Source of the DNA: Pseudomonadota bacterium
GTDB lineage: Bacteria > Pseudomonadota > Alphaproteobacteria > Micavibrionales > UBA2020
Assembly: GCA_021845905.1 (NCBI GenBank)
Contig: JAJZVA010000004.1
Span: forward strand, 62,001 to 126,000
Reading direction: 5' to 3'
Length of the DNA: 64,000 bases
Positions within the stretch are counted from its first letter, which is position 1, and each line of letters begins with the position of its first letter. Shown here piece by piece: positions 1 to 64,000 of the stretch. The notes below the pieces were generated by a model. That model worked only from the letters and a program-made list of their open reading frames with translations. It made no database searches and was not told the origin of the DNA. The position numbers and the translations under genes were made by a program.

Positions 1-618
1 ATCTAAAAAATCCTTGCCTTCCGCCGCGGAAAAACGCCGCATGAAATGCTCCGCCAGCAAAACAACGTCTTCCTTGCGCGCGCGCAAGGGCGGCATCTCC
101 AGCGTCAGCAATGACAAGCGGTAATAAAGATCTTCGCGGAATGCGCCCGAGACGGCCTCGTTTTTCAAATCGCCATGCGTGGCGGAGAAGACCCGCACAT
201 CCGCCTGCTCCTCTTCGGTCGCACCGACCTTGCGGAAGGTGCCGTTTTCAAGAAAGCGCAACAGCTTCGCCTGCAACGGCAAAGGCATGTCGGCGATCTC
301 GTCCAGAAACAACGTGCCGCCCGCCGCTGCAGCGACCAGCCCTTCGTGCGTGCGGTGCGCGCCTGAAAAAGCGCCTTTGACATGGCCGAACAATTCAGAT
401 TCCAAAAGCGGTGCTGGCAGCGCGGCGCAGTTAATCGCGATGAAAGGCCCGTGACGGCAGGCGCTTTTCGCATGCAACCGCCGCGCCAGCAACTCCTTGC
501 CCGTGCCGGTCTCTCCGGTGATCAGCACGCGCGCGTTACTCCCCGCCATTTTGTCCGCCTGCGCGAGAATATCCAGCAATACGGGAGAAACGCCGATTAT
601 TTCATCCTTGAAAAACAT
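1..618 (-). CDS. Sigma-54-dependent transcriptional activator, AAA+ domain (3' end cut by window)
   Basis: This is the first 206 residues of an enhancer-binding ATPase that remodels sigma-54 RNA polymerase. The start at 618 is chosen for the AGGTGAGG ribosome site just upstream; an in-frame ATG at 648 has no such site. The AAA+ domain begins almost at once: Walker A GETGTGKE near residues 35-42, the sigma-54 contact loop GAFSGA at 82-87, and Walker B GTLFLDEI at 101-108. There is no room for an N-terminal receiver or sensor domain, so the protein resembles PspF in layout. The C-terminal DNA-binding part lies outside the window, so its targets cannot be inferred. The reading frame is open to the window edge. 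Confidence 0.9.
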   Translation of the reverse strand, partial: MFFKDEIIGVSPVLLDILAQADKMAGSNARVLITGETGTGKELLARRLHAKSACRHGPFIAINCAALPAPLLESELFGHVKGAFSGAHRTHEGLVAAAAGGTLFLDEIADMPLPLQAKLLRFLENGTFRKVGATEEEQADVRVFSATHGDLKNEAVSGAFREDLYYRLSLLTLEMPPLRARKEDVVLLAEHFMRRFSAAEGKDFLD

Positions 619-694
619 GATGGCCTCACCTTTCGATGAGACCATCATAGTGTCTTTGGATTAATATTTTATGAGTGCATATCGGCGTATGCGC

Positions 695-1429
695 TCAGCG
701 CCTGTTGCCCGTGAACTGGAGCAAAATCATGAACAGGTTGATGAAGTTGAGGTAGAGACTGAGTGCCCCGGCCAGCGCCATTTTGGCGTTGGCCTCCGTC
801 GCTCCGGCGCGATAGGTGACTTTCAGGTTCTGCGTTTCCCATGCCGTGAGGCCGGTGAAGACGACCACGCCGATGATCGAAACGACGAACTGCACCATCG
901 CCGAATGCAGGAAAATATTGACGACGCTGGCGATGACGATGCCGATCAGCCCCATGAACAGGAACGAGCCCGCGCCGGCGAGGTCGCGCTTCGTCGTGTA
1001 GCCGTAAAGGCTGGTGGCGGCGAAGGTCGCGGCGGTGATGAAGAAGGTGCTCGCGATGCTGGCGCCGGTGTAAACGACGAAGATCGACGCGAGCGACAGC
1101 CCCATCAGGATCGAGAAAAGCGAGAACATCGTCGTCAGCTTCTGCACCGGCATGCGGGCCATGCGCGCGGGCGTGAAGCCGAACCAGAGGAAGACCAGCG
1201 GCGCGAACATTACCACGTAGGAGAGCGGCGTGCCGAAAATCAGGTGGAACAGCGCGGGGATATTGGCGACGGCAAAGGCCGAGAGCCCGGTCAGCACGAG
1301 GCCGATGCCCATGGTGTGATAAACGCCGCGCATGTAGGATTGCAATCCCGCATCGATCGCCGCGGCCTGATAGCCCGTGCGGCCAGTCGGACTGTTGCCG
1401 GACGGATTGTTTAACGGATCATAAGACAT
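695..1429 (-). CDS. BAX inhibitor-1 / YccA family membrane protein
   Basis: A 244-residue integral membrane protein with about seven hydrophobic segments after a hydrophilic N-terminus of some 30 residues. The family (BI-1, YccA/YbhL) includes putative Ca2+-leak channels and, in E. coli, YccA, a modulator of the membrane protease FtsH. The sequence has the family's usual length and C-terminal pattern, with helix 6 ending in AWETQ and a last helix SLYLNFINLFMILL. A clear ribosome site, AAAGGAGAC, precedes the ATG. It stands alone, with its own predicted promoter, between the sigma-54 activator and the ABC permease. Family assignment is firm; the physiological role is not. Confidence 0.9.
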   Translation of the reverse strand: MSYDPLNNPSGNSPTGRTGYQAAAIDAGLQSYMRGVYHTMGIGLVLTGLSAFAVANIPALFHLIFGTPLSYVVMFAPLVFLWFGFTPARMARMPVQKLTTMFSLFSILMGLSLASIFVVYTGASIASTFFITAATFAATSLYGYTTKRDLAGAGSFLFMGLIGIVIASVVNIFLHSAMVQFVVSIIGVVVFTGLTAWETQNLKVTYRAGATEANAKMALAGALSLYLNFINLFMILLQFTGNRR

Positions 1430-1476
1430 TACATGTCTCCTTTCTTTAAAGACCGTTCAATTTCTTTACTCGTTAT

Positions 1477-1505
1477 ATTATACGCTCCTTACGGATAACT
1501 TTCAC
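1477..1505 (-). promoter_or_regulatory. Predicted sigma-70 promoter of the BI-1 family gene
   Basis: On the minus strand a perfect TATAAT at 1482-1477 is preceded, with 17-bp spacing, by GTGAAA at 1505-1500 (four of six matches to TTGACA). The -35 box overlaps the stop codon of the upstream permease gene. A leader of about 40 nt would result. Confidence 0.5.
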
Positions 1506-4090
1506 TGGTTTCTTAAATAAGGCGCGGGTTTTTGCCGCAAAGCCCGCCAAGTGCCTAGAAAACCTGCAATTAATGTGATCAGCAGGCAAAGGACTGTAAC
1601 ACCCAAAAGCGCCGTTCCCTCGAATTCCCACGGCAAATCCATGACATAAATCTGCAAGGCCCAGGCCGACAGGGTGCCCAGCGCGCCGGCGATCAAGACC
1701 GTTAAAATGCCAAGCAGGCCATATTCAAGCAGGAATGTTTTGAGAATCCGCCAATGCGTCGCGCCAAGGACTTTCAAAATCACCGCGTCGTACAAGTGAC
1801 GGCGGCGCGCGGCGGCGATCCCGCCCGCCAGCACCAGCGTGCCCGCCAGCAACGTCACCGCGGCGCTGATGCTGACCGCCTGCGCCACGGCGCGAATGAA
1901 GACCCGTGCTTCGGCCAGCGCGTCGCCGACCTTCACGCAAGTGACGTTCGGAAAGAGGTTGGAGATTTTCCGTTGCAAGGCGTCCGCCTTGTCTTTGGCG
2001 ACGATCACGGTGGAAAGATACGTCGCGGGTGCCTGCTCCAGCACACCGGGCGCAAAAGTGATGGCGAAGTTCATAGCGAAGCTCGCCCAGTCTATCTTGC
2101 GCACGTTGACGACTTTCGCGGTGATATTCTGCCCGAAGATATTGACGGTGATATGCGCGCCGACGCCGATATCAAACGCCTTCGCCACTTCCGTCGAAAT
2201 GGAGATGACCGGCGGCCCGGTGTAATTCGCGGGCCACCATTTTCCTTTGACGACGTGGCTGTGCGAAGGCAGAACGCCGGTATAGCTGAATCCGCGGTCG
2301 GAATTGATGACCCAGGCCTCGTTTTTGTCCTTCAGCGCTTTGGTTGCGGAGACGCCGTTGACGGAAACCACACGACCGCGGAACGACGGCAGCATTTTAA
2401 GGTCGCGCGCGGATGGGAACTTCGCCATCATTTTAGCGAAGTCGGCCTTCTGATTCTGTTGCAGATCGAGGAAGAAGAACGACGGCGCGGAGGCGGAAAT
2501 ATCGTTGGTGATCAGGCGAATGAAATTGAACCGCACCAGCGCGACCGCGACCAGAACCGTCAGCCCCAGACCCAATGACAAAATCACGCTGTTGGTGATA
2601 TTGCCCGGACGGTGGAGATTGGCGAGCGCCATGCGCAACTCCGGCGCGGCAGGGATGCGGATGCGCCTGGCCACCGCTTTCGTCACCGCCGCATAACCGT
2701 AGAAAACCGCGAAAACACCGATCGCGCCGGCGACGAACCACACCACCAGATGCGGATCTGAAGATGTGCCGATGGTCAGAAGCGCCAGCGCCTGCGCGAA
2801 AATGATCACCATCAGGATGACGTTCAGCGTGGGCCTCTGGTCTTTCGGCGCGACGAGATCGCGGAACAAATCCGTCGGCTGGGCGCGCACCGCGCGGCCG
2901 ACCGGCCACAGCGAAAAGCAGAAGGTGGTGAGATAGCCGAAGGCCGCCGCCAGCACCAGCGCGGCGGGATAAATCTGCACCTGGTCGGTAAGGTTGAGCT
3001 TGGCGGTCAGGAAGGCGCCCGCAACCTTTGAAACGCCGATGCCCGCGGCGAGCCCCAGCGCGATGCCGAACGTCGCCAGCAGAAACACCTGCAGCATGTA
3101 GACGCGAAAGACGAATTTATCCGGCGCGCCAAGACATTTCATGGTTGCGATATTGGGCAGCTTCGTCTCAAGGAAGCTCCGCACCGCGTTGGAAATGCCA
3201 ACGCCGCCGACCAGAAGCGTGGTGAGGCCGATCAGCGTCAGGAACAACGTCAGTATATTGACGAGGTGGCTGAGTTGCGGCGCGGCGGTGAGAAAATCGC
3301 GCCCCTGCCATCCCGCGTGCGGAAAGCGTTTTTCGATGCGTTTTTCGACCCTGCGCAGATCGGCGAAGGTGTGGATGCCTGGCACGATGACCTTGTAATC
3401 GTAATAAACCTGACTGCCGAGCGTATCGAGCCCGGTGGAAGGGAAAGCCGCCCGCGAGATGATCATGCTCGGCGCGAGCGCGAGATGGAGGTCGGCGGCG
3501 CGGTCCGGCTCGCGGGCGATGATGCCGCGGATTTGAAAACGCTGTTGACCGAGCGTGATCCAGTCGCCGATGTGGATATGCAGACGCGTCAGCACGCCCC
3601 TGTCGACCAGCGCGCCCCAGATGCCGTTCTCGCGGCCGTTGACGACATGCTGCAGGATGAATTCCTGCATGCTACGCGATTTGATGACGCTGCCTTTTTC
3701 ATCGACGATCCTGAGCGCGCCGTAAAGCGGATAAAAGACGCCGACCGCCTTGAGGTCGACCAGCGTCGAGTTCCGCCCGTCCGTGGTGCGCGCCATCGCG
3801 CGCGTCTCGACCACCGTCGTCATCGGGCCGATCTTGTCGTTGAGGTAATTCACTTCCTCCGGCGTCGCGGGCTTGTATACGGTGCGGAGTGCGATGTCGC
3901 CGCCGAGGATGAAACGCCCGTCGTGGTGCAGGCTCTGCACCAGGCCGCGCGACAAAGATTGTATGCTCGCGATCGCGCCGACGCCGAGGACAAGGCAGGC
4001 GAGAAAAATATAAAAGCCTTTCAGTCCCGCGCGCATGTCGCGTCGCGCGTAGATCAGGGGCAGGAAGATTTTTTTGAGAAAGTGCTTCAA
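1502..4090 (-). CDS. ABC transporter permease, FtsX/YbbP type
   Basis: An 862-residue permease with two FtsX-like halves: a first helix near residues 24-46, a large periplasmic part to about 265, a cluster of helices to about 470, a second extracytoplasmic part, and three C-terminal helices from about 735. This duplicated layout matches YbbP, the partner of the ATPase YbbA in E. coli. Its ATG overlaps the stop of the ATPase gene by four bases (ATGA), so the two are almost certainly translationally coupled. As in E. coli the pair sits next to, and divergent from, a tesA-like gene. The substrate is unknown; members of this MacB/LolCDE-like superfamily often act on envelope lipids or lipoproteins. 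Confidence 0.88.
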   Translation of the reverse strand: MKHFLKKIFLPLIYARRDMRAGLKGFYIFLACLVLGVGAIASIQSLSRGLVQSLHHDGRFILGGDIALRTVYKPATPEEVNYLNDKIGPMTTVVETRAMARTTDGRNSTLVDLKAVGVFYPLYGALRIVDEKGSVIKSRSMQEFILQHVVNGRENGIWGALVDRGVLTRLHIHIGDWITLGQQRFQIRGIIAREPDRAADLHLALAPSMIISRAAFPSTGLDTLGSQVYYDYKVIVPGIHTFADLRRVEKRIEKRFPHAGWQGRDFLTAAPQLSHLVNILTLFLTLIGLTTLLVGGVGISNAVRSFLETKLPNIATMKCLGAPDKFVFRVYMLQVFLLATFGIALGLAAGIGVSKVAGAFLTAKLNLTDQVQIYPAALVLAAAFGYLTTFCFSLWPVGRAVRAQPTDLFRDLVAPKDQRPTLNVILMVIIFAQALALLTIGTSSDPHLVVWFVAGAIGVFAVFYGYAAVTKAVARRIRIPAAPELRMALANLHRPGNITNSVILSLGLGLTVLVAVALVRFNFIRLITNDISASAPSFFFLDLQQNQKADFAKMMAKFPSARDLKMLPSFRGRVVSVNGVSATKALKDKNEAWVINSDRGFSYTGVLPSHSHVVKGKWWPANYTGPPVISISTEVAKAFDIGVGAHITVNIFGQNITAKVVNVRKIDWASFAMNFAITFAPGVLEQAPATYLSTVIVAKDKADALQRKISNLFPNVTCVKVGDALAEARVFIRAVAQAVSISAAVTLLAGTLVLAGGIAAARRRHLYDAVILKVLGATHWRILKTFLLEYGLLGILTVLIAGALGTLSAWALQIYVMDLPWEFEGTALLGVTVLCLLITLIAGFLGTWRALRQKPAPYLRNQ

Positions 4091-4755
4091 GCCGTCACCT
4101 TTCCGTCCTTGATGCGCACCTGCATGTCGCAGCTTTCGGCGAGATGCTCGTCGTGAGTGACGAGGATCAGCGTCGTGCCGTGTTTTCTCGTCATGTCGAA
4201 CATCAGGTCCATCACCTTCTTGCCTGTCGCGGCGTCGAGGTTTCCGGTCGGCTCGTCGGCAAGGATCAGCCGCGGCGTGGCGACGAAAGCGCGGGCGATG
4301 GCGACACGCTGCTGCTCGCCGCCGGAAAGCTGTCCGGGATAATGCTTCACGCGGTCTTTCAGGCCGACGGCGTCCAGCGCCTCTTCAGCTTTTCTGAAGG
4401 CGTCTTTCTGCCCCGCGAACTCGAGCGGAATGGCGACGTTTTCCAGCGCCGTCATGGTCGGGATGAGGTGAAAATTCTGAAACACGATGCCGATGTTGTC
4501 GCGACGGAACGTGGCGAGCGCGTCCTCGCTCATGCCCGTGAGCGCCGTGCCCGCAACTTCGACCGTGCCGGACGTCGGCCTTTCGAGGCCACCCAGCACC
4601 ATCAGCAAGGTGGTTTTTCCCGAACCCGACGGCCCCATGATGCCGACCGTCTTCGACCCCGGCAGCTCGAGCGAGATGTCCTTCAATATATGGACGCGTC
4701 CCGCCTCACTTTTCAGGTGCAAATCGACGCTGTCCAGTTTTAGAATAGACTGCAT
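4087..4755 (-). CDS. ABC transporter ATP-binding protein, LolD/YbbA type
   Basis: A 222-residue ATPase of the MacB/LolD group. Walker A GPSGSGKT lies at residues 41-48, the signature LSGGEQQR at 143-150, and Walker B LILADEP at 163-169. It probably energises the FtsX-type permease encoded directly downstream, with which it overlaps by four bases. Its start codon occupies 4755-4753, inside the tetranucleotide CATG that also holds the divergent tesA-like start codon, so its promoter must lie inside the esterase coding region. Family membership is certain; LolD, YbbA and FtsE are hard to separate by eye, and YbbA is favoured by gene order. Confidence 0.93.
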
Positions 4756-5392
4756 GGAGCAAATTCCTCGTAAAATTATTGTGCTGGCGACGATGCTGTT
4801 TTTTCTCGTCGGGTTGGTGCACGCAGTTTACGCCTCTGCGCCGCAAAAGAAAATCCTTTGCTACGGCGACAGCCTGACGGCTGGCTATGGGCTTCCTTAT
4901 GACCAGTCGTTCCCCTCACAGCTGGAAAAGAAGCTCCGCGCGATGGGATATGACATCACCGTCATCAACGCGGGCGTCTCCGGCGAAACCACGACCGGCG
5001 GCCTCGCGCGGCTCGACTGGACATTGCGGCAAAAGCCGGATTTCGTGATCCTTGAACTTGGCGCGAACGACATGCTGCGCGATATTCCGCCGACTCTCAC
5101 GCGCGAAAATCTCGACAAGATGCTGGCGATTTTGCAGGAGAAGAAAATCCCCGTGCTGCTCGCCGGCATGAAGGCGACGACCGGCCTCGGCAAAAAATAC
5201 GATACCGCCTTCGACGCGATCTACCCCGCGCTCGCGAAGAAGTACCACACGGTCTATTATCCGTTTTTCCTTCAGGGCGTCTGGGATAAAACGTCTCTGC
5301 GCCTGCCCGGCAATATCCACCCCAACGCCAAAGGCGTCGGAGTAATCGTCGACGGCATTCTCCCGGACGTCAAAAAACTGCTGACGCAGTGA
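4754..5392 (+). CDS. tesA: Exported SGNH/GDSL esterase, TesA-like (arylesterase / lysophospholipase L1)
   Basis: A 212-residue exported hydrolase. The start at 4754 gives a signal peptide: a basic stretch IPRK, a hydrophobic core, and a likely cleavage site after YASA near residue 29. An open frame runs further upstream but only through the divergent ATPase gene. SGNH blocks are visible: the nucleophile in GDSLTAGYG, Gly in NAGVSGETT, Asn in GANDM, and His in NIHPN. The Asp that normally stands three residues before this His (DxxH) is replaced by Gly, so the acid of the triad is missing or supplied elsewhere. Gene order with ybbA-ybbP matches E. coli. Substrates could be lysophospholipids, thioesters or aryl esters. 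Confidence 0.85.
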   Translation: MEQIPRKIIVLATMLFFLVGLVHAVYASAPQKKILCYGDSLTAGYGLPYDQSFPSQLEKKLRAMGYDITVINAGVSGETTTGGLARLDWTLRQKPDFVILELGANDMLRDIPPTLTRENLDKMLAILQEKKIPVLLAGMKATTGLGKKYDTAFDAIYPALAKKYHTVYYPFFLQGVWDKTSLRLPGNIHPNAKGVGVIVDGILPDVKKLLTQ

Positions 5393-5414
5393 AAAAACGG
5401 GCGTTGGGTAATAA

Positions 5415-5441
5415 AAGTTATATATATGAAATATATAACTT
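5415..5441. repeat. Perfect AT-rich palindrome downstream of tesA
   Basis: Two 11-bp arms, AAGTTATATAT and its exact complement, flank a five-base loop. The palindrome lies 23 bp after the tesA-like stop and about 105 bp before the next gene. No T-run follows it, so it is a poor intrinsic terminator. It could be an operator or simply an AT-rich cruciform. Confidence 0.55.
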
Positions 5442-5546
5442 ATTGATTTATATTACATAATTATTTTCCTTGACTTTTTTTAATAATATGAAAAAAATAT
5501 CCCGTTACTCACACAAAAAAAACACATTTTGTAAGGAAATAAAATA

Positions 5547-5978
5547 ATGGAACAAAGATCAGTTGACGAAAAAGCAGAATTTGACTTGGTAAATGCATCC
5601 ATGGCCATGCGTGACGTTATGAATAAAGTTACTGAGGTTGCTGTCGATCCTAATCATGCAGATACTCTCGAAAAAAATCTTTCCTTCATGGATAATGTCA
5701 ATTTAATTTTTATAGGCGTTAAAATGGTAAAAGTTGCCATCTGTGAACGCACCGACCAATCGTATGTGAAGTCCATAGACAAATGTATCACCATCCTTAA
5801 TAAGGCTCTTGGTGAATATACTCTCATACAAGCCATCTCCACGCTGAACAACCTGAAAGGCGCCGAAACGATGTTTGGATATTTCAACGCAAAGGCCGCG
5901 GAAGATTTGTGCAAGAAAGCGGCAGATCTGAAGACGCGCGCGGTTCCAAGCGCCTCAAGACCAAAAATAAGCCCGTAA
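5547..5978 (+). CDS. Hypothetical protein, helical, 143 residues
   Basis: I do not recognise this protein. It is a soluble-looking, mainly helical polypeptide with no signal peptide or membrane segment and no motif I can name. The start is supported by an AAGGA site eight bases upstream. The first two thirds use AT-rich codons unlike the neighbouring genes, and the 150-bp region in front is strongly AT-rich, with TTGACT at 5470-5475 as a possible -35 box. This suggests recent acquisition or weak selection. A bidirectional terminator closes it against rplT. It appears to be a single-gene unit. Confidence 0.65.
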   Translation: MEQRSVDEKAEFDLVNASMAMRDVMNKVTEVAVDPNHADTLEKNLSFMDNVNLIFIGVKMVKVAICERTDQSYVKSIDKCITILNKALGEYTLIQAISTLNNLKGAETMFGYFNAKAAEDLCKKAADLKTRAVPSASRPKISP

Positions 5979-6028
5979 TCCAGGTCTTGCGAAGACAAAG
6001 ACAGAAAACCGCAAACTACTGAAACAAA

Positions 6029-6060
6029 AAAAAACGCCGACTATTGAAGCCGGCGTTTTT
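6029..6060. terminator. Bidirectional intrinsic terminator between the 143-residue gene and rplT
   Basis: A stem AAAACGCCG / CGGCGTTTT with an 11-base loop is flanked by an A-run on one side and a T-run on the other. It can therefore end both the plus-strand gene and the convergent rpmI-rplT transcript. Confidence 0.85.
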
Positions 6061-6078
6061 CTTTGGAATGCCGTCTGC

Positions 6079-6447
6079 TTAAGCGGCTTTTTTATCAAGC
6101 GCGGCTTTGGCCTGCTTGCAGATTTCGCCGAAAGCCTTTTCGTCCTTCACGGCGATGTCGGCCAGCACTTTTCTATCCAGCGTGATGCCGGCGACTTTGA
6201 GGCCGCCCATCAGCCTGGAATAAGTCAGGCCGTGCAGGCGCGCGCCCGCATTGATGCGCTGGATCCACAAGCCGCGGAAATCGCGCTTCTTGTTGCGGCG
6301 GTCGCGGTAGGCGTAACGGAGCGCCTTTTCGACGCGCTCGAGGGCGACGCGATAGCATTTGCTGCCGCGGCCCCAGTAGCCTTTCGCGAGTTTGAGAACT
6401 TTCTTGTGACGATTGATCGAGGCGGTACCGCCTTTGACGCGTGCCAT
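6079..6447 (-). CDS. rplT: 50S ribosomal protein L20
   Basis: A 122-residue protein matching L20 throughout: start [10 protein letters not shown], the basic stretch [10 protein letters not shown] and the segment [12 protein letters not shown]. The longer open frame upstream is ignored because MARVKGG is the universal L20 start and lies one base after the rpmI stop. L20 binds 23S rRNA early in assembly of the large subunit and, in some bacteria, represses its own operon. Here pheS and pheT do not follow, as they do in many proteobacteria; a terminator closes the unit directly after rplT. Confidence 0.97.
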
Positions 6448-6448
6448 G

Positions 6449-6736
6449 TTATGCGGTCTCCTTCTTCGAAGCTTCAGCCGCTTTCTTCGCGGCGAATTTT
6501 GCGGCCTTGCGCTTGCGGGCGTTGGACAGTTTGCCCGCCGCATAAGGCATTGCGTAGGTCAGCACGTTGTAGCCGTCCTGCTCGCGGACGATCAGCGTCG
6601 AGCGTCCGTTGCGTTTCATGCGTTTGGATTTGCTGGTGAGACGGTGGCGTTTCGCCGCCGCGCGGGCCTGCACCTTGCCGGTGCGGGTCACACTGAAGCG
6701 CTTCTTCGCGCCCGAGTGGGTTTTCATTTTTGGCAT
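6449..6736 (-). CDS. rpmI: 50S ribosomal protein L35, with C-terminal extension
   Basis: The first 66 residues are ordinary L35, opening with [14 protein letters not shown] and ending its conserved core at MPYA. A further 29 residues rich in Lys and Ala follow, making 95 residues against the family's usual 64-66. The start is fixed by the L35 consensus; the longer frame upstream is an artefact. The stop is separated from the rplT start by one base, so the two are co-transcribed and probably coupled. infC, which often precedes rpmI, is absent. A leader of about 90 nt separates the start from the predicted promoter. Confidence 0.96.
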
Positions 6737-6832
6737 TTTTTTTCCTTTCAATAGAGGCGGTCGAGGCAGCCAATGTAAGTCCCTGCCGCTGTGCGCGGTG
6801 GACGAGCCAGATCGCCGTTTCAAGTGATGTTT

Positions 6833-6860
6833 TTTATATGAAATATAGGAAGAGAGTCAA
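6833..6860 (-). promoter_or_regulatory. Predicted sigma-70 promoter of rpmI-rplT
   Basis: On the minus strand TTGACT (6860-6855) and TATAAA (6838-6833) are separated by 16 bp, giving a transcript with a leader of about 90 nt before rpmI. Ribosomal protein leaders often fold to bind L20; I did not identify a specific L20-binding fold. Confidence 0.6.
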
Positions 6861-7177
6861 GAAAAATAAGAAACTTTCAGATCACTCGGTCATCTTTTAT
6901 AGTTTTTCATAAAAATTAAATCATTCTATTGCGGCGCAACAAAAAAATCCATATATAATAGATATTTATACTGATTAATTCAATTTGTATATGATATGTA
7001 AAAATATATCCCCGTAAAAGGGCTTCATCGCTCGAAAATTTCATTATATTTCAAGACCGATTTTAAAATATGCCTTTTTTGTGTTTTGAGGCTCCAAATA
7101 TCGTCATTTTCCTCCGGTTTTGCTGTATACTGTCCACAAGCTTGAATTTTGCCGGGGGGCAATAAAACAGGGGAAAA
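6861..7177. other. AT-rich intergenic region between rpmI and the PilZ gene
   Basis: About 320 bp with many stops in all frames and no open frame with a convincing ribosome site. It must hold the promoter of the PilZ gene, but several TATA-like hexamers make a single choice unsafe. I see no RNA gene or strong inverted repeat here. Confidence 0.6.
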
Positions 7178-7588
7178 ATGATGATAGGTCGTCTGATGAA
7201 CAATATCTTATCTTTTTTTCATATCAGCAGGAAAAGCGGCAACGCCTTTCCCGATCACCGCCGCAAGCACGTGCGCCATAGCGGCCCGCATGCCGAAGTC
7301 GTGGTCGGCAACACCGCGTACAACTTGCGCGACTGGAGCCTCGGCGGCGCTTCTTTCGATACGTTGCCGGATGCACGCCTCGCCGTCGGCGACCGCTTGC
7401 AGCTCGTCCTGCGGTTCCGCTTCCTTCATGACACCGTCACCATCATGCAACCCGCCGAAATCGTCCGCGCCGCGCGGCGCGGCATCGCCGTGAAATTCGC
7501 GCCGCTCGACTCCGCCGGCCGCCGCGCTTTCGACCGAGTGATCGACGGCTTCAACGCCGAAGGCTTTCTCTCCTCGCAGGCCGCATGA
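7178..7588 (+). CDS. PilZ domain protein (probable c-di-GMP receptor)
   Basis: A 136-residue protein made essentially of one PilZ domain. Both hallmarks of cyclic-di-GMP binding are present: the arginine cluster DHRRKHVRHSG near residues 27-37 and the motif DWSLGGASF near 53-61 (consensus D/N-x-S-x-x-G). Such stand-alone PilZ proteins commonly control motility or polysaccharide production. The ATG used follows an AGGGGAAAA stretch; an in-frame ATG lies at the next codon and another at residue 7. The next gene starts one base after its stop, so the pair is probably co-transcribed. The target is unknown. Confidence 0.88.
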   Translation: MMIGRLMNNILSFFHISRKSGNAFPDHRRKHVRHSGPHAEVVVGNTAYNLRDWSLGGASFDTLPDARLAVGDRLQLVLRFRFLHDTVTIMQPAEIVRAARRGIAVKFAPLDSAGRRAFDRVIDGFNAEGFLSSQAA

Positions 7589-7589
7589 C

Positions 7590-7913
7590 ATGGGCGCGTT
7601 GATCGTCTTTTTCATCATCATCGGTTTTCTTCTGCTTTTCGCTTACCTCAAGTTTCCCCCGCCCTATGCCCAGAAAAAAGCCCTGCGCGTCTATGATGCG
7701 ACCGTCGTCGGCGTGTGCGCGTTTCTCTGCCTGATCTGGGTTCTGCACGTCCGCGGCATTCTGCTCGGCACTTCGAATGACATATGGTGGACATCGCTCG
7801 CCACAGTCGGCGCGGTCGGCATCGAGCTTGTTTTTCTTGGCCTTTGCTTCGTGATGCGCAATTTCTGGATTTTCAAGCCGCCCTCCCGTCCCGGCAGCGG
7901 CTTTCTCCGCTAA
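7590..7913 (+). CDS. Small membrane protein, three predicted helices
   Basis: A 107-residue protein with hydrophobic segments near residues 2-20, 37-58 and 66-90, and a short basic, proline-containing tail. No family is recognised. It starts one base after the PilZ gene stop, implying co-transcription and possibly a shared function, for example as the membrane partner of the c-di-GMP receptor. That link is inference from position only. Confidence 0.65.
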   Translation: MGALIVFFIIIGFLLLFAYLKFPPPYAQKKALRVYDATVVGVCAFLCLIWVLHVRGILLGTSNDIWWTSLATVGAVGIELVFLGLCFVMRNFWIFKPPSRPGSGFLR

Positions 7914-7931
7914 CGGAATGTAAACTGAACG

Positions 7932-9095
7932 CTAGCGGGCTACGCGCCCGGTTTTGACCGGCCTGTCGCTGTCTATTTTGATGGAAATACTGAGGAAGCT
8001 CGCCAGGTCGCGGAAGGTGATCGCGCCGGAGAGCCTGCCTTTTTCCGACACCAGCATCATCTCGCGGCCGTAGCGTTGCATGATTTCAAGCGCGTCCGCC
8101 GCGGACGCATCGGGCGCGACCACAAAGTGCGCGGACAAAGGCTCCATCACGCTCGCCACATGCAGCCAGTTCCATTTGGCGCGGTCGAGCGAAAGAACCG
8201 ACGACAAGCTCACCACGCCCACCAGCAGGCCGCCGTCTACCACGGGAAACACCCGCTGGTAATGGCGGTTGATGTAGTTGTCGACAAGGTCACTGACGCT
8301 CAAATCCGGCGACACCGTCACGATGTTATTGTGCATGAACCGCGCGACCGGCTCTGCGCCGAGCAAGGCGCGCGTCTCCATCTGCTGCACGGCGGACGTG
8401 CCTGAGGCATGCACCAGAAACCCCAGAATGCCCCACCAGATGCCCGCGACCATATCGTTGAGGACGATCAGGTTGTAGCAGGAATAGCCCATCAGCAGAT
8501 AGGCGAAGGCCGCACCGCTCGCCGACGCGATGCGCGTCGCCGTGACGAGATTGTTTTTGTAATGCCAGACGATGGCGCGCAAGGCGCGTCCGCCGTCGAG
8601 CGGAAACGCCGGAACGATATTGAAGGCGGCGATCTCGAGATTGAGCAGGCCCAGCGTTTTCAAAACCACCGACAAAGCGTCGGCGTGATAATAAAGGATG
8701 TAAAGTTGCGCGGCGGCCTGAAAAAAAAGCCCCACCAGCGCGCTCATCGCGGGGCCCGCGACCGCCATCATGAATTCGCCCCTCGGATGGCTGAGTTCCC
8801 CCTCCATCTCGGCCACGCCGCCGAAGATGAACAGGGTAATGTTCGATATCCGCATCTGGTAATATTCGGCGATGATGGCGTGCGCCACCTCGTGCATGAT
8901 GATCGAGAACAGGATGCCGACAACCGTCAGAACGCCCATCCATTGATAAGCGTTCTGGGATTGCCCGGTCAGGATATGCGGATAAACCTTGGAAGACATC
9001 GTCCAGCTGATCAGCACGGCGAGGAAAAACCAGCTGGCGTCCGCCTTCACCTTGTAGCCGAAAAAACGAAACAGCGTCACCCGCCTGAAAGCCAC
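7932..9095 (-). CDS. Site-2 protease family (M50) metalloprotease with C-terminal CBS domains
   Basis: A 387-residue membrane protease of the SpoIVFB/S2P group. The zinc motif HEVAH lies in a transmembrane helix near residue 68, and the second motif, FPLDGGRAL near residues 163-171, supplies the Asp ligand. After five or six helices come two CBS motifs from about residue 240 to 370, which in related proteins sense adenine nucleotides. Such enzymes cut transmembrane helices of regulators such as anti-sigma factors. It is transcribed away from the lipoprotein gene at 9204. No obvious substrate gene lies beside it. Confidence 0.92.
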   Translation of the reverse strand: MAFRRVTLFRFFGYKVKADASWFFLAVLISWTMSSKVYPHILTGQSQNAYQWMGVLTVVGILFSIIMHEVAHAIIAEYYQMRISNITLFIFGGVAEMEGELSHPRGEFMMAVAGPAMSALVGLFFQAAAQLYILYYHADALSVVLKTLGLLNLEIAAFNIVPAFPLDGGRALRAIVWHYKNNLVTATRIASASGAAFAYLLMGYSCYNLIVLNDMVAGIWWGILGFLVHASGTSAVQQMETRALLGAEPVARFMHNNIVTVSPDLSVSDLVDNYINRHYQRVFPVVDGGLLVGVVSLSSVLSLDRAKWNWLHVASVMEPLSAHFVVAPDASAADALEIMQRYGREMMLVSEKGRLSGAITFRDLASFLSISIKIDSDRPVKTGRVAR

Positions 9096-9203
9096 CCTTT
9101 ATCTCCCTTGCGGCCATTGAAGGCCTTTGACATTGTTGCCAAAAGCAATAATAATAGCGAAACGCCGTAAAAAACAGAGGCGAAAGCAGGAATAATTCAC
9201 CGG

Positions 9204-9806
9204 ATGTCTTTTCAAATACGAAAACTGGCGGCCGCCGCCGTCCCGCTGGCCTTGATCGTCGCCCTGTCCGGTTGTTCGACGTACACAACGCGCTTTTCCC
9301 GGTTGCATCTTTCCGCGCTCGATCCGTTTCACACGTCTGAAAATGCGCCCGCCGCGCAAAATGAGAACGCAACCGCCCAAATGCCGAGCGAACCGGAAGC
9401 GCCGGTTGCCGGCAAACCCGTCATTCCGCCGGACACGCCGCCGCTCTACTGCCGCATCGGCCGCGGCTCCGCGCGTTTCAACAACGGCTGGTATGATTAC
9501 AGAGACACCACGTTCACGCTTTACGACGGCGTTTCCAGCGCCGTCGCACTCACCGCCGCGCACAGCGCCCGAGAGATGACGCTGCAGGCCCTCTACGACA
9601 AAAAAGGCCAGAAACTGCTCTTCTGCCCGACGATCGACGGCGCGGCCGATGGTCACATCGCCTGCGCGAGCTTCTACGTTCTTCAGGCCGACCTTTACGC
9701 CGGCATCAAGCGCACCTTCGACGTTCCGTCCGCCGAGCGCGACGGGGAAATGACCTGCGCCTACAGTCTCGATCACCTGCGCACCTTCAAGCTCCCGCCG
9801 GAATGA
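9204..9806 (+). CDS. Predicted lipoprotein, unknown function
   Basis: A 200-residue exported protein with a lipobox LSGC near residues 22-25 that would be lipidated at Cys25. The mature part begins with an Ala/Pro/Glu-rich linker and then a domain from about residue 80 that contains several Cys residues (LYCRIG, LLFCPT, IACASF, MTCAYS). I cannot name the family. The stop overlaps the argE region closely, with one base between the genes, so the two are likely co-transcribed, although no functional link is apparent. Confidence 0.75.
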   Translation: MSFQIRKLAAAAVPLALIVALSGCSTYTTRFSRLHLSALDPFHTSENAPAAQNENATAQMPSEPEAPVAGKPVIPPDTPPLYCRIGRGSARFNNGWYDYRDTTFTLYDGVSSAVALTAAHSAREMTLQALYDKKGQKLLFCPTIDGAADGHIACASFYVLQADLYAGIKRTFDVPSAERDGEMTCAYSLDHLRTFKLPPE

Positions 9807-9807
9807 C

Positions 9808-10977
9808 ATGAAAAAAACCGCCCTCTCCAGTCAAGACATGCTCCGCCGCCTCGTCGGTTTCGACACGGTGAGCGTCAACTCAAATCTCGCGCTCATCCAC
9901 TGGGTGCAGGACTATCTCGCCGAATACGGCGTCACATCGACGCTCATCCACGACGCGCAAAAGAACAAGGCCAACCTTCACGCCGTGATCGGGCCTGAGG
10001 ACAAGGCGGGCATCGTGCTCTCCGGACATACCGACGTCGTGCCCGTCGAAGGGCAGGACTGGGAAAGCGATCCTTTTGCCTTGCGCGCGCATGACGGACG
10101 GCTTTACGGCCGCGGCACCTGCGATATGAAAGGCTTCATCGCCGTCGGCCTCTCGAAAGTGCCGGAGATGACGGCGCAGCCGCTCAAAACGCCTTTGCAT
10201 TTCGCGCTTTCTTACGATGAGGAGCTCGGTTGCCTCGGCGCGCACGACATCGCCAAACATCTCGACCATCTGCCGGTCAGGCCGAAGCTCTGCATCGTCG
10301 GCGAGCCGACGGAGATGAAAGCCATCACCGGCCACAAAGGCATTTGCGATTTCGAATGCACCGTGCGCGGCAAGGAGGCGCATTCGTCGCTCGCGCCCTA
10401 TGCCGTCAACGCCGTCGAAAGCGCGGCGGAACTGGTCGCCTACATCAAGTCCGTGGCGCGGCGCATGCAGACCGAAGGCCCCTTCAACAAACAGTTCGAC
10501 CCGCCCTTCACCACCGTCCATACCGGCGCGATCAAGGGCGGCACCGCCGTCAACATCGTGCCGAATTTGTGCGAGTTCGTCTTCGAAATCCGCAACATCC
10601 CAGAAATCAGGGCGGAAGAACTCGCCGATGAAATCCGCCAGTATGCCTTCAAGACGCTGGAGCCGCGCATGAAGGAAATCGATCCCAAATCCGGGTTCGA
10701 AATCCGCGCCGCCGCCTCCGTTCCCGCTTTTGATATGAACAACGCCGACCCCGCCGTCGAATTCGTCATGGCCCTCTCCGGCGCGAACACCGCGGAAAAA
10801 GTCAGTTTCGCCACCGAGGCCGGTCTTTTTCAGAATATTGGAATTCCTACCGTCGTCTGCGGGCCGGGCAGCATCACACAGGCGCATAAGCCTAATGAAT
10901 ACGTGTCGGTTGACCAGATGACCAAGTGCGAAAATTTTATGGATAGACTTATTATAAAAACACGCACAGCCGCTTAA
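9808..10977 (+). CDS. argE: Acetylornithine deacetylase (M20 family)
   Basis: A 389-residue zinc amidohydrolase that would release ornithine from N-acetylornithine in arginine synthesis. M20 features are clear: SGHTDVVPVEG with the metal-binding His-x-Asp near residues 73-75, GRGTCDMKGF near 104-113 with a metal Asp, the catalytic Glu in YDEELGCLGA near 138, and a C-terminal GPGSITQAHKPNEYV with a metal His. The pattern fits ArgE better than DapE. The start is the ATG one base after the lipoprotein stop. Alphaproteobacteria often use ArgJ as well, so its exact physiological role is inferred. Confidence 0.9.
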   Translation: MKKTALSSQDMLRRLVGFDTVSVNSNLALIHWVQDYLAEYGVTSTLIHDAQKNKANLHAVIGPEDKAGIVLSGHTDVVPVEGQDWESDPFALRAHDGRLYGRGTCDMKGFIAVGLSKVPEMTAQPLKTPLHFALSYDEELGCLGAHDIAKHLDHLPVRPKLCIVGEPTEMKAITGHKGICDFECTVRGKEAHSSLAPYAVNAVESAAELVAYIKSVARRMQTEGPFNKQFDPPFTTVHTGAIKGGTAVNIVPNLCEFVFEIRNIPEIRAEELADEIRQYAFKTLEPRMKEIDPKSGFEIRAAASVPAFDMNNADPAVEFVMALSGANTAEKVSFATEAGLFQNIGIPTVVCGPGSITQAHKPNEYVSVDQMTKCENFMDRLIIKTRTAA

Positions 10978-11066
10978 TCGCCTTTCCGTCACACGAAGAC
11001 TTGCATTATGCTGCGATGCATGACAACATCCTGAAAATATGAAGGAACTTCCAAGAGGTATCATCG

Positions 11067-11690
11067 ATGTTCGACCACTATAAATGGCAGACTGTAAACG
11101 GGGCGCAAGCCGAACCTTTCTTGAAGCTGATCAACCCCATCCAGGGCAAATTCACCGCCAATGCCTCCACGGCAACGGTGGAATGGGCGCAAATCCCCTT
11201 CTACAACACCATCGCCCTGGTGCGCATCAACGATTCCACATGGCCGGCCAACACCGGCCCCTTCTGGTTCCTCGCCAAACAGGGCCGCATGTTCCTGCTC
11301 GACGGTTCCAGCGCCCCGATCCACGACGCCAACGAGGCCGATCCCGTCACCATCACGGAACCGAAAGTCCTCGAATACCTCAAATTCTTCTGCTATTTCG
11401 TCCATGGCGACGAAGGCCCGTTCCTGATCGTAGAGGACATCAACCACCCCGCGCTCGATACGTCCAAGATCGACGACACCACCCGCAAGGTGATTGAAGA
11501 CGCCCTGCGTCCCGCCGCCTTCGAAGGCAAGACGGACGACGGCCACTTCGAAGCCTCGGCGATGGTGCTTTACGGCAACGCGCTCTTTTCCGCGCGCTTC
11601 TCGCTCTCGCCCAACGGCATGATCGAGATGATCGACGACGAGCCGATCGCCGCCGACCTGCCGGTCAAGAAAATCAAGCCGAACTACTGA
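11067..11690 (+). CDS. Hypothetical protein, 207 residues
   Basis: A soluble acidic protein with no signal peptide or membrane segment. I do not recognise its family. Visible features are a motif-poor alpha/beta sequence, an aromatic-rich centre around FFCYFVHGDEGPFLIVED, and a Pro/Lys C-terminus. An AAGAGGT ribosome site lies just before the ATG, and codon use matches the surrounding chromosome. It is separated from argE by about 90 bp and from the next gene by 198 bp, so it is probably its own unit. Confidence 0.7.
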   Translation: MFDHYKWQTVNGAQAEPFLKLINPIQGKFTANASTATVEWAQIPFYNTIALVRINDSTWPANTGPFWFLAKQGRMFLLDGSSAPIHDANEADPVTITEPKVLEYLKFFCYFVHGDEGPFLIVEDINHPALDTSKIDDTTRKVIEDALRPAAFEGKTDDGHFEASAMVLYGNALFSARFSLSPNGMIEMIDDEPIAADLPVKKIKPNY

Positions 11691-11816
11691 CCCAGCCCAT
11701 ATTCTCCCTGCGACTGCCTGCGGACGATTTTTCACGCCTATCGGCCGCTGATATGCGCGGTTCGTTATGTACTATTGAAATAATAATACTTTTCTTCGCT
11801 TAAAAATCCCCATTAT

Positions 11817-11857
11817 TTGACATAAAATAAATAACTATGTTACAGTAATATAGTAAC
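11817..11857 (+). promoter_or_regulatory. Predicted promoter with overlapping inverted repeat, upstream of the secreted HExxH protein
   Basis: TTGACA at 11817-11822 and TACAGT at 11841-11846 are separated by 18 bp. The inverted repeat GTTAC (11839-11843) / GTAAC (11853-11857) straddles the -10 box, as a repressor operator would. A leader of about 36 nt is expected. Confidence 0.45.
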
Positions 11858-11888
11858 GAATTTGCTTACACGACAAGAGGGGACGGGT

Positions 11889-13019
11889 ATGAGGATTGCC
11901 GATACGAAGAGGAAATCTCTTTCGGGAAAGTTTTCCAAAGCCGTCGCCGCCGGCGTGACCGCGGCCACCGTCCTGCTCTCGTCCGCCACGGCCTTGGCCG
12001 CCGCGCCAAAAGCCCCGGGTGAAAATCAGCAGACCTCCGAACAACAAACCGCATCGACCGTTTCTAAAACATACGACGAAACCCAGTGGACACCCGAACA
12101 ACGCAAAGTCTTCCATGACGTCCAGCAGGATTTGCGCAATGCCGATATCAAGCCGGCAACGTATATGGCCCCCTTCCCCGATCCGGACTACAAAAGTTTT
12201 CCGGCCGAGTTTGAGGTCATCGGCGATACGCCAGGAAAAACAACCACACTTCTGATCGGCGCAGGCGCGGGCGAAACGGAATGGGTGGAGCAAACCCATG
12301 CCACCGATTGCTCTCAAAGCGTGTTCGTCAACAACGATACTTTCCAGCGCTTCCGCACGCTTGTATATCTGCACGAAACCGGACACGAGGTGGATTACGC
12401 CTTCGGCCTGACGAAACCGGTGCGCGAAGCTATGGACGCCGCGATCAAAGGCCCCGCCGTAAAGAATGTCGCGGAAGAAAAGCTGCCGCAAAACCTGCAG
12501 GATATGAATGCGAACATACAGGAGCGTTACGCCGACACGACGGCCGTGCTCTACGCGCTCTCCAACATGAAGGACGCAAAACCCCTCGTCGCATCATACT
12601 ACAACCTGCGCAACGCCAGCATATTGGAAGAAGCGGACAAGGTTCACAATACAGCAAGCTCCATCAAATACGCGGAGGAAGCCTATGAAAAGAATCCGCG
12701 GCCGGGGTTAAGCATCGTCGACGCCGCCGAATGGAGTGCGAAACTGATCGGGCAGGAACAAAACATGATTATCAAAGACCAGAACGAATGGCTTCCGACA
12801 AGGGTGCTTCAAGGCAGCCTAAGCAGGACACTGACGGGCGCACCCACGTCTTTCGACGTCAAGGTAAACGAATTCATGAACGGCGGGGATTATAAATCCG
12901 CGCTGAAAAACTGGTACGGCGTCCAGAAAAGCGAAGAAGGCCTCTGCGCCGCGCCGCCACAGCGGGAAGCGCAAGCCTCCGTCAGAAAAACCTCCATCCA
13001 TATGCCGCGCCCGGGCTAG
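11889..13019 (+). CDS. Secreted protein with HExxH zinc-protease motif
   Basis: A 376-residue exported protein. The ATG at 11889 is preferred to one nine codons upstream because it follows a GAGGGGAC ribosome site. A signal peptide ends near ATALAAA (residue 39). HETGH at residues 162-166 matches the HExxH zinc motif within a hydrophobic setting (LVYLHETGHEVDY), and QERYADTTAV some 50 residues later supplies Glu and Asp residues that could be the third ligand. I cannot assign a peptidase family, so protease function is inferred from the motif. The C-terminal half is helical and unrecognised. The upstream operator-like repeat suggests regulated expression. Confidence 0.75.
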   Translation: MRIADTKRKSLSGKFSKAVAAGVTAATVLLSSATALAAAPKAPGENQQTSEQQTASTVSKTYDETQWTPEQRKVFHDVQQDLRNADIKPATYMAPFPDPDYKSFPAEFEVIGDTPGKTTTLLIGAGAGETEWVEQTHATDCSQSVFVNNDTFQRFRTLVYLHETGHEVDYAFGLTKPVREAMDAAIKGPAVKNVAEEKLPQNLQDMNANIQERYADTTAVLYALSNMKDAKPLVASYYNLRNASILEEADKVHNTASSIKYAEEAYEKNPRPGLSIVDAAEWSAKLIGQEQNMIIKDQNEWLPTRVLQGSLSRTLTGAPTSFDVKVNEFMNGGDYKSALKNWYGVQKSEEGLCAAPPQREAQASVRKTSIHMPRPG

Positions 13020-13076
13020 CGCGGCGGACGAAAATAACGTTTGCTTTCACGTCGCCCGCTCTTTAGCCTGTGCGGT

Positions 13077-14345
13077 ATGGCAAAGATAAAACATGTCAGA
13101 ACGAACGTTCTCATTATCGGCGGCGGGCTTTCCGGCCTCGCGCTTGCGGGCGCTTTGGGCGAAGCGGGCGTGGATTGCGTCTGTATCGACCGCGCGCCGC
13201 CCGTCACGCAACTCACCGAAACATACGACGGCCGCACCACCGCGATCTCCTACGCCTCCCATCTCGTCCTGAAAACGGCCGGTGCATGGGAAACGATGTT
13301 GCCGGACTGCGAGCCGATCAGAGATATCCGCGTGGCGGATGGCGCGTCGCCGTTCTATCTGCATTTTTCACACGATGACGACGGAAACGAAAAATATGAT
13401 CCCGGGCGCGAAGCGCCGCCTTTCGGCTGGATCATTGAAAACCGCATCCTCCGCCACCGGTTGTTCAATAACGTAAAACGCCTCAAAAAGCACGTGCGTC
13501 ACATCGCGCCCGCCGAAATCAGGGAATTCATCCGCGGCAAAAATGATGTCGGCGTCATCCTCGAAGACGGCGCGCGCATTACGGCGCCGCTGATGATCGG
13601 CGCGGACGGGCGCAATTCCGCCGTCCGCCAGTGGCTCGGCATCGGCGTGAAAAACGCTGACTACAAACAATCCGCTATTGTCTGCAACGTCGCGCATGAA
13701 CTTGACCACGAGAATGCCGCCGTAGAGCATTTCCGCTCCGCCGGGCCGTTCGCTGTTCTGCCGATGACAAGAGGCGCACAAGGTGAACACCGCTCTTCCG
13801 TCGTCTGGACGGAGCACGGAACGGACACGAAAGAGATTCTCTCTCTCAACGCGGAAGATTTCGACGCGCGGTTGCAAGAGCTTTTCGGTCCGCATCTCGG
13901 CGCAGTGCGCCACATATCGAAGCCTATGTCTTATCCGCTCGGCCTGATGCATGCGGACAGCTACATCGGCGCGCGCGTTGCGCTGATGGCGGAGGCCGCG
14001 CACGCCATTCACCCGATCGCGGGGCAGGGCCTCAACCTCAGCCTGCGTGACGTCGCCGTCCTGACAGAACTGATCTTCGAACATTTGCGTTGCGGCCTTG
14101 ATCCCGGCGGCGATACGCTGCTGCAAAAATATCAATCGGCGCGGCGCGGGGACACGTTGCTGATGGCCGGCGTCACCGACCTCCTCAACAGGCTCTTTTC
14201 CAATGACCTGACGACAGTCCGCCTGATACGCGGCTTAGGCCTTGGGATAGTTCATAAAATTCCCCCTTTGAAGCGTTATTTCGCCCGGCAGGCCATGGGT
14301 ATTTCCGGAATCATGCAAAAGTCTCTGCGCAAAGCCACAAATTAA
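13077..14345 (+). CDS. ubiH: UbiH/UbiF family FAD-dependent ubiquinone-biosynthesis hydroxylase
   Basis: A 422-residue flavin monooxygenase. The N-terminal dinucleotide fold VLIIGGGLSGLALA is followed by the NADPH/FAD motif IGADGRNSAVR near residue 180 and the second FAD motif AEAAHAIHPIAGQGLNLSLRD near 310. This last motif is specific for the ubiquinone hydroxylases that modify the quinone ring. UbiH, UbiF, UbiI and UbiL cannot be separated by eye. The start at 13077 (MAKIKHVRTN) is chosen because residues just after it begin the Rossmann strand; an upstream ATG at 13041 would add twelve residues. Upstream spacing suggests an independent gene. Confidence 0.87.
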   Translation: MAKIKHVRTNVLIIGGGLSGLALAGALGEAGVDCVCIDRAPPVTQLTETYDGRTTAISYASHLVLKTAGAWETMLPDCEPIRDIRVADGASPFYLHFSHDDDGNEKYDPGREAPPFGWIIENRILRHRLFNNVKRLKKHVRHIAPAEIREFIRGKNDVGVILEDGARITAPLMIGADGRNSAVRQWLGIGVKNADYKQSAIVCNVAHELDHENAAVEHFRSAGPFAVLPMTRGAQGEHRSSVVWTEHGTDTKEILSLNAEDFDARLQELFGPHLGAVRHISKPMSYPLGLMHADSYIGARVALMAEAAHAIHPIAGQGLNLSLRDVAVLTELIFEHLRCGLDPGGDTLLQKYQSARRGDTLLMAGVTDLLNRLFSNDLTTVRLIRGLGLGIVHKIPPLKRYFARQAMGISGIMQKSLRKATN

Positions 14346-14458
14346 CGCCTTATTCACCTATATTCGTTTGATTCTGAAAGATTTTTTCTTGACGATCGGT
14401 TTTAAAATTGGCACGCTTGGGCATTATTAGAACAATTTTCAAGGGATTCGCGCGCGCC

Positions 14459-14761
14459 ATGACAAAGTCCGAACTCATTCTCCGCCTGGCAGAATTGAAT
14501 CCGCATCTCTACCAAAGCCACTCGGAGCAAATCGTCGACACGATCTTCGAAGAAATCACCAAAGCGCTCGCCGCAGGGCAGCGCGTTGAACTGCGTGGTT
14601 TCGGCGCCTTTTCCGTGAAACAGCGCAAGGCGCGTACCGGCCGCAACCCGCGCACCGGTGAAACCGTCCATGTGGATGACAAGCGCGTGCCGTTCTTCAA
14701 AATCGGCAAGAAGATGCACGAGCGCCTCAACGGCATCGAATCCACCGACGACGAAGACTGA
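14459..14761 (+). CDS. ihfB: Integration host factor, beta subunit
   Basis: A 100-residue DNA-bending protein of the HU/IHF family. The start [10 protein letters not shown], the segment [11 protein letters not shown] and the beta-arm motif [12 protein letters not shown] match IHF-beta, as does the C-terminal [14 protein letters not shown]. It pairs with IHF-alpha, not in this window, to bend DNA in sigma-54 transcription, replication and recombination. The start is set by family consensus and an AAGGGA site upstream; the 17-codon longer frame is disregarded. Confidence 0.94.
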
Positions 14762-14839
14762 TTCTCGTTTTTTTGAAATTCAACCGACCGCGGGCGCAAG
14801 TCTGTCTTGCGCCGCTGACTTCCCGATCCGCCGCAGCTT

Positions 14840-17800
14840 CTAGCTGCCAGATCCGCCAAGTCCCGCCTTGTAGCTGTCTAGGAAATCCTTGAACATGTCG
14901 ACCTCGCCCGCGATTTTAAGCATCTGCTCGCGGTCTCCAAGCGCGCTGTCGCCGCCGTTGCGCGTCACGACGTCGAAAGTCGCCGCAAGTTTCGTCTTCG
15001 CCATCGCGGCCTGATATTTTTCCTTCAAGGCTTCGAGCTTGCCGGTGTCTTGCGCGAGCTTCCACGCCACGGCGTCATTAAGTACGTATGTCGCCTGCTT
15101 GTCCGTGAGATGCGAGAGCGGATCCGGCAAAAGCGGCTCCAGCGCGGCGGCGGCATCGGCCCAGCGGTTGGCGCGCCACAGCACGTTGGCTTTCAGCCGC
15201 TCGGCATCCTCAGAATGCATGTTCTTCAAAACGGCGATCGCCGCGTCGGTTTTGCCCATCTGCGAGAGCGCGCGTGCCTTCAGGAGTTCCCGCTCGATCA
15301 TGATATGCCGCGGCAGTCCCGCGCGCGCCGACTGCGCAAGCGCAAGGAGCGCTTCCTTGGGCTTGGAGTCCAGGAGATAGACCGCGGTGAGTTTGACGCC
15401 GACCGCCGCCGCAAGGCTTTCCGGCAGGTTGCCGTTCTGCAGCAAGTTCTGCATTTGGGAAGCGGCCTGATCGAGAAGATCGATGTTGATGAGGTCATCG
15501 ATGTAATTCAGCGTGACGGTCGTTCCCTCCGCCCCCGGCGGCGTGAGGTTGCTGAACTCGTTGTAGAGCGCGACGAGCTGCAGGGGCTGGACTTTTCCCT
15601 TGTCGTTCGACGTGAAGAGATCGACGAAAACGCGCTGCATGTCGTCGGTGATCGGCGACGGATCGTCGTTGAGGCGCATCGACAGAGCCGCCGCCTGCTT
15701 CATGTCCTCCATGCCGGAAAGGATCTGCCCGTTCTGCACCTTGAGCGCGCCGAGCGTGTGGAGAATATCGACTTCAAGGCCGTCGCCGCGCCATGCGAAA
15801 CGCAGGCTGTCGACGCGATCGATGGCGTCTTGCAAAGTGATTTTCTTTTCCTGCAGCAGAAGGCGCGCCAGAGACAGGCTGGCTTTAGTGTGATAAAGGC
15901 TGTCGAGCCCGTCCGCGACCGGAACCCACAAGGTCTCCGCTTTTTCCGGCTCGCCCTGCTGCGCGTAGGAGATGCCGCGCAGGTAATCGATGGCGGCGCG
16001 GTAATGCGGGTCAAGTGCGCTGGAGGTCTGATTGATCGAGGCTAGAAGCTTGTTCGCCTGAGCCGTGTGGCCAAGGTGCAATGCGGCTTCCGCCATGTAA
16101 ATCGTGAACGGGATTGCGAGATTGTCCGGATATTGCAACAGCAGGCGGTTGCTCTTGGGAAAATCGCGTTCCGCTTCGCGCCATTGCTCCGTCGCCGCGG
16201 CGGCGTATCCGATCCAGAGATTCGCCTCCGGCGAAGACCGGACGAGCGGATTGGAAAGGTCGTCAAGCGCGCCGTTATAATGCCCGGCTTCCGCACGCGC
16301 CGCGCCGCGCAGGGAAAGAAAATCCGGATTCTCGACGATATGAGGGTTTTCCTGTTTGACGAGGTCAAGCACGGCCAGCGCCTCGGGGCCGAAATCGTTG
16401 GCGAAATAAAGCTTGGCCAGATCCATCAATCTCCCGAGCCTTTCATCCTGCGACGTTGCCTTGGCGACGCGCTCCGTCAGTTTTGATTCATTTTCGAACA
16501 GTTTTTTGATTCCGCCGCGCCGCCAGTTGGGAAAATCAAACAGCCGCCTGGCGTCGTCGTTCTCCGCGGCGGTGGGCGTGCCGACAAGACGCAGCACGGC
16601 GCCGTTCGGCGTCACGGCAAGGCCGTAAGGCGCGGTCACGACAATCACGTGATTATAAGGCTCGCCCGCGGCATCGGCGAGAGGGTCGGCGCCTGTCTGG
16701 CTGCCCTTGTTGTCATTGGCGGCGGCATCCGTCAGCTGAATGCGGCGCACCTTGATGCCGTCTTTGAGCGGCTGCACGACCATGCCGGTCACCGCAGGAA
16801 TGACGTCGAGATCGGGCATATGACGCGCATCGGAAACGGCCTCGCCCGCAAGATTCGTCGGCACGACGTACATTTTGTCGCCGACCGCGGGATCCGTGAC
16901 GGTCAGAGGCTCTCCCGCGCCGCGCAGATAGGCCGCGAGAAGCGCTTCGTGCGTTTTCGGTTCCGTCTCGACGCGCAGCGTGGCCGACAGCGGCGCCAGC
17001 GACGGCGGCGGCTGATAGGGCAACAGCAATATCTTCCACAAAAGATTCTTTTGCGACACGATGGGATAATAGAGATCTCCCGGCAACGTATAGCGGTAAG
17101 CCGTGCCATGGGCGAGGCGCATGACCTGCGGCGCGGGGATCATCGGCGCCATCGCGCCGCTGACGGCTGGCGGAGATGCATCGACGCCGGTTGCATCTGT
17201 CACGATCCACAGCCCGCCCGCGCGATGGAAAACCGCGATGCGCAACGGCGCCAACGAGGAAACAGTGATCGTCGCCGTTCTGTCGGACGAACCCGGCGGC
17301 AAAAGCGGCGGCGTTTGCACGGACGCATCCGGCACGGCGGCAGGGATGACGCCGCCGTCGGGCTTGGTGATGGAAAGGTTCCAGATCGGCAGCAACGATT
17401 TCTGATGTCCGGGCAGTCCCGCGGCGGCAATCGCTTCCGGATCTGACAGAATGGGGCCCGTATCTACGGGCGCAACAGGTTCGGCGCGCACGACGGGACC
17501 GGCGTGTTTTTCATTTTTCTTTTCCTGTTTCTTTCCGCCAGCCAGGCTTTCTATCAACGCCTTCACTTTTTCTTCCGCGCGCCGGACTTTTTCCGCGGTG
17601 CTGATGGTGACGCTTTTTTTAGGCGTCAGGGATATCGGCGGCATCTCGGGTTTTCTCTGGAGCGCTTGTTCTTTTGCTGTCTCTTTTTCTTCTTCCTTTG
17701 CGGCGGAAAGATCTTTTTCAGGAGGCGTGGCTTTCATCGCCGGCGCATTGCCTTGCGCAAACGGCATGTCTTCGGCTGCCTGAGCCGCTTTGACCGGCGC

Positions 17801-18268
17801 TTTCAGCGCATTGCCTTGCGCGAACGGCATGTCTTCGGCTGCCTGAGCCGCTTTGACCGGCGCATTCTTGGGCGCGTAAACATCGATGATGATTTTGTCG
17901 TTCCAGCGGAAGTCTTTATACGTCGCATTTGCAACCGTGGAGATATCGATATCAAGCGCGTCGCTTCCCTGCCGCACGGCGGTTATTTTCTTGATTTGAT
18001 CCGTCTGCGCCGCAATGATCTTCGCATCCGCAGGAGTAGACAGCCTGACACGCAGGACATTCCCCGTCTGCGTCACGCGGTATCCCGTGAGTTGCGGACA
18101 ATCGAAAACCGCGCGGGCGAAAGCCGCATGGCCTCCGGTCGTGACGACAATCGGCGCTGCCGCCAGCGCCGCGCGCGAAAGCACGGCTGCCGTCAGCAGA
18201 CAAAGCGCCAGAAGGCGCATTTTGATCCGCGCCGGAAGGCGCATCTTCATCTTTGTTCCCAAAGACAT
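14840..18268 (-). CDS. Large exported TPR-like protein, 1142 residues
   Basis: A large protein with a signal peptide ending near LSRAALAAA. Residues about 38-130 form a beta-rich, AMIN-like domain (hydrophobic pattern GNVLRVRLS ... DALDIDIS), followed by a low-complexity Ala/Lys/Glu segment to about 300 that holds a 21-residue tandem duplication. A middle beta-rich domain follows, and from about residue 560 onward helices with TPR-like spacing (ALAVLDLV, LRGAARAEAGHYNGALDDL, AQQGEPEKAETLW). Periplasmic TPR proteins of this size often act as scaffolds for envelope or motility complexes; here the role is unknown. It is convergent with ihfB, which ends 78 bp away. Confidence 0.85.
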   Translation of the reverse strand: MSLGTKMKMRLPARIKMRLLALCLLTAAVLSRAALAAAPIVVTTGGHAAFARAVFDCPQLTGYRVTQTGNVLRVRLSTPADAKIIAAQTDQIKKITAVRQGSDALDIDISTVANATYKDFRWNDKIIIDVYAPKNAPVKAAQAAEDMPFAQGNALKAPVKAAQAAEDMPFAQGNAPAMKATPPEKDLSAAKEEEKETAKEQALQRKPEMPPISLTPKKSVTISTAEKVRRAEEKVKALIESLAGGKKQEKKNEKHAGPVVRAEPVAPVDTGPILSDPEAIAAAGLPGHQKSLLPIWNLSITKPDGGVIPAAVPDASVQTPPLLPPGSSDRTATITVSSLAPLRIAVFHRAGGLWIVTDATGVDASPPAVSGAMAPMIPAPQVMRLAHGTAYRYTLPGDLYYPIVSQKNLLWKILLLPYQPPPSLAPLSATLRVETEPKTHEALLAAYLRGAGEPLTVTDPAVGDKMYVVPTNLAGEAVSDARHMPDLDVIPAVTGMVVQPLKDGIKVRRIQLTDAAANDNKGSQTGADPLADAAGEPYNHVIVVTAPYGLAVTPNGAVLRLVGTPTAAENDDARRLFDFPNWRRGGIKKLFENESKLTERVAKATSQDERLGRLMDLAKLYFANDFGPEALAVLDLVKQENPHIVENPDFLSLRGAARAEAGHYNGALDDLSNPLVRSSPEANLWIGYAAAATEQWREAERDFPKSNRLLLQYPDNLAIPFTIYMAEAALHLGHTAQANKLLASINQTSSALDPHYRAAIDYLRGISYAQQGEPEKAETLWVPVADGLDSLYHTKASLSLARLLLQEKKITLQDAIDRVDSLRFAWRGDGLEVDILHTLGALKVQNGQILSGMEDMKQAAALSMRLNDDPSPITDDMQRVFVDLFTSNDKGKVQPLQLVALYNEFSNLTPPGAEGTTVTLNYIDDLINIDLLDQAASQMQNLLQNGNLPESLAAAVGVKLTAVYLLDSKPKEALLALAQSARAGLPRHIMIERELLKARALSQMGKTDAAIAVLKNMHSEDAERLKANVLWRANRWADAAAALEPLLPDPLSHLTDKQATYVLNDAVAWKLAQDTGKLEALKEKYQAAMAKTKLAATFDVVTRNGGDSALGDREQMLKIAGEVDMFKDFLDSYKAGLGGSGS
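17745..17863. repeat. 63-bp in-frame tandem duplication in the TPR protein gene
   Basis: Two nearly identical copies start at 17745 and 17808, a period of 63 bp. They encode a 21-residue unit beginning APVKAAQAAEDMPF twice in succession. Only one or two base differences separate the copies, pointing to a recent duplication in the linker region. Confidence 0.9.
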
Positions 18269-18525
18269 CTAAACAAATTCCCCCACTCTTGAGGATACAC
18301 CAAAAAGATCGTTATTTCATTGAATAACAAAGCCGTTTCATCTCTTTTTCAAAACAGCTTGTTTGTTTCTGGTAAAATATTACGCAAAGATGCGGGACTG
18401 CATGCATAAAACAGCTCCTGTTTCGTCCTAATTGCCGCGCGTTTTTCTTTATCTCGCAGGCAAATCCATGGATAATGAACCCCGCGCCGCCTGTTTCCCT
18501 TTCAAACGCTAAGGAAAAAAAAAAC

Positions 18526-19233
18526 ATGTCTATACGGAAACCAGATCTGCTGATGCCTCTTATGACCGCGCTGACAGCCTTTCTTGTCAGCACACCCTCC
18601 ATGGCTCAAATGCCCGCCGCCGCGCCTGCGATAGAAAAACCGGTTGCGCCCACGGTTGCGCCCGTTGCCATGCCTGCACCGACTATCGTTCCGCAAACGG
18701 AAAATACATCCATGACAAAAATAACCCCGCCGGCTTCTGAGCAAGCGCAGGCAGCCTCTTTCAAACCGCTTACGCCAATGGAACAGACCCATATCGCCAT
18801 CGCCCACGAACGCGCGGCACGCCAGCGCTATTATCACGACACGCACAATCTCAACGACCTGACGCCGCAGCAGCGCGCCGACATGAAACAGGAACTCGCC
18901 GCCTGGTTCACCGCCTTGCCGCTGAGCCGCCAGGTCGATCTCAAGCGCCGCGACGAAATTCTCTTCGGCAATCAAGAATACCGACAAAAACAACGGCAAC
19001 AGGATAAAGAAACGCAAAAGCCCCATATGCCGGTCGTGCAGATCGTCAGCACGCCGGACAGCTCAGCGCCGGTAAAGACCGTCATCAAGACGGCGACGCC
19101 GCAGGCTCTGCCGCCCGCGCGCACAGCTCCCGCCGCACCGACTGCGCCGCCTGCAACCATCGGAAAAACGCCTGCGCCGCAACCCGCCGCAACACCGCCG
19201 AAAACGCCTGCGCCACCGGCAGGCACGCCGTAA
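18526..19233 (+). CDS. Exported Pro/Ala-rich protein, unknown function
   Basis: A 235-residue protein with a signal peptide cleaved near PSMAQ (residue 28). The mature protein has three parts: a Pro/Ala/Val-rich stretch, a helical, charged centre of about 90 residues (around HERAARQRYYHDTHN and QRADMKQELAAWF), and a Pro/Ala/Thr-rich tail of about 60 residues. The tail resembles cell-wall-spanning linkers. The start at 18526 follows AAGGA; the 17 codons upstream lack a ribosome site. No family is recognised. A terminator follows it directly. Confidence 0.75.
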   Translation: MSIRKPDLLMPLMTALTAFLVSTPSMAQMPAAAPAIEKPVAPTVAPVAMPAPTIVPQTENTSMTKITPPASEQAQAASFKPLTPMEQTHIAIAHERAARQRYYHDTHNLNDLTPQQRADMKQELAAWFTALPLSRQVDLKRRDEILFGNQEYRQKQRQQDKETQKPHMPVVQIVSTPDSSAPVKTVIKTATPQALPPARTAPAAPTAPPATIGKTPAPQPAATPPKTPAPPAGTP

Positions 19234-19250
19234 ATAGGGGATAACCTCTC

Positions 19251-19282
19251 AAAAGCCGCGATTTGATTGTCGCGGCCTTTTC
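19251..19282 (+). terminator. Intrinsic terminator after the Pro/Ala-rich exported protein
   Basis: Stem GCCGCGA / TCGCGGC with an eight-base loop, preceded by AAAA and followed by a T-rich tract. Confidence 0.75.
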
Positions 19283-19296
19283 TTTATACTGCGCCC

Positions 19297-20067
19297 ATGA
19301 ACCATCGCACGATCACATTCGACTTTCCGAACAACCGGGGACAAATTCTTTCCGGATTGCTCGAACTTCCTGCCGAACAAGCCTCGCTCTACGGCGTATA
19401 CGCGCCCTGCTTCACCTGCACGAAGGAATCGCACGCGGCGCATAAAGTCTGCCGCGCGCTTGTCAGGAGAGGGGTCGCCATGTTGCGCTTCGACCATACA
19501 GGCCTTGGCGCGAGCGCGGGAGATTTCGCAACGACAAGCTTCTCGACGCGTATTGAAGACATTGTCGCCGCCTGCAATGCGCTCGAAACAGAATATGCCG
19601 CGCCAAAACTGCTCTTCGGCCACAGCATCAGCGGAACGGCGGCTCTTGCCGCCACCGCGCGGATTTCGTCGTTGCAGGCGGTTGCGACGCTCGGGGCGCC
19701 CGCCGATCCGCGCCATGTCATCCGAGGCCTGCGCAAGACGAACGATATCTCTTTCGAAGGAGAAATGGCGAAAATGACCATTACCGGGCGTGCATATACC
19801 GTCAGGAAAGAGATGGTTCACGACATGGAAACCTATGACATGGCCCGCGCCATGGCGGCGCTCGACAGACAACTTTTCATCTTTCACGCGCCGCATGACG
19901 CGATCGTGCCGTTCCGCAATGCGGAGGAAATTCATGCCCGCACCGCCTGCGCGCGTGAGATCATCCCCCTCAGCGAAGACGCGACCCACCTGCTCGAACG
20001 CGGAGACGCCGAGGCCGCTTTCATCGCGGAGACGCTCTCCGTCTGGTTCGGCCGTCACTTGAAGTGA
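19297..20067 (+). CDS. Alpha/beta hydrolase, of the type usually fused to OsmC
   Basis: A 256-residue serine hydrolase. The nucleophile elbow GHSISG lies near residues 109-114, the acid in HAPHDAIVP near 204 and the histidine in EDATHLL near 233. The opening FDFPNNRGQILSGLLELP and the segment APCFTCTKESHAAHKVCRALVRRG match the N-terminal half of bifunctional alpha/beta hydrolase-OsmC proteins. Here the OsmC half is missing: the stop comes three bases before the convergent hutF stop. It may act with a separate OsmC protein elsewhere. The substrate is unknown. The start at 19297 is taken because family similarity begins at once. Confidence 0.83.
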   Translation: MNHRTITFDFPNNRGQILSGLLELPAEQASLYGVYAPCFTCTKESHAAHKVCRALVRRGVAMLRFDHTGLGASAGDFATTSFSTRIEDIVAACNALETEYAAPKLLFGHSISGTAALAATARISSLQAVATLGAPADPRHVIRGLRKTNDISFEGEMAKMTITGRAYTVRKEMVHDMETYDMARAMAALDRQLFIFHAPHDAIVPFRNAEEIHARTACAREIIPLSEDATHLLERGDAEAAFIAETLSVWFGRHLK

Positions 20068-20070
20068 AGA

Positions 20071-21453
20071 TTATTTGAACTTGGCCATCGTCTCGCGGTA
20101 GCGCGCGAGAATATGTTCCTCGCGCTTGTGATGCCGGTTGCGCACCACCCAGCGGCCGCCAGCCATCACGTCCTTCACGGGATTCTCGCTGGCGGCGAAG
20201 ATCGCGGTATCGAGAATGTGGTCGCGCAATTTCCCCGTCATGCACGGCAAGTCCCTGTCAAGCACGAGAAAATCCGCGCGATGGCCGATTTCAATTTTTC
20301 CCGTCCGCCGACCCAGCGCGCGCGCGCCGCCGGCCAGCGCGCGCTCGAACAATACCGCGCCGACGGACGGATTGTCCGCCTCCTTGATGACCGTCCGCTC
20401 GCGCAGCACGAGCCGCTGCACGTATTCCAGCCAGCGCAATTCTTCCGTCATGCTGATCGAAACATGGCTGTCGGAGCCGATGGCGAAACTGCCGCCCGCG
20501 TCGAAAAACGGTACCAGGGGGAAGACCCCGTCGCCAAGGTTGGCCTCGGTTGTCGGACAAAGGCCGACCACGACGCCGGACGATGCCAGCCCTTCCAGCT
20601 CCCGTTCCACAAGATGCGTGCAGTGGATAAAAGACCAATGCTCATCGACGTTTCCGTTCTCCAAAAGCCACTCGACCGGACGCTTTTCCGACCATGCAAG
20701 GCACCCCTCGACCTCGCCCGCCTGCTCCGCGGCATGAATGTGGATCGGCGCCAGCGGCAAAAGCGCCCGCGCCGCACGTGTGCCCTCGCGCAACATTTCC
20801 GGCGACACGGCCCGCAAACTGTGGTGCGCGAAGCCGAGCGTCACCTGCGGCACGCTCGTATAATCAGCCGTCAGCGCCTCGACGATCTTCATGATTTCCG
20901 GCACGGTATTGACGAACCGTTTTTGCGCCTCGGCAGGCGGCTCCGCGCCGAAGCCGCTGTAGGCATAGAGCACCGGCAGATGCGTGATGGCGATGCCCGT
21001 CTCCAGCGCGGCCTTGATCACCTGCCGCGACATCAGCGCGCGGTCTTCATAAGGCCTGCCTTGGCGGCTGTGATGGATGTAGTGGAATTCGCCGACCGTC
21101 GTGTAGCCCGCTTTCAGCATCTCGACATAAGTTTGCGCCGCGATCGCCTCCATGTCTTCCGGCGTGAGATCGAGCAAAAAACGGTACATCGTCTCGCGCC
21201 AGGACCAAAAGTTGTCTTTTTTTCCGCCCGCGCGCTCGGTCAGCCCCGCCATCGCGCGCTGAAACGCATGGCTGTGCACGTTCGGCATGCCGGGCACCAG
21301 CGCGCCCACGACTGTCTCGACATCCTTTTCGTCTGGCGGCGCGGCTTTGAAGCCGTCGACGCCGACGATCCAGCCGTCCCTGTCGATTTCGATCAGCACA
21401 TTATCAGCCCAGCCGTCGGGGAGCAGCGCCGTGGGCGCAAAAAGCGTTGTCAT
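20071..21453 (-). CDS. hutF: Formimidoylglutamate deiminase
   Basis: A 460-residue amidohydrolase that converts N-formimino-glutamate to N-formyl-glutamate and ammonia in histidine breakdown. Metal-binding motifs are visible: NVHSHAFQRAMAG near residues 58-70, the His in HAAEQAGEVEGC near 240, and GSDSHVSI near 323 with the catalytic Asp. Its presence together with hutG defines the five-step route. It is divergent from hutI across 51 bp, and convergent with the alpha/beta hydrolase. HutF belongs to the same superfamily as HutI, but N-terminal motif spacing separates them. Confidence 0.93.
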   Translation of the reverse strand: MTTLFAPTALLPDGWADNVLIEIDRDGWIVGVDGFKAAPPDEKDVETVVGALVPGMPNVHSHAFQRAMAGLTERAGGKKDNFWSWRETMYRFLLDLTPEDMEAIAAQTYVEMLKAGYTTVGEFHYIHHSRQGRPYEDRALMSRQVIKAALETGIAITHLPVLYAYSGFGAEPPAEAQKRFVNTVPEIMKIVEALTADYTSVPQVTLGFAHHSLRAVSPEMLREGTRAARALLPLAPIHIHAAEQAGEVEGCLAWSEKRPVEWLLENGNVDEHWSFIHCTHLVERELEGLASSGVVVGLCPTTEANLGDGVFPLVPFFDAGGSFAIGSDSHVSISMTEELRWLEYVQRLVLRERTVIKEADNPSVGAVLFERALAGGARALGRRTGKIEIGHRADFLVLDRDLPCMTGKLRDHILDTAIFAASENPVKDVMAGGRWVVRNRHHKREEHILARYRETMAKFK

Positions 21454-21504
21454 GTATAAAACCTCTCTCTATAAATAGTAGAACAGAAAAGCGGAGTATT
21501 AAAG

Positions 21505-22689
21505 ATGTTTGACAGGTTGCTGACCAACGTCCGCGCCGCGACAATGTCCGCCCGGGGCACGGACGCCTTGGGCATAATTGAAAACGCGGCCATCGGCGTC
21601 ACAGGCGGAAAAATCGCCTTTATCGGCCCGGAAAACGCGCTGCCCGCCGGGGCAAAAGCGCGGGAAACCGCCGACGGCGGCGGAAAATGGGCGACGCCCG
21701 CCTTTATCGACTGCCATACGCATTTGATTTATGCAGGCAACCGCGCGGAAGAATTCGAAAAAAGATTGCAGGGCATTTCCTATGAAGAAATAGCGCGCGC
21801 GGGAGGCGGAATCCTGTCCTCCGTCCGCGCCACGCGCGGCGCGACCGAACAGGAACTGTTCGACCTTGCCTTGCGGCGCATGAAAACAATGCTGATGGAA
21901 AGCGTCGGGACGTTCGAGATCAAATCCGGCTATGGGCTCGACCTTGCAACGGAGCGTAAAATATTGCGCGTGGCGACGCGCCTGCGCGATGAAACGAACC
22001 TGCGCATACAGCGCACGTTTCTCGGCGCGCACGCCCTGCCGCCGGAATACGAAGGCCGTGCCGGGGATTATATCGATTTCATCTGCACCGAAATGCTGCC
22101 CGCCCTGCACGCGGAGAAACTCGTCGATGCCGTCGACGGCTTTTGCGAGAACATCGGCTTTTCACGCGCGCAGATTGAAAAGGTTTTCAAAAAAGCGCAG
22201 GAACTCGGCCTGCCGGTCAAGCTGCACGCCGAACAGCTTTCCAACAGCCATGGCGCGGCATTGGCGGCGCAATACGGCGCGCTTTCGGCGGATCATATCG
22301 AATATCTCGATGAAGAGGGCGTGCAAGCGATGGAAAAGGCCGGAACGGTTGCGGTCTTGTTGCCGGGCGCGTTCTATTTTATACACGAGAAGCAGGCGCC
22401 GCCGGTGGAGCTTTTGCGAAAACACAATGTGAAAATCGCCATCGCGACCGATCACAACCCCGGCACGGCGCCGACGCTCTCGCTTCTTTTGATGCTCAAC
22501 ATGGCCTGCACGTTGTTCCATCTCACGCCCGAGGAAGCATTGCTCGGCGTTACACGCCACGCCGCGCGGGCATTGGGGTTTGAAAACGTCTGCGGCACGC
22601 TGGAAGAAGGCAAAGCCGCCGACCTTGCTCTATGGGATGTCTCTCATCCGCGCGATCTTTGCTATTGTTTTCCGCGCCCGGCGGTTTAA
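21505..22689 (+). CDS. hutI: Imidazolonepropionase
   Basis: A 394-residue amidohydrolase that opens imidazolone propionate to N-formimino-glutamate, step three of histidine breakdown. The zinc motif [14 protein letters not shown] lies near residue 72, SGYGLDL with substrate-binding residues near 144, HAEQLSN near 242 and ATDHNPGT near 316. Length is typical. It is the only hut gene on the plus strand here, starting 51 bp from hutF and ending three bases from hutG. The AT-rich gap with hutF must hold both promoters. Confidence 0.95.
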
Positions 22690-22692
22690 TTT

Positions 22693-23490
22693 TCATTTAT
22701 AGGTTTCAGCGCCCCAGTCGAGTAGCGCCCGAAAGACGTTTTTGAGCGTCTTCTGCAATTTTTCGGATTTCTTCTCATCGTAACGGTAAGGAAAAGATTC
22801 ATCCATGTAATTCGCCCACGTGAGCTCCATCTGCAACGCATGGATATCTTGCGCAGGCCGGCCGTAATGCCGCGTGATATGACCGCCGACGAAACGTCCG
22901 TCCAGAACGGCCGTGTAATCCCCGTCTTGCGCTGCTTTAAACGCGACTTGCGCAAGGGCCGGCGCGCATGACGCGCCGCGCGCGGAGCCCAGATTCAAAT
23001 CCGGCAAACGCCCCTCGAACAGCAACGGCACATGGGAGCAGATCGAATGGGCATCATATAAAATAGCGTAGCCGAATTGCGCTTTCAGCCGCGTGAGTTC
23101 AGCTTCCAGCGCTTCATGATAGGGCAGCCAGTAGGCCGAAATACGGTTTGTTTTTTCTATATCGTCAGGCTCTTCGGCATCTTTGTATATATTTTCTCCG
23201 GAGAACGTCCTGAGCGGGCAAAGGCCGGTTTTCACCCGCCCGGGATAAAGCTCGGCATCGTCCGGCGGGCGGTTGAGATCGACGACATAACGCGAATGGG
23301 TCGGCATCAGAACGCTCGCGCCCATTTCGACGGCAAACCAGTAAAGCCTGTCGACATGCCAGTCGGTATCGGGAAGCATCAAAGCCTCCGGCGTCATGCG
23401 CGACTTGACATCGGGCGGCAGAAAAGTGCCGGTGTGCGGCATGCTGACCAGCAACGGCACGTTCCCCTGAATCAACCGCTTTACCTGCAC
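22693..23490 (-). CDS. hutG: N-formylglutamate deformylase
   Basis: A 265-residue zinc amidohydrolase that releases formate from N-formyl-glutamate, completing histidine conversion to glutamate. Family signatures are [15 protein letters not shown] near residues 13-27, [10 protein letters not shown] near 40-49 with acidic metal ligands, and YDAHSI near 147. Its start lies inside the last codons of hutH (10-bp overlap), so translation is coupled. With hutF present, this is the formylglutamate route and not the one-step formiminoglutamase. Confidence 0.93.
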
Positions 23491-25016
23491 GGCAGGAGAC
23501 TTTTGGGCATAAAAGGCAGGAAGGATCCGGCTTCGACCATCGCGGTGGCTTTGTCAATGTCTGGCGCGAAGTAATGGTCTTCCTTGTAATTTCCAACACG
23601 CGCGCGGATCATTTTCAGCGCCTGTTGCAACGGTAGCGCGGTTTTAAGCGGCGCGTGAAACTCCACGCCCTGCGCCGCGGCCAGAAGCCCGATACCGACA
23701 ATCGCCGCCGTATTCTCCGCCATGTCCGTAAGACGCCGGGCGGCGAACGTCGCCATGCTGACGTGATCTTCCTGATTGGCGGATGTGGGCAGGCTATCCA
23801 CGCTCGCCGGATGCGCCAGAGACTTGTTCTCGCTCGCCAGCGCCGCCGCCGTGACATGCGCGAGCATGAAGCCGGAATTGACGCCGGCGTCTTTCACGAG
23901 GAACGGCGGCAGTCCGCTGATTTTATGGTCGATCAGCATGGCTATGGTGCGTTCGCTGATGGCGCCGATCTCGGCGATCGCCAGCGCCAGCGTATCGGCC
24001 GCCAGCGCCACCGGCTCGGCGTGGAAATTTCCGCCGGATTTGCTCGTATCCAGCACGGAAAAGATCAGCGGATTGTCGGTGACGGCGTTCGCCTCGCGAT
24101 GGAATATTTCCGCGGCAAAGCGCATATGATCGAGACACGCGCCCATGACCTGCGGCTGGCAGCGCAGACAGTATGGATCCTGCACTTTCGGGTCGTGATC
24201 GTGCGCATGAGAAGCGCGGATGGCGCTACCCTTGAGCAGCTTGATATAAGCCTTCGCAACATCGATCTGGCCTTTCTGGCGCCGCACGCGATGGATTTCC
24301 GGATCGAACGGCGTGGTCGAGCCTTTGGCCGCATCGACGGAAAGCGCGCCCGCCACAACGCCAGCGGCAAAGCAGTCCTCCGCCGCGAACAATCCCGTCA
24401 GCGCCAGCGCCGTCGAAACCTGCGTGCCGTTGAGCAGCGCGAGCCCTTCTTTCGGCGCAAGACTGAGCGGCTTCAGCTTCAGTTTTTTCAGCACATCGCC
24501 GGCCTGCATAACCCTGTCTTTTACACGCACCTGCCCTTCGCCGATCAGCGCCATGCTTAAATGCGCCAGCGGCGCAAGATCGCCCGACGCGCCGACCGAG
24601 CCTTTTTCGGGGATGCAGGGATAAATCTCCTTATTGTAAAGCGCGAGCAGAAAATCGACGACCGCGCGGCGCACGCCGGAATAGCCTTGAGAAAGCGCAT
24701 TGATCTTCAATAATAAAATAAGCCGCACCACGTCGTCACTGAGGAACTTTCCGACGCCCGCCGCGTGGCTGAGGACGATATTACGCTGCAGCATACCCAG
24801 TTTGTCCGGCGCGATTTTCACCTTCGCGAGCAGGCCAAAGCCGGTGTTGATGCCATAGACGGTTTTGCCCGCTACCAGCATGCCGTCGATGGTCTTTTTG
24901 CTGGCGTCGATTTTTTTGTAAGCCGAGGCGGGAAGGGAAATGCGGACATGCCCGCGCGACACGGCACGCAAGGTGGCAAGCGACACTTCACCCGGTTTCA
25001 ACATCATCTTTTTCAT
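23481..25016 (-). CDS. hutH: Histidine ammonia-lyase
   Basis: A 511-residue lyase that removes ammonia from histidine to give urocanate, step one. The Ala-Ser-Gly triad that forms the MIO prosthetic group is at residues 143-145 within [19 protein letters not shown] near 57-61 and the Tyr-containing [14 protein letters not shown] also match the family. It begins directly after the hutU stop and overlaps hutG, so hutU-hutH-hutG form a tight unit. Confidence 0.96.
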
Positions 25017-26708
25017 TCAATCGACCATCGGCAGTTTCAGGCCCTTTTCGTGTGCGCAGTCGATCGCGATCTCGTAACCCGCATCCGCGTGGCGCATCAC
25101 GCCGGTTGCGGGATCGTTGGTAAGAACGCGTTCGATGCGCCGCGCCGCATCTTCCGTGCCGTCGGCGACGATCACCATCCCCGCATGCTGCGAAAAGCCC
25201 ATGCCGACGCCGCCGCCGTGGTGCAAAGAGACCCATGTCGCGCCGCTGGCGGTGTTCAAAAGCGCGTTCAGAAGCGGCCAGTCGGAAACGGCGTCCGAGC
25301 CGTCCTTCATGCCTTCGGTTTCGCGGTTGGGCGAAGCGACCGAACCTGAGTCCAAATGATCACGGCCGATGACGACCGGCGCCTTGAGTTCGCCCGAAGC
25401 GACCATTTCGTTGAACGCGAGGCCGAGGCGCGCGCGATCGCCCAGCCCCACCCAGCAGATGCGCGACGGCAACCCCTGGAAAGCGATGCGTTTTTGCGCC
25501 ATGTCGAGCCAGTTGTGCAGGTGCCTGTCGTCCGGCATCAGTTCCTTGACGCGTTTGTCGGTCTTGTAAATATCTTCCGGATCGCCGGAAAGCGCCGCCC
25601 AGCGGAACGGGCCGATGCCGCGGCAGAACAGCGGACGGATGTAGGCCGGCACGAAGCCCGGAAAATCGAAAGCATTTTTAACGCCGGTCTCGAAGGCCAT
25701 CTGGCGGATGTTGTTGCCGTAGTCGAGCACGGGGATGCCTTTGTTCCAGAAATCAAGCATCGCCCGCACCTGCACGGCCATCGATTCTTTCGCCGCTCTC
25801 ACGACGCCATCGGGATCGCTCACGCGCTTCTTTTCCGCTTCATCCCACGTCCAGCCTTGAGGGAGATAGCCGTTGAGCGGATCGTGCGCGGATGTCTGGT
25901 CGGTGACGATGTCTGGGCGGAATTTTTTATCTTTCTCCGCATGCCGGACGATCTCGGGGAAAATTTCCGCCGCGTTGCCGAGCAGGCCGACGGAAATCGG
26001 CTCTTTCGAAGCGTGGATCATCTCGATAGCCTCATCCAGCGTGGCGGCTTTTTTATCGAGATACCTGGTCGCGAGGCGCCGTTCGATGCGGCTTGCCTGA
26101 CATTCGACACTGAGAAGAGAAGCGCCCGCCATCGTCGCCGCCAGCGGCTGCGCGCCGCCCATGCCGCCGAGCCCGCCGGTCAGAATCCATTTGCCCTTGA
26201 GGTCGCCGTTGAAATGTTTGCGGCCCACCTCGGCAAACGTCTCGTATGTGCCTTGAATGATGCCCTGCGTACCGATGTAAATCCACGACCCCGCCGTCAT
26301 CTGCCCGTACATCATCAGGCCCTTGGCGTCAAGTTCGCGGAAATGCTCCCACGTCGCCCAGTGCGGCACAAGGTTGGAGTTGGCGATCAGCACGCGCGGC
26401 GCGTCGGCATGGGTCTTGAACACGCCGACCGGCTTTCCGGACTGCACCAGAAGCGTTTCATCGCTCTCAAGTTCTTTCAACGTTTCGACAATCTTGTCAA
26501 AGCATTCCCAGTTGCGCGCCGCCTTGCCGATGCCGCCGTAGACCACCAGCGCGTCGGGATTTTCTGCAACATTTGCATCGAGATTGTTCATCAGCATGCG
26601 CATCGGCGCTTCGGTCAGCCACGATTTGGCGGAAAGTTTTGTGCCGTGCGGCGCTTTGATTTCGCGCTTGTTGGCGAGCCTTTTCTGGTCTGTAGCTTGC
26701 TCCGCCAT
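25017..26708 (-). CDS. hutU: Urocanate hydratase
   Basis: A 563-residue enzyme of typical length that hydrates urocanate to imidazolone propionate using tightly bound NAD+ as an electrophile. The NAD-binding glycine cluster [13 protein letters not shown] lies near residues 178-190 and the conserved [11 protein letters not shown] near 270. It is the second gene of a minus-strand run, 20 bp after lpd and directly abutting hutH. Confidence 0.96.
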
Positions 26709-26728
26709 TATTCAGTCTCCTTAAAAAA

Positions 26729-28129
26729 TCAAATATGAATCGGCCGCCCGTCCACGGCGAGCGCGGCCTCCTTGACGACTTCGTTCAAGGTCGGGTGCGC
26801 GTGGCAGGTGCGGGCGATGTCTTCCGCCGATCCGCCGAATTCGATCACCGCAACGACTTCCGCGATCAGCGTGCCCGCTTCAGGGCCGATGATGTGACAG
26901 CCGAGCACGCGGTCGGTCTTCGCGTCGGCAAGGATTTTCACGAAGCCGTCGGTCGCCGCCATGGCGCGCGCGCGGCCATTGGCCATGAAAGGAAATTTTC
27001 CCGTCTTGTAGGCAATGCCTTTTTCCTTCAGCTGCTCTTCGGTGAAGCCGACGCTGGCGACTTCAGGCGACGTATAGACCACGCCCGGAATGGCGTCGTA
27101 ATTCACATGACCGGTTTGTCCCGCGATGATCTCCGCCACCACCACGCCTTCGTCTTCCGCCTTGTGCGCCAGCATCGCGCCGCGCACGACGTCGCCGATG
27201 GCGTAGATGCCTTTTATATTCGTCTGGAAATGATCGTCGATCTCGACGCAACCGCGCTTGTCGGTTTTCACGCCCGCTTTGTCCAAGCCCAGACCCTGCG
27301 TATAGGGGCGACGGCCGATGGCGAGCAACACGTTCTCGACTTCCAATGTTTCAGAAGCACCGCCGGCCGCGGGTTCCAAAGTCAGCATGACCTTGCCCTT
27401 GGCGGGTTTCGCAGCCGTGACTTTGGTGGAAAGCTTGAATTCCATGCCCTGCTTGGCGAGGATCTTTTTCGCTTCCCTTGAAAGCTCGCCGTCCATGCCG
27501 GGAAGCACGCGGTCGTTGTACTCGATGACCGTGACTTTCGCGCCAAGGCGCTGCCAGACCGTGCCCATTTCAAGGCCGATCACGCCGCCCCCGATCACCG
27601 CCAGCGTCTTGGGCGCTTTTTCGAAGCTGAGCGCGCCGGTGGAAGTGACGATCTGCTTTTCATCCACATCGATGCCCTTGAGCGGCGTCGATTCCGAGCC
27701 CGTGGCGATAACGATGTTCCTAGCCTTGATCGTTTTGCCGTTCACTTCAACAACACCGGCGGATTTGATCGACCCCGTGCCGACGATGTGCGTCACCTTG
27801 TTCTTCTTGAACAAAAAGGCGATGCCTTGCGTGTTGGCGGAAACGACCTTGTCCTTATGCGCCATCATTTTTCCGAGATCCGCCTTTGGCGTGCCGACGT
27901 CGATGCCCAGCCCCGCGAACTGGTGCACCGCCTGCTCGTACTTCTCCGACACGCTCAAAAGCGCCTTGGAGGGAATGCAACCGACATTCAGGCAGGTGCC
28001 GCCAAGGGTCTTGTCCTTCTCGACGCAGGCGGTTTTGAGCCCCAGTTGACTTGCGCGAATCGCGCAGACATAGCCGCCCGGGCCCGAGCCGATGACGATG
28101 AGATCATAAGTTTCGGAAGTTTCAGCCAT
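26729..28129 (-). CDS. lpdA: Dihydrolipoamide dehydrogenase (E3)
   Basis: A 466-residue flavoprotein disulfide reductase that reoxidises lipoamide in 2-oxo-acid dehydrogenase or glycine-cleavage complexes. FAD motif GSGPGGYVCAIRA at the N-terminus, the redox-active pair in GGTCLNVGCIPSK near residues 43-55, the NAD motif VIGGGVIGLEMG, and the C-terminal HAHPTLNE with the catalytic His-Glu pair are all present. It leads the hut run with only 20 bp before hutU. E3 genes normally sit with E2 genes, so this position is unusual. A ribosome site AAAGGA precedes the ATG. Confidence 0.95.
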   Translation of the reverse strand: MAETSETYDLIVIGSGPGGYVCAIRASQLGLKTACVEKDKTLGGTCLNVGCIPSKALLSVSEKYEQAVHQFAGLGIDVGTPKADLGKMMAHKDKVVSANTQGIAFLFKKNKVTHIVGTGSIKSAGVVEVNGKTIKARNIVIATGSESTPLKGIDVDEKQIVTSTGALSFEKAPKTLAVIGGGVIGLEMGTVWQRLGAKVTVIEYNDRVLPGMDGELSREAKKILAKQGMEFKLSTKVTAAKPAKGKVMLTLEPAAGGASETLEVENVLLAIGRRPYTQGLGLDKAGVKTDKRGCVEIDDHFQTNIKGIYAIGDVVRGAMLAHKAEDEGVVVAEIIAGQTGHVNYDAIPGVVYTSPEVASVGFTEEQLKEKGIAYKTGKFPFMANGRARAMAATDGFVKILADAKTDRVLGCHIIGPEAGTLIAEVVAVIEFGGSAEDIARTCHAHPTLNEVVKEAALAVDGRPIHI

Positions 28130-28235
28130 AGTGTCAGTCCTTTCGATGAATTGCGGATTTCACTGTACATTAAAGGCCTTAGGATTTCGAGTTCCTTTGC
28201 CGTGGAACTTATCCACAATATATTACATAATAAAT

Positions 28236-28264
28236 TTGACAAAAACACGAATCGCGCCTACAAC
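28236..28264 (+). promoter_or_regulatory. Predicted sigma-70 promoter of a small RNA
   Basis: A perfect TTGACA at 28236-28241 and TACAAC at 28259-28264 with optimal 17-bp spacing. No open reading frame with a ribosome site follows before the terminators at 28338 and 28383. Confidence 0.55.
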
Positions 28265-28270
28265 AAAGAC

Positions 28271-28383
28271 ACAGCAAATTCTTAGCAGCTGACAGACGCA
28301 CCGATGAAAACGCCCTAACCGGCGCAGGTGTCTTTTTTTCTTCAAAAGGAGCCCTTCCGTAACAGAAGCCGGCTCCTTTTTTT
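28271..28383 (+). ncRNA. Candidate small RNA, about 68-113 nt
   Basis: Downstream of the promoter the sequence folds into a weak hairpin (AGAC..ACC with GGTGTCT, bulged) ending in a seven-T run at about 28338, then a strong second terminator to 28383. The + strand has no gene in the preceding 5.5 kb, so the terminators need another source of transcription. No RNA family is recognised. It may be an sRNA or an unlinked leader; the evidence is only promoter plus terminators. Confidence 0.45.
28344..28383 (+). terminator. Strong intrinsic terminator
   Basis: Stem AAAAGGAGCC / GGCTCCTTTT with a loop of about 16 bases, followed by a run of seven T. It follows a weaker hairpin and T-run ending near 28338, so the two look like tandem terminators. 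Confidence 0.85.
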
Positions 28384-28396
28384 ATGTATTCGCAAA

Positions 28397-28411
28397 TTAA
28401 CGTTACGTTAA
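28397..28411. promoter_or_regulatory. CtrA-like binding site upstream of the EF-hand-like repeat protein
   Basis: TTAA at 28397-28400 and TTAA at 28408-28411 are separated by exactly 7 bp, matching the CtrA consensus TTAA-N7-TTAA and palindromic overall (centre CGTTACG). Two more TTAA copies follow within 25 bp. It lies 122 bp before the start codon. Confidence 0.6.
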
Positions 28412-28532
28412 TTATTTGGTTAAGATTCCTTAAATATATTTTTGAGATAATAAAGGTATGTCATTCCGCATCAGGAGAATCCGGATGCCGTGTCGGGATC
28501 GAAGAAGATGTCTTTAGAAAGGGACAAGCCCC

Positions 28533-29795
28533 ATGACCACCGTTTCAGGCGTATCCTCAACATCGACCACCTATTCAAATATCGTCACAGCCAACGCGAC
28601 GCTGAACCAGCTTCTCACCAATAGCAATTTCATCAACGGGCTTGCGTTGCAAACGGGAAACACGCCGGTTTCCGTGCCTGCCGTCACGTCGGCTCTCTGG
28701 AAGTTCGTCGATACCAGCGGCGCCGGCTCCATCACACTGGCCGACCTGCAGAACGCCATTCAGTCCGCGGGCGGGATTGCAAGCAATGCCTATGCGCTGT
28801 GGTCGCAAATCAACCCCAGCGGCACCTACAGCATGACATCCTTGCAGTTCATGGGCAGCACGTATCTGCAGACCGCCGTCAATAGCGGCATTTCGACCAT
28901 ACAGCAAAACGTGACCAACGCGCTGCTGACCAGCAGCACCAGCATCGCTGCGACAGCCAGCAAAACGGCGAAGATGTTGCTCACCGGCAACAACATGACG
29001 ACAATGCTCGCAATGCAGACCTCGCCCGGCACGCCTCCGGACGCGACACTGACCGCCTCGACGCTCTGGTCTGTGCTCAACCCCGGCAACGCCCCGACGA
29101 TCACGCTGTCGAACGTGCAGACCGCCGTCAAAAATGCCGGCGGAACGGTCAGCGACGCCTACGCGCTCTGGACGCAGATCAATCCCGGCGCCGCGCAGAC
29201 AATGACGGAACGGCAGTTCAATAACAGCCCCTACGTCAAAAACAGCATCAACGCCAACCTTGTCACGGTGCAAAAGAACGTGGCGAACATGCTCGCCCAA
29301 AACCCCTTCACCGCGGTGAAAACCGTGCAGATGCTCATGAACAGCACGACGGTGATACAGGCCCTCGCAACGCAAAGCACGCGCTGGACGCCGCCGAACG
29401 CCTCGCAGGTCTTCTCGACGCTCTGGGGCCTGTTCAACGTCAACAGCACGAAAGTCATCACGAAATCTGACGTGGAGGCAGGCGTCAACGCGGTCGGTGG
29501 CACGCCCAGCCAGGCGGATGCACTCTGGGCCAAGCTCGATCCCAACAACACAGGCTCCGTCGGCGCCATCCAGTTCGTCAACAACAGCTATCTCAACGAC
29601 GCCATTCAGGTCAACCTCGCCAAGACGCAGTCCAACGTGGCGAATGCACAGCTCATCAACAGCGGCACGAGCAATACCGTCCTCGATTCCTTCAGCAAAG
29701 GCGGAACGGACATCCTCTCCAATGCCGCGACGGGCTATGGCAGCAGCCCGATCGGGACAGGTAACAATACGAACTATCTCAATCTCTTCGTCTGA
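28533..29795 (+). CDS. Three-repeat protein with degenerate EF-hand-like loops, probably extracellular
   Basis: A 420-residue protein rich in Ser, Thr, Asn and Ala and free of Cys. Three units of about 120 residues begin near residues 55, 178 and 297 (LWKFVD, LWSVLN, LWGLFN). Each holds two loops of EF-hand spacing, for example DTSGAGSITLAD at 60-71 and DPNNTGSVGAIQ at 336-347, with AYALW or ADALW between them. Several calcium-ligand positions are lost, so metal binding is uncertain. There is no Sec signal peptide; composition suggests a protein exported by a flagellar or type I system. The CtrA-like site upstream is shared with flagellin. I cannot name a function. Confidence 0.8.
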   Translation: MTTVSGVSSTSTTYSNIVTANATLNQLLTNSNFINGLALQTGNTPVSVPAVTSALWKFVDTSGAGSITLADLQNAIQSAGGIASNAYALWSQINPSGTYSMTSLQFMGSTYLQTAVNSGISTIQQNVTNALLTSSTSIAATASKTAKMLLTGNNMTTMLAMQTSPGTPPDATLTASTLWSVLNPGNAPTITLSNVQTAVKNAGGTVSDAYALWTQINPGAAQTMTERQFNNSPYVKNSINANLVTVQKNVANMLAQNPFTAVKTVQMLMNSTTVIQALATQSTRWTPPNASQVFSTLWGLFNVNSTKVITKSDVEAGVNAVGGTPSQADALWAKLDPNNTGSVGAIQFVNNSYLNDAIQVNLAKTQSNVANAQLINSGTSNTVLDSFSKGGTDILSNAATGYGSSPIGTGNNTNYLNLFV

Positions 29796-29907
29796 CGGCG
29801 GAGAAAACCGCCCGCGGCGCGAAAAATCAAAAATGTGTTTTCAACTGGCGCGCCAACTGTTCTATAATCCCGCAAGAGCCGATAAACAGACGCCTTAAGG
29901 GAAAACC

Positions 29908-31017
29908 GTGAAAAACATCCTTCATTACCTCGAACAAGACACCGTGCTCGGCCACAACCCGATGGTCTGGGCGATTTTTTTCGCCGCGGCGGTCGTTTCT
30001 TTCCTCGTTCTTTATTTTTTGAAGACGGTCATCACCTGGCGCCTCAAGAAAATGCCGCAAAAGCGCTATCTCAACTGGCTCCGGCACACGCTGCATACGT
30101 TCGAGAACACCAAGGTCGTATCGCTGGTCGCCATTTCGCTGTGGATCGGCGGACTGTTCGCCGATCTGCCGGCGCATATCGAGCACGACCTGCGGCAAAT
30201 CACCGCTTTCATCCTGTTTTTCCAGGTCGGCGTCTGGATCGATACGATTTACCGCGACTGGTACACCTATTATTACAACCGGCAGATGAAGACCAGTCCT
30301 TCGACGGTGACGACGCTCGGCGCGCTACGCGTCGTCATCAGCGCCTGCATCTGGACGTGCGTCTTCCTTCTCGCGCTCGACAACGCCGGCGTCAACATCC
30401 GCACGCTGGTCACGGGCCTCGGCATCGGCGGCATCGCCATCGCCCTCGCGGTGCAGAACACCCTCGGCGACCTTTTGGCGTCCCTCTCCATCGTTCTCGA
30501 CAAGCCCTTCATCGTCGGCGACTTTCTCGCCGTGGATACGCACATGGGCACGGTCGAGCATATCGGCCTCAAGACGACGCGCCTGCGCAGCATATCGGGC
30601 GAGGAACTCGTTTTTTCCAACACCAACCTGCTCCAGAGCCGCATCCACAATTACGGACGCATGTATCAGCGCCGCGTGGTCGGCGCGATCGGCGTCACCT
30701 ACCAGACGCCTGCGGATCTGATCGAGGCCATCCCGGCCATGATCAAGTCGGCCATCGAGGCGCAGACGCAGACGCGCTTCGATCGCGCGCACTTCAAGGG
30801 CTTCGGCGCATCGAGCCTCGATTTCGAATACGTCTATTTCGTGACCGTGGCAGACTACACGCTCTACATGGACATCCAGCAGGCGATCAACCTGATCCTG
30901 CTGCGCAAGTTCGCCGAACTCAGGATCGACTTTGCCTACCCGACGCAGACGCTGTTCATCGAAAAACTCGGCAGTAACGACGCCATTGGGAAGACGGAAA
31001 GCGCGCCCGCCGCATAA
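29908..31017 (+). CDS. Mechanosensitive ion channel family protein (MscS type)
   Basis: A 369-residue membrane protein. Hydrophobic segments lie near residues 20-40, 70-88, 98-117 and 140-160, then the pore helix TGLGIGGIAIALAVQNTLGD (about 168-187) and the beta domain with VGDFLAVDTHMGTVEHIGLKTTRLRSISGE, as in MscS. Such channels release solutes on osmotic downshock. Translation starts at GTG (29908) after a TAAGGG site. A short N-terminal extension over E. coli MscS makes it a medium-sized family member. Confidence 0.9.
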   Translation: MKNILHYLEQDTVLGHNPMVWAIFFAAAVVSFLVLYFLKTVITWRLKKMPQKRYLNWLRHTLHTFENTKVVSLVAISLWIGGLFADLPAHIEHDLRQITAFILFFQVGVWIDTIYRDWYTYYYNRQMKTSPSTVTTLGALRVVISACIWTCVFLLALDNAGVNIRTLVTGLGIGGIAIALAVQNTLGDLLASLSIVLDKPFIVGDFLAVDTHMGTVEHIGLKTTRLRSISGEELVFSNTNLLQSRIHNYGRMYQRRVVGAIGVTYQTPADLIEAIPAMIKSAIEAQTQTRFDRAHFKGFGASSLDFEYVYFVTVADYTLYMDIQQAINLILLRKFAELRIDFAYPTQTLFIEKLGSNDAIGKTESAPAA

Positions 31018-31184
31018 TTATTCCGTACCGCCTTCGAAACACAGGTTTTCCCGCTATTCGCATGGGCGGCCAGCGGCGGAAGACAGGCCGAAAGCGCCGC
31101 AACAGGAAACGCCATCCTCCTGGACATTGAAAATCCTTGTTTTCTTTGCATGACAGTCTATCGACAAAGCTCCGCAGGCACAAT

Positions 31185-32102
31185 ATGATCTCCGTCATGT
31201 CGCAAGAAACATCAGCAAACAAAGCGCATACGCTGCAAACCTCCGCAGTGCTTGCCGGCGGCGGGGCACTGTGCTGGATATCAAGCGCGCATCCCGCCTT
31301 TCAGCCGTTCTGGATGCCGTGGGATTTCTCATGGACGGAATATCTCGCCCCCGCTTTCGCGGCGCTCTGGTTGTTGCGCGGGCAAGCCGCAACGCCCAAG
31401 GGAGCACGCCTGCCATGGTGGCGCGTGTTTTCATTCCTGTTCGGGGTGGCGCTGATCTATATCGTCCTGCAAACGCATTTCGACTTCATGGCGCAGCACA
31501 TGTTTTTTCTCAACCGCATCCAGCACGTCGTCATGCACCACATCGGGCCTTTTCTGATCGCGCTCGGCGGCGCCGGCGAAACCTTGCGGCGCGGCATGCC
31601 GCCATGGGCGCGTAAAATCGCCGGGCATCCTTTCTCCGTCGCCCTCGCGCGTTTCTTCCAGCAACCCGTGCTGGCGGTCTTCTTGTTTTCTGGCCTGTTT
31701 TATTTCTGGCTGATACCGGCGGTGCATTTCCGCGCCATGACGGACCCCGCGCTTTATTTCACCATGAACGCCAGCATGACCCTCGACGGCATCCTGTTCT
31801 GGACGCTGGTGCTCGACCGCCGCCCCAGCCCTCCGGCGCGGATTTCGTTCGGCGTGCGCGCATTCTCCAGCATCATCGTGATGTTTCCGCAAATCGTCCT
31901 CGGCGCCATGCTTGTTTTCACCAGCCGCGACGTCTATCCGTACTACAATCTTTGCGGACGGCTTTATCCTTCCATCAGCGCGATTGACGACCAGCACATC
32001 GGCGGCATCGTCAGCTGGATCCCGCCGAGCATGATGAGCATCATCGGCCTGCTCGCCGTGATGACTTTTTACAGGCTGGCGGAAGAAAAAGACGCAAGCT
32101 AG
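31185..32102 (+). CDS. Cytochrome c oxidase assembly factor, caa3-type CtaG
   Basis: A 305-residue membrane protein of the CtaG_caa3 family (unrelated to Cox11). It has about seven helices, the conserved HHIGPFLIALG near residue 125, and a histidine-bearing segment VHFRAMTDPALYF. In Bacillus CtaG is needed for caa3 oxidase assembly. The start could also be the ATG at 31197 or one at 31137; I take 31185 although its ribosome site is weak. It is convergent with the SCO gene, three bases away, which supports a shared role in copper-centre assembly. Confidence 0.82.
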   Translation: MISVMSQETSANKAHTLQTSAVLAGGGALCWISSAHPAFQPFWMPWDFSWTEYLAPAFAALWLLRGQAATPKGARLPWWRVFSFLFGVALIYIVLQTHFDFMAQHMFFLNRIQHVVMHHIGPFLIALGGAGETLRRGMPPWARKIAGHPFSVALARFFQQPVLAVFLFSGLFYFWLIPAVHFRAMTDPALYFTMNASMTLDGILFWTLVLDRRPSPPARISFGVRAFSSIIVMFPQIVLGAMLVFTSRDVYPYYNLCGRLYPSISAIDDQHIGGIVSWIPPSMMSIIGLLAVMTFYRLAEEKDAS

Positions 32103-32105
32103 GAT

Positions 32106-32726
32106 TTATTCCCCGCCCACAAGCCGCGAAAGATCCGCCGCCGTGCCGGCGATGTCCGGCTTGTCGCCGCTCAGTTTTGAAAGCAGCAGACGTATCCTGC
32201 CATCGCGCGCAAAAGCGTAAACGGCGGAACTGTGCGTCACGTCATAAGGCCGCCCGTCCTGCGCCGGTGCGACGGTGTAAGATACGCGATAGCGTTTGGC
32301 CAGCGCTGCGAGCTCATCCGGGGTGCCTCGCAAGGCGTCGAATTGCGGCCCGAACAGGGATTCATAACGTTTCAAAACCGCCAGCGTGTCGCGTTTCGGG
32401 TCAACGGTGACGAACAGCACGCGCACGTCCGCCGCCTTGCTTTTCATGTCTTTCAGGACATCGGCGATGGAAGACAACGTGCGTGGACAGACATCCGTGC
32501 AAAAGCTGTAACCGAAATAGAGCAACACGACCTTTCCGTGGTAATCCTTTGCGGTCACGGTTTTCCCGTCACGGGCGCGCGTCATGGTGAAGGCAAGACG
32601 AGGCAGCGTTCCCGTCATGTTCGTGTTGTTCCATTTGACGCAAGCGCTCAAAAGCGCGACGGACAGCGCCGCCATGAGAAACCGCGGGACGTTTGCGCGC
32701 ACGCGTCTAAAATCCGCCGACGACAT
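32106..32726 (-). CDS. SCO1/SenC/PrrC family copper chaperone lipoprotein
   Basis: A 206-residue thioredoxin-fold protein. The copper-binding motif CxxxC is present in SFCTDVCPRT and the partner His in VTHSSAVYAF. The N-terminus has a hydrophobic segment ending in LLSAC, a likely lipobox, so it would be anchored outside the cytoplasm. SCO proteins deliver copper to the CuA site of cytochrome oxidase. The chosen ATG overlaps the preceding small gene by 20 bp; an ATG at 32738 is possible. It ends a minus-strand run starting with cysQ and the TPR glycosyltransferase. Confidence 0.88.
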   Translation of the reverse strand: MSSADFRRVRANVPRFLMAALSVALLSACVKWNNTNMTGTLPRLAFTMTRARDGKTVTAKDYHGKVVLLYFGYSFCTDVCPRTLSSIADVLKDMKSKAADVRVLFVTVDPKRDTLAVLKRYESLFGPQFDALRGTPDELAALAKRYRVSYTVAPAQDGRPYDVTHSSAVYAFARDGRIRLLLSKLSGDKPDIAGTAADLSRLVGGE

Positions 32727-32871
32727 GGTGATGCGCATCCGCGTAGTGAATGAAAAGAGCGACGGCGAAGGTAAAGATGAAAATTCCCGCCACCACACCG
32801 CCGAGAACGAGCCCGAAACGGCGGTTGCGGCGGCGCATGTCTTCCTGTTCGTGATTTTTTTCCGTTTCCAT
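32707..32871 (-). CDS. Small single-pass membrane protein, 54 residues
   Basis: A 54-residue protein: charged N-terminus, RRRNRRFG, a hydrophobic helix of about 22 residues, and a His-rich tail (HYADAHHHVVGGF). It starts four bases after the cysNC stop with a GGAAAGATAG ribosome site and overlaps the SCO gene by 20 bp, so it is firmly in the operon. The basic-then-hydrophobic opening resembles the N-terminal anchor of Cox11, but the copper domain is missing. With the SCO gene, a role in metal handling is plausible. No family is assigned. Confidence 0.7.
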   Translation of the reverse strand: METEKNHEQEDMRRRNRRFGLVLGGVVAGIFIFTFAVALFIHYADAHHHVVGGF

Positions 32872-32875
32872 GAGA

Positions 32876-34792
32876 CTATCTTTCCGCGCGGGTTTCGTCG
32901 CGGGTCTCCAAAGTCGTTGCGCGCGCGTTTTCAAGGACATGCTCGACAATCACGCCGACGCATTCGTCAATGCCGCGCGCTGACGTATCGACGACAATTT
33001 CCGGAGCTTCCGGCGGCTCGTAAGGCGAGGTGATGCCGGTGAATTCGGCGATCTCGCCGCTGCGCGCTTTCTTGTAAAGCCCCTTGGGATCGCGCTTCTC
33101 GCAAGTTGAAAGGTCTGCTTTGACATACACTTCATGAAAGCCGTCTTTCACGGCCGCGCGCGCCGCGCGGCGGTCGACGATGAACGGGGAGATGAAGGCG
33201 GTGATGACGATCAATCCCGCGTCGGCCATCAGCGCCGCCACTTCTCCGATGCGGCGGATGTTCTCGCTGCGGTCCTCGGCGGAGAATCCAAGATCGGCAT
33301 TGAGACCGCGCCGGACATTGTCGCCGTCCAGCACGTAGGTTTGCATACCTTTGATATGTAGCGCGCGCTCGACGCGCATCGCAAGTGTCGATTTGCCCGC
33401 GCCGGAAAGCCCCGTCAGCCACACCACCATGCCGCGGTGACCGTTGCGCAGGGCGCGGTCCTGCCGCGTCAGCAGGTGATCGACGGCGTGAAGATTTTCC
33501 TGCGCCGCCTGACGCTGCTGACGAAGATCGGCGAGACCTTCCATATTGATGATGCCGCCGCCCACGACATCCTGATTTTCGATGATGACCGCGCGGCCGG
33601 TTTCATGGTTGTCGGCGAACGGATCGAGCGCGACCGTCTCGCGGCTGTGAAACGTGACCATCGCCATTTCGTTGACGCCAACGAAATCCTTTTCCGTCCG
33701 CTGAAGGTCGCCGGTATCGATGACGCGGTCGATCGAGCGCACCATGACCGTCGCCTCCGATGTCGCAAGCTTGATCTTGTAGCGTTTTCCGGCGCGCAAA
33801 GGTTCCTTGCCGAGCCAGAAGATGTTGGCGCGGAAATCGTGGGTCAGCATCGGCGCCTTGTCGGCATGACTGGCGACGTCGCCGCGCGCGGCGTAGATCG
33901 GCTGGTCGAGCGTGATGCCGACCGACTCGCCCGCCTGCGCGGAGAGAATGTCATGCGCCGCGTTCCACTTCTCGATGGAGACCACTTTGGCCGAACGGCT
34001 GGAAGGGGAAAACACCAGCGTATCGCCCTTGCGCAGAACGCCCGCGGCGATGCGCCCGACGATGATGCGCCGTTCGTCGAAGCGGTAAACGTCCTGCACC
34101 GGAAAGCGCAGAGGCTTCTCGACCGGCGGCGCGGCGGGCGAAAACGCGTCGAGCTGCTCCAGTAGTGACGCGCCTTTATACCAAGGCATTTTGTCGGATT
34201 TTTTGGCGATATTGTCGCCTTCCCGCGCGGCGATAGGGATGATTTGCCGCGGCGTAACGTCGATGCCAGAGAGATAAGCGGTGATTTCGGCCTTCACCTC
34301 GTTAAAGCGTTTTTCGTCATAAGCGACGGCGTCCATTTTGTTGATGGCGACGACGACCTGCTTCAGCCCCAGCAAATGCAAAATGTAGGCATGGCGCTTG
34401 GTCTGTTCGCGCACGCCCTCGGCGGCGTCGACGACGAGAATGGCGGCATCGGCGAAAGCCGCGCCGGAGATCATGTTCTTCAAAAATTCGCGGTGCCCCG
34501 GCGCGTCGATGATGACGTAAGGCCGCTTTTGGCTCTTGAACCAGATCTGCGTCGTATCGATGGTGACGGCCTGGTCGCGCTCAGCTTGAAAGGCGTCGAG
34601 CAGAAACGACCATTCAAAAGGAACGTTGCGGCGCTTGCAGCTTTCCTGCACTTCCTTGAGCTTGCCGTCCATCAGGCTGTCGGTGTCGTTGAGCAGGCGG
34701 CCGATCAGCGTCGATTTGCCGTGATCGACATGACCGACGATGACGACGCCGACTTTTTCCGCGCCCGCTTTTTGTTCAAGCTTCGTCATCAC
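32876..34792 (-). CDS. cysN: Bifunctional sulfate adenylyltransferase subunit 1 / adenylylsulfate kinase
   Basis: A 638-residue fusion. Residues 1-430 are a translation-factor-like GTPase: GHVDHGKS at 20-27, DAPGHREF near 95 and NKMD near 150. This subunit drives ATP sulfurylase to make APS. The C-terminal 190 residues are an APS kinase with its own P-loop GLSGAGKS near 461-468 and ending in the phosphorylated region with GLNADLGFS. The product is PAPS. The same fusion is known as CysNC or NodQ in many proteobacteria. It overlaps cysD by four bases. Confidence 0.95.
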
Positions 34793-35586
34793 ATGTAACC
34801 ACTCTGGCGCAGGCGCTCGAAGCTGTCCTCGGTCTCGTTGTCCATGGAACGGCCGGCGCGCTCCGACGTTTTCGTCGTTTCCAGTTCGGCGATGATCTCC
34901 TCGATGGTGGAGGCGTCGCTCTTGATCGGGAAGGTGATGTTTTTTTCGCCAAGGGAACGAAAGCGCATGCCGCCCCGTGAAAGATAGAGCGGAACGATGG
35001 GAATGTTCTCGCGCTGGGTGTAGCGCCAGATATCGATCTCCCTCCAGTGCAAAATCGGGTGGATGCGCACGTGCGTGTCTTCGGGGAAGTCAGTTTTATA
35101 TTGATCCCAGAATTCCGCCGGCTGGTCTTTATAATCCCACGTGCCGTCGAAACGGCGCGGGGAGAAAACGCGCTCCTTGGCGCGCATGCTCTGCTCGTCG
35201 CGGCGGATGCCGACGATCACGCCTTTGTATTTTTCACGAGCGAGCAGATTTTTAAGCCCTTCCGTTTTACGGGCGGCGGCGCGCGTGGCAGGAGGGAGAG
35301 TCTGGTCCATCTCTGCTTCCGGCGGGCATTGCTCGATGATCAGCTCGAAGCCCCAGTCTTTCACCAGTTGATCGCGGAAGGCATAGACCTCGTCTTCTTC
35401 CATGCCGGTATCAAGCTGGATCATCGGAAAGGGGATGCGCCCATAGAATGCCTTGCGGATGCACCACAAAAGCGCGGTCGAATCCTTGCCGATCGACCAC
35501 AGCATGCCGAGCGGCTTGATGCGGTTGTACGCCTCGCGCAGAATATATATTGTCTTCGATTCAAGCTCGTCGAGATGGTCTTGCAT
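34789..35586 (-). CDS. cysD: Sulfate adenylyltransferase subunit 2
   Basis: A 265-residue PP-loop nucleotidyltransferase that makes APS from ATP and sulfate, driven by GTP hydrolysis in the CysN partner. The PP-loop is SIGKDS near residues 31-36. The family segments [11 protein letters not shown] and [18 protein letters not shown] are present. Its last codon overlaps the CysNC start by four bases. Length matches the short CysD subtype. Confidence 0.94.
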
Positions 35587-35648
35587 AAAGGCGAACGTAT
35601 CAGATCACCCCCCCATATTCAAACCCGTTCTACATAAACATAAGGCTT

Positions 35649-36422
35649 TTACGCCGCGCCAAGCGCCATAAACCCGGGATTGAGGAACTTTTGCGCTGTT
35701 TTACCATATAAAAACGGCTTGCCGTCGAGCATTGTCACTCGTCCGCCCGCGGCGCGCAAAATAGCCTCGCCCGCCGCCGTGTCCCATTCGCACGTCGGCC
35801 CGAGGCGCGGATAAAAATCCGCCTCGCCCGCGGCGATGCAACAAAACTTCACCGAACTGCCACGGCTGATCATTTTGGCCACTTTCCGGCCTTTGAGGAA
35901 TTGATCCAAAACGGCCGGATCGCCATGACGCTTGCTCGCCACGACGGTCAGCCCTTCCGCGGGCACGGGGCGCACGTTTATTTTCCTTTCGATGCCGTCG
36001 CCGTCGCGCATGAAAGCCTGTCCTTCGGCGCCGAAATAAAGCGTATCCGTCACGGGCGCGTAAATGACGCCCATGACCGGCGTGAAATCCCGCATAAGGG
36101 CGATATTGACGGTAAAATCGCCGCTGCCGGTGATGAACTCCTTGGTGCCGTCAAGTGGATCGACCAGCCAGAACGTACCGCCCGAAATATCGGGAATAAT
36201 TCCCGCCGCGACGGATTCTTCTCCCACCATCGGTATGCCTGGAAACAAATCTGCGAGCGCTTTTGAAATAATGTCCTCCGCCTCGCGGTCGGCGCGGGTG
36301 ACGGGCGATCCGTCGGCCTTGTCGATCACTTCCGTGCCTTCGCGGAAATAAACCATTTCCCGCGCGCCCGCAACCTGCGCGCAGGGGATCAGCGCGCGCG
36401 CCTGTCCCAGCAAATCCGTCAT
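35649..36422 (-). CDS. cysQ: 3'(2'),5'-bisphosphate nucleotidase
   Basis: A 257-residue Mg2+/Li+-sensitive phosphatase of the inositol monophosphatase fold. Metal motifs are VGEESVAAG near residue 75, WLVDPLDGTKEFI near 93-105, and the C-terminal CEWDTAAGEA near 217. It converts PAP to AMP, removing the by-product of sulfotransferases and PAPS reductase. The start overlaps the TPR glycosyltransferase stop by four bases (ATGA), so translation is coupled; the 20-codon longer frame is ignored. It lies 62 bp before cysD. Confidence 0.93.
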   Translation of the reverse strand: MTDLLGQARALIPCAQVAGAREMVYFREGTEVIDKADGSPVTRADREAEDIISKALADLFPGIPMVGEESVAAGIIPDISGGTFWLVDPLDGTKEFITGSGDFTVNIALMRDFTPVMGVIYAPVTDTLYFGAEGQAFMRDGDGIERKINVRPVPAEGLTVVASKRHGDPAVLDQFLKGRKVAKMISRGSSVKFCCIAAGEADFYPRLGPTCEWDTAAGEAILRAAGGRVTMLDGKPFLYGKTAQKFLNPGFMALGAA

Positions 36423-38539
36423 GTCTCGGTTTCTCCCACCTTGAAGGCGCGCGGCGGCGCGCCCTTCTGCCAGATATTCCACATGGTTTCATATGCGTTT
36501 TCAAGATTGCCGACGAGCCGCTTGATATCGAACAGCGGCGTCGTCAGGCGGTTTTTTTCCAGCTTTTCGCGCAAGGCCGCGAGGCGCAGGGGATCTTGCA
36601 CCAGTTGCAAGGCCAGTGCCTCATATTCCTTGATATCCGTCGTTATCAGCTCCGGCAGACCGATGGACGTCAAAAGGCTTCCTGCCACGCGGCCCGCAAA
36701 AGTTTTCCCCGCGCAGGTCAGGACAGGCAAGCCCGCCCAGAGCGCGTCACTCGTCGTTGTATGGGCGTTGACCGGCAGCGTGTCGAGAAAAAGGTCGGCG
36801 CAACGGTGCCGCGCCAGGTGCTCGGGCAGCTGCTTTCTGGGCGCGAACACCAGCCGCGCGGGGTCGATGCCGCGGTTTTGCGCTTCGCGGCGCAAATTTT
36901 CCTTCACGCCGAGGTTGGCCTCCAGCAGCCACAAAACGCTGCCCGGCACGGCCTTCAGCAGGCGCGCCCAGATATCGAAGAAGAGCGGCGTTATCTTGTA
37001 AGTGTTGTTGAAGCAGCAGAATACGAAACCTTCTTCCGGCAGGCCGCAGTCGGCGCGCGCGGGCGTCGGCGCGATCGTCCGCGTGGTATCGTTGGGCTGA
37101 TAGCAATCCGGCAGCTGGACGATCTTTTCGCTGAAGAACGCCTGCTGGCCGAACGGCAGGACGAACGGGTCGCCGACGATATAATCGATGAAATCGCCAC
37201 CCATGGTCCCGGGATATCCAAGATAATTGACCTGCACCGGCGCCGGCCGGCGCGCGGGAATGCCGACGCGCCCGCCGGTCGTATAGCCCTTGATGTCGAT
37301 CAGGATGTCGACGCCGTCATCGTATATTTTTTGCGCCGCCTGATCATCTGTCATCAGGCGCATATCGATGAAACGGTCGAACCCCTTGAGCAGGCGGTCG
37401 CGCATGGCGCCTTTGTCTTCCCGCCCGTAGGAGTAGGCCGCCACCTCGAAGCGCGACCTGTCGTGCCGCTCGAAAAGCTCGGCCATCAGGAATGTGGTCG
37501 CATGCGGATAAAAATCGGCGGAAAGATAGCCAAGGCGAATTTTGCCTTGCGCGCGGGGCGGCCGGTGGCTGAAAACCCGCGCCGGGTGCGCTTCCTCACG
37601 GCCGCGCAGATAAGACTGCGTGCAGGCCAGCCGTTCGGCCGAAGACGACGGCAGACCGAGAAAACTGAAAGGCGGAATATTGACCGCGCCCTGGCGCGCC
37701 ATGTCGAGCAGCTCTTCCTCCTGCGCGGCAAGCCCGTCCCAGTCGCAGATATGCTGGCGCGCGTGGACGAGGCTGCTCAGCGCGTTGTCATTATGCGGCC
37801 TGATGGCGAGCGCCTGCGCGTAATATTCCGCGGCTTTCTCGGGCTGCCCCTGCCGCTTGTACGTCTCGCCAAGATTAATATATGCGTCGAAAAAATCCGG
37901 CTTGAGCAGAATGGCCCGCGCATACTGGGCCATCGCGTCGGCGTACTGGCCTTCATCCAGCAAAGTATTGGCGAGGTTGAAGCGCGCCATGGCGTAATCC
38001 GGCTTGAAAATGACGGCCTTCATGTAGAGAACCTTGGCCTCTTCGCGCCTGTTGAGCTTTTTAAGGACGACGCCGAGGTCGCTGTATGCTTCGGCGCAAT
38101 CCGGCTTGATTTCAATGACGCGCTCCAGCGCCGCAACCGCCTTGTCCCATTGCTTCTGGCTCATGTACAGCGCGCCAAGACTACTGTGTGCGGAGATGTT
38201 TTCCGGCTCGAGCGCGATGACGCGGCGGTATTCCTCCTCCGCCGCCGAAGTTTCCCCCCGTTTCTGGAACGCGAGCGCAAGGTGATAATGAAACGGCGGA
38301 AAATCTTTTTTGAGCCTGATCGCTTCCCTGAAAAATCCGATCGCCTCGTCGTAACGCTCCTCTTTCGCGGCCAGAACGCCGAGGACGTGGAACGCGTCGG
38401 GATTGTCCGGCTCTGTCTTTAGAACCTGACGGCAGATCTTTTCCGCTTCTGGCCCCTTACCGGTTTCGCAGTAAACCACGGCAAGCTTGAGCATCTGGGA
38501 AATCACGCCAGACGTTTGCGGAGAATTTGTTTTTGCCAT
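36419..38539 (-). CDS. TPR protein with SPINDLY/OGT-type glycosyltransferase domain
   Basis: A 706-residue protein. Residues about 10-265 contain seven or more TPR units (each with spacing like AFHVLGVLAAKEERYDEAIGF). From about 330 the GT41 catalytic region follows: KIRLGYLSADFYPHATTFL, DILIDIKGYTTGGRVGI, and VNYLGYPGTMGG with the motif that binds the UDP-sugar phosphate, then LFLDTLPVNAHTTTSDALW. Eukaryotic OGT adds GlcNAc to Ser/Thr; bacterial relatives act on cell-surface or flagellar proteins. The gene ends 4 bp into cysQ and starts 135 bp from the flagellin stop. Flagellin as substrate is inference from position. Confidence 0.9.
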   Translation of the reverse strand: MAKTNSPQTSGVISQMLKLAVVYCETGKGPEAEKICRQVLKTEPDNPDAFHVLGVLAAKEERYDEAIGFFREAIRLKKDFPPFHYHLALAFQKRGETSAAEEEYRRVIALEPENISAHSSLGALYMSQKQWDKAVAALERVIEIKPDCAEAYSDLGVVLKKLNRREEAKVLYMKAVIFKPDYAMARFNLANTLLDEGQYADAMAQYARAILLKPDFFDAYINLGETYKRQGQPEKAAEYYAQALAIRPHNDNALSSLVHARQHICDWDGLAAQEEELLDMARQGAVNIPPFSFLGLPSSSAERLACTQSYLRGREEAHPARVFSHRPPRAQGKIRLGYLSADFYPHATTFLMAELFERHDRSRFEVAAYSYGREDKGAMRDRLLKGFDRFIDMRLMTDDQAAQKIYDDGVDILIDIKGYTTGGRVGIPARRPAPVQVNYLGYPGTMGGDFIDYIVGDPFVLPFGQQAFFSEKIVQLPDCYQPNDTTRTIAPTPARADCGLPEEGFVFCCFNNTYKITPLFFDIWARLLKAVPGSVLWLLEANLGVKENLRREAQNRGIDPARLVFAPRKQLPEHLARHRCADLFLDTLPVNAHTTTSDALWAGLPVLTCAGKTFAGRVAGSLLTSIGLPELITTDIKEYEALALQLVQDPLRLAALREKLEKNRLTTPLFDIKRLVGNLENAYETMWNIWQKGAPPRAFKVGETET

Positions 38540-38615
38540 ATGCCTTTTTCCTGTCGCACCCGGCGAACCACGCCCTTATCATGCCACAGCGCAAGGCAAG
38601 AGGCAAAATAAAGGC

Positions 38616-38655
38616 AAAAAAAGAACCGGCGGATTTTAACCCGCCGGCCCTTTTT
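38616..38655. terminator. Intrinsic terminator after flagellin
   Basis: Stem CCGGCGG / CCGCCGG with a short AT loop, flanked by A-runs and T-runs on both sides. It lies about 20 bp beyond the flagellin stop on the minus strand and separates it from the TPR glycosyltransferase gene. Confidence 0.85.
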
Positions 38656-38674
38656 AGAGTTTTCGTACCGCGTC

Positions 38675-39928
38675 TTAAGCAAACAGACGGAGCACCGATT
38701 GGTTGGCCTGCGAAGACAGCGACAGGGCTTCGATACCAAGCTGCTGCTGTGTTTGCAGAGCCAGCATGTTGGCGCCTTCCTGGTTCTTGTCGGCGATCAC
38801 CAGCTGCGAAGCACCGTTTTGCAGCGTGTTGATGATGTTGGTCGTGAAGTCCTGACGGTTCTGGATCAGGGACAGGCTGTTGGCAAAGCCGGTCGCCTTG
38901 GTCTGCAACGTCGTCAGGGCCGCGTTGATCTGGGTGATGCTGGTCTGAATATCAGTTGCCGTCGCCCAGGAGTTATGTGCGGTGGTATCCAGACCGAGAC
39001 CCGTGGCCGTCAGGTCGACGTTATTGACAACGATCGGGTTGGTGCTGGATTCGTTGACCTGCACCGTCAGATTGTTGCCTTTTCCGTCGATCAGGTTGTT
39101 GCCCTGATAGTTCGAGTCGGTGACCATCTGGTTGATCTGCGCGATCACGTTGGCATAAGACGTAACGTCGGCCGCGTCGCTGCCGCCCGTCGTGACTTGG
39201 ACGGAACTTGCGTTCAGGCCGAGCTCGCCCAGGATCTTGGTCGTGCCGCCCGAACCGGAAGCAGCCGTCACCGTAATGGTATTTCCGTCACTGGACGTGA
39301 TGTTGAGGTAAGCGTCGCCGACCAGCATCGTACCGCCGCTCGGGCTGCCGTTCGTGACCGCCGAAGACGATTGGGTCGTACCGTCTCCATAGAGGATACT
39401 GGCGTTGAAACCCGTCACGCTGTTGATCGCGTCGACCAACTGTTGTAGGTTTTCGCCGGTCGCGATGGTGAAGGTCACGGCCTGGTTGGAGCCGTCCTTC
39501 AGGGTGATGCTGTCGCCGCCGGTCACGCCCGCGGTATTGCAGGTCAGGTCCGCGACGGTTGCGGACGACATGCCGGAAGCGCCGGCCGTTTCCAGCGTAT
39601 TGACGGTCGTGGTGTTATGCAGGTCGGAAGTGGCGGTGTTGGCGATAGACGTCAGCTGGTGCACGAGAGACGTGATGCTCGTGATGCCCTGGTTGGTCGC
39701 TTGCAGTGTCTGAATAGCCTGACCCATACCGTCGAGAAGCGAGGAAAGAGCCGAAGCGCGGTTATTCAGGGCTTGCGAAGCAAAGTAGTTGACCGGATTG
39801 TCGAGTGCGGAGTTGACTTTATTACCGGTAGAAAGGGCAAGTTGCGTGGTGCTCAACTCGTTTGCAGTGTTCTGCAAGCTGAGAAGGTTGGCACGCATTG
39901 CCGCAGTGAGGGTGATTGTACCTGACAT
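38675..39928 (-). CDS. Flagellin
   Basis: A 417-residue flagellin. The N-terminal D0/D1 helix region (LLSLQNTANELSTTQLALSTGNKVNSALDNPVNY has the LSTG-x-xxNSA pattern) and the C-terminal helix (ALSLSSQANQSVLRLF) match the family, while the centre is a Ser/Thr/Gly-rich variable domain. The start at 39928 follows an AAGGAA site; 18 upstream codons are ignored. It carries one Cys in the centre (LTCNTAG), unusual for flagellins. A CtrA-like palindrome lies 79 bp upstream. Downstream sits a SPINDLY-type glycosyltransferase and upstream, divergent, a GT2-like gene. Confidence 0.93.
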   Translation of the reverse strand: MSGTITLTAAMRANLLSLQNTANELSTTQLALSTGNKVNSALDNPVNYFASQALNNRASALSSLLDGMGQAIQTLQATNQGITSITSLVHQLTSIANTATSDLHNTTTVNTLETAGASGMSSATVADLTCNTAGVTGGDSITLKDGSNQAVTFTIATGENLQQLVDAINSVTGFNASILYGDGTTQSSSAVTNGSPSGGTMLVGDAYLNITSSDGNTITVTAASGSGGTTKILGELGLNASSVQVTTGGSDAADVTSYANVIAQINQMVTDSNYQGNNLIDGKGNNLTVQVNESSTNPIVVNNVDLTATGLGLDTTAHNSWATATDIQTSITQINAALTTLQTKATGFANSLSLIQNRQDFTTNIINTLQNGASQLVIADKNQEGANMLALQTQQQLGIEALSLSSQANQSVLRLFA

Positions 39929-40006
39929 GAGATGTTCCTTTTCTAAGGTTAGCAATAAGACCGGAAATCCTATTCCAGTCATACTCTCATCCTATCATCA
40001 CGCCGG

Positions 40007-40021
40007 TTAATGGAGGGTTAA
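40007..40021. promoter_or_regulatory. CtrA-like binding site upstream of flagellin
   Basis: TTAA at 40007-40010 and TTAA at 40018-40021 with exactly 7 bp between. On the minus strand it reads TTAACCCTCCATTAAC, matching TTAA-N7-TTAAC. It lies 79-93 bp before the flagellin start. The rest of the 303-bp gap between flagellin and the GT2-like gene shows no further feature. Confidence 0.65.
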
Positions 40022-40231
40022 CGGCGTTGGAAAGGATTGACATACTCCGTTACCCTCTGATTTTACAGAGAAAGAAAGCATATTCCTTCAGCGCGCCGCA
40101 CGCGCCATCCGCATGCCATGACGGGCAACACGCGAATCTTTCGCGCCTGCATGCGAATGCATAACCGCTTTATATGTCACCCCGCTTGTGAGAGAATGAG
40201 CCCAATTGCCCGGCCATCATTCAGGATTTAC

Positions 40232-41278
40232 ATGACAAAACGTCTTTTTTCCATCGGAATGCCCTCTCACAGAGACCTGCCTTCAAGCGCGACCGCCATT
40301 CAAAGCGCTCTCGGCTTCTGCCGCAAGGAAGGCCTTCAGTTCGTGCTGTCCGACAATTCCCAGGATCCTGCCAAAGAAAAAGAATATGCGGCTCTGCAAC
40401 GAGACGGGTTCCAATACATCAAAAGCCCGCCTTGCGGGCTGATTGAAAACTGGCAACAGACGTTCGAGGCCGCGGACGGCGAATTCATCCTGATGATGGG
40501 CGACGACGACACGCTCTTTGGCTTTGCGCCGCAGCAGGACGATCTTTGCAAGGTGCAGGACGATGTTGTTGCCATCAAACCTTCGCTCTTCGCTTACGCG
40601 GAAACAAAAGGCGTTTTGAAAACCGACATCACGCCGATCCTCTCCTCCACCGCGCAGCAACGCATCACGGAAAACCTGAAAAATTCCAGCGGGACCAACC
40701 TTGGTTTTTTCAGCTTCTGGCGGAAGAGCGTGATAAAATCAGTGATGGATTTATGGATGATTCACCATCCGACAAAAGGCGCCTACGGCGACTGGGCTGT
40801 CATGCACGGCCTGATTTCTTCAGGGAAAGCGGTCATGCACCCTTCCCTTTGCTACTTCTATAATTTGCAAAACTGGTTCGGCCCACCGGAAAAAATCAGC
40901 ACCGAAGTCGACCGTCACTACGTCAACGCAGGACTCTCCCCGGGGTCAGGCGCCTATCAGCTTCTTTTTATAGGCATAGATTCCTTCATATTCATCGGCC
41001 GAAAAGATTCACCCGTTCCGGATAAAGAGCGCGAACAGGCGGCAACAGCCTGTCTCAGCTTTTACCTGCAAGGATATCTCAAGAACATTCCGCAGACCTC
41101 TTCCCACCCCAACGCGCAGGACATCGCCGCCTTGTCGCGCAAACTTATCGGCAATACGACGGTGGAACAGATCTTTAACGTGATTTCAGATATTCTCGAC
41201 GCCATCCGCCCCGGCCTTGGCCGGCAATACCGCGACTATTACGCTTTCGCCATCGGCAAGCCCTGGGGCACGTTTTAA
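40232..41278 (+). CDS. Glycosyltransferase family 2-like protein
   Basis: A 348-residue protein that starts as a GT-A fold: FSIGMPSHRDLPSSATAIQSAL, then LMMGDDDTLFGF with a DDD motif typical for metal and nucleotide-sugar binding. The C-terminal half does not match a family I know. It has no signal peptide or helix. The start at 40232 follows AGGATTTA; the 38 codons upstream are ignored. It is divergent from flagellin across a short gap that holds the CtrA-like site. A role in surface or flagellar glycosylation is inferred from position. Confidence 0.72.
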   Translation: MTKRLFSIGMPSHRDLPSSATAIQSALGFCRKEGLQFVLSDNSQDPAKEKEYAALQRDGFQYIKSPPCGLIENWQQTFEAADGEFILMMGDDDTLFGFAPQQDDLCKVQDDVVAIKPSLFAYAETKGVLKTDITPILSSTAQQRITENLKNSSGTNLGFFSFWRKSVIKSVMDLWMIHHPTKGAYGDWAVMHGLISSGKAVMHPSLCYFYNLQNWFGPPEKISTEVDRHYVNAGLSPGSGAYQLLFIGIDSFIFIGRKDSPVPDKEREQAATACLSFYLQGYLKNIPQTSSHPNAQDIAALSRKLIGNTTVEQIFNVISDILDAIRPGLGRQYRDYYAFAIGKPWGTF

Positions 41279-41332
41279 AAACCCTGCACGCGCGCCAAAT
41301 CCTGCCGGGATGAAAGCCGAAGACCTCAGGAT

Positions 41333-42829
41333 TCAATCCCAAAGAATGGGCAGGCATAAATAGAAAGACGTATATCTGCCCTCTTCCGAAGAAACACGGA
41401 CCGTGCCGCCGATTTTTTCCGCTTCGACCTTGACGGCGTTGAGCCCCACGCCCCTGCCGGAGGAAATACTGACGCTGTCGCGCGTCGAGAACCCTATATC
41501 GAAGATGTGCTGGATAAGATCGTCGCGGCTCATTTCATCGACGTTTATCCCGGGGGCACGCTTCTTCAGCTTCGTGGCGACGCGATCGGCGCTGATTCCG
41601 TTACCATCATCCGATATGACGACATGAAAGGTCTTTTTCTCTTCATCGCAATAATCCGCCTCGATGGAGACCTGCAATTCCGGAGATTTTCCCCGCTTGA
41701 TGCGCTCTTCGGGATCCTCGGCGGCGTGATCGACGATATTGCGCGCGATATGCACGAAAGCGTCGAAAACGCCCATATAAGGAGTGGGCAGAACCCTGAC
41801 TTCCTTTTCCTTGCTATAGGCGATGGAAATACACTTTCCCGCCATTCCGGCAAAATATGTCAGCTGGTTTTCAAACATAGGCATCAGCCTGTGCACGGAT
41901 ACGGCCGCAATGTCATTAAAATAATCACGCGCGAGATTCTCCGGGTCGAATTGATCGCGCGGCGTATCCCGCAATTTCCTGCCGAAGGCGACCAGACGGT
42001 CGATTCCGACGGAGATGGATTCGTTCTGTTCCTCGAAATCGCTTCCCCACATTTCATGGCCGTATTTTCTGGCGTTGTCCAGCGACTCCTCAAGCGCGGG
42101 CAAATGCCGCTGAACGACGGAGAGGATATTTTCAAATTTTTCCTCAGGCGGAATCCGCCTCAGGTCGCTTTCGAGGTCATGTAGCGCCTCCGCCAGGTCG
42201 TCAAAGGAAAAAACCTTGGCCATGCCCTTGAGGGTATGTATATCGCGTTTTATTTCATCGAAAGGCCTTTCCTTGTCGATCGTGGCGATGGCCGCGCTGA
42301 AATTCTGTATATAACGGAGATAATCATCTTTGTTTTTTGCGATGCGGAGAATGCGGGAAACTTCCTGCCGCTGTTCCTCCAGCTTTTTCTGGTTCTCAAT
42401 TTCCTGCGTTATGTCCGTGGCGATAACCAGCGCGCCGATGATATTCTTCTTGCCTCCGTGCATCGGTCTGTAAGCCAGCGAAATAATCCGCCCGTTCCTG
42501 TTTGTGTACCGCCGCGGCGCAAGCTTCATGAGTTCCTCGAACGGAAGCGCCACGCGGTTTTCATCAAAGACAAGCTCCACCAGAGAGCGCAAATTGGCGC
42601 TTTTTTCCTCATCGAGCTCCAAAACATCGACGATGTGCTTTTCCGATGGGTTCTTGCCAATCAAATCAAGGCACGCGCGGGAAAAAATCGGCGCGCAGAC
42701 GCCGTCTTTGTTGAAAAAAAGAAAACCCTGCCCGATGCTTTCCAGCATCGCCTTGATCGATCCGTTAAGATGCTCCAGCTGGAGATTGACCTCGTTCAGT
42801 TCATCCGAACTGAGCTGAATATTGCGCAT
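41333..42829 (-). CDS. PAS-Hpt-HATPase histidine kinase, CheA-like without CheW domain
   Basis: A 498-residue soluble sensor kinase. Residues about 15-140 form a PAS domain (GFLFFNKDG and GALVIATDITQ), residues about 160-260 an Hpt domain with the phosphorylated His at 198 in HTLKGMAK, and the C-terminus a CheA-type ATPase: N-box HIARNIVDHAAEDPEER, G1 DDGNGI near 407, G2 GRGVGL near 465. The segment after the ATPase stops at once, so the CheW-like P5 domain of CheA is missing. The longer frame upstream uses TTG; I take the ATG at 42829. It lies next to motility genes and at the left edge of the integrated element. Confidence 0.87.
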   Translation of the reverse strand: MRNIQLSSDELNEVNLQLEHLNGSIKAMLESIGQGFLFFNKDGVCAPIFSRACLDLIGKNPSEKHIVDVLELDEEKSANLRSLVELVFDENRVALPFEELMKLAPRRYTNRNGRIISLAYRPMHGGKKNIIGALVIATDITQEIENQKKLEEQRQEVSRILRIAKNKDDYLRYIQNFSAAIATIDKERPFDEIKRDIHTLKGMAKVFSFDDLAEALHDLESDLRRIPPEEKFENILSVVQRHLPALEESLDNARKYGHEMWGSDFEEQNESISVGIDRLVAFGRKLRDTPRDQFDPENLARDYFNDIAAVSVHRLMPMFENQLTYFAGMAGKCISIAYSKEKEVRVLPTPYMGVFDAFVHIARNIVDHAAEDPEERIKRGKSPELQVSIEADYCDEEKKTFHVVISDDGNGISADRVATKLKKRAPGINVDEMSRDDLIQHIFDIGFSTRDSVSISSGRGVGLNAVKVEAEKIGGTVRVSSEEGRYTSFYLCLPILWD

Positions 42830-42923
42830 GGCGGTTTTTATATGTGTCAGATGCAATAAAAAATCAGTACACGATTGTTGTTATCAAGACGCACTAATCA
42901 ATCTCTGGTGATTTAGCGTATTA

Positions 42924-43148
42924 TTAGACCAGCCTATAAACAGCGTGCGCCTTTGCGTATGAGTTCAAGACATCTTGAGCCTTAACGCTACCTTGATCTC
43001 TTGCTTTTGTGAGCCATTCCAGCCCCGTCTCATCATGTCGCTCCACGCCTTCACCGCGCAAGTATGCAAGACCGAGTTTATATTGTGCTTCTGCATCACC
43101 GTTTTCAGCATCTTTGTAGATCGCTTCAAATTTCTGCTGTGTTGTCAT
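42924..43148 (-). CDS. Sel1-repeat protein, 74 residues
   Basis: A short protein with about two Sel1-like repeats: AENGDAEAQYKLGLAYLRGEGV and GLEWLTKARDQGSVKAQ. Sel1 repeats mediate protein binding. No signal peptide is seen, so it is cytoplasmic. Length suggests a fragment of a larger Sel1 protein or a minimal adaptor. It is the left-most gene of the AT-rich element. AGAAAG precedes its ATG. Confidence 0.72.
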   Translation of the reverse strand: MTTQQKFEAIYKDAENGDAEAQYKLGLAYLRGEGVERHDETGLEWLTKARDQGSVKAQDVLNSYAKAHAVYRLV

Positions 43149-43187
43149 GAATAGCTTCTTTCTATAATTGCAACAACGTGTAGCAGA

Positions 43188-43565
43188 TCAAATCTTTCCG
43201 CAGACTATAGCTTCTTGACCCGTTTCAGTCTCTTTTTCGTGACAGCGACAATGCACTGCCATGCCCGTTCCCGGGTTCGCTGTATGCCATGAAAAACATT
43301 GATAGCCCTTTCCCTCCGCAGAAAGCTCACTGTCATAGTGTGAATCATCAATATAAGCCGTGCCGTCACTTGTCATGACCATATTTCCGTTATCAAGCCA
43401 TTTTTTGAATTGAGCGCGAACTTGAGCATCAGACATTTCACGAGCCGCTTGCCCTTGTTGTGAATCCTGTTTCATGTTTTCAGATGAAACTTGAGCATGA
43501 GAAATGCCGATCAAAGAAGAGACCGACATAGCCGCAACAAAAAAAGAAACTGCTTTATATTTCAT
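43188..43565 (-). CDS. Secreted small protein, unknown
   Basis: A 125-residue protein with a signal peptide ending near GISHA (residue 23). The mature part holds four Cys residues in CFSWHTANPG and the CRCHEKE...CGKI tail, which could form two disulfides or bind metal. The ATG at 43565 follows GGAG; an alternative GTG at 43580 adds five residues. No family is recognised. AT-rich codon use matches the element, not the chromosome. Confidence 0.65.
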   Translation of the reverse strand: MKYKAVSFFVAAMSVSSLIGISHAQVSSENMKQDSQQGQAAREMSDAQVRAQFKKWLDNGNMVMTSDGTAYIDDSHYDSELSAEGKGYQCFSWHTANPGTGMAVHCRCHEKETETGQEAIVCGKI

Positions 43566-43589
43566 TTTAAAAATCTCCACTATTAAGAA

Positions 43590-43856
43590 CTAAATAATAT
43601 TCGCCGCTGTGCTAATTTCGTAACCTTTACTCATCAGCCATTTGGCGTATATTTCGTTGTAACTCGTCGCCAAAAGCGCCGTGCCAATTGGGCCTAATAT
43701 GATAGTTGGAATGATACTCAAAATTCCCCACTTAACATGACCGCGCAAAAACGGAACAAACGGTCCGAAGAAGAATGACGTCCACGAAAACCCGACTGGT
43801 GCATATTTGACATCTCCTGTTTTCGGATTTTTCATTATTAAAGTTGACTTAGCCAT
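43590..43856 (-). CDS. Small membrane protein, unknown
   Basis: An 88-residue protein with a hydrophobic aromatic stretch FSWTSFFFGPFVPFLRGH and a second helix ILSIIPTIILGPIGTALLA. The opening MKNPKTGDVKYAPVGFSWTSFF recalls small predicted membrane proteins common in accessory regions that I cannot assign to a function. GAAGGT precedes the start. It lies between two other small genes of the same strand with short gaps. Confidence 0.62.
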   Translation of the reverse strand: MAKSTLIMKNPKTGDVKYAPVGFSWTSFFFGPFVPFLRGHVKWGILSIIPTIILGPIGTALLATSYNEIYAKWLMSKGYEISTAANII

Positions 43857-43872
43857 TGTTGCACTACCTTCT

Positions 43873-44073
43873 CTATTTTTCTAAGAGATCCGCCGCCGCC
43901 AAAACGACCGCTTGATCTGCTATGTTGTTGATCCTTGCCGACAAGCCGCGCAATTCATTAATGACGACTTGCCGAACATTTCTTGTTTTCTTGATTGCCT
44001 CAATGAGAAGCAAATCTTGAATGACGTTTTCGCCATCATCGTCACTGTCTGTCTGCTTGCGAATCCCTGTCAT
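43873..44073 (-). CDS. Small hypothetical protein, 66 residues
   Basis: A helical, acidic-then-basic protein with no recognised motif. A strong ribosome site AAGGGTGA precedes its ATG. It is divergent from the XRE regulator over a 110-bp gap holding repeated operator-like sites, so it heads the left operon that the regulator probably controls. An antitoxin-like or small regulator role is possible but unsupported. Confidence 0.55.
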   Translation of the reverse strand: MTGIRKQTDSDDDGENVIQDLLLIEAIKKTRNVRQVVINELRGLSARINNIADQAVVLAAADLLEK

Positions 44074-44100
44074 GTCGTCACCCTTTCGTTGACGACCAAG

Positions 44101-44139
44101 ATATTCCGTATAGTGGAAAAATTCAATAATATTCCGTAT
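44101..44139. promoter_or_regulatory. Repeated ATATTCCGTAT sites, candidate XRE operator
   Basis: Two identical 11-bp copies at 44101-44111 and 44129-44139, start-to-start spacing 28 bp, in the divergent gap between the 66-residue gene and the XRE regulator. The arrangement suits autoregulation by a dimeric repressor. Confidence 0.55.
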
Positions 44140-44183
44140 CTGTACTTCATTATTTTAGCAATAATATGAAGCCATACTACGTG

Positions 44184-44552
44184 ATGAGCAAGAAAACTTC
44201 AAAAATCCGTATCGGAAAAAGAATTCAGAAGCTACGCAAAGACAAGAAGCTGTCTCAAGAAAAACTTGCTGAAATGATTAATAAAAGCACTGAAACCATC
44301 AGTCACATTGAGCGCGGAAAATTCCTGCCACGCTTAGAAACAGCGCAAGAAATAGCAGACGTCCTTGACGTGCCGCTGTATGAACTGTTCACGTATGATA
44401 TAGCAGAAACTGAAAAGACACGTATAAAGCTGACGAATGAAATTTTAACACTACTGAAAGATCAGCCAACCGACCTATTGAGAACCACGCTTGAGCAAGT
44501 GAATAGTTTTATTGCGCTGAAAAACAGTTTTACAAACAGATTGAAGAAATAA
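44184..44552 (+). CDS. XRE-family helix-turn-helix regulator
   Basis: A 122-residue DNA-binding protein. The N-terminal helix-turn-helix (about residues 12-65) has the usual core LRKDKKLSQEKLAEMINKS and ISHIERGKFLPRLETAQEIADVL. A short C-terminal region may mediate oligomerisation. The start could be 44166, adding six residues; neither ATG has a good ribosome site. It is the only plus-strand gene in the element and faces the left operon across repeated sites, so it is probably the element's repressor. Confidence 0.85.
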   Translation: MSKKTSKIRIGKRIQKLRKDKKLSQEKLAEMINKSTETISHIERGKFLPRLETAQEIADVLDVPLYELFTYDIAETEKTRIKLTNEILTLLKDQPTDLLRTTLEQVNSFIALKNSFTNRLKK

Positions 44553-44555
44553 AAC

Positions 44556-45869
44556 TCAAAGAGAGCCTTTCGGCATTGTGCCGTCATAATAATAAATCGG
44601 ATCATCGTCACCGACCAATTCATCAATATCTTCAAGAGAGACGTAAGTGCCGAGAATTTTCCGTTTTTTTATTTCATCTTCTTCGCCTAGTAGTTCATCT
44701 CTATAATCTTCTACAACATCATGTCCATAGTGTGCTTCAATCATTTTTTCAGATGTACCCATTTGCTTTGCTAACATACGTGCTGTAATCTTGCCGTCTT
44801 TTCTAATGAGTGCATCAGTCGCATAACTATGACGCAGAGAAGTTAGAGTATGTTTATCAGAGCCGTCTTCTTTATAAGAAAAATTACACTCTTCAAGTAA
44901 AGCATTAAAATTCTTTTTCATTGACTTTGTAAATCGTCCGTCTGCGAGACACTGTATTCTCTCTTCTTGATCTAAAGCCTCTCCGTCAAGATATTCTAAC
45001 CGCCTGTCTTGAATATTTTTAAGTGCCCTGATACCAAATGCCGCGACAAGCAAAGTTCTACTACTATATTTCTTCCCAGCTTTGTTAAGTTTTATTGTTG
45101 AGTTTTTCCAGTCTATATCTCTCCACCGTATAGTGCTAAGTTCATCAACTCTGATTCCCGTTGCTAGAATTATTAATATAATGTCATGCAGTAAGAGACG
45201 CGACCACATTTGATGTGTCGTCAATCCGCGATACCTGCCTTGACGATTTTGAAGTTTTTCAATTCTCTTTCGTGAAGTAATCACCAGAGTTTCTATCTGC
45301 TTTAGAGTGAAATGAGGACGTCTGCCTGATTGCTTTTCTGATTGATAAGAAAATTTTAAGCCTGTTTCACACCAACCGTAATCACTGCCAAACTTGAAAA
45401 GCTGATTAAGAACTCCGCTTTCACGATTAAGCGTGCGAGGTGATGCTATTTTTCCTGTTTTTTCATTCTTCTTGGTTTTTCTGTCCAGCATATAATCATT
45501 GATCGTGCCTTTGTTGATTTTTGAAATGTCGTCGTACTTTTCAAAAAATGGCATTAAGTGTCTGTGAATCTGCTCTGTGTGATATGTGATTATTGTAGAC
45601 GTTTCACCTTCAAGACTTGCAATATATCTTTTACACAGCTTCTTGAATGAAACTTTTTCAACAACCTTGCCCGTGCGCTTTTTTTCTAGTGCGTCACGAT
45701 GAGCGTCCAGCGCGATTGCTGCCGCTCTGTTCATGTCACTTGTTTTTGTCGTTTTCCTGAACTTGCGACCGTCAATTTTGAAATAGTAGCTATAATTATT
45801 TGACGTACCTTTCTTGCCGATATACACACCGTCACCGACCAGAATCATTTTTTCTTTTTTCTTCGCCAT
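44556..45869 (-). CDS. Tyrosine recombinase / phage-type integrase
   Basis: A 437-residue site-specific recombinase. An N-terminal DNA-arm region (residues to about 65), a core-binding part to about 170 and a catalytic part follow. Catalytic Arg is in ATGIRVDEL, the H/R box is LTSLRHSYAT (Thr replaces the usual first His), and the Tyr box is MGTSEKMIEAHYGH. This pattern is typical of element-encoded integrases. It faces the tRNA-Val gene, 236 bp away, the usual position for an integrase that targets a tRNA 3' end. Its stop is 3 bp from the XRE stop. Confidence 0.92.
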   Translation of the reverse strand: MAKKKEKMILVGDGVYIGKKGTSNNYSYYFKIDGRKFRKTTKTSDMNRAAAIALDAHRDALEKKRTGKVVEKVSFKKLCKRYIASLEGETSTIITYHTEQIHRHLMPFFEKYDDISKINKGTINDYMLDRKTKKNEKTGKIASPRTLNRESGVLNQLFKFGSDYGWCETGLKFSYQSEKQSGRRPHFTLKQIETLVITSRKRIEKLQNRQGRYRGLTTHQMWSRLLLHDIILIILATGIRVDELSTIRWRDIDWKNSTIKLNKAGKKYSSRTLLVAAFGIRALKNIQDRRLEYLDGEALDQEERIQCLADGRFTKSMKKNFNALLEECNFSYKEDGSDKHTLTSLRHSYATDALIRKDGKITARMLAKQMGTSEKMIEAHYGHDVVEDYRDELLGEEDEIKKRKILGTYVSLEDIDELVGDDDPIYYYDGTMPKGSL

Positions 45870-45877
45870 GCTGATGC

Positions 45878-45910
45878 CTGTCTAAAACCTGTCCAAAACG
45901 TGTCCAGTAA
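45878..45910. repeat. Tandem 11-bp repeats in front of the integrase gene
   Basis: CTGTCTAAAAC at 45878, CTGTCCAAAAC at 45889 and GTGTCCAGTAA at 45900, three head-to-tail units. Short directly repeated sequences next to an integrase start are typical of arm-type recombinase sites or of an excisionase operator. The surrounding 236 bp to the tRNA show nothing else. Confidence 0.7.
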
Positions 45911-46105
45911 ATATTTTTAAATTATGCTATGTTTTTGGGAATAAACAACTAAAAAGGAGTACCATATTTTTAGTGATTTTCGCTTATGATTTTCAGCAAA
46001 CAACTGATTATATTGAAGATAATAGCATAGCAAATCGTCACAATTATTTTTCAATGACCTTGAAAAAGTCACTGTCTATAACGCTTTATTTTCATTGAGA
46101 AAAAA

Positions 46106-46180
46106 TGGTGCGCGTGGAAAGGATCGAACTTTCTACCCCTGCTATGTCAAAGCAGTGCTCTACCACTGAGCTACACGCGC
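46106..46180 (-). tRNA. tRNA-Val (anticodon GAC)
   Basis: A 75-nt cloverleaf is visible. Acceptor arms GCGCGTG / CACGCGC pair fully, D arm GCTCAGTGGTAGAGC, anticodon stem CTGCT / AGCAG with loop TTGACAT giving anticodon GAC, T arm GAAAG-TTCGATC-CTTTC, then discriminator A and encoded CCA. The 3' end faces the integrated element and is the probable attachment site. Confidence 0.95.
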
Positions 46181-46243
46181 AAATTCCGTATCAAACAGAA
46201 TGCACGTATTTAGCATAGAACGTAAATCCCGCGCAAGAGGTCT

Positions 46244-48073
46244 TTAGGCCGCAAAAAACGCCCCCGGTACGGACTCGGGCGAAAGCCCTGAAACCTGCAT
46301 TTCATAGAGCTTTTTATAATGGGATTCCGCTTGCGCGAGCAGGCTCTGGTGCGTGCCTTGCTCGACGATACGTCCTTGATTAAACACGAGAATTCTATCG
46401 GCCTGCTGAATGGTCGAGAGGCGGTGGGCGATGGTGATGGTCGTCCTGCCCTCCATCAGCGCGTGGAGCGCTTTCTGGATGTAATGTTCCGAGACGGAAT
46501 CGAGGCTCGAGGTCGCCTCGTCGAGAATCAGGATCGGCGCATCGGCGAGGATGGCGCGGGCGATCGCGACCCGTTGTCGCTCGCCGCCTGAAAGCTTGAC
46601 GCCACGCTCGCCGACCAGCGTGTCGTAGCCGAGCGGCAGTCCGGTGATAAAGTCGTGCGCGTAGGCTTTCTTCGCAGCTTCGACAATCTCCTCCTGCGTC
46701 GCGCCAGGGCGACCATAGGCAATGTTGTCGGACAATGAGCGGTGGAACAAAATCGGGTCCTGCGGGACAAGCGAGATCGCCTGGCGAAGGCTCTCCAGCG
46801 TCACATGGGCGATGTCCTGCCCGTCGATGAGGATGCGCCCGGCGTTGAGGTTGTAAAGCCGCTGCAACAGCTTGACGAAAGTCGATTTGCCGCCGCCCGA
46901 CGGGCCGACGAGCGCAATGCGCTCGCCCGAAGCGATGTCGATATTCAAACCCTCGTATATTTTATTGCCTTGCGCGGAGTAGCTGAAATCCACATGGTCG
47001 AACGCGATCATGTCCGGGCGTTTCGCATTGCCGACAACCAGCGGTCTTGCGCCCGGCGCATCGACGACGTCGTCTTCCCGCATCCAGAAAACCACGGCGT
47101 CCTCCATATCGCTCATCGCGCGCTGCAAATGATTGATATGTATGCCGATGTCGCGCAAATAGCCGCCGATAATGAAGAAGGTCGTGATGACGACGACGAT
47201 ATCCCCGGGCGATGCCTTGCCGGTGTGCCACAGCCAGATCGTCAGCGCCAGCATCATGCCGTTCATCAGAATGCGCAAAAACGTGCGCACGCCGTCCGCG
47301 ATCTGCGAGACTTGCCAGGCATGAATGGCTTTTTCACGCCAAACAGAAGCAACCTTGCCGAACAGGTTTTCTTCCCGCGTTTCCGCGCCGAAGGATTTGA
47401 CCGTCGGGTTGCCGACGATGATGTCGGCCAGCGCCGCGCCCATTTTGGTGTCCTGCGCCGCGGAGGCGATAAAGCGCGGCTTGAGGATTTTGACGGAACT
47501 CCAGATGCTCAAGGCGCAATAAATGAAAATCAGCACCGCGGTCGCCGCGCCGACCAGTGGCAATTTACAGCTCAGCATGACGGTGATGCTGATCACGATC
47601 GTCACGGCGGGCAGGATGCTCATCAGCAGCGTGTCCTCGAACTGGTCGAAGGCCCACATGCCGCGGGTGATCTTGCGCACCGTGCCGCCGGCGAAGGTGT
47701 TGGCGTGCCAGTCGGCGCTGAAGCGCTGCACCTTGCGCATGCCGTCGGTGATGATGCGGTAAAGATTATGCACCGCGAAACGGTTCCAGAAAAGCATGGA
47801 GCTGATGCGCAAGGCCATGTTCAAAAGCGCCAGAACGACAAAACCCCAGAACGCCGCCCAGGCCCGCTGCAGCGCGGCGGCGTCATGAATGCCGTGGCGG
47901 CTCATCGCGTCGACGATGCGTCCGGTGTAAACCGGCACGATCGAATCCATCGACACGGCCGCCATCATCAGCACGGCCGAGGCGACGCCGAGCTTGAGTC
48001 TCTGTCTCCAATAATGCATGGCGAACCGCAGGACATCCCTGTAGCCCGCCGTGTTTTCCTTCACGGACGTCAT
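46244..48073 (-). CDS. ABC exporter, fused permease-ATPase (MsbA-like)
   Basis: A 609-residue half transporter: six helices in residues about 20-320 and an ATPase after about 350. Walker A is GPSGGGKS, the signature [14 protein letters not shown] and Walker B ILILDEATSSLDS; the D- and H-loops follow (TIAHRLSTIQ). Homodimeric exporters of this kind move lipids, peptides or drugs. It is divergent from the mla operon with 100 bp between starts. Specific substrate is not deducible. Confidence 0.93.
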   Translation of the reverse strand: MTSVKENTAGYRDVLRFAMHYWRQRLKLGVASAVLMMAAVSMDSIVPVYTGRIVDAMSRHGIHDAAALQRAWAAFWGFVVLALLNMALRISSMLFWNRFAVHNLYRIITDGMRKVQRFSADWHANTFAGGTVRKITRGMWAFDQFEDTLLMSILPAVTIVISITVMLSCKLPLVGAATAVLIFIYCALSIWSSVKILKPRFIASAAQDTKMGAALADIIVGNPTVKSFGAETREENLFGKVASVWREKAIHAWQVSQIADGVRTFLRILMNGMMLALTIWLWHTGKASPGDIVVVITTFFIIGGYLRDIGIHINHLQRAMSDMEDAVVFWMREDDVVDAPGARPLVVGNAKRPDMIAFDHVDFSYSAQGNKIYEGLNIDIASGERIALVGPSGGGKSTFVKLLQRLYNLNAGRILIDGQDIAHVTLESLRQAISLVPQDPILFHRSLSDNIAYGRPGATQEEIVEAAKKAYAHDFITGLPLGYDTLVGERGVKLSGGERQRVAIARAILADAPILILDEATSSLDSVSEHYIQKALHALMEGRTTITIAHRLSTIQQADRILVFNQGRIVEQGTHQSLLAQAESHYKKLYEMQVSGLSPESVPGAFFAA

Positions 48074-48086
48074 AATAGAACCATTT

Positions 48087-48148
48087 TTAAAGTCAGTTTA
48101 AGCGCGCCGGTTCCCACTATATATTTTCCGTGGCGTTTTGTCTATAAT
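48087..48148. promoter_or_regulatory. CtrA-like TTAA-N7-TTAA site and TATAAT box before mlaE
   Basis: TTAA at 48087-48090 and 48098-48101 with 7 bp between lies in the gap between the ABC exporter and mlaE. A perfect TATAAT at 48143-48148 is seen, with no clear -35 box; if used, transcription starts near 48155 and the mlaE start must be 48174. The half-site match may be coincidental in this AT-rich gap. Confidence 0.35.
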
Positions 48149-48173
48149 GGCGGGCGGAAACGGGGACGCGCTG

Positions 48174-49307
48174 ATGCAATATTGCGACATTCAGGAGGAG
48201 AAATCCGGAGTCACGCTCCATCTGTTGGGCGGCTGGACAATCTTCACCCTGCCGGAAATCGCCAAAGAGTTGCGTGCCTTCCGCCCGGCGCGAAAAACCA
48301 AAATCACCATCGACGGAAAAAAGCTGGAAAGTTTCGACACGGCCGCGGCCTGGTACTTAGGCACCCTGCGCGCGACGCTGGAACAATCAGGCGCCCTGCC
48401 GCACCTGCACGGGTTCAGGGAAGCGCACTTGCGGATCTTCGACAAAATCTCCCGCTTGCGGCCCGCGCCTGAAGAGAGAGCCGAAACGAAAACATCCCCG
48501 CCGCGTTTTCTCACCGGCGCCATCGTCGCGCTCGGACGGGTCGCGGCGCAGGTGTGGGAGGATGCGTACCGCGGCATCGGCTTTTTCGGCACCTTCATCG
48601 TCACGCTGGCGGGGGGAATTTTCCGTCCGAAGCGCCTGCGCCTCAGGAGCGTCGCCTTCCACATCAACGAAATCGGCATCAAGGCCGTCCCGATCGTCGC
48701 GCTGATGGCTTTTTCGATCGCTTTCGTCATGGGCTATCAGGGCGCGTTCCAGCTGCAGAAATTCGACGCCACCGTTTACACCATCGACCTTGTGGTGCTG
48801 TCGATCCTGCGCGAAATGGGCGTGCTGATCACCGCCATCATGGTGGCCGGACGCTCCGGCTCCGCCTTCGCGGCGCAACTCGGCACGATGAAGCTCAATG
48901 AAGAAGTGGACGCGCTCCGCACCATGGGCGAGAACCCGTTCGAGGTTCTGGTCCTGCCCCGGCTGATCGCCATCGTCATCGCCCTGCCGCTGCTCGCCGT
49001 GCTCGCGGACGCGACGGGGCTTTTCGGCGGTTACGTTTTTTCGTCAAGCTATCTCGGCTATTCACCGATGCAATTCCTTGCCCGCATGCAGGGCGCAGCC
49101 GACATGCGGCAAGTCCTCGTCGGCCTTTCCAAGGCGCCGGTCTTCGCGCTGCTGATCGGCGTCACCGGCTGCATGCAAGGTCTGAAGGCGCGCGGCTCGG
49201 CGGAGGATGTCGGGCGCAAGACCGTCACCGCCGTGGTGCAGTCGATCTTCCTCGTCATCGTCGCCGACGCGCTCTTTTCCGTCATTTTCACCAAATTGGG
49301 GATCTGA
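48174..49307 (+). CDS. mlaE: MlaE-type phospholipid transporter permease with N-terminal STAS-like domain
   Basis: A 377-residue permease. Residues 1-110 resemble a STAS domain (VTLHLLGGWTI, KTKITIDGKKLESFDTAAAWYL), normally the separate protein MlaB. The rest has the MlaE fold: the segment AVPIVALMAFSIAFVMGYQGAFQL and the EF-loop-like AAQLGTMKLNEEVDALRTMGENP. It moves phospholipids between membranes in complex with MlaF and MlaD. The start at 48174 is chosen because it follows the TATAAT box and gives the STAS start; ATGs at 48138 and 48147 lie in or before that box. Confidence 0.9.
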   Translation: MQYCDIQEEKSGVTLHLLGGWTIFTLPEIAKELRAFRPARKTKITIDGKKLESFDTAAAWYLGTLRATLEQSGALPHLHGFREAHLRIFDKISRLRPAPEERAETKTSPPRFLTGAIVALGRVAAQVWEDAYRGIGFFGTFIVTLAGGIFRPKRLRLRSVAFHINEIGIKAVPIVALMAFSIAFVMGYQGAFQLQKFDATVYTIDLVVLSILREMGVLITAIMVAGRSGSAFAAQLGTMKLNEEVDALRTMGENPFEVLVLPRLIAIVIALPLLAVLADATGLFGGYVFSSSYLGYSPMQFLARMQGAADMRQVLVGLSKAPVFALLIGVTGCMQGLKARGSAEDVGRKTVTAVVQSIFLVIVADALFSVIFTKLGI

Positions 49308-49309
49308 CG

Positions 49310-50050
49310 ATGAAAGAGCCGCTGATCAAAATCCGGAACATCGTCAACCGCTTCGGCGACAACATCGTGCACGACGGAGTGACGTTCGATATTTTTCCCG
49401 GGGAAATCGTCGCCGTCGTCGGCGGCAACGGCACGGGCAAATCCGTCCTCCTGCGCACCATCGCCGGCCTGCAGAAACCCGTTTCCGGCACTGTCGCCGT
49501 CGCCGGAAACGACGTTGCCGGAAAAGCGCGGCAGAACCTGTGGGGCGTCCTGTTCCAGAAAGGCGCGCTGTTCTCCAACCTCACCGTCGCCGAGAACATC
49601 GCCTTTCAGATGAAGGAAAAGACCGCGCTTCCGGCAAAAGACATCCGCGAGATCGCCCTGATGAAAATCAGGCTGGTCGGCCTGCCGCCGCACGCCGCCG
49701 GGCTTTATCCATCCGCGCTCTCCGGCGGCATGACCAAACGCGCCGCGCTCGCCCGCGCGCTGGCGCTTGATCCTCGCCTTCTTTTGCTCGACGAGCCGAC
49801 GGCGGGACTCGACGCGCCCGCGGCCGCCGCGTTCGACCGGCTGATCCGCGACCTCGTCGACGACCTTGGCATCTCGGTCCTCATGGTCACCCACGACCTC
49901 GACAGCATGGCGGAAATCTGCGACCGCATCGCCGTGCTGGTCGACAGAAAAATCAAGACGGGAACGCTGAAAGAGCACCTGAAAGACAATCACCCGTGGA
50001 TGCGGGAATATTTTCACAACAAACGCGCGCATTTTTTGGAGAAAATCTGA
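49310..50050 (+). CDS. mlaF: MlaF-type ATP-binding protein
   Basis: A 246-residue ATPase. Walker A GGNGTGKS near residues 39-46, signature LSGGMTKRAALARALALDP near 138 and Walker B LLLLDEPTAGLD near 160 match the MlaF group; the LSGGMTKR signature form is specific for MCE transporters. It starts two bases after mlaE, so the genes are coupled. It powers lipid movement through MlaE. Confidence 0.94.
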   Translation: MKEPLIKIRNIVNRFGDNIVHDGVTFDIFPGEIVAVVGGNGTGKSVLLRTIAGLQKPVSGTVAVAGNDVAGKARQNLWGVLFQKGALFSNLTVAENIAFQMKEKTALPAKDIREIALMKIRLVGLPPHAAGLYPSALSGGMTKRAALARALALDPRLLLLDEPTAGLDAPAAAAFDRLIRDLVDDLGISVLMVTHDLDSMAEICDRIAVLVDRKIKTGTLKEHLKDNHPWMREYFHNKRAHFLEKI

Positions 50051-50051
50051 C

Positions 50052-50726
50052 ATGGAAACGGAAAAACACTATTTCAAGGTCGGGCTGTTCTTTCTCGCCG
50101 CCATCGCCGTCTTCGTCTGGTACGTCGCGGCCTTCGGCGGCAGGAGCGGGCAGCATGTCGTCAAGCGCTACGCCGTTTACTTCAACCATTCGGTCAGCGG
50201 CCTGCAAAAAGGCGCGCCCGTGAAACTGCAAGGCATCACCGTCGGCGCGGTCAGCGACATCCGCTTCGTTTCGACGGAAAGCGACAACATCCGCGTCATC
50301 GCCGACATCGACGGCGCCGCGCCGGTGCGCACCGACACCGTCGCAACAGTCGCCTTTCAGGGCATCACCGGCACGACCTACCTGTCGCTGGAAAACACCG
50401 GGTCGGACGTCAGCGCCGGCCCGCTGATGGCCAAAAACGGCGCGGCCTATCCGGTCATTTCCTCGAGGGCTTCCGACGTCCAGTCGCTGATCACCGGCGC
50501 GCCCGCGCTGATGGGCCAACTGTCGCGAACGATCGGCCAGGCGCAGAAGCTGCTCAGCGACCGCAACATCTCCAACGCCGCCGTCCTGCTGCCCGAGGCG
50601 CAGGAAGCGCTGGCCGAGGCGACGGACGCCTTCCGCGAGATCAAGATGCTGGCGCGCGAATTGCGCGACGACCCTTCCCTGATCCTGCGCGGCCCGCAAT
50701 ATCAGGGTTACAAGGTGCCGAAATGA
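50052..50726 (+). CDS. mlaD: MlaD-type MCE domain lipid-binding protein
   Basis: A 224-residue protein with one N-terminal helix (about residues 12-30) and a periplasmic MCE domain (YAVYFNHSVSGLQKGAPVKLQGITVGAVSDI). The C-terminal part is helical. MCE proteins form hexameric rings that carry phospholipids across the periplasm. It starts one base after mlaF and overlaps the lipoprotein start by four bases. No mlaC or mlaA is in this window. Confidence 0.93.
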   Translation: METEKHYFKVGLFFLAAIAVFVWYVAAFGGRSGQHVVKRYAVYFNHSVSGLQKGAPVKLQGITVGAVSDIRFVSTESDNIRVIADIDGAAPVRTDTVATVAFQGITGTTYLSLENTGSDVSAGPLMAKNGAAYPVISSRASDVQSLITGAPALMGQLSRTIGQAQKLLSDRNISNAAVLLPEAQEALAEATDAFREIKMLARELRDDPSLILRGPQYQGYKVPK

Positions 50727-51388
50727 CGACAGGCAAAACAAAAATATTTTCCATTTCGGCATCCCCGCGAAAGCGGGGATCCAGACTTATACTCGCCGGA
50801 ATGGCCGTTATATCGTGCCTCGCCGCCTGCGCCATCGCGCCGCGCGACACGGGATCGGCCTTCATGTTCGATCTTCCGGCGGCGCGCATGCGGGCCGCGC
50901 CCGCGCCGTCCGGCGAAACATTGACCGTCGCCATGCCCCAGACGGCGGCGGAACTCGATACCTACAGGATCGCCCTGAAACGCGACAACCGCAGATGGGA
51001 TTATTACGACGGCGCGCGCTGGAGCGATTTTCTGCCTGTCGTCGTGCGGGACGATTTGACAACAACGCTCGCCATGGCGCATATTTTCAAGGGTGTCGCG
51101 ACGGACTCCTCCGGCCTTGCCGGAGACAACATATTGCAAACCGACATTCAGGCGTTTCACGCGGAATATGCGACGGCAGACGCGCCGCCCGTCGTCAAAG
51201 TCCGCATCATCGCGCATATGACCGGGCGCCTCGGCGGCACGGAGATCCCCGCCTTCGCGGCAGAGGCGCGTCGGAAAGCCGCCGACAACACGCTTTCCGC
51301 CATTCAAGCCGCTTTCGCTGCGGCGTTCCGCGACGCCGAGCGGCAGATCGCGCGAAAAATCATCGAACGGGAAAAGAACCATAAATGA
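50723..51388 (+). CDS. ABC-type transport auxiliary lipoprotein, PqiC/YmbA-like
   Basis: A 221-residue lipoprotein. Lipobox LAAC is at residues about 32-36 after a hydrophobic stretch. The mature protein has the auxiliary-lipoprotein pattern: DTYRIALKRDNRRWDYYDGARWSDFLPVVVRDDL. Such proteins (as PqiC, LetC) sit under the outer membrane and complete MCE transporters. A 20-bp palindrome is inserted within codons for residues 13-19, lengthening the signal region. Its ATG overlaps mlaD by four bases, and its stop overlaps the antiporter start by four. Confidence 0.85.
   Translation: MTTGKTKIFSISASPRKRGSRLILAGMAVISCLAACAIAPRDTGSAFMFDLPAARMRAAPAPSGETLTVAMPQTAAELDTYRIALKRDNRRWDYYDGARWSDFLPVVVRDDLTTTLAMAHIFKGVATDSSGLAGDNILQTDIQAFHAEYATADAPPVVKVRIIAHMTGRLGGTEIPAFAAEARRKAADNTLSAIQAAFAAAFRDAERQIARKIIEREKNHK
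50761..50780. repeat. REP-like palindrome inside the lipoprotein signal sequence
   Basis: ATCCCCGC-GAAA-GCGGGGAT, a perfect 8-bp stem with a GAAA tetraloop. The following CCAGA fits a common proteobacterial dispersed repeat. It stands in frame in the lipoprotein gene. Confidence 0.8.
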
Positions 51389-52617
51389 CGCCATTCCAGA
51401 TCATCGCCCTGCTCCTGACCTTCATCGCCATCGGCGGCACCCTCAACCATAAGTATTTCCACCTGCCCGCGACGATCGGCCACATGACTTTCGCGCTGAT
51501 CCTCTCTTTAAGCGCCCTGATCCTCTACAAGCTCGGCCTGTTTGACATCACGCCGATAAAATCGGCGATCGGCGGCATAGATTTTTCCGAGGTCCTGCTC
51601 CATGGCATGCTGTCGTTCCTGCTTTTCGCGGGAGCGCTTCAGATCAGCCTCGACGACCTGAAAAGCGTCGGCACGCCCGTCGCGGTGCTTGCGACCGCGG
51701 GCGTCTTCATGGCGACGCTCATCACCGGCACGCTGGTATGGTTCGGCGCGCAATGGCTCGGCATCGGCCTGCCTTTCATTTATGCCATGCTGTTCGGCGC
51801 GCTGATCTCGCCGACCGACCCGATCGCCGTGCTCGCAATCATGAGAGACGCCGGCCTTTCGAAAAAACTCTACGCCAAGATCGGCAGCGAAAGCCTGTTC
51901 AACGACGGCGTCGGCGTCGTCATCTTTCTCACCATCCTCGGCATCGCCAACGGCGAGCAGAAGCTCGACCCGCAGGCCATCGCCGTGCTGCTCGCGCAAA
52001 AATCGCTCGGCGGACTTGCGCTTGGTTTCTTTCTCGGCTGGATCACGGAATCGCTCCTGCGCCACCTCAACGATTATAAGGTGGAAGTGCTTTTGACCCT
52101 CGCGCTCGTCACCGGCGGCTATACGCTGGCGGAATTCCTGCATGTTTCTGCGCCGATCTGCATGGTCGCGGCGGGGCTGACCGTCGGCCATTCAACGCCG
52201 AAAAACGGCAAACGCGGGCAGGACCGCGAACGGGTCGATCTCTTCTGGGAGCTTCTCGACGAAATCTTCAATGCCGTGCTCTTCATGCTGGTCGGCCTCG
52301 AGCTGATCGTCATCACCATCACCAAACAGCATCTTTTTCTGGGCGGGATCGCCGTCGGCGCCATGCTGCTCGGCCGCCTGATCAGCGTCAGCGTGCCGAT
52401 CGGCCTCATGAGCTTGCAGCAAAAGTTCGAAAAGGGCACGATTCCGCTACTTGTCTGGGGCGGATTGCGCGGCGGGCTTTCTATCGCCATGGCGCTGTCG
52501 TTGCCGGACGGGCCGGAAAAAAGCGTCATTCTGCCGGTGACCTACGTGGTCGTGCTGTTCTCTATTCTGGTGCAGGGCTTAAGCTTCAAAAAGCTACTCA
52601 ATCTCATCGTCAAGTAG
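51385..52617 (+). CDS. Na+/H+ antiporter, CPA1/NhaP type
   Basis: A 410-residue membrane protein with about 11-12 helices. The CPA1 motifs are visible: LLFAGALQISLDDL, GALISPTDPIAVLAI (residues about 138-152), and GSESLFNDGVGVVIF with the conserved Asp that binds cation and proton. Such antiporters exchange sodium or potassium for protons. It overlaps the auxiliary lipoprotein gene by four bases, so it is co-transcribed with the mla genes. Its 3' end overlaps the convergent pseudouridine synthase gene by 24 bp. Confidence 0.92.
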   Translation: MTPFQIIALLLTFIAIGGTLNHKYFHLPATIGHMTFALILSLSALILYKLGLFDITPIKSAIGGIDFSEVLLHGMLSFLLFAGALQISLDDLKSVGTPVAVLATAGVFMATLITGTLVWFGAQWLGIGLPFIYAMLFGALISPTDPIAVLAIMRDAGLSKKLYAKIGSESLFNDGVGVVIFLTILGIANGEQKLDPQAIAVLLAQKSLGGLALGFFLGWITESLLRHLNDYKVEVLLTLALVTGGYTLAEFLHVSAPICMVAAGLTVGHSTPKNGKRGQDRERVDLFWELLDEIFNAVLFMLVGLELIVITITKQHLFLGGIAVGAMLLGRLISVSVPIGLMSLQQKFEKGTIPLLVWGGLRGGLSIAMALSLPDGPEKSVILPVTYVVVLFSILVQGLSFKKLLNLIVK

Positions 52618-53364
52618 CTTCGCCATTTGCGGCGGCACATATATTTCCATGTGCGGCGGCACATATATTTCCATGTGCGGCGGCACGGGCGCTTCTATCG
52701 CCAGCGGCGGCAGGCCTTCATACAGCGGAATCTCTATCGCGCGGGCGTGGAGATGCAAGAGCGGCAGCATTTCCTCTTCCTTCGCCTGCGGGCCGTAAAC
52801 CCAGTCGCCGATCACCGGACAGCCCAATGACAGGCAATGCACGCGGATCTGGTGGGTGCGTCCGGTTTTGGGCTTCAGTTCGAGGAAGCTCCATTCACCG
52901 GCGCGCTTCACAACGCGCCACGCCGTCACCGCCCGCTGCGCGTTTTCGTTTTCATCCGACACCTTCATGTACCAGCCCTGCGGGGTTTTCTCCTTTTCAA
53001 GGAAGCCGTCGATCACGCCTTCGTCTTCCTCCGGCCCGCCGTGGACGATCGCCCAGTAGGTCTTGGAAATGCCGCCGGATTCGAAGAGTTTGCCAAGACG
53101 GCGGAGCGCCTTTTTCTGCCGTCCGAGGATCAGGCAGCCGCTGGTGTCGCGGTCGAGCCGGTGGGCCAGCCACGGCGCATGCGGCAGGTCGAACTTCAGC
53201 GCGCCGAAATAATCCTCGAGGCTCGGATATTTGCGCGGGCCCGGATGCACCGGAATGCCCGGCGGCTTGTTGACGACGATGATCAGCTTGTCCTTGAAAA
53301 GGACGCGGTTTTGCAGATCTTCCGCCGTCAGCGCGTAATGGTGCGTATTTTTGTCTTCCGTCAT
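52594..53364 (-). CDS. RluA/RluD family pseudouridine synthase
   Basis: A 256-residue RNA-modifying enzyme. The catalytic motif HRLDRDTSGCLI holds the Asp nucleophile near residue 76, and KPKTGRTHQIRVH near 165 is the second family signature. It makes pseudouridine in rRNA or tRNA; the exact site is not deducible. The C-terminus has a repeated VPPHMEIY unit of eight residues caused by a 24-bp tandem repeat. It is convergent with the antiporter gene and overlaps it by 24 bp. The ATG at 53364 is preferred over 53379. Confidence 0.9.
   Translation of the reverse strand: MTEDKNTHHYALTAEDLQNRVLFKDKLIIVVNKPPGIPVHPGPRKYPSLEDYFGALKFDLPHAPWLAHRLDRDTSGCLILGRQKKALRRLGKLFESGGISKTYWAIVHGGPEEDEGVIDGFLEKEKTPQGWYMKVSDENENAQRAVTAWRVVKRAGEWSFLELKPKTGRTHQIRVHCLSLGCPVIGDWVYGPQAKEEEMLPLLHLHARAIEIPLYEGLPPLAIEAPVPPHMEIYVPPHMEIYVPPQMAKLLDDEIE
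52628..52686. repeat. 24-bp tandem repeat in the pseudouridine synthase gene
   Basis: Two exact 24-bp units starting at 52628 and 52652 with a partial third copy (11 bp) from 52676. They encode VPPHMEIY twice in the C-terminal tail. Confidence 0.9.
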
Positions 53365-53409
53365 GCCCCAATATAGCATATAAAAAATTCAAACAAGGAG
53401 AATAAAGTC

Positions 53410-54042
53410 ATGTCCGGCGACGCGCACCTGATCGACCATCCCCTTATCCGCCACAAGCTCGCGATGATGCGCGACAAGGACACCTCCACCAAGAAATTCC
53501 GCACCCTCTTGCGCGAAATCTCCATGCTGATGGGCTACGAGCTGATGCGCGACCTGCCGGTCGAGGAGATCGAGATCGAAACGCCTCTCGAAAAGATGAA
53601 GGCCTGCAAGCTCGCAGGCAAAAAGCTCTGCATCGTGCCGATTTTGCGCGCGGGCCTCGGCTTCGTCGACGGGCTGCTGGAACTCGTGCCCGCCGCGCGC
53701 GTTGGGCATATCGGCCTTTACCGCGATCCGGAGACGCTCGCCGCCGTCGATTATTACAAAAAATTCCCCGACGACATGGCGGAACGCATCGTCCTCGCCG
53801 TCGACCCGATGCTGGCGACCGGACATTCCGCCGTCGCCGCCGTCAGCCACGTCAAGGCGACGGGCGCGACCGACATCCGTTTTCTCTGCCTGATCGCCGC
53901 GCCGCAGGGCATCGAGACTTTTCACAAAGCCCACCCGGACGTGCCCGTCTACACCGCCGCCATCGACCGCGAACTCAACGATCACGGCTACATCCTGCCC
54001 GGCATCGGCGACGCGGGCGACAGGATATTCGGAACGAAATGA
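53410..54042 (+). CDS. upp: Uracil phosphoribosyltransferase
   Basis: A 210-residue enzyme that makes UMP from uracil and PRPP. Conserved segments are [34 protein letters not shown] and the PRPP-binding loop [14 protein letters not shown] near residues 128-141. Family length and start ([23 protein letters not shown]) are typical. AAGGAG precedes the ATG. Its stop overlaps the phosphatase gene by four bases. Confidence 0.96.
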
Positions 54043-54725
54043 CATCCGGAACAGAAAAAGAAATCCGGTCAGGGGAAATTTGGTTCATCCGCCATGGCGA
54101 AAGCACCACCAACGCGGGAGAAGTTTCCAAAGACAAATTCTCGACGCAACTGACCGCCCTCGGGCGCGAACAGGCAAAGGCCGTCAGCCTTGCCGTGCCG
54201 CGCGCGCCGGAGCTGATCGTCGTCACGCCTTACATCCGCACGCAACAGACGGCCCTGCCCCTGGAGGAACGCTTTCCCGCCAGTCCGCGCGAAATCTGGG
54301 ATTTGCACGAGTTTTCGGCGCTGGGCGACGCGAACTACATCAACCGCACGTGGACGGAGCGCATTCCCGTCATGCAGGATTTTTGGGAGCGCTGCGACCC
54401 TGATTTCGTGGACGGAGACGGCGCGGAATCCTTCTCCGCGATGGCGCGCCGCGTGCGCGCCGGTCTTGAAAAACTGCAACGGCGCGAGGAAAGCTTTACC
54501 GTCGTCTTCTCTCACGGCTACATCATCCAGACCATAAGGCTCATGCTGAGCCACCCCGGCCTGCCGGAAAAAGAGCTGATGCAAAGGCTCGCCGTTTCCA
54601 CGCGCACGAGCCATATCGAGAACTGCACCATCACCCGCGTTCTCAAAACCGCGCAAGGGTTAAGCCTTCACGCCGAAACGCTGGAAAGCATGGATAAAGG
54701 GCTTATCTCGGAGCACGTCGATTAA
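54039..54725 (+). CDS. Histidine phosphatase superfamily protein
   Basis: A 228-residue phosphatase of the phosphoglycerate-mutase fold. The catalytic motif [13 protein letters not shown] lies near residues 11-23 and the second His in [10 protein letters not shown] near 157. Members dephosphorylate small molecules or proteins; the substrate is not clear here. The start overlaps the upp stop (ATGA), so the genes are co-transcribed, hinting at pyrimidine salvage. Confidence 0.88.
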
Positions 54726-54796
54726 GCCCTTTATCACATTTAAAGTACTATAATTAATCAACATTTTTTATATTATAAAAATGATCGACCCATTAA

Positions 54797-54808
54797 ACCG
54801 CATGCGGT
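54797..54808. promoter_or_regulatory. Perfect 12-bp palindrome ACCGCATGCGGT
   Basis: It stands in the 136-bp gap between the phosphatase gene and the leader ORF at 54862, inside AT-rich DNA. A candidate operator or restriction-type site; nothing else supports it. Confidence 0.35.
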
Positions 54809-54861
54809 ACATGGAATAAAATTATTATAACAAAAGTCTTCTCGCAAATAGGAGACAGGGT

Positions 54862-54921
54862 ATGAATTTGAACAAAATTTTTCAAAAGTCGCACAGAGTT
54901 TTTCCAACAGGGCTAGCGTGA
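54862..54921 (+). CDS. 19-residue leader ORF
   Basis: A strong GGAGACAGGG ribosome site precedes ATG at 54862; the frame encodes MNLNKIFQKSHRVFPTGLA and stops at 54919-54921. The stop overlaps the GTG start of the next ORF (GTGA). It may be a real leader peptide coupled to the following gene, or the 5' part of that gene separated by a frameshift. Confidence 0.5.
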   Translation: MNLNKIFQKSHRVFPTGLA

Positions 54922-55358
54922 AAGATCTCGACAAAGAGATCCACATTATTACGCATACATTCATCAATCCGCAGACTGGCGAGTATACCAGCGCGAGGGC
55001 CGCCAAACAGCCGGACAATACATGGCAAGTTTCCACACTAACCGGGGGTGAGCATAGTCAAGGCACGCTTCTCTCGCCGTCCGGCCATGATATGAGCGGA
55101 GACATTGCGCCAAAAGCCTCACTGAAAGAAGCCTATGTGGCATTGAAAAAGTTCGAAGAGGAAAAATTCAAATCAGGCTTGCTCACGAGAGGCTTTCTGG
55201 CCTGCATGAACAACGGTCACTATTCCAGATACAAAGCGGCAATCGCCAAAAAGACGCGCATCAGGGCCCGAAATAAGAACAACCGACGATACGGATCAGC
55301 CTCTTTTGTTGAGCCACGCGCCGATCGACGGCGGCACTTCGCGGTGCGCACTCGATGA
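54918..55358 (+). CDS. Hypothetical protein, 146 residues
   Basis: An unrecognised basic protein. It starts with GTG at 54918, whose own ribosome site is poor, so expression likely depends on the leader ORF it overlaps. The last 20 residues (RADRRRHFAVRTR) overlap the convergent phaC gene by 63 bp and look like shadow sequence, so the gene may have been extended by loss of an earlier stop. The core (about residues 1-105) is soluble and without motifs. Confidence 0.55.
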   Translation: MKDLDKEIHIITHTFINPQTGEYTSARAAKQPDNTWQVSTLTGGEHSQGTLLSPSGHDMSGDIAPKASLKEAYVALKKFEEEKFKSGLLTRGFLACMNNGHYSRYKAAIAKKTRIRARNKNNRRYGSASFVEPRADRRRHFAVRTR

Positions 55359-56366
55359 CACGTAAATGCCGATATGCCCGCCGCGGAACGACAGCTCGGT
55401 GTAATCCTTGGTGCCGACGTATTGTTTCAGCGGCTTGGAGGCCGATGGCGGAACAAGGTGATCGTCCTGCGCGTAGACGTTGAGCACCGGGCATTTGACA
55501 TTACCGAGATCGACGGTTTCTCCGCCCAGCACGACCTCGCCCTTGATCAGCTTGTTTTGCTGATAAAATTCTTTCACGAACTGGCGGTAGGCCTCGCCCG
55601 CCTGGTCGGGGCTGTCGAAAATCCACTTCTCCATGTACATGAAGTTGTGCACCTGCTGCGGATTGTCGAGGATGTCGACCATGTCGATGTATTTCTGCGC
55701 GATCAGGCGGTAAGGCTTGAGGTTGAGAAACGTCCAGTTCATCAAATCGCCGGGAATATTGCCCATGCTGTCGACCAGCAGGTCGACGTCGATGTTGCGG
55801 ATCCAGTGGGCGAGCATGTTGTCTTCGGTCTGGAAATCGACCGGCGTCACCATGGTGACGAGGTTGCGGATCTTTTCCGGATGCAGCGCCGCGTAGCAGA
55901 GACTGAACGCGCCGCCCTGACAGATGCCAAGCAGGTTGACTTTCGAAATGCCGTGGCGTTCGCAAATGACGCCGACGCAACGGTCGATGTAGCCGTTGAT
56001 GTAATCGTCCATCGTTGTGAAACGGTCGGAACGGTCGGGATAGCCCCAGTCGATGAGATAAACGTCCTGCCCGGTTTCGAGCAAGCCGCGGATCGTCGAG
56101 CGGTTTTCCTGCAAGTCGGCCATGTAGGGACGGTTGACCAGCGCGTAAGAGATCAAAAGCGGCGTTTTGTTGGTCGCTTTTTTGCCGGTGGGGTTTTTAT
56201 AATGGTAGAGCGTGAGCTTGTCTTCGGTGTAAACGGCTTCCTTTTCCGTGACGCCGGACGGCAGCTCGCCAAGGCCGCGGAGGTTCTTGATCCCCTCGGC
56301 GAGCTTGGTGTTGAAGTTGGTGACTTCCTTGAAAATATTCTCCGGACTCAGCTGAACGGCGATCAT
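55296..56366 (-). CDS. phaC: Class III poly(3-hydroxyalkanoate) synthase, PhaC subunit
   Basis: A 356-residue alpha/beta hydrolase-fold polymerase. The lipase-like box is GICQGG with Cys149 as nucleophile, the acid in YAQDDHLVPP and the histidine in RGGHIGIY near the C-terminus. Cys in the box and the ~355-residue length mark class III enzymes, which need PhaE. The start at 56366 follows AAAGGAAAGAAGAA; longer frame upstream overlaps phaE. It begins inside the last codon of phaE. Confidence 0.93.
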   Translation of the reverse strand: MIAVQLSPENIFKEVTNFNTKLAEGIKNLRGLGELPSGVTEKEAVYTEDKLTLYHYKNPTGKKATNKTPLLISYALVNRPYMADLQENRSTIRGLLETGQDVYLIDWGYPDRSDRFTTMDDYINGYIDRCVGVICERHGISKVNLLGICQGGAFSLCYAALHPEKIRNLVTMVTPVDFQTEDNMLAHWIRNIDVDLLVDSMGNIPGDLMNWTFLNLKPYRLIAQKYIDMVDILDNPQQVHNFMYMEKWIFDSPDQAGEAYRQFVKEFYQQNKLIKGEVVLGGETVDLGNVKCPVLNVYAQDDHLVPPSASKPLKQYVGTKDYTELSFRGGHIGIYVSSSAHREVPPSIGAWLNKRG

Positions 56367-57370
56367 TTCTTCTTTCCTTTTTTCACGGCGGGTTGCGCCT
56401 TCTTGGGGGCTTTGGGTTTCGCGGATTTGACGCTTTCCGCTTTCGCGGCAGGCTTCCCTTTGGTTTTGACCGCAGGTTTCAGCGCCGCTTTCAGCTCGGC
56501 CACCTCGCGCTGCAGGGCATGCAGGCGCTTGTGCAGGCTGTCCACTTCGGCGCGGGTCGGCATGTTGAACTGGTCGAGAACCTCGTCCAGAACCGCGTTC
56601 TGCTGCTTTTTGAAAGCCATCAGCGCGTTGACCACCTCTCCGTAAAGGCGGGTATATTCTTCCGTCATGGCGTAGCGGGCGTAGATGTCCTCGCAGATAT
56701 CGACCCATTTGGCGTAGACCTCCTTGAGCGAGGTCAGCGGCGCGGCGCCCTCCGGCGGATTGGCGACGTAGTCTTGAAACTTCTGCGCCGCCTCAAGCCC
56801 GACCTTGGACATGCTGGCCGTGTAATCGCGCGCCTTGGCCTGATATTCCTCCCACATCTGGTAGAGATGGTTCAGCTGCTCCTGCTTTTCGCGCGTGTAG
56901 CCGATGCCCGGCATCGAAGCGAAAAAATTGAGCGGATCCATCGCCGCGAACGGGTCTTTTCCGCCCCACGCCGCGCTTGAAAAGCCCGGCATGCCGGAAA
57001 AATCCGTCTGCCCCGTGAAGGCCTTTTGCAAGCCTTCCACCCATTCCTGCACCATGTCGTTCAGCGGCTTGGCCTGACCCGTGCCCTGATAAAACTTCTG
57101 CATCATGTCGAGATAGCTCTCGCCCGCGCGGGTGAAGAATTGCTGAAACTGCGCCACGTCCGCCATTTTACCGGCTTCCTGGCCGCCCGAGAGGATCTTC
57201 TGCCATGTCTGCAAAAGCTCCGCCCATTGCGCCTGCGGGCCCTGCTGCGGCGCGGCGGCGCCGAAGAAATTGCGCTGTTGCTCGAACCAGCTGTCCCAAT
57301 ATTGCTTTTGGGAACCGAACCAGTCCGTGTTCTGTTGCGCCGATGAAGTGCCTGATGATGTGTTTGCCAT
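56363..57370 (-). CDS. phaE: Class III PHA synthase, PhaE subunit
   Basis: A 335-residue helical protein that partners PhaC in class III PHA synthase. Repeated aromatic-rich helices (WFEQQRNFFG, AELLQTWQKIL, NHLYQMWEEYQAKARDY) and the C-terminal motif VDSLHKRLHALQREVAELKAAL match PhaE. A Lys/Ala/Pro-rich tail of about 45 residues follows and could bind DNA or granules. The start at 57370 follows AGGAAGG. It overlaps phaC by four bases. Confidence 0.85.
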   Translation of the reverse strand: MANTSSGTSSAQQNTDWFGSQKQYWDSWFEQQRNFFGAAAPQQGPQAQWAELLQTWQKILSGGQEAGKMADVAQFQQFFTRAGESYLDMMQKFYQGTGQAKPLNDMVQEWVEGLQKAFTGQTDFSGMPGFSSAAWGGKDPFAAMDPLNFFASMPGIGYTREKQEQLNHLYQMWEEYQAKARDYTASMSKVGLEAAQKFQDYVANPPEGAAPLTSLKEVYAKWVDICEDIYARYAMTEEYTRLYGEVVNALMAFKKQQNAVLDEVLDQFNMPTRAEVDSLHKRLHALQREVAELKAALKPAVKTKGKPAAKAESVKSAKPKAPKKAQPAVKKGKKK

Positions 57371-57583
57371 GGTGTGCATCCTTCCTGTTTGAAGACGTTC
57401 GAGAATCCCTTTATATCTCCAGTATAGCACATTTTTGTGCGGTGCAACAATTTTAAAAAGACTTGCTTCACGCTAGCTCTCCGGCTTATAAAAGACCAGC
57501 GAAAAAAACGCGCCCCTGAAAGGTTTTTCAGGATTTCTTAATATTTATTCACTATTTATTTTCCAGTCAAAAGGATGAAGGCC

Positions 57584-58396
57584 ATGTCTGCACATTCCAA
57601 GCTCGCGAAGATTGAAGAAATCGTTTCCGAACAAACCTCCGTTCCGCCGGCAAGCCAGCCGGTTCCGCGCGTCGTTCTCGTCACGGGCGGCACGGGCGGC
57701 ATCGGCACGGCGATCTGCAAGAGGCTGGCGCGCCTCGGCCATATCGTCGCCACCACCTACCGCAACGCGGAAAAGGCGCGCCTCTGGGAAAGCGAAATGA
57801 ACAAGGAAGGCTTCGCTTTTCATCTTTACCAGTGCGACGTCGCCGATTTCGAAGACAGCCAGCGGATGGTCAAATCCGTCGTCGCCGAACTCGGCCCCAT
57901 ACAAATTCTCGTCAACAACGCGGGCGTCACCCGCGACAGCTCCTTGCGCAAGATGACGCACGAGCAGTGGAAGACGGTCATCTCCAGCGATCTTGACAGC
58001 GTCTTCAATGTCACCCGCCCCGCCATCGACTACATGCTGGAATCGGGCTTCGGCCGCATCATCAACATCTCCTCGATCAACGGGCAGAAAGGCCAGTTCG
58101 GCCAATCCAACTACGCCGCCGCCAAGGCCGGCATGCACGGCTTCACCAAGGCGCTGGCGCTCGAAGTCGCCAAGAAAGGCGTCACCGTCAACACCATTTC
58201 GCCGGGTTATATCGAAACGGAAATGGTCGCCGCCGTGGCGGAAAGCATCCGCGCCGGCATCGTCGCGCAAATTCCCGTCGGCCGTTTCGGCACGCCGGAG
58301 GACGTCGCGCACGCCGTCGCGTTCCTCGTCGCGGATCAATCCGGCTTCATCACCGGCGCGAACCTCGCCACCAACGGCGGACATTTCATGGAATAA
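57584..58396 (+). CDS. phaB: Acetoacetyl-CoA reductase (NADPH)
   Basis: A 270-residue short-chain dehydrogenase that makes (R)-3-hydroxybutyryl-CoA for PHA synthesis. The nucleotide motif TGGTGGIG is at residues 34-41, NNAG near 108, and the catalytic Ser, Tyr and Lys in ISSINGQKGQFGQSNYAAAK. About 25 extra residues precede the fold. The start at 57584 is preferred to 57575 because of ribosome-site spacing. Context (phaC, phaE, phaR) supports PhaB over FabG. Confidence 0.9.
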   Translation: MSAHSKLAKIEEIVSEQTSVPPASQPVPRVVLVTGGTGGIGTAICKRLARLGHIVATTYRNAEKARLWESEMNKEGFAFHLYQCDVADFEDSQRMVKSVVAELGPIQILVNNAGVTRDSSLRKMTHEQWKTVISSDLDSVFNVTRPAIDYMLESGFGRIINISSINGQKGQFGQSNYAAAKAGMHGFTKALALEVAKKGVTVNTISPGYIETEMVAAVAESIRAGIVAQIPVGRFGTPEDVAHAVAFLVADQSGFITGANLATNGGHFME

Positions 58397-58410
58397 AGGA
58401 GAACCTGCAC

Positions 58411-58911
58411 ATGCGCGTCATCAAGAAATATCCCAACCGCCGTCTTTACGATACCGAGAAAAGCGCCTACATCACCATCGCCGACGTGCTGAAGATCATC
58501 CGCACCGGGGAAGACTTTCAGGTCGTCGACGCGGAGAGCGGCAAGGATATCACGCGCTCCGTCCTCGTGCAGATCATCACCGAGCAGGAAGGCGGCGCCT
58601 CGCCGATCTTCACCACCGACATGCTGACGCGCTTCATCCGCTTTTACGACGACCAGTCGCAGGAGATCTTCGGCGAGTTTCTCGACAAGAACCTCAAGAT
58701 GTTCGCCGAGCAGCAAAAGCGCTTCCAGGACCAGATGGGCAACATCATCGGCTCGCCCCTGGCTATCATGCAGGACCTGACCGAGCGCAACCTCTCCATG
58801 TGGAGCGACATGCAATCGCAATTCATGCGTATGGCGATGGGCGGCAAGGCCGACGGCAAAAAAGACGCCGCGGGCGACGAATCGACCCGCAAAAAGCCGT
58901 CCAAAAAATAG
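58411..58911 (+). CDS. phaR: PHA synthesis regulator PhaR
   Basis: A 166-residue protein of the PhaR family. The N-terminus YPNRRLYDTEKSAYITIADVL is the DNA-binding signature and is followed by the accumulation-regulator domain with FQVVDAESGKDITRSVLVQI. PhaR represses phasin genes and senses PHA granules. A ribosome site AAAGGAG precedes it and it follows phaB with a 14-bp gap. A Lys-rich tail is added. Confidence 0.94.
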   Translation: MRVIKKYPNRRLYDTEKSAYITIADVLKIIRTGEDFQVVDAESGKDITRSVLVQIITEQEGGASPIFTTDMLTRFIRFYDDQSQEIFGEFLDKNLKMFAEQQKRFQDQMGNIIGSPLAIMQDLTERNLSMWSDMQSQFMRMAMGGKADGKKDAAGDESTRKKPSKK

Positions 58912-59146
58912 CCATAATCCTTCAAAAACCTGTCCGTATTTGTCCGCAAACAGCCCGTATCCGGCCTTAAACGACCCGCATCCATCCGCAAGCGGTTCGC
59001 ATCCACCCGCATTTTACCGGCCTGAATCATTCACGGGCCCTGAAATAAACTATATGTAAACCGCTCTTGACCGGTCATAATTTTCGCGGCTATATTTGTA
59101 CATATTAAAATTATGTCCAAAACCCACAGTCAGGAGATTCGTCCCC

Positions 59147-61912
59147 ATGTCGCCCAAAGATATGTCGCCCAAAGATTCCGCGAAAAAAGATTTTCTCTAT
59201 AACCATCAGCACAACGACATGGTGCGCAGCGACTACCGCCCCGACCCCTACCGCATCACCGACGCCGACCTTTACATCAACCTCGACGCAACGGAGACGC
59301 GCGTGCGCAACCGCATGGTAGTCGAAGGCAACCCCGCTTCGCAGGTGCAGGGCGGCCCGCTGGTGTTGCAAGGCGAGGACATGGATCTCGTCAGCGTCAA
59401 GATCAAGGAGAACGGCAAATGGCGCGACCTCGACCGCGCCGAGTTCCGCGTCGACGACAAGCAACTCATCATCAACCGGCCGCCGCAGGGCCGCTTCGAA
59501 CTCGAGATCGTCAACGAGATCAACCCCTCCGCCAACACCCGGCTGCAGGGCATCTACGCCTCGGGCGACATCATCGGCTCGCAGTGCGAGTCGACGGGTT
59601 TTCGCCGCGTCACCTACTTCCTCGACCGGCCGGACAATCTCGCGCGCTTCACCACCACGCTCGAAGCCGACAAGGAAAAATATCCCGTGCTGATCTCCAA
59701 CGGCAACGGCGACCTCGCGCAAACCAAAGACCTCGGCCAGGGGCGCCACAGCATCACCTGGGTCGATCCTTTCCCGAAACCGAGCTACCTCTTCGCCACC
59801 ATCGCCGGCGACATGGAGGTTGTGACCGACACCTTCACCACCATGGCGGGCAACGACGTCGCCTTGCGCATCGTCGTGCCGAAAGGCTACGAAGACAAGG
59901 TCGCCTGGGCGATGCAGTCGATCAAGAACGCGATGAAATGGGACGAAGAGAAATACGGCCTCGCCTACGACCTCGACTGCCTGCACCTCATCGGCCTTGA
60001 AAAGTTCAACATGGGCGCGATGGAGAACAAGGGCGCGATCGTCTTCAACATCAAGGACCTGTGCGGCGCGCCGGACAGCTCCTCCGACGCGCAGCTGCTG
60101 CGCATCGAGACGGTCATCGGCCACGAATACTTCCACAACTACACCGGCGACCGCGTGACGGTGCGCGACTGGTTCGAGATCTCGCTGAAAGAGAGCCTGA
60201 CCGAGCGCCGCAACGAGCAGTTCTCCGGCGACATGAACTCCAAATCCATCCAGACGCTCGACGACGCGGTCTACATCCGCACCGTCCAGTTCCGCGAAGA
60301 CGAAGGCCCGACGGCGCACTGCGTCCGCCCCGAGCGCGTCGAGGCGTTCGAGAACATCTATTCCCCCACCGTCTACAACAAGGGCGCGCAGCTCCTGCGC
60401 ATGATGGAGACGATCATGGGCAGCGACAACTGGTACAAGGGCGTCAAGCACTACCTCGACAAGTTCGACGGCGAGGCGCGCATCGTCGAGGACTTCGTCG
60501 CCGCGCTGGAGGAATATTCGGGCCGCGACCTTGCGCAGTTCTTCCGCTGGTACACGCAGGCGGGAACGCCGGAAATCTCTTACGACGGCCGGTACGACGC
60601 CGCCGCCAAAACCTACACGCTGACGCTCAAGCAGCATCAGCCCGCGACGCCGGGCCAGCCCGCCTCTTCCAAGAAGCCGCTGCACATCCCCGTGCGCCTC
60701 GGGCTGATCGCGCAAAGCGGCAAGGACATTCCGCTGAAGCTGCAAGGCGAGACGGCGGAGAGAAAAACAGATGTTTTCGATTTCACGGAGAAAGAGCAGA
60801 CCTTCGTCTTTGAAAACGTCTCCGGCCCGGTCGTGCCGTCGCTGTTCCGCGATTTTTCCGCGCCGGTCAAGGTGGTGACGCCCGTCTCCGACGACGAGCT
60901 GATCTTCCGCATGAGCCACGATTCCGACCCCTTCAACCGCTTCGACGCCGGACAGCAGATGATGGCCAAGACCATGCGTCAGATGCTGGAGGACCTCGAC
61001 GCCGGAAAGCCTCTCGCGCTGCCGCCCGCCTTCACCGCGGCCTACGGCCTGATGCTCGCCGACGGCGCGGGCGCCGACCCTGCCTTCACCGCGCGCCTGC
61101 TCGGCCTGCCGCCTTTCACGCAGGACCTGAAGCAATACGATCCGCTCGCCGCGAAAACCGTCGCCGACTTCGTCAAAAAGACCCTCGCCGCCGCGTTCGA
61201 GACGGAATTCAGGGAGCTCTACGCGCAAACGGCCATCCCGGCGGGCAAGCCCTTCAGCATCCATGACATGGGATGGCGCGATTTGCACAACACCGCGCTC
61301 TCGTTCCTCTCGGCGCTCGAAACGCCCGCCGTCAAAGCCACGGCGCAAGCCCAATACGACGGCGCGGCGAACATGACGGAACGGCAGGGCGCGCTCGCCG
61401 CCCTCGCCCGCATGGGCGGCGCGGAAGCCGAAAAGGCGCTGGAAAGTTTCCATCAAAAATACCGCAACGACACCAACGTCATGGACACGTGGCTCAGCCT
61501 CTCGGCATCCGCGGCGCAAGGCGATGCGATCGAGCGCGTGCGCGCGCTGATGAAGAGCGACGTCTTCGACATCACCAACCCCAACAAGGTGCGCGCGCTG
61601 CTCGGCGGCTTCACCGGCAACACGGCGGCCTTCCACAACAAGGATGGCTCGGGCTACAGGCTGCTGGCCGACGTCATCATCACCCTCAACGGCGTCAACC
61701 CGCACACCGCGACGGGGATCATCCGCCCGCTCGCGCAGTTCCAGCGCTACGACGACGCGCGGCAGGAGCTGGTCATCGCCGAGCTGGAGCGCATCATGAA
61801 GACGCCGCAGCTCGACACGCAGATCAAGGACATCGTCGGCAAGGCGCTGGAGAGCGCCAGGCCGTCGCTCAAAGGAAAAACAAAAAGCTTCGACAAAAAA
61901 CAGAAGCCGTAA
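59147..61912 (+). CDS. pepN: Aminopeptidase N (M1 family)
   Basis: A 921-residue zinc aminopeptidase. The exopeptidase motif GAMEN lies near residue 290, the zinc motif HEYFH at 326 with the Glu ligand 19 residues later (ESLTE), and the conserved Tyr in VYNKGAQ. The C-terminal half matches E. coli PepN helical domain. It is cytoplasmic and removes N-terminal residues from peptides. A 15-bp direct duplication (ATGTCGCCCAAAGAT twice) covers the start, so 59147 or 59162 may serve; CAGGAG precedes the first. Confidence 0.96.
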   Translation: MSPKDMSPKDSAKKDFLYNHQHNDMVRSDYRPDPYRITDADLYINLDATETRVRNRMVVEGNPASQVQGGPLVLQGEDMDLVSVKIKENGKWRDLDRAEFRVDDKQLIINRPPQGRFELEIVNEINPSANTRLQGIYASGDIIGSQCESTGFRRVTYFLDRPDNLARFTTTLEADKEKYPVLISNGNGDLAQTKDLGQGRHSITWVDPFPKPSYLFATIAGDMEVVTDTFTTMAGNDVALRIVVPKGYEDKVAWAMQSIKNAMKWDEEKYGLAYDLDCLHLIGLEKFNMGAMENKGAIVFNIKDLCGAPDSSSDAQLLRIETVIGHEYFHNYTGDRVTVRDWFEISLKESLTERRNEQFSGDMNSKSIQTLDDAVYIRTVQFREDEGPTAHCVRPERVEAFENIYSPTVYNKGAQLLRMMETIMGSDNWYKGVKHYLDKFDGEARIVEDFVAALEEYSGRDLAQFFRWYTQAGTPEISYDGRYDAAAKTYTLTLKQHQPATPGQPASSKKPLHIPVRLGLIAQSGKDIPLKLQGETAERKTDVFDFTEKEQTFVFENVSGPVVPSLFRDFSAPVKVVTPVSDDELIFRMSHDSDPFNRFDAGQQMMAKTMRQMLEDLDAGKPLALPPAFTAAYGLMLADGAGADPAFTARLLGLPPFTQDLKQYDPLAAKTVADFVKKTLAAAFETEFRELYAQTAIPAGKPFSIHDMGWRDLHNTALSFLSALETPAVKATAQAQYDGAANMTERQGALAALARMGGAEAEKALESFHQKYRNDTNVMDTWLSLSASAAQGDAIERVRALMKSDVFDITNPNKVRALLGGFTGNTAAFHNKDGSGYRLLADVIITLNGVNPHTATGIIRPLAQFQRYDDARQELVIAELERIMKTPQLDTQIKDIVGKALESARPSLKGKTKSFDKKQKP

Positions 61913-61928
61913 GAACCGCCGTTAAAAC

Positions 61929-61970
61929 AAAACCGGCCGCGACGCCTGAAAACGTCACGGCCGGTTTTTT
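61929..61970. terminator. Bidirectional terminator between pepN and icd
   Basis: Stem AAAACCGGCCG / CGGCCGGTTTT with an inner CGACG / CGTCA partial pairing, flanked by A and T runs. It serves the convergent pepN and icd transcripts. Confidence 0.9.
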
Positions 61971-61990
61971 GCATCTAAAGCGCGCTGTTT

Positions 61991-63214
61991 TTAGGCGGCC
62001 TTGGTCATCGCCACGTTGAGGTTGGCGATCAGCTTGTCCATGAAGCCTTCGGTGGTGAGATACTTCTGGTCTTTGGAGACCAGTAGCGCCAGGTCTTTGG
62101 TCATGTCGCCCGCTTCGACGGTGGAAACGCAGACGTGCTCCAGCGTTTCGGCGAAGCGCACCACGTCCGGCGTATTGTCGAACTGGCCGCGGTATTTGAG
62201 GCCTTGCGTCCAGGCGAAGATGCTGGCGATCGGGTTGGTCGAGGTCGGCTTGCCCTGCTGGTGCTGGCGGTAGTGGCGCGTGACCGTGCCGTGCGCGGCT
62301 TCCGTCTCGACCGTCTTTCCGTCCGGCGTCAGCAGCACCGAGGTCATCAGCCCCAGCGAGCCGAAACCCTGCGCGATTGAGTCCGACTGCACGTCGCCGT
62401 CGTAGTTCTTGCACGCCCAGAGGAAGCCGCCTTCCCATTTCATCGCGCTCGCCACCATGTCGTCGATCAAGCGGTGCTCGTAAGTGAGGCCCGCCTTGGC
62501 GTATTTGTCCTTGAACTCCTTGTCGAACACGGCCTGAAAGATGTCCTTGAACTTGCCGTCGTAGGCCTTGAGGATGGTGTTCTTGGTCGACATATAAACG
62601 GGATATTTGCGCGCGAGGCCGTAATTGAGGCAGGCGCGGGCGAAGCCGGTGATGCTCTCGTCGGTGTTGTACATGCCCATGGCGACGCCGGGGCCGGCGA
62701 AATCGTGCACGTCCCAGGTTTGCGCCGCGCCGCCGTCTTTCGGCTCGAACACCAGCTTGACTTTCCCCGCGGCGGGCACCTTGATGTCGGTCGCCTTATA
62801 TTGATCGCCGAAGGCGTGACGGCCGATGACGATCGGCTTCGTCCACGTGGTGACGAGGCGCGGGATGTTCTTGCAGATGATCGGCTCGCGGAAGACCGTG
62901 CCGTTGAGGATGTTGCGGATCGTGCCGTTGGGCGACTTCCACATTTTCTTGAGCTTGAATTCCTCGACGCGCGCCTCGTCGGGCGTGATGGTCGCGCACT
63001 TGATGCCGACGCCGTATTTTTTGGTCTGCTCGGCGGCCTCGATGGTGATCTTGTCGTCGGTCTTGTCACGGTTTTCGATCGACAGGTCGCAGGAGACGAG
63101 CTCGATGTCGAGATAGGGCTTGATCATGCGGTCGATGATCATGTCCCAGATAATGCGGGTCATTTCATCGCCGTTCATTTCGACGACCGGGGTTTTTACT
63201 TTTATTCTTGTCAT
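61991..63214 (-). CDS. icd: Isocitrate dehydrogenase (NADP+)
   Basis: A 407-residue dehydrogenase of the TCA cycle. Conserved segments are [38 protein letters not shown] with the substrate-binding Ser near residue 96, and [22 protein letters not shown] with metal-binding Asp residues. The pattern fits the eukaryote-like NADP enzyme common in alphaproteobacteria. The start follows AAAGGAAAG. A 43-bp copy of its own 5' end stands 121 bp upstream. Confidence 0.96.
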
Positions 63215-63328
63215 GTTTCTTTCCTTTCGTTAATGCCGCACGATGCGACGAAATGTTTCATACACCGGCAGCCTAAAGGGCTGCGTCATCGCCGTTCATT
63301 TCGACGACCGGGGTTTTTACTTTTATTC
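63165..63328. repeat. 43-bp direct repeat of the icd 5' coding sequence
   Basis: Positions 63165-63207 (icd codons 3-16 region) are repeated exactly at 63286-63328, start-to-start distance 121 bp. The second copy lies upstream of icd on the minus strand. Confidence 0.9.
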
Positions 63329-63335
63329 CGCTCAT
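63273..63335 (-). pseudogene. Truncated icd start, 20-codon ORF upstream of icd
   Basis: The copy opens with ATG at 63335 behind a strong AGGAGAAG ribosome site and encodes [16 protein letters not shown] followed by DAAL and a stop. It shares the first part of Icd and then diverges. It is either a remnant of a tandem duplication or a translated leader. Confidence 0.7.
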
Positions 63336-63345
63336 TTTTCTTCTC

Positions 63346-63948
63346 CTACTGGTTGAGTTTAAACTGGTTGTCCGGCTGCACGGAGGGCGGCGCGGCGGCG
63401 GAAGCGTCGTTTTCCGCATCGAGGGTCTTGTCGCGCAGGTTTTCCCACGCGTTCATCGCGGCGCGCGCCGCCGAGATGTCCTGATCCGAAAGCTTGTCTT
63501 TTTTCACGAGATTCTGCCGCGCCTGAATGACGTAACCCAGCGTGGCCGAGGCGTCTTTTCCGCTCTCCGCGCTGAAGCCGTCGATGGCGAGCGTGTACCA
63601 CTGCCACGCCTTCTTCGGGTGACGATCGTGCTTCGCCATCGCCGCGAGGCGGATGAAGGCGTAATTCATGCCGTGCATGCCCGCGTCCTCGAACCACTTG
63701 CGCGCCTTCGTCCAGTTTTTCGGCAGGCCGTTTTTCTGCTTCTCGTACATGTCGCCGACGATGAACATCGCCCGCGTGTCGCCCTCCTGCGCGAGCTGGC
63801 GCATGCTCTCCATCGGCGGCGGCTCCTGCTTGTCGAGCGGAACGTGAACCGGATCCGGCATCGGCGGCAAATCGGCCAGCGCGCGCGGCGCAAGCGCGAA
63901 GGCCAGCGTCAGGGCAAGCAAAAATGCGAAAATGCGGCGTGTTGTCAT
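63346..63948 (-). CDS. Exported Sel1-like repeat protein
   Basis: A 200-residue protein with a signal peptide ending near PRALA (residue 25). Three Sel1-like helical pairs follow (QEGDTRAMFIVGDMYEKQ, KARKWFEDAGMHGMNYAFIRLAAMAK, KAWQWYTLAIDGF). The tail is Ala/Pro-rich. Such exported Sel1 proteins act as adaptors in the periplasm; role unknown. Its ATG overlaps the stop of the gene to the right by four bases, so they are co-transcribed. Confidence 0.8.
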   Translation of the reverse strand: MTTRRIFAFLLALTLAFALAPRALADLPPMPDPVHVPLDKQEPPPMESMRQLAQEGDTRAMFIVGDMYEKQKNGLPKNWTKARKWFEDAGMHGMNYAFIRLAAMAKHDRHPKKAWQWYTLAIDGFSAESGKDASATLGYVIQARQNLVKKDKLSDQDISAARAAMNAWENLRDKTLDAENDASAAAPPSVQPDNQFKLNQ

Positions 63949-64000
63949 GTCTGTTCTTCCAGAAAATCCAGAACCTCGCGCAGGCTCGTGCTACGCTTCA
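63945..64000 (-). CDS. 3' end of a minus-strand gene, product unknown (cut by window)
   Basis: The last 17 codons of an open frame ending in TGA at 63947-63945 and reading RSTSLREVLDFLEEQT. The ATGA overlap with the Sel1-like gene supports it as a real coding end. Too little is present to name the protein. Confidence 0.6.
   Translation of the reverse strand, partial: KRSTSLREVLDFLEEQT

Follow-up and report, generated by a model that had tools for sequence, protein, structure and literature searches.

An EF-hand-like repeat protein gene of a single genus has conserved CtrA-type sites and a candidate leader hairpin in common with flagellin

Introduction

What could a 420-residue repeat protein of unassigned function have to do with flagellin? 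The question arises from a 64,000-nt stretch of a contig of a member of the Micavibrionales (JAJZVA010000004.1, positions 62,001 to 126,000), here called the window, in which a first-pass annotation had noted exact TTAA-N7-TTAA palindromes (N7 sites) upstream of both genes and had placed the repeat protein in the motility or swarmer-cell programme. Both matches are indeed exact, one (box 1; TTAACGTTACGTTAA) at 28397–28411 on the plus strand upstream of the repeat-protein gene (28533–29795, +) and the other at 40007–40021 on the minus strand (TTAATGGAGGGTTAA; minus strand: TTAACCCTCCATTAA) upstream of flagellin, although only their half-sites are palindromic, neither whole 15-mer being a perfect palindrome. 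The matches are also not found at just these two genes, as had been claimed: a third exact one (48087–48101, no strand assigned) lies in the gap between an ABC transporter gene (−) and an MlaE permease gene (+). In G004 no exact N7 counterpart of this third site was found upstream of the ABC-transporter orthologue, and the site was therefore left out of the count.

The window has three matches where chance would give 0.22, and in 100 shuffles the number of three was never reached. In first-order Markov simulations a site arose with a chance of 3.8% in the AT-rich gap before the repeat-protein gene and of 0.6% in that before flagellin. On their own the sites at 28397 and 40007 are thus suggestive of CtrA control, and the case for CtrA sites is built instead on the spacing specificity seen genome-wide and on conservation across species.

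CtrA and its motif in the genome

The proposal had been made to depend on a ctrA gene in the genome and on a motif more frequent than background. The gene is present: it is 69% identical to a probe for CtrA of Caulobacter and scores 403 bits against the NCBIfam CtrA model (cut-off 350). An N8-spaced site is found 103 bp upstream of ctrA itself. The whole genome contains 64 exact N7 sites, compared with 24 N8-spaced sites and 30 occurrences of the reversed pattern. Outside predicted genes lie 62 of the 64 N7 sites versus 18 of the 24 N8 sites (Fisher p 0.005), and 54/64 versus 14/24 are no more than 350 bp ahead of a gene start, the genes around every N7 and N8 site having been called with a simple home-made codon-usage finder. 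N7 sites outnumber the reversed control in 17 of 18 genomes belonging to the same family and in 1 of 17 from other families of the order.

As a check, a genome scan for N7 sites upstream of flagellar genes had been suggested. The genes downstream of the sites include fliF, flagellin, two MCP (chemoreceptor) genes, a gene for a GGDEF protein and rsmH, together with a receiver whose best NCBIfam match, below its cut-off, is CpdR. N7 sites were found, too, ahead of genes encoding a secretin whose N-terminal domain is pilus-type (Tad-pilus-type), a TadE/G-like protein, a pilin-like protein that has a prepilin-type methylation motif and a large SdrD_B-like-repeat protein, and in addition ahead of many genes unrelated to motility and of a repeated element in several of its copies.

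Motif, spacing and intergenic placement, and the presence of flagellar, pilus and cell-cycle genes among the targets, are as in the CtrA regulons of Caulobacter and Hyphomonas; in H. neptunium, for example, 211 of 222 CtrA ChIP sites are intergenic, with the consensus TTAA-N7-TTAAC (PMC7200025). Unlike those systems, the lineage considered here is known to us from assembled contigs, and the putative target, the repeat protein, is restricted to one genus.

Two further observations may be added. Five N7 sites in G000 (C5:30044, C8:160375, C8:285566, C25:159672 and C25:181952) are near-identical and have similar flanks, forming the repeated element; downstream of four of them are small related genes, which by eye we take to be mobilisation genes. 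Another site (C11:52997 in G000) lies 13 bp upstream of a gene that from its sequence, again by eye, we presume to be mnmG-like. Since mnmG is often located near the replication origin, this may be a CtrA site near oriC.

The two promoters

The flagellin gene (38675–39928, −) is recognized by the Pfam models Flagellin_N and Flagellin_C, whereas the NCBIfam flagellin subfamily models match below cut-off. Its likely ATG (39928) is 79 bp from the site at 40007. In five species (the window's own, G004, G005, G007 and G002) an exact N7 site occurs at −89 to −94 from the ATG, and all 8 half-site columns are invariant, compared with 3 of 7 in the spacer and 48 of 125 elsewhere upstream (p 0.0007). 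A putative −10 sequence, GATAGG, is located at 39991–39996 (−), and its GATA is kept in the five species.

Upstream of the repeat-protein gene, box 1 is retained as an exact N7 site in four of six orthologues (own, G004, G005, G002); among the six orthologous upstream regions compared it is absent in G007 and G001. Within the four species the invariant columns amount to 8/8 in the half-sites, 2/7 in the spacer and 48/131 elsewhere upstream (p 0.0005). Alignment of the six regions revealed a second, degenerate CtrA-type box (box 2; 28419–28433, +; GTTAAGATTCCTTAA) at the putative −35 position, which reads TTAA-N6-TTAA in the window and TTTAC-N6-TTAA in G004, G005 and G002; a related box is found in 5 of the 6 orthologues, G001 being the weakest with a half-site only. 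It is followed after 12 nt by a putative −10 sequence, GATAAT (28446–28451, +), of which ATAAT is kept in five of the six, G001 having CAATAA.

The closest described layout is that of the pilA promoter of Caulobacter, where a lower-affinity CtrA site at −35 together with further upstream sites delays pilA expression (PMC11264516); there too, a weak −35 CtrA site is combined with stronger ones upstream. The likeness is not complete, however. In pilA it is the −35 site that is nearest to the consensus in sequence, whereas in the repeat-protein promoter the perfect box is the upstream one, and here only two boxes, 7 bp apart, were found.

Two other candidate signals were considered and rejected. 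The information content downstream of N7 sites is low, which does not fit a fixed −10 signal across all N7 promoters. The sequence TTAGAAARGGA occurs five times in the genome, two copies being those of the flagellin and repeat-protein genes; the other three also adjoin gene starts, one of them thioredoxin-like, for which reason the sequence was dropped as a shared special context and is regarded as probably an ordinary ribosome-binding one.

It should also be mentioned that a small-RNA-like unit, consisting of a promoter-like sequence (TTGACA...TACAA) and an intrinsic terminator, occupies positions 28237–28385 (+). The unit is conserved in G004, G005 and G002 and has no Rfam match: in Rfam the window matched only a tRNA, and a relative gave weak sRNA matches that were sub-threshold.

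A hairpin in both 5′-leaders

The leaders of flagellin and of the repeat protein have in common a hairpin with an apical AGNAU loop, found in the window at 28468–28488 (+; GCATCAGG-AGAAT-CCGGATGC) and at 39959–39980 (−; GACTGGAATAGGATTTCCGGTC), that is at −57 of the repeat-protein gene and at −43 of the flagellin gene. Such a hairpin is present in 9 of 10 flagellin leaders from the genus and one sister genus. The repeat-protein leaders carry it too, except that the G001 leader is weak and without a convincing hairpin; the apical loop differs between the two sets, AGAAU versus AGGAU or AGUAU. Among 293 other leaders of the own genome only three reach −7 kcal/mol, and their hairpins are at −94 to −116 rather than at −40 to −60.

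In an alignment of seven sequences 91% of the stem cells are paired and covariation scores 0.82, as against 65% and 0.32 in shuffled data; these statistics are partly post hoc because the hairpin anchor was picked by eye before testing. The covariation is lost when the partner is slid by one to three columns. A covariance model (R1) built from three flagellin leaders only (G001, G003, G008) matches repeat-protein leaders at the expected place in G002 (20.9 bits, E 0.001), G005 (17.1 bits) and G007 (12.5 bits), and misses that of G004 and that of the window itself, which has an A·G mismatch in the stem. When R1 was run on 425 kb of DNA, mostly from elsewhere, the repeat-protein leader of G005 again came first, the best unrelated match reaching 16.4 bits. 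In a genome search with R2 the training site (E 0.0026) was the only match with E below 0.6, and the six matches did not include the flagellin hairpin of the own genome.

Which regulator might read the hairpin? Most likely, as we infer, it is FlbT. The genome contains flbT (139 bits, cut-off 27), and FlbT binds flagellin leaders in Caulobacter (PMC3930126). A flbT gene together with a conserved structured flagellin leader is in line with FlbT control of flagellin mRNA in Caulobacter and Brucella; different from these organisms is that the second mRNA with the hairpin encodes a non-flagellin protein. One review gives no motif by which FlbT would recognize RNA and regards its mechanism as unresolved (PMC4347634), so that the leader hairpin offers a concrete candidate for its recognition element. 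CsrA was considered as an alternative reader and is not favoured: a loop GGA is present in only 5 of 9 flagellin hairpins and not in the AGUAU and AGAAU loops.

Outside the genus, flagellin leaders from three other families of the order (L101, L103 and L097 in G019, G018 and G021) have hairpins with apical AGUAU or AGUAC, and in G021 the flagellin gene is in addition preceded by an exact TTAA-N7-TTAA (−99).

The repeat protein

Six of 8 genomes in the genus have the repeat protein; it was found in none of 47 others. A nucleotide scan of public genomes yielded a single relative, a metagenome-assembled genome whose match equals that of G004. The orthologues of the protein have one to three repeats and conserved ends (MTTVSGVSST... 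and ...NYLNLFV), and all six are free of Cys; the protein is rich in Ser, Thr, Asn and Gln. In the window's protein, a structure model (pLDDT 77) predicts three helix-loop-helix pairs, which are EF-hand-like, between disordered ends. Structural matches of the model are mainly EF-hand proteins (best Z 8.6), for example the EF-hands of CRACR2a (Z 8.1, rmsd 2.3 over 72 residues), and the predicted helix-loop-helix pairs would be of the kind found in calmodulin, NCS-1, KChIP and troponin C. A Foldseek search with the model gave no match at E ≤ 0.001, and a sequence search of solved structures gave weak EF-hand matches only (best E 0.075).

This does not mean that the protein is a calcium sensor. 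In contrast to EF-hand calcium sensors it stays below the Pfam EF-hand cut-offs (EF-hand_6, 19 bits versus 25; EF-hand_7, 18.2 versus 30), and none of the parsed loops has Glu at position 12, which is instead Asp, Asn, Gln or Val. For these two reasons the protein is named EF-hand-like and calcium binding is not claimed. Neither a strongly hydrophobic N-terminal stretch nor an obvious signal peptide was found in it. The protein is probably exported, by a flagellar or a type I route.

A proposed explanation and its alternatives

We propose that the site at 28397 serves as the upstream one of two boxes in a CtrA-dependent promoter for a genus-specific, probably exported repeat protein with an EF-hand-like fold. 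CtrA~P would bind to the degenerate box 2, where a −35 sequence belongs, and would switch on transcription at the GATAAT −10, while level or timing would be tuned by the adjacent consensus box 1 on its upstream side. Flagellin, 12 kb away, would be a direct CtrA target via its single box in the −35 position. The AGNAU hairpins on both mRNAs would be read by the same regulator, most likely FlbT, with the result that flagellin and the repeat protein are made only once assembly has come to the stage of flagellar export; the repeat-protein gene would thus be part of the motility (swarmer-cell) programme. To this explanation as a whole, derived from comparison of sequences, we assign a probability of roughly 0.77. 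Its parts differ in strength: membership of the repeat-protein gene in the CtrA regulon is very likely, and membership in the flagellar branch of this regulon is probable.

The alternative that deserves most attention is that the gene is a direct CtrA target in the surface and adhesion arm of the regulon, among pili and secreted adhesins, rather than in that of the flagellum. Indeed, the Tad-pilus-type secretin, TadE/G-like, pilin-like and SdrD_B-like-repeat genes are all preceded by N7 sites, and a Cys-free protein rich in Ser, Thr, Asn and Gln and with no obvious signal peptide could also be a surface protein secreted by a type I route. The hairpin, however, is common specifically to flagellin and not to the other leaders examined in the genome, and we consider this alternative possible though doubtful. 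A good deal less probable is that CtrA represses the promoter. In Caulobacter the extra upstream CtrA sites lower and delay the expression of pilA, and some promoters are repressed by CtrA (PMC11264516, PMC6180460), but box 2, about 12 nt upstream of the putative −10, is in an activating position, and no conserved box overlaps the putative −10. Slightly less probable still is that the motif at 28397 is a coincidence of AT-rich DNA and that control of the gene lies with box 2 alone or with a different factor. The local chance of about 4% and the absence of box 1 in two of six orthologues would be in keeping with a coincidence, whereas the half-sites that are invariant in four species while the spacer varies, and a genome-wide enrichment specific to N7, speak against it.

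We therefore return to the two-box promoter and the common hairpin. With both control signals also present at flagellin, a CtrA-type DNA site and a matching mRNA hairpin, the repeat protein is very likely made in the swimming-cell programme. The first-pass annotation is thus largely supported as regards motility by the conserved CtrA-type sites, the ctrA gene and the hairpin; "swarmer-cell" is something that we still only infer, because many genes unrelated to motility are likewise preceded by N7 sites and we know of no cell-cycle study in this lineage. One member of the regulon and a candidate leader element are new here, and no new kind of system is claimed. The interest lies in a lineage-specific protein of unassigned function that two independent signals, in the DNA and in the mRNA, assign to a regulatory programme. 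More tentatively, and rather against the odds, the AGNAU hairpin, which is seen in four families of the order, may be an ancient flagellin-leader element recognized by FlbT, and the genus may have recruited a new exported protein with an EF-hand fold into flagellar assembly by means of a CtrA box and this hairpin.

The flagellin neighbourhood

A glycosyltransferase-like open reading frame diverges from the upstream gap of flagellin. Directly downstream of flagellin (36419–38539, −) lies a gene for a FlmG-like protein with TPR and GT41 glycosyltransferase domains, which resembles the flagellin glycosyltransferase FlmG as described in PMC7591256.
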